A stretch of DNA of 10,799 nucleotides from Chitinophagaceae bacterium (lineage in GTDB: Bacteria; Bacteroidota; Bacteroidia; Chitinophagales; Chitinophagaceae): positions 1-10,799 of the forward strand of contig JACFNM010000107.1 of NCBI GenBank assembly GCA_019454915.1, read 5' to 3'. Numbering within the stretch: the first letter of the stretch is position 1; every line of letters starts with the position of its first letter. This document shows, piece by piece, positions 1 to 10,799 of the stretch. The translations under genes and the position numbers were made by a program. The notes under the pieces are model-generated. The model worked only from the letters and a program-made list of their open reading frames with translations. It did no database searches and had not been told where the DNA came from.

Positions 1-367
1 CGGAACCACTCTCCCGATTGCCCCCGCTCCCGAAAGCGGATGGGGAACGCCACCTCTAACCAATATCCCGGTTAAGTTTGGTTCAGACGAGGAGACTCAG
101 AGAGAACAAATCGGCACCCAGAAATGGATAGCGCTTTATCCCGGAGATATGGAAGCATGGGCAGAAATGCGCAGAACAGGATATCCCAAAATGTATCCGT
201 TGATTCACTCAGACAATCCCGATATGCCTGCTGATAAAATGATCAGGAGAATAGTATATCCTGATCGTGCTTATCAGACTAACCCTAACGGAGTTGCTCA
301 GGGAATACAAATGCTTGGATCCGGAGGGGATAAGGTGAGCACCAAACTTTGGTGGTATGTAAAATGA
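1..367 (+). CDS. SusD/RagB-like nutrient-binding outer-membrane lipoprotein, C-terminal fragment
   Basis: The frame is open from base 2 to the TGA at 365-367, giving the last 121 residues of a protein whose start lies left of the window. The pattern TQKWIALYPGDMEAWAEMRRTGYPK, then a proline-rich stretch, MIRRIVYPDRAYQTNPNGVAQ and a final STKLWWYVK is the typical C-terminal end of the SusD-like family with the 'QKWIAL...EAW.E.RRTGYP' signature (SusD/RagB_2 type). Such proteins are surface lipoproteins that cap a SusC TonB-dependent channel and bind oligosaccharides or other nutrients. A SusC gene would be expected further left. Its presence places the downstream genes in a polysaccharide-utilisation-locus-like context, although 404 non-coding bases separate them. 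Family assignment is confident; the ligand cannot be told from this end. Confidence 0.9.
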   Translation, partial: GTTLPIAPAPESGWGTPPLTNIPVKFGSDEETQREQIGTQKWIALYPGDMEAWAEMRRTGYPKMYPLIHSDNPDMPADKMIRRIVYPDRAYQTNPNGVAQGIQMLGSGGDKVSTKLWWYVK

Positions 368-426
368 TCATTCACATATAGAAATTCAAGTATGTGCCGG
401 TTTTAAGAACCGTATATTCATATTAG

Positions 427-496
427 GATTACCGTTTGCTGACTGTCCAATAAATCAACTCTGGTTGATAGAAGGTACAATCGGTAAACGGTAATC
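427..496. repeat. 11-bp perfect inverted repeat enclosing a 6-bp hairpin
   Basis: The left arm gattaccgttt (427-437) is the exact reverse complement of aaacggtaatc (486-496). Inside it, atcaac (454-459) and gttgat (464-469) form a second stem with a 4-base loop. The right arm overlaps the left arm of the next inverted repeat by three bases (486-488), so the two large stems cannot both form fully. Confidence 0.75.
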
Positions 497-599
497 ATTA
501 TGACTTTAAACCGAATTTTTTCACCCGAATCAGGTTGGATGTCACATAAGGATTACCTGGTCAGGATGGTGCCGGTATGTTATTTTTTTACCGATTGTA
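476..599. repeat. 13-bp perfect inverted repeat bounding 124 bp
   Basis: tacaatcggtaaa (476-488) is the exact reverse complement of tttaccgattgta (587-599). No matching target-site duplication is seen outside the arms and no transposase lies between them. The right arm is preceded by a T-run (583-589). Confidence 0.75.
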
Positions 600-771
600 T
601 AAGAATACACACCTTAAACCAATGAATACCCAACCAGATTTGATGATGAGGTAGCTGATGAATTGATAAGTTTATTCCTGAATTCGAATGTGTATACTAA
701 GACTTTGAAAAGACTGCCGGACGAAACTGCTCCCCGGCTAATTACTTTAATCTGCTAAAATTGAATAATGC

Positions 772-2140
772 ATGTCAGATAAAGACAATGGGAGAAGGGA
801 TTTTATAAGAAAATCTGTAGTTACTTTGTCGGGATTGGGTGCTTTGCCGGTAATGGGATTGGCGATCACACGTCTTGCCGTTATGCCTGATCAAAGTATC
901 AAAAACCGGAGTGATGGCGAAGATTTGATGAAAATTGCGTTCTTAACGAATACCTATAGAAATAGCGCTCATGCGGATGTTATCGGCACCAAATTGTTTC
1001 TGGGTATCCCAACCGATGAGGGATTGGTGAGACCGAGGGTGAAAATTGTATCTGTATGGATAGATCAGATCGGCGCCAATGATACGGGAGTCAGGATATC
1101 CGAAATGAATGGTGCGAAGGTGTTTCCGACTATTGAAGAAGCTTTGTGTTTAGGTGGAGATAAACTTGCAGTAGATGGTGTAGTGTATGTGGGCGAGCAT
1201 GGTGATTATCCTTACAATCGTCTTGGGGAAAAAAATGTATCCCCGGATGAATTATCTGGAAAAGATATTCAGAGTATTTGATGCATCCGGCAGGTCGGTA
1301 CCCCTGTTTACAGACAAAGCATTGTCTTATAGCTGGCTGGATAGTAAATGGATTTACGACCGCGGTAAGGAACTGAAAGTTCCCATGATGGCGGGATCAT
1401 CACTTCCCTATTGCTGGCGCGACCCTTACCTGGAACATGATTTGGATACCCACATAACAGAAGCCGTTGCCATTGGCTATGCTTCGCTGGATGCTTATGG
1501 ATTTCATGTGGTGGAAATTTTGCAATGTATGCTGGAGAGAAGAAAGAATGGCGAGACAGGCGTAGCGAGCGTGGAAGGACTGCAGGGGCAGGATGTCTGG
1601 AATGCCATTGACTCGGGAAAAATATCCGCAAAATTGGTAAATGCCGCTTGTGATAAAATAAAAGGGAGGGCGAAAGGCCCGATGAGAGAATTGGTAAAAA
1701 AGCCTTCTGCGGTGATAATAAGATATAACGACGGCACCAGAGGAGCTATTTTAATGCTGGATGAATACGTAAAGGAAGGATGGGCGTATGCGGCGGTCGC
1801 TGACGGTAAAACAGTAGCGACTGAATTTGTGCTTGATAATAGCATGACCTATTATCATTTCAGTTATCTGACCCTGAATATTGAGCAGTTTCTGCTGACC
1901 GGTGTACCCCCGATCCCCATTGAACGAAGCTTACTGACCAGTAGTGTTATTGATTTGGGCATCCGGTCTTTAAAAGAAGGGCGCATTAAAGAAACGCCTT
2001 TCCTGAATATTCATTATAATGCGAAAGGCAGCAAGTCAATACGACCTTCAAAACCCCGGCCAACAGGCATCGGAAACCGGGGCTGGCCGCCGGCGGGATA
2101 TGAATTTATTATACCGGATCGGTTTAAGAAAAAAAATTAG
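772..2140 (+). pseudogene. Tat-exported protein of unknown function, interrupted by a one-base frameshift
   Basis: I do not recognise a named function. The first frame (772-1281) begins with a Tat-type leader, RRDFIRK at residues 8-14 followed by a hydrophobic stretch. It then carries SAHADVI, FPTIEEALCLGGDKLAVDGV and GEHGDYPYN. The rest continues in the next frame to a TAG at 2138-2140, with VPLFTDKALSYSW, MAGSSLPYCWRDP, AYGFHVVEILQCMLERRKNGETGV, ELVKKP and GVPPIPIERSLL. The same motifs, in the same order and in a single frame, occur in the gene at 6076-7371. Dropping one A from the A7 run at 1229-1235 gives one 455-residue protein, with YNRLGEKMYPR aligning without gaps to the paralogue's FNEKEQKLYPR. 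The N-terminal half vaguely recalls a Rossmann-type Gfo/Idh/MocA fold (weak inference). It is either a real pseudogene, a sequencing error in the homopolymer, or a gene rescued by slippage. Confidence 0.8.
1229..1235 (+). other. A7 homopolymer, site of the frameshift
   Basis: Seven adenines follow GGGG. Six would join the two halves of the 772-2140 gene in one frame and match the paralogue residue for residue in spacing. Homopolymer length is a common sequencing error and also a common slippage mutation. Confidence 0.75.
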
Positions 2141-2307
2141 TTCTATGATTTTCGCTGACCTTATGAAAATTTCACCCCGGCTGAATCAAATAAAACTGCT
2201 CTGTTTATTCCTTTTTTATCAGAATATTAATGAATCGAATAAGTCTTTTTTTGCAAATGGCTACCGGCAGGTTTTTATACATCTTCCGTAATTGTTCTTT
2301 TGATAAG

Positions 2308-4044
2308 ATGAAGGATTATCAATGGAGTCTTTTTCTTTTAGGAGCGCTCCTGCTTGTGCAGTGTGGAGAGAGAAGGGAACTACCCAAAGGGGATCCGGAT
2401 AATGGCGGATTGTTCTTGCCGGATGGTTTTGAAGCGGTAGTAGTCGTAGACAGTTTAGGCTCTGCCCGGCATTTGGCAGTCAACGATAACGGTGATATTT
2501 ATGTGAAAATGAGGGATGCTGCTCCACAAGCGGGAAATGCAGCCCTGAGAGATGTGAATGGAGACGGGAGAGCTGATAGTATCGTTTATTTCGGCGACTA
2601 CCCGGTAGAACCTGGTTATGGGCCAACAGGAATGAGGATCCATAACGGCTATCTTTATTTTAGTTCAGCCAGTTCCGTCTACAGGACAAAACTAATTCCC
2701 GGTAAACTGGTTCCGGATGGCAAGATAGAGCGGATACTTTTTGATGATTTCAAGCACGACGTACACGGGCACGAACACGTTGCCAAGCCCATGGCTTTTG
2801 ATAATGAGGGACACATGTACATACCCTTTGGCGCGCCGGGTGATGTTTGCCAGCAGGGCAACCGCGCCCCTGGTATGCCGGGTCAGTTTCCCTGTCCGGA
2901 ATTGGAAGAGCACGGCGGAATCTGGCAGTTTGATGCGAATAAATTAGAACAGACTCAAAAAGACGGAAAGCGATATGCTACCGGGATTCGTTCCGTAGTG
3001 GCCATAAGCTGGAACCCAAACAGTAATACCCTATACGCTTTGCAGCATGGAAGGGATGCCTTTCACAGGGCCTGGCCGGATTTATACACAGAGTGGGAAA
3101 CCGCCATGCTACCTTCTGAAGAATTTTTTAAGGTGGAAGAAGGGTTGGATGGAGGTTGGCCCTACTATTACTACGACCAGATGCAAGGGAAGAAATTGCT
3201 AAACCCCGAATACGGTGGAGATGGAAAAAAAGAAGGGGAAGGCGCTTCCTTAACCAAGCCCATTATCGGGTTTCCCGGACATTGGGCGCCTAATGATCTT
3301 CATTTCTACCAGGGCGATCAATTTCCCGATCATTATAAGCATGGCGCTTTCATCGCTTTTCATGGGTCTACAATTAGAGCGCCGTATCCGCAGGCCGGCT
3401 ATTTTGTGTGCTTTGTACCCTTTAAGGATGGTATGCCTTCCGGTCCGTGGGAAGTGTTTGCCGACGGGTTTGCCGGTGTGGATACTATTGTGAATACCCG
3501 GGATGCTGCCCATCGGCCGGTGGGGATCGCCATGGGACCCGACGGCTCTTTATATATTTCCGAATCGGTGAGTGGCAAAATATGGCGCATCATATACAAG
3601 GGAGATAAAAAACATTTTGGAGAGGCGCAACTTGCAAAAATGGAGGAAAGAAAGATGCGGACGAATATTAAAACACCGGATAAAATTTTGGACAACCTCG
3701 ACAGGAAGTTAGGCAGCGCGGGTGAGGTTGCCTATAATACCTATTGCGCCGTGTGCCACCAGCGGGATGGGCAGGGCGATGCCACAAGGTATCCCACCCT
3801 GAGTGAATCCGAATGGGTAACGGGAGATAAGAGGACCTTGATCAATTTGGTTTTGAACGGGATACAGGGGCCGATAACCGTGAAGGGTAAGCAGGTAAAC
3901 GGCGTAATGCCTAAGCATGATTTTTTGAGCAATGAAGAGATCGCTCAGATTCTCACTTATGTTCGGGTGAGTTTTGGTAATAGCTCAAGCGCTATCCGGG
4001 AGGGTGAGGTGGCCAGGGTGAGAGAGGCGGGAAAGAAAAAATAA
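2308..4044 (+). CDS. PQQ-dependent sugar (sorbosone-type) dehydrogenase fused to cytochrome c, lipoprotein
   Basis: The start at 2308 gives a lipoprotein leader (MKDYQWSLFLLGALLLVQC, lipidated Cys19). The open frame extends back to 2230 but the extra residues spoil the signal, so I reject them. Residues about 25-440 form a quinoprotein beta-propeller of the sorbosone/soluble glucose dehydrogenase type: DVNGDGRADS, VHGHEHVAKPM, RSVVAISWNP, GLDGGWPYYYYDQ, GHWAPNDLHFY, RPVGIAMGPDGSLYISE. H157 and R228 are candidates for the quinone-site His and Arg (inference from soluble glucose dehydrogenase). Residues about 470-560 are a class I cytochrome c with haem motif CAVCH (480-484) and probable axial Met534 in VMPKH. 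Such enzymes oxidise an aldose or similar sugar in the periplasm, often giving a lactone, and pass electrons through the haem to the respiratory chain. A lactonase-like gene two genes on fits this. The substrate is not readable. No PQQ synthesis genes are in the window. Confidence 0.88.
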   Translation: MKDYQWSLFLLGALLLVQCGERRELPKGDPDNGGLFLPDGFEAVVVVDSLGSARHLAVNDNGDIYVKMRDAAPQAGNAALRDVNGDGRADSIVYFGDYPVEPGYGPTGMRIHNGYLYFSSASSVYRTKLIPGKLVPDGKIERILFDDFKHDVHGHEHVAKPMAFDNEGHMYIPFGAPGDVCQQGNRAPGMPGQFPCPELEEHGGIWQFDANKLEQTQKDGKRYATGIRSVVAISWNPNSNTLYALQHGRDAFHRAWPDLYTEWETAMLPSEEFFKVEEGLDGGWPYYYYDQMQGKKLLNPEYGGDGKKEGEGASLTKPIIGFPGHWAPNDLHFYQGDQFPDHYKHGAFIAFHGSTIRAPYPQAGYFVCFVPFKDGMPSGPWEVFADGFAGVDTIVNTRDAAHRPVGIAMGPDGSLYISESVSGKIWRIIYKGDKKHFGEAQLAKMEERKMRTNIKTPDKILDNLDRKLGSAGEVAYNTYCAVCHQRDGQGDATRYPTLSESEWVTGDKRTLINLVLNGIQGPITVKGKQVNGVMPKHDFLSNEEIAQILTYVRVSFGNSSSAIREGEVARVREAGKKK

Positions 4045-4083
4045 TGGACTGGAAGGTGACGGGAAAACAGATTCGAAAACAGC

Positions 4084-4974
4084 ATGATTTTTTGCAAACG
4101 ACAATACAAAGACATGATAAATGCACCTGAATGTGGAACCGCTCATATACTGCCTGATTCCAGGGGGAAACGGAGCCGGATTTTTAATAGTGGAAGATTG
4201 TGGGTAAAAGCGATGATCTGGCTGGCGCCTTTCGTCTTTTCTTTCTCGGGTTTGATTGCAGCAGACCGGGACGTGCAAGCTTTGGACACCACAAAAAAAG
4301 AAATTAAGAAATTACCCGTATATAATGTGAAGAAACTCCGGCGCCGGATGACAATAGACGGAAATTGGGATAAGCCTGAATGGAAAAAGATTAAGCCTTT
4401 GCGGATGACCCATTATATGGGGAAGGTTCCTCACTTTGAGCCCAAAGCCGAGGCGAAGATGGTGTACGACGACGAGAATATTTACGTTATTTTCCGGGTC
4501 AAGGATAAGTTTGTAAGCAGCCACGTAACGGAGTATAACGGAAACGTCTCCGGAGACGCCTGCGTGGAATTTTTCTTTTCTCCCGATGAGAAATTCCCCT
4601 TGTACTATTTTAATCTGGAGGTGAATGCGGGTGGCACTCCTTTGATTTTTTACGTGACTACTCCCTGGACGGGATTCAAGAAACTGGAAGCTGAAGATAT
4701 CAGGCAAATAGAGATAGCCCATTCATTGCCGAAGGTGGTGGATCCGGAAATTAAAGAGGAGGTGACCTGGACACTCGAATACCGGGTACCTCTTGAAATG
4801 CTGCGGAAGTTTTCAAACGTTACTTATCCTAAGCCCGGTGTTATCTGGAAAGCTAATTTTTATAAGACGGCAAGCAAAACTTCAAATCCACATTATCTTA
4901 CCTGGGCATTTGTAGATAATCCAAAGCCAAACTTTCATTTACCTCAATTTTTTGGTATATTGAAATTTAAATAA
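4084..4974 (+). CDS. Exported carbohydrate-binding family 9 (CBM9)-like protein
   Basis: The core (residues about 75-296) matches stand-alone CBM9-like proteins: the opening strand RMTIDGNWDKPEWKKI near residue 88, KAEAKMVYDDENIYVIFRVKD, GDACVEFFFSPDEKFPLYYFNLEVNAGG, and the closing WKANFYKTASK plus HLPQFFGILKFK. Known CBM9 modules bind sugar ends; stand-alone members of this group are mostly uncharacterised, so binding of a sugar or sugar acid is inference. A hydrophobic export segment (AMIWLAPFVFSFSGLIAA) lies around residues 43-60. The start is uncertain: ATG 4084 gives an unusually long basic N-region, ATG 4114 is similar, and ATG 4213 or the TTG at 4198 would give a normal short Sec leader. 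The gene follows the quinoprotein by 39 bases, so co-transcription is likely. Confidence 0.8.
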   Translation: MIFCKRQYKDMINAPECGTAHILPDSRGKRSRIFNSGRLWVKAMIWLAPFVFSFSGLIAADRDVQALDTTKKEIKKLPVYNVKKLRRRMTIDGNWDKPEWKKIKPLRMTHYMGKVPHFEPKAEAKMVYDDENIYVIFRVKDKFVSSHVTEYNGNVSGDACVEFFFSPDEKFPLYYFNLEVNAGGTPLIFYVTTPWTGFKKLEAEDIRQIEIAHSLPKVVDPEIKEEVTWTLEYRVPLEMLRKFSNVTYPKPGVIWKANFYKTASKTSNPHYLTWAFVDNPKPNFHLPQFFGILKFK

Positions 4975-4989
4975 GATTCACAGTCCGCC

Positions 4990-5010
4990 GCGCAGCAAGT
5001 GTTGCTTCGC
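4990..5010. other. Small hairpin between the CBM9-like and SMP-30-like genes
   Basis: gcg-c-agcaa, loop gtg, ttgct-t-cgc forms a stem of eight pairs with one mismatch. No T-run follows, so it is not a standard intrinsic terminator. It could be an RNA-processing or stability element, or chance. Confidence 0.35.
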
Positions 5011-5081
5011 CATGATTCGGTAATATGAGACAGGTCTATTTGAATCCTAAAGAAAAATGGTCTTTACTAAAACAAACGATA

Positions 5082-6017
5082 ATGAAAAAACTGTTCTTTA
5101 ACTCCTTTCTGCTTTCTTCTGTTTTCCTATTGTTCCTGTTTTCAGCCTGTTCGTCTTCCGGACAGAAAGAGCAGGAAGGTTCGGAAGAACTATTTGTTGC
5201 CTCCGTATTGACTCCTGTGAATGCTTTTACTTCCGGAATTGAAGGCCCCGCAGTGGATAAAAATGGGATCATATATGCCGTGAACTTTGAACGTCAGGGG
5301 ACGATCGGAAAAGTGACACCGGAGGGAGAAGCTTCTCTTTTCATAGAGCTTCCGGAAGGCAGTATTGCCAACGGCATCCGGTTCGATTCCGAAGGCAATA
5401 TGTTTATAGCCGATTATATGGGGCACAATATTTTTAAAGTGGACATGGCCACAAAAGAGCTTAAAGTTTATGCCCACAACGGAGATATGAGTCAGCCAAA
5501 CGATATTGCCATTGACAGCAAAAATCGCCTGTATGCCAGCGATCCAAACTGGAAAGAAGGAACGGGAAGGATTTGGAGGGTTGATACGAATGGTGAAATT
5601 GTGTTACTGAAAGATAGTTTGGGAACGGCAAACGGAATTGAAGTGAGCCCGGACGAAAAGACGCTTTATGTGAATGAATCCGTTCAGCGAAAAGTATGGG
5701 CCTACGAATTATTGCCGGATGGTAACATCGGCGAAAGAAAAATCTTTATTGAGTTCCCCGATTTTGGAATGGACGGCATGAGATGCGACAAGGATGGTAA
5801 TGTATATATCACCCGGTATGGAAAGGGAACGGTGGTGAAAGTGTCTCCGGAAGGAAAAGTCTTGCAGGAGATCCAGTTGACCGGGAAGAGCGCTTCCAAT
5901 ATTTGCTTCGGTGGTTCTGACGGCCGCACGGCTTATGTAACCTTAGCAGACCAGGGGAATATTGAAACCTTCAGGGTGGATATTCCTGCCAGGGAGTGGG
6001 AGATGCAACATAAGTAG
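5082..6017 (+). CDS. SMP-30/gluconolactonase/LRE-family lipoprotein
   Basis: ATG 5082 begins a clear lipoprotein leader (MKKLFF..., lipobox FSAC, Cys23); an in-frame upstream ATG at 5025 only adds a charged extension and is rejected. The 311-residue product is a six-bladed propeller of the SMP-30/gluconolactonase family: GIEGPAVD, GSIANGIRFDSEGNMFIADY, PNDIAIDSKNRLYASDP, TANGIEVSPDEKTLYVNES, GMDGMRCDKDGNVYITRYG. E54, N184 and D231 match the spacing of the metal ligands of SMP-30 (E18, N154, D204 in the human protein), and N140 matches the substrate-site Asn (N103), so the site looks intact. The family opens sugar lactones to aldonic acids with a divalent metal. Placed behind a PQQ-type sugar dehydrogenase, it most likely hydrolyses that enzyme's lactone product on the periplasmic side. 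The exact lactone is unknown. Confidence 0.88.
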   Translation: MKKLFFNSFLLSSVFLLFLFSACSSSGQKEQEGSEELFVASVLTPVNAFTSGIEGPAVDKNGIIYAVNFERQGTIGKVTPEGEASLFIELPEGSIANGIRFDSEGNMFIADYMGHNIFKVDMATKELKVYAHNGDMSQPNDIAIDSKNRLYASDPNWKEGTGRIWRVDTNGEIVLLKDSLGTANGIEVSPDEKTLYVNESVQRKVWAYELLPDGNIGERKIFIEFPDFGMDGMRCDKDGNVYITRYGKGTVVKVSPEGKVLQEIQLTGKSASNICFGGSDGRTAYVTLADQGNIETFRVDIPAREWEMQHK

Positions 6018-6075
6018 GCTGGGTTAGCAGAGAAGAAATTATATTCAGAGTGTTAAGTTGAAGTTGTTCCCTACT

Positions 6076-7371
6076 ATGAATCGTAAAAAATTTATCAGTT
6101 TTCTTTCGGTTTTACCCTGGTCGGTGTCCCGGGTCGATCATTTGAATTCGGTGTTGGCTAAACCCGCATTGGAAAGCAATAGAGATAGTCCAACTCAGAA
6201 TACGCCCAAATCAATAGCCGCCATCGTCACCGAAATACGCCCCAATTCTCATGCGGAGGTGATTCTCGGAAAATACCTCGAAGGCTATAACCGCGACAAT
6301 CGGAAGCCTTACCCCGAGTCTAAACTGGTTTCCATTTTCACGGAACAGGTACCGGATAATGATATGAGCAGGATGTTTGCTGAAAAATATAATGTGCCGA
6401 TTTTCCCGACGGTTATGGATGCGCTGACGCTTGGCGGAGATACGCTGGCTGTGGATGGCGTGTTGTTGATTGGCGAACATGGCAGTTATCCTTTTAATGA
6501 GAAGGAGCAGAAACTCTATCCGCGTTATGAAATGTTTTTAAAAATCACCGATGTCTTTCGCAAGTATTATAAGTCCGTTCCGGTATTTAACGACAAACAT
6601 CTGTCCTGGAACTGGCGTCAAGCGAAAAGAATGGTGGAGATTTCCCGCGAACTCGGGTTTCCGATGCTGGCGGGTTCTTCGGTGCCCGTAGCCTATCGTG
6701 TACCCGCAGTGGATACGCCGTATGGTGTAGAACAAAAACATGCGGTGGCCATATCTTTTAGCGGACTTGATATCTATGGCTTTCATTTGCTGGAAGCGCT
6801 GCAATCTGTGACGGAGAGAAGGAAAGGAGGCGAAACGGGTGTGGAATGGGTTCAGTGTCTGGAGGGAGAGGATTGCTGGAATTATATGGAACAGACAGAA
6901 TGGGTGCGTCGCTTATTCACGGAAGCCATCAAAAACAGTCTCACAAAAAAAGACGGGAACATGAAGGAACTGGTGAAGAAGCCGGCGGTCTTCATTATCC
7001 GGTATAAAGACGGGCTGCAGGCAGCAGCTTTTTTGATGACGGGTTTGGTGGAAGATTTTACCGTGGCGATTGATTTGGCTGGGCAATCAGAACCATTTTC
7101 TACATTGATGGCTTTGCAGGATGGGAAGCCTCATCATCATTTTTCCTGCTTAGTGGAGAATATCGAAGAGATGTTTACAACGGGTATCCCCCCTTATCCT
7201 GTTGAACGGACTTTATTGGCAAGTGGTATGCTGGACTTTGTTCTTGAATCGAGAATCAGGAAATACCAGAAACTAAAAACGCCCGAACTATCGGATCTGC
7301 AATATCGTGCGCCGCGTGCCTCTCATTTCTGTATGAAAGGATGGGGAACTGACGGAAAGTTAATCGAATAA
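6076..7371 (+). CDS. Exported protein of unknown function, intact paralogue of the 772-2140 gene
   Basis: I know no assigned function. The ATG at 6076 is preferred over an in-frame TTG at 6058 because it opens with MNRKKFISFLSVLPW, a Tat-like leader with RK in place of RR. The 431-residue product shares with the broken 772-2140 gene, in order: NSHAEVI, IFPTVMDALTLGGDTLAVDGV, GEHGSYPFN, YPRYEMF, VPVFNDKHLSWNW, MAGSSVP, YGFHLLEALQ, ERRKGGETGVEWV, MKELVKKP, IIRYKDG, and TGIPPYPVERTLL. The conserved H, E, D and R residues in these blocks suggest an enzyme or ligand-binding site. The N-terminal alpha/beta pattern resembles Gfo/Idh/MocA-type Rossmann proteins, but I see no clear GxGxxG nucleotide loop, so cofactor binding is doubtful. 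It lies 58 bases after the SMP-30-like gene and 47 before the PLP enzyme, so it belongs to the same unit. Confidence 0.8.
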   Translation: MNRKKFISFLSVLPWSVSRVDHLNSVLAKPALESNRDSPTQNTPKSIAAIVTEIRPNSHAEVILGKYLEGYNRDNRKPYPESKLVSIFTEQVPDNDMSRMFAEKYNVPIFPTVMDALTLGGDTLAVDGVLLIGEHGSYPFNEKEQKLYPRYEMFLKITDVFRKYYKSVPVFNDKHLSWNWRQAKRMVEISRELGFPMLAGSSVPVAYRVPAVDTPYGVEQKHAVAISFSGLDIYGFHLLEALQSVTERRKGGETGVEWVQCLEGEDCWNYMEQTEWVRRLFTEAIKNSLTKKDGNMKELVKKPAVFIIRYKDGLQAAAFLMTGLVEDFTVAIDLAGQSEPFSTLMALQDGKPHHHFSCLVENIEEMFTTGIPPYPVERTLLASGMLDFVLESRIRKYQKLKTPELSDLQYRAPRASHFCMKGWGTDGKLIE

Positions 7372-7418
7372 TAAAGACTGCATAAATACTAACAATTTAA
7401 TCATTCAATCAAATTATC

Positions 7419-8642
7419 ATGAGGCGCAGGGATATTTTAAAGAAACTCGCTTTGACTCCTTTGCTGGGCGGTGTAGCCGGTATGAAGAACCCGGTTCAGT
7501 CTTTACCTTTTTCTTCTTCATCGTTACCTAAGCGTGATTTATTTCAGGAATTAGGCTTAAGAACTTTTATTAATGCCGCAGGAAATTATACCGTGATGAC
7601 GGGTTCTCTAATGCCCGAAGAAGTAATGGATGCGATGTATGCTTCCTCCAAAAAGTATGTGATGCTGGATGAAGTGCAGGATAAGGTGGGAGAAAAAATT
7701 GCAGAAATATGTCATGCGGAAGCGGCGTTCGTAACGGCCGGCTGCTGGTCGGCCCTTGTGTTGGGTATGGCAGGCGTATTAACCGGGATGGATAACAGGA
7801 AGGTGAAACAACTTCCTGTATTGGCCGGTACTGATTTGAAATCAGAGGTTATCGTGCAAAAGAGTCATGCCATAGGCTATGAGCAGGGACTGGTACATGC
7901 CGGAGTAAGTATAGTGACCGTCAAAACCCGGGCTGAACTTGAAAAAGCCATTAACGAAAAAACGGCTATGCTCTGGTTTCTCAACCGGGAAGCGCCGATG
8001 GGTGAGATACAGCATGAGGAATGGATACAACTGGGGAAAAAGTATAAGCTGCCCACCATGATTGATATAGCAGCAGATGTTCCTCCGGTAGAGAACTTAT
8101 GGAAGTTTAACGATATGGGTTTTGACCTTGTCGCCATTTCCGGTGGTAAGGCCATGTGCGGGCCTCAAAGCGCAGGAATTCTCATGGGGAAAAAGGATTT
8201 GATAGCAGCGGCAAGATTGAATGCCAATCCCCGGTCAGGTGTGGGACGTGGACAGAAAGTAAATAAGGAAGAAATTATCGGTATGTACGTGGCACTGGAA
8301 AGATATGTGAACAAAGACCACGCGAAAGAATGGAAATTATGGGAAAATAAGATTGCTTACATCAATAATACATTAAAACCTATACCGGGTGTTACCACTG
8401 AGGTGATTGTTCCGCCGATTGACAATCATACACCTTCGTTAAAGATTTCCTGGAATCCGGATAAAATAAAGTGGACCAGTGAGGAAATGCGAGATAAATT
8501 ACGATTCGGAAATCCTTCCATAGAAGTCATTTCCTGGGAAGAAAGAAACAGTATCCGGATCACCGTTTTTATGTTACAGCCCGGAGAAGAAAAATCTGTA
8601 GCAGGCAGAATCAGTCAGGAGCTAAAAAACGGACTGGTATAA
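7419..8642 (+). CDS. SelA/DgaE-like PLP-dependent lyase with Tat leader
   Basis: The 407-residue product begins MRRRDILKKLALTPLLGGVAG, a twin-arginine leader. The mature part is a fold-type I PLP enzyme of the selenocysteine synthase (SelA)/D-glucosaminate-6-phosphate ammonia-lyase (DgaE) group: GLRTFINAAGNYTVMTGSLMP near the start, EAAFVTAGCWSAL (phosphate-binding region), TMIDIAADVPP with D216 as probable partner of the pyridine nitrogen, and AISGGKAMCGPQSAG with K244 as probable Schiff-base lysine. The SGGKxxxGPQ form is the one seen in DgaE-type proteins. DgaE removes ammonia from an amino sugar acid to give a 2-keto-3-deoxy acid. A related reaction on an unphosphorylated amino acid or amino sugar acid is inferred here, because export argues against a phosphorylated substrate. 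Tat export would suit a protein folded around its cofactor. Amidohydrolase and RidA genes follow directly; a cog3964 amidohydrolase beside a DgaE-like gene is known from other bacteria. The exact reaction is uncertain. Confidence 0.85.
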   Translation: MRRRDILKKLALTPLLGGVAGMKNPVQSLPFSSSSLPKRDLFQELGLRTFINAAGNYTVMTGSLMPEEVMDAMYASSKKYVMLDEVQDKVGEKIAEICHAEAAFVTAGCWSALVLGMAGVLTGMDNRKVKQLPVLAGTDLKSEVIVQKSHAIGYEQGLVHAGVSIVTVKTRAELEKAINEKTAMLWFLNREAPMGEIQHEEWIQLGKKYKLPTMIDIAADVPPVENLWKFNDMGFDLVAISGGKAMCGPQSAGILMGKKDLIAAARLNANPRSGVGRGQKVNKEEIIGMYVALERYVNKDHAKEWKLWENKIAYINNTLKPIPGVTTEVIVPPIDNHTPSLKISWNPDKIKWTSEEMRDKLRFGNPSIEVISWEERNSIRITVFMLQPGEEKSVAGRISQELKNGLV

Positions 8643-8680
8643 GGAAATAATTATCGGGATTTATTTAAATTAAGTCGTTT

Positions 8681-9937
8681 GTGCAAAAACTCTGGCTCAT
8701 AGTCGTTTCTTTTTTTTGGTTAGGTGTTACGGTTGTTTCATCTCAAACCTACAGTATTCTTATCAAAGGAGGTTATCTCATAGACCCCAAAAATAACCTG
8801 AATGAGATGATGGATGTAGCCATACAGGATGGAAAGATAGCGAAGGTGGCTAAAAATATAGAGGCAGCCTCGGCGAAGCTGGTGATTGATGCTAAGGGTT
8901 TGTATGTTACTCCCGGACTCATTGACATACATGGACATGTTTTTCATGGCGCCGATCCGGAAGGGCAGTTGCAGAATGGATTTGTTTCTTTACCGTCGGA
9001 TGCGTTTACCTTTCGCTCGGGCATTACAACCATTGTAGATGCCGGATCTTCGGGGGCAAAGTTGTTTCCCCTGTTCAAAAAGAATATAATTGACAAATCC
9101 TCAACCAGGGTTTTGGCTTTTCTGAACATATCCGTCGAGGGGATGAGGGGTGATGAAATGTCTGTCTATCAGCAAAACACGAGTTTTATGGATCCGGAAA
9201 TGGCGGCTAATTATGCGAAGCATTATAAAGATATTATTGTCGGGATTAAAGTGGCGCATTATCATAGTCCCAGTTTTATAGCGGTTGACCGGGCCGTGGA
9301 GGCCGGCAGGTTAGCCAATATCCCGGTTATGGTGGATTTTGGAGGCGCTAAACCTAGGCTCTCGCTTAAGTCCTTATTTTTAGAACATTTAAGACCGGGA
9401 GATATTTTTACGCATGCTTTTGGTGAACTGGTGGATACCAAGGAAACGATAGTGGATTTAAAAACAAAAAGACTGGAACCTTACGTATGGGAAGCGAGAA
9501 AGAGGGGTATTATCTTCGATGTGGGTCATGGTGGAGGCAGCTTTGCGTTTACCCAGGCTTTACCGGCTGCCAAAGCAGGTTTTTATCCCGAAACGATAAG
9601 CACAGATTTGCACACAGGTAGCATGAACAGTGCGATGAAAGACTTGTTGAATGTTATGTCCAAATTCCTGGCCATGAATATGCCGCTTACGGAGGTAATC
9701 AAAGCGAGTACCTGGATGCCGGCCAAAGTAATTAAACACGAAGAATTGGGGCATCTGTCGGTGGGCGCCATAGCAGATATCGCCATCCTGAATTTGCGCA
9801 AGGGTGAATTTGGATTTTATGATGTGGCAAGGGTAAAACTGACGGGAAAGGAATTATTGGAATGTGAGGTTACTGTTAAAGATGGCAAAGTGATGTATGA
9901 TTTGAATGCGAGGTCTATGACCAATCTGCCCAGGTAG
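8681..9937 (+). CDS. Exported amidohydrolase/deacetylase-family metallohydrolase (cog3964/EF0837 type)
   Basis: It starts at GTG 8681, 38 bases after the previous stop; this start gives a complete Sec leader (MQKLWLIVVSFFWLGVTVVSS, probable cut before QTYSI). The 418-residue product has the amidohydrolase plan: small beta domain first (ILIKGGYLIDPKNNLNEMMDVAIQDGKI), then the metal motif GLIDIHGHVFHG (H84, H86), K190 in GIKVAHYHS as the likely carboxylated bridging lysine, H245 in THAFGE, H283 in VGHGGGSFAF, and catalytic D309 in ISTDLHTG. The set is complete, so activity is likely. Characterised cog3964 members (Atu3266, EF0837) hydrolyse acetyl-(R)-mandelate, while their natural substrates remain unclear. 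Removal of an acyl group from an N- or O-acylated acid is the natural guess. Cytoplasmic relatives lack a leader; this one should work in the periplasm with its neighbours. Confidence 0.88.
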   Translation: MQKLWLIVVSFFWLGVTVVSSQTYSILIKGGYLIDPKNNLNEMMDVAIQDGKIAKVAKNIEAASAKLVIDAKGLYVTPGLIDIHGHVFHGADPEGQLQNGFVSLPSDAFTFRSGITTIVDAGSSGAKLFPLFKKNIIDKSSTRVLAFLNISVEGMRGDEMSVYQQNTSFMDPEMAANYAKHYKDIIVGIKVAHYHSPSFIAVDRAVEAGRLANIPVMVDFGGAKPRLSLKSLFLEHLRPGDIFTHAFGELVDTKETIVDLKTKRLEPYVWEARKRGIIFDVGHGGGSFAFTQALPAAKAGFYPETISTDLHTGSMNSAMKDLLNVMSKFLAMNMPLTEVIKASTWMPAKVIKHEELGHLSVGAIADIAILNLRKGEFGFYDVARVKLTGKELLECEVTVKDGKVMYDLNARSMTNLPR

Positions 9938-10010
9938 TTTTGGAAAAAATTGTCATTATTTTTATTAAACGAAAGAAACGGTAAAGCATTTTTAACCTTC
10001 ATTTTATATT

Positions 10011-10553
10011 ATGAAAAGACTAAACCACTTAATCCTTCTTATTGTTGTATTGATGTTGACTCAATCATCCTTCGCTCAGAACACAGAGATAGACCCCGAA
10101 GCGAAACTGAAGGAATTGGGAATTGAACTACGGGTTCCCGGCCCTCCGTTAGCGAACTTTGTACCAGCGGTGCGTGTTGGCAATCTCGTTTTCCTTTCGG
10201 GGCAGGGTCCATTGAAAACGGACGGAAAATTTATGACCGGAAAAGTAGGGAAGGTGTATGATATCAAACAGGCGCAGAGGGCGGCCCGGCTTACGGGTAT
10301 TAATTTATTAGAAGCGTTAAAGGCAGAAATAGGCGATCTGAATAAGGTGAAGAGAATAGTAAAAGTATTGGGGATGGTTAATGCAGTTCCCGATTTTGAC
10401 CAGCATCCGAAAGTGATGAACGGCTTTTCCGATTTCATGGTGGAGGTTTTTGGGGAAAGAGGCCGGCATGCACGTTCCGCTGTGGGTATGGGATCTTTGC
10501 CGTTTAATATTCCCGTGGAAATTGAAATGATTGTTGAACTCAAAGAGAATTGA
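10011..10553 (+). CDS. Exported RidA (YjgF/YER057c/UK114)-family protein
   Basis: The 180-residue product has a Sec leader (MKRLNHLILLIVVLMLTQSSFA, cut before QNTEID) followed by a RidA domain: VGNLVFLSGQGPL, GINLLEALKAEIGDLNKVKRIVKVLGMV, NGFSDFMVEVFGERGRHARSAVGMGSLP, VEIEMIVEL. R155 in HARSAVG and E170 in PVEIEM correspond to the catalytic Arg105/Glu120 pair of bacterial RidA, so imine deaminase activity is plausible. RidA hydrolyses enamine/imine intermediates released by PLP lyases such as serine/threonine dehydratases. Ordinary RidA is about 130 residues and cytoplasmic; the extra length here is mostly the leader and a short linker. It lies two genes after the Tat-exported PLP enzyme, an obvious candidate source of such an intermediate. 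Family call is firm; partner is inference. Confidence 0.9.
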   Translation: MKRLNHLILLIVVLMLTQSSFAQNTEIDPEAKLKELGIELRVPGPPLANFVPAVRVGNLVFLSGQGPLKTDGKFMTGKVGKVYDIKQAQRAARLTGINLLEALKAEIGDLNKVKRIVKVLGMVNAVPDFDQHPKVMNGFSDFMVEVFGERGRHARSAVGMGSLPFNIPVEIEMIVELKEN

Positions 10554-10575
10554 CCTCATTCTAAAATTAAGCACC

Positions 10576-10799
10576 TTGAATATTTATAAATGGAGTTTTA
10601 CTGTTGCGGGAGTTTGTCTATTGACGGCATTGGTATTCGTGTTCATGGGTAATATACCCGCGTCAGGCCCTCTTCTGATTGCCTTTTTTGTGTTGCTGGC
10701 GATAGGTTGCCGGGGTTTTAAACTGTTGAAAGGATATTCCTATACGCTCACGATTTTTGCGGCAGTGACTTCGGCATTGTATTACCCTGTCTATTTTGT
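10576..10799 (+). CDS. Bile acid:sodium symporter (BASS)-like membrane protein, N-terminal fragment
   Basis: An open frame runs off the right edge, 22 bases after the RidA stop. The likely start is TTG 10576 (reads M/L-NIYKWSFT); no ATG is available before the first membrane segment, and the frame stays open upstream into the RidA gene. The 74 visible residues hold three hydrophobic segments (about 6-26, 29-47, 54-74), with GPLLIAFFVLLAIGCRG and LKGYSYTLTIFAAVTSALYYPVYF between and at the end. The LKG-(Y/F)-S/A-(Y/F)-T pattern followed by a 'YYP' segment resembles the start of the long bile acid:sodium symporter family proteins found in Bacteroidota. BASS relatives carry bile acids, pyruvate, 2-keto acids or pantoate-type acids with sodium, so uptake of the pathway's acid product is a reasonable inference. 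Confidence 0.65.
   Translation, partial: MNIYKWSFTVAGVCLLTALVFVFMGNIPASGPLLIAFFVLLAIGCRGFKLLKGYSYTLTIFAAVTSALYYPVYF

Follow-up and report, generated by a model that had tools for sequence, protein, structure and literature searches.

A Chitinophagaceae gene cluster suggests a candidate extracytoplasmic pathway for acylated amino sugar breakdown

Results

We analysed a 10,799-nucleotide stretch of DNA from a Chitinophagaceae bacterium (hereafter the window), a Bacteroidota cluster in which all named genes are co-directional on one strand (Table 1). With confidence a little short of even, we read it as encoding a pathway for breaking down an acylated amino sugar outside the cytoplasm, most likely in the periplasm. 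The sugar would cross the outer membrane via SusC/D and be oxidized at C1 by a GSDH-type quinone dehydrogenase with its cytochrome c, giving a lactone that the SMP-30 protein would hydrolyse to a 2-acylamino-2-deoxyaldonate. Deacylation would fall to the amidohydrolase, and elimination of water and ammonia to the Tat-exported DgaE-like PLP enzyme, whose cofactor could be loaded in the cytoplasm prior to export, as the Tat route would allow; RidA would convert the released enamine or imine to a 2-keto-3-deoxyaldonate. This 2-keto acid would be imported by an SBF/BASS sodium symporter, with an exported RraA-family enzyme acting on it first in some clusters. We infer the substrate, the order of steps, and each activity of this pathway from the features described below.

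All gene families named in a preliminary description of this DNA are present on the same strand, among them the SusD protein that it placed before the cluster. The sodium symporter-like gene that it placed afterwards was recognized through a relative (L028:17691-18797; PF01758 SBF, 137.7 bits) that is 61% identical to the 89-codon piece in the window, for which no NCBIfam model matched. From position 2308 onward, adjacent genes are separated by 38-107 bp, except for the final two frames, which overlap. The preliminary description was silent on the CBM9_2 protein, the 6076-7371 protein, and its frameshifted paralogue. The leader of the 6076-7371 protein is Tat-like, with RK in place of RR; Pfam, NCBIfam, and PDB sequence searches with this protein gave no match, and 7973 relatives were found among 8000 scored candidates. 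Neither piece of the paralogue matches Pfam; its relatives include L005:19171-20541.

Table 1. Features of the window, with profile scores and model cut-offs
Feature	Position	Strand	Evidence
SusD-like outer-membrane lipoprotein, C-terminal end	2..367	+	PF12741 104.6 bits
Tat-type protein of no assigned family, frame broken (ORFs 772-1281 and 1187-2140)	772..2140	+	
GSDH-type (quinone) sugar dehydrogenase-cytochrome c fusion, export leader	2308..4044	+	PF07995 40.6 bits (cut-off 25), PF00034 38.8 bits (cut-off 21.3)
CBM9_2 protein, leader probable before residue 70	4084..4974	+	PF16011 113.5 bits
SMP-30/gluconolactonase-family lipoprotein	5082..6017	+	PF08450 155.4 bits; ATG at 5082
Tat-like protein of no assigned family, paralogue of 772-2140	6076..7371	+	
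SelA/DgaE-like PLP enzyme, Tat leader, proposed ammonia lyase	7419..8642	+	TIGR01437 161.4 bits (cut-off 385.3), NF047797 137.8 bits (cut-off 600)
Amidohydrolase, Sec leader, proposed N-deacylase	8681..9937	+	NF006689 (cog3964) 432.8 bits (cut-off 371)
RidA-family protein, Sec leader	10011..10553	+	PF14588 70.6 bits, PF01042 56.0 bits (cut-off 27.3)
SBF/BASS sodium symporter start, cut at contig end; true start codon uncertain	10531..10799	+	

Export leaders

Like the family assignments, linkage, and residues, leaders are direct readings of the sequence; those of the Tat type were recognized by RR plus a hydrophobic segment, and counts were made over evaluable copies in 77 related loci. The window PLP enzyme begins with a Tat-type leader (RRRDILKKLALTPLLGG), and RR plus a hydrophobic segment is present in 101 of 102 evaluable DgaE-like relatives. 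Of the remaining complete ORFs in these loci that are at least 120 aa long, 26 of 429 show it, so that the RR leader is, as a sequence feature, beyond chance. Hydrophobicity by itself is a weak test, which 217 of these 429 ORFs pass. The window amidohydrolase and RidA carry Sec-type leaders. Among relatives, leaders are found on every evaluable amidohydrolase (95/95), SMP-30 protein (15/15), and GSDH-cytochrome c protein (39/39, in L005-L081), and on 69-70 of 74 RidA proteins when both types are pooled; four of 20 of the window's type have none. Homologues lacking leaders on the PLP enzyme, amidohydrolase, and RidA are thus the exception, and conserved export of these three enzymes is supported by their predicted leaders.

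The preliminary description had every soluble enzyme exported and both the dehydrogenase and the lactonase as lipoproteins. Leaders are indeed present on all; lipoprotein status is less sure for the dehydrogenase because its lipobox is atypical (VQC), although the leader is clear. The SMP-30 lipobox reads FSAC. Elsewhere, SMP-30 proteins are seven-bladed lactonases. A PLP protein exported via Tat is known from pseudomonads, namely PvdN, whose role is in siderophore maturation, not sugar breakdown.

Linkage of the core enzymes and the oxidation front end

The PLP enzyme, amidohydrolase, and Tat-type RidA occur in an identical four of 198 Bacteroidota genomes and are clustered in all four. Across the 77 related loci (51 with full flanks), with linkage defined as co-directional with the PLP gene and within 8 kb, the amidohydrolase is linked in 68, any RidA in 55, and both in 54; no amidohydrolase was found on the stretch examined in eight loci, four of these with full flanks. 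The co-occurrence that the preliminary description had called for surveying is therefore seen both among genomes and among loci.

Its proposed link to the dehydrogenase and lactonase held in part: a GSDH-type oxidase is linked in 36/77 loci and a lactonase in 24/77, each under half. The oxidase is unlinked in 41 loci and the lactonase in 53 (22 and 32 among those with full flanks), partly because contigs end. Such counts would fit two functions sharing one neighbourhood—a RidA/PLP/amidohydrolase/RraA/SBF pathway beside a separate sugar oxidation by GSDH-cytochrome c, SMP-30, and CBM9—as would L068-L070, L073, L076, and L077, where the run that holds the core has neither oxidase nor lactonase, and the genome G134, where the GSDH gene lies 2.3 Mb away from the cluster. 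We nonetheless think this unlikely, given that the closest GSDH-cytochrome c subfamily (relatives above 650 bits) is restricted to the four PLP-positive genomes of the 198, and that an acidobacterial cluster (see below) pairs a lactonase with an unrelated oxidase. CBM9_2 relatives adjoin GSDH and the PLP gene in L016-L019, L023, and L026. The haem-binding CxxCH of the window dehydrogenase is CAVCH. No PqqB over cut-off was found in the organism's own genome (95.5% complete); PQQ could come from a source outside the cell.

The PLP enzyme

The window PLP enzyme falls below the cut-offs of both DgaE models and matches structure 7lc0, the homologous PLP enzyme of the Dga pathway, over profile positions 39-406. 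By alignment, the PLP lysine is kept in 107/107 exported relatives and a basic residue occupies the carboxylate position in 106. The solved phospho-enzyme has a proton-donor histidine and arginines that bind phosphate, which the exported enzymes lack: His162 is found in three of 107 and His163 in none (the window has Glu-Ala at these positions), and Arg301, Arg332, and Arg346 are kept in 0, 1, and 0. A His163 mutant of the phospho-enzyme releases free enamine (PMC9529869), and loss of this residue in 107/107 would accordingly give RidA work to do. Rhizobial relatives, however, retain both histidines and two of the three arginines despite having ABC importer and RidA gene neighbours, so these residues separate neither phosphorylated from free substrates nor enzymes by their need for RidA.

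The lost histidines and arginines, the scores far under the DgaE cut-offs, and the presence in related clusters of MlrC and of Tat proteins of no assigned family would also suit another SelA-like-fold reaction (transfer, racemisation, or C-C cleavage) in a cluster that makes or breaks some amide metabolite. We judge this very unlikely: the retained lysine and basic residue argue against it, and linkage to RidA and RraA suits a lyase giving an enamine and a keto acid.

Amidohydrolase, RidA, and the nature of the substrate

The amidohydrolase, proposed from its sequence to be a putative N-deacylase, keeps the HxH, carboxylated Lys (98/99), beta-6 His, and beta-8 Asp of the metal site, positions being assigned by alignment. 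The beta-5 His is replaced by Asp in 96/99 and Glu in 3/99; four cytosolic comparators keep it. D-aminoacylase chains are matched over residues 23-87 only. On two other plasmids, neither a PLP nor a RidA gene is annotated near the amidohydrolase. The window RidA, the sole close copy of its type in its own genome, contains HARSAVG, with the conserved arginine of the Rid domain; our literature search found no report of RidA working outside the cytoplasm.

The main rival to an amino sugar substrate, which we hold to be rather improbable, is that N-acyl beta-hydroxy (D-)amino acids, or else small peptide-like amides, are what the core breaks down, with the amidohydrolase deacylating, the PLP enzyme dehydrating and deaminating, RidA clearing the enamine, and SBF importing the keto acid. 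Work by Ornelas et al. (2013) reportedly found N-acetyl-D-amino acids and acetyl-(R)-mandelate to be substrates of cog3964 amidohydrolases. Cytosolic relatives on two rhizobial plasmids adjoin ABC importer genes, and genes of threonine catabolism lie near one of them, which would be compatible with such a route. The gene run of the core includes MlrC in 9/77 loci and gamma-glutamyltransferase in 8/77. SusD, linked in 23/77 loci, is compatible with either substrate because SusC/D pairs import peptides too. What speaks for sugar acids is linkage to sugar-oxidising and lactonase families, RraA, 2-keto-3-deoxygalactonokinase, and KDPG aldolase, as well as a GH20 hexosaminidase, seen upstream in L016-L019 only.

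Fate of the product

One locus, L034, carries in a row PLP enzyme, amidohydrolase, 2-keto-3-deoxygalactonokinase (PF05035, 194.8 bits), KDPG aldolase (TIGR01182, 167.2 bits; cut-off 156.05), and an MFS transporter; the kinase and aldolase together point to a 2-keto-3-deoxyhexonate as the likely product. No 2-keto-3-deoxygalactonokinase was found in the four genomes tested, and the KDPG aldolase match in the organism's own genome is slightly under cut-off. SBF is linked in 22/77 loci and RraA in 12/77. An RraA-like gene is absent from the window and present in related loci and elsewhere in its own genome. The motif of RraA-like class II pyruvate aldolases, D-X20-R-D, occurs in 7 of the 18 RraA copies, which include one fragment; the others differ at the first Asp. 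Two motifs are described for RraA-like aldolases (PMC5065237), a Flavobacterium RraA-family enzyme uses a 2-keto-3-deoxy sugar acid (PMC8563752), and BASS carriers transport pyruvate and 2-keto acids (PMC10645422).

Discussion

The closest parallel in chemistry is the oxidative chitin (Ong) pathway of Pseudoalteromonas prydzensis, with OngB, OngC, OngD, and KdgK (PMC9537276; PMC12017989). It shares outer-membrane import, there by TonB-type receptors, and N-acyl-aldonate deacetylation followed by PLP deamination to 2-keto-3-deoxygluconate without prior phosphorylation (PMC9537276); its RidA, OngD, is required for growth, and the window likewise holds deacylase, PLP enzyme, and RidA genes together. 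In contrast, OngB and OngC are predicted to be cytoplasmic whereas their window counterparts carry leaders, and OngB has a D-aminoacylase-like fold that the window amidohydrolase resembles over a short segment. The Ong aldonate is produced by an LPMO on chitin and taken up intact by an SSS carrier; here a dehydrogenase would be its source and a 2-keto acid would enter through SBF/BASS. The preliminary description knew of no pathway laid out in this way. Since the same chemical string is known with cytoplasmic enzymes, that claim narrows to the location, the families to which the enzymes belong, and the oxidation at the front end. What seems new is the exported location, the RraA partner, and the enzyme families; the chemistry is not.

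The Salmonella Dga pathway (DgaABCD PTS, DgaE/DGL, DgaF; PMC9529869) has a homologous PLP enzyme and a 2-keto-3-deoxygluconate-type product, but is cytosolic, acts on a PTS-phosphorylated substrate, and has the His162/His163 and Arg301/332/346 that are almost all lost in exported relatives. In Enterococcus faecalis, an NF006689-type amidohydrolase adjoins DgaE, as in the window, but leaders are missing, the beta-5 His is kept, and the neighbours are PTS, MupG-family, and sugar kinase genes, with no RidA annotated nearby. A Granulicella tundricola plasmid, from the acidobacteria, carries a co-directional set of TBDR, RraA, PLP, RidA, PLP, amidohydrolase, lactonase, and FAD/BBE oxidase genes, sharing exported PLP enzymes, RidA, amidohydrolase, and lactonase with window-type clusters; the oxidase, which has no visible leader, replaces GSDH-cytochrome c, and neither SBF nor SusD is annotated. 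This comparison supports the same logic with a different oxidase.

Export, co-localisation, this acidobacterial parallel, and the L034 kinase and aldolase all favour the string of reactions in the preliminary description, whose substrate and order stay conjectural. A stronger version, in which N-acylated amino sugars are fully catabolised outside the inner membrane by a phosphate-free, Entner-Doudoroff-like route that includes exported RraA-type cleavage in some lineages, is conceivable but somewhat doubtful. If it is true, acetate and ammonia would stay outside, and an extracytoplasmic RidA would partner an ammonia lyase whose own proton donor has been lost.

Known amino-sugar and amino-sugar-acid routes deaminate in the cytoplasm, mostly after phosphorylation (PMC9537276); an exported version of amino-sugar-acid breakdown seems undescribed. 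If our reading is correct, deamination, PLP chemistry, and enamine clearing would be sited in the periplasm, with ammonia and acetate expected to be released outside the membrane. It would explain why several Tat- or Sec-exported copies of these enzymes are found in at least one acidobacterium and in certain environmental Bacteroidota, and would suggest functions for genes annotated as ‘aminotransferase class V-fold’, ‘amidohydrolase/deacetylase’, and ‘RidA family’.

Gene content of the window and its genome

All genes in the window, which is contig C384 of a 4.64-Mb genome in 802 contigs, lie on one strand, and relatives of the locus are found in Bacteroidota. From the GSDH gene onward the intergenic spacing is 38–107 bp, and the reading frames of RidA and the symporter overlap. 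A scan for regulatory signals was uninformative, with 20 promoter-like sites vs 19.8 expected and 17 terminators vs 11.5 expected.

Genes of the window, in order
Feature	Position	Strand	Remark
SusD protein		+	end only; first in window
Tat-type protein, unnamed family	772–2140	+	frameshifted
GSDH beta-propeller–cytochrome c fusion	2308–4044	+
CBM9_2 protein		+
SMP-30 family lipoprotein	5082–6017	+
Tat-like protein, unnamed family	6076–7371	+	second of its family
SelA/DgaE-like PLP enzyme	7419–8642	+
Amidohydrolase (NF006689)	8681–9937	+
RidA protein	10011–10553	+
SBF/BASS symporter		+	start only; last in window

TatC was found over cut-off in the same genome. PqqB was not found over cut-off there, so the window's GSDH may draw PQQ from outside or use a different cofactor. 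The genome also holds a second PLP/Tat-RidA/PLP/amidohydrolase/GSDH set, seemingly split across contigs C733 (L094) and C671 (L092), the latter of which carries RraA. A third, on C501 (L093), consists of two amidohydrolases and one PLP protein of the longer kind.

The two proteins of the unnamed family are paralogues, both Tat-type, with no Pfam or NCBIfam match. Their family is large—at least 7973 relatives among 8000 scored candidates—and has many invariant polar residues; the named relatives, in a list of 120, are all hypothetical or uncharacterised, some of them from Bryobacteraceae. A Gfo/Idh-type identity was considered for the second paralogue but is not supported, as profile comparison with four such proteins aligned over the Tat leaders only. 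The frameshift in the first paralogue (region 1187–1281) falls within a run of A and may be real or an assembly error.

Export signals across related loci

The preliminary description had noted an export signal on every soluble enzyme of the cluster. We examined 77 related loci (L005–L081), which stem from the best 80 of 133 encoding stretches obtained when GTDB species genomes were scanned once with the PLP enzyme; with that gene as its anchor, the survey takes in PLP-bearing loci only. Genes were called as simple longest ORFs, with approximate starts, and a leader was scored as a hydrophobic stretch before the domain. Leaders were found in 94/102 evaluable copies of the PLP enzyme (3 of 105 were left out), the other eight falling just below threshold, and an RR pair in 101/102—the sole exception, in L016, is an over-long ORF with NRRTLLKRL in its inner part. 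All 95 amidohydrolases carry a leader, as do all evaluable copies of GSDH-cytochrome c (39/39; 1 of 40 left out) and SMP-30 (15/15; 4 of 19 left out), and 13/14 copies of RraA, the remaining one just below threshold. MlrC, as expected of a cytosolic protein, showed none (0/9). Among 429 other complete ORFs of the same loci, 217 pass on hydrophobicity alone and 26 pass on RR plus a hydrophobic stretch. Across all scored loci, some of them in duplicate and with the Rhizobium comparator L085 left out, the amidohydrolase leader was present in 109/111 copies, the two without it being the Enterococcus faecalis and Chelativorans comparators. Predicted export held for the PLP enzyme and the amidohydrolase of the 77 loci. 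Among the RidA proteins there, Tat-type copies have a leader in 53/54 cases, the remaining one just below threshold, and window-type copies in 16/20; the other four of the latter (two in L047, one each in L071 and L079) have no leader at all.

Linkage and co-occurrence

Linkage was counted as a co-directional position within 8 kb of the anchor PLP gene, for all 77 best loci, many of which end at a contig edge, and for the 51 whose flanks reach 8 kb in either direction. The amidohydrolase was linked in 68/77 (46/51 with full flanks) and any RidA in 55/77 (39/51). Of the oxidative steps, either GSDH type was linked in 36/77 (29/51), GSDH-cytochrome c itself in 34/77 (27/51), and an SMP-30 or 7-bladed lactonase in 24/77 (19/51). 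Amidohydrolase, RidA, oxidase, and lactonase were all linked in 15/77 loci (15/51). Further partners were SBF (22/77; 18/51), SusC (23/77; 22/51), SusD (23/77; 20/51), RraA (12/77; 11/51), and the unnamed Tat protein (8/77; 7/51). No amidohydrolase was found on the available stretch of 8/77 loci. In nine loci (L005, L008–L010, L012–L015, L062) the leaderless MlrC-family gene lies within the same gene run, and eight of these have a gamma-glutamyltransferase gene with a leader; none was seen in L013, where the contig ends. Longer Tat-type PLP relatives (532–573 aa) with an extra C-terminal domain were also observed (L093:4473–6083, L036:3554–5272, L082:10262–11857), some of them encoded on the other strand and adjoining a Tat-type DUF362 protein.

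The co-occurrence survey that had been called for covered 198 Bacteroidota genomes: the PLP enzyme (TIGR01437), the amidohydrolase (NF006689), and Tat-RidA each occur in the same four, the window's own included, and are clustered in every one. With the own genome excluded and kinship ignored, complete overlap of two families by chance has a probability of 8e-7. GSDH-cytochrome c relatives occur in 22/198 genomes and exceed 650 bits only in the four PLP-positive ones, in one of which (G134) the gene lies 2.3 Mb from the cluster. Exported-RraA relatives occur in 11/198, all four triad genomes among them; the gene is inside the cluster in G126, G134, and G171 and adjoins an amidohydrolase on C671 in the own genome.

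Active sites

Residues were counted at five positions of the solved Salmonella phospho-enzyme DgaE. Among 107 exported PLP relatives, His162 is kept in three and Arg332 in one, while His163, Arg301, and Arg346 are kept in none; nine longer proteins, counted separately, have neither histidine and keep Arg301 in 2/9 and Arg332 in 1/9. The E. faecalis DgaE has all five. The H163A enzyme is described as still active and setting free the enamine, and RidA is named as the breaker of such enamines (PMC9529869). An exported lyase without His163 beside an exported RidA is consistent with free-enamine release. Loss of His163 as the sole explanation for the RidA partner is weakened, however, since rhizobial PLP proteins keep both histidines and still adjoin RidA; the link is thus non-exclusive. 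Loss of the three arginines as proof of an unphosphorylated substrate is likewise weakened, since two of the three are retained in the rhizobial proteins, which are encoded next to ABC importer genes.

In the amidohydrolases, HxH, the beta-6 His, and the beta-8 Asp are conserved in 99/99 copies and the Lys in 98/99, while the beta-5 His is replaced by Asp (96) or Glu (3). Judged from the alignment, this replacement marks a predicted exported subfamily in both phyla with the cluster. The cog3964 group was reportedly treated by Ornelas et al. in 2013 and the RraA motif by Mazurkewich et al. in 2014; PvdN, a Tat-exported PLP protein of pseudomonads, serves as a comparison for the PLP enzyme.

Substrate and product

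A few loci have neighbours that bear on substrate and product. In L034 (1/77) the row reads PLP, amidohydrolase, 2-keto-3-deoxygalactonokinase (PF05035, 194.8 bits), KDPG aldolase (TIGR01182, over cut-off), MFS carrier, and second PLP; a mannonate dehydratase lies upstream in L079 (1/77) and a GH20 hexosaminidase upstream in L016–L019 (4/77, related genera; Pfam was run on the L019 copy only). A Flavobacterium RraA-family enzyme is a dehydratase/decarboxylase on a 2-keto-3-deoxy sugar acid (PMC8563752), class II pyruvate aldolase activity is assumed for the majority of RraA-like proteins (PMC5065237), and BASS carriers transport pyruvate, 2-keto acids, and pantoate (PMC10645422). Together, these neighbours and the RraA and BASS literature favour, without proving, conversion of an acylated amino sugar to a 2-keto-3-deoxyhexonate. 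Three other leads were dropped: the 2-keto-3-deoxygalactonokinase as a general marker (L034 only among examined loci; absent from four genomes tested), the D-X20-R-D motif as an indicator that a copy is an active aldolase (present in 7/18 RraA copies), and a metal-dependent bile-salt hydrolase, an idea from the SBF name, as the enzyme in the preprint PMC13081902 is a 101-kDa YtcJ-like protein of another amidohydrolase group.

A recurring module and its predicted exported form

The preliminary description knew of no such pathway, which is true in part. In Pseudoalteromonas prydzensis, the Ong pathway deacetylates and deaminates N-acetylglucosaminate to KDG, with growth dependent on RidA—the same chemistry as proposed here—but OngB and OngC are predicted to be cytoplasmic, unlike the window enzymes (PMC9537276). 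Among the open-licence papers listed, no description of an exported version was found.

Plasmid comparators comprised 4 of 238 records with an amidohydrolase match and 3 of 237 with a PLP-enzyme match, one of them unannotated. A Granulicella tundricola plasmid (Acidobacteriota) encodes, in one direction, a TBDR, RraA, PLP enzyme (Tat), RidA (Tat), second PLP enzyme (Tat), amidohydrolase (Sec), 7-bladed lactonase (Tat-like), FAD_binding_4/BBE oxidase, in which no leader was seen, and GH35 galactosidase. The BBE group counts sugar C1 oxidases among its members, so the step assigned to the dehydrogenase could be taken over here by an enzyme with no homology to it. In E. faecalis (a plasmid record), amidohydrolase and DgaE are cytosolic and adjoin MupG-family, PTS IIC, and sugar kinase genes, neighbours that hint at a tie of the cytosolic version to peptidoglycan amino sugars. 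Leaderless genes accompany ABC importer genes in Phyllobacterium (amidohydrolase, RidA, PLP) and Rhizobium etli (RidA, PLP); for the Chelativorans and R. leguminosarum plasmid amidohydrolases, no PLP or RidA gene is annotated within 6 kb. From these comparators, a deacylase with a DgaE-like enzyme, often joined by RidA, is a recurring, non-universal module, and predicted export is its special feature, seen in two phyla, in one of them through a single record.
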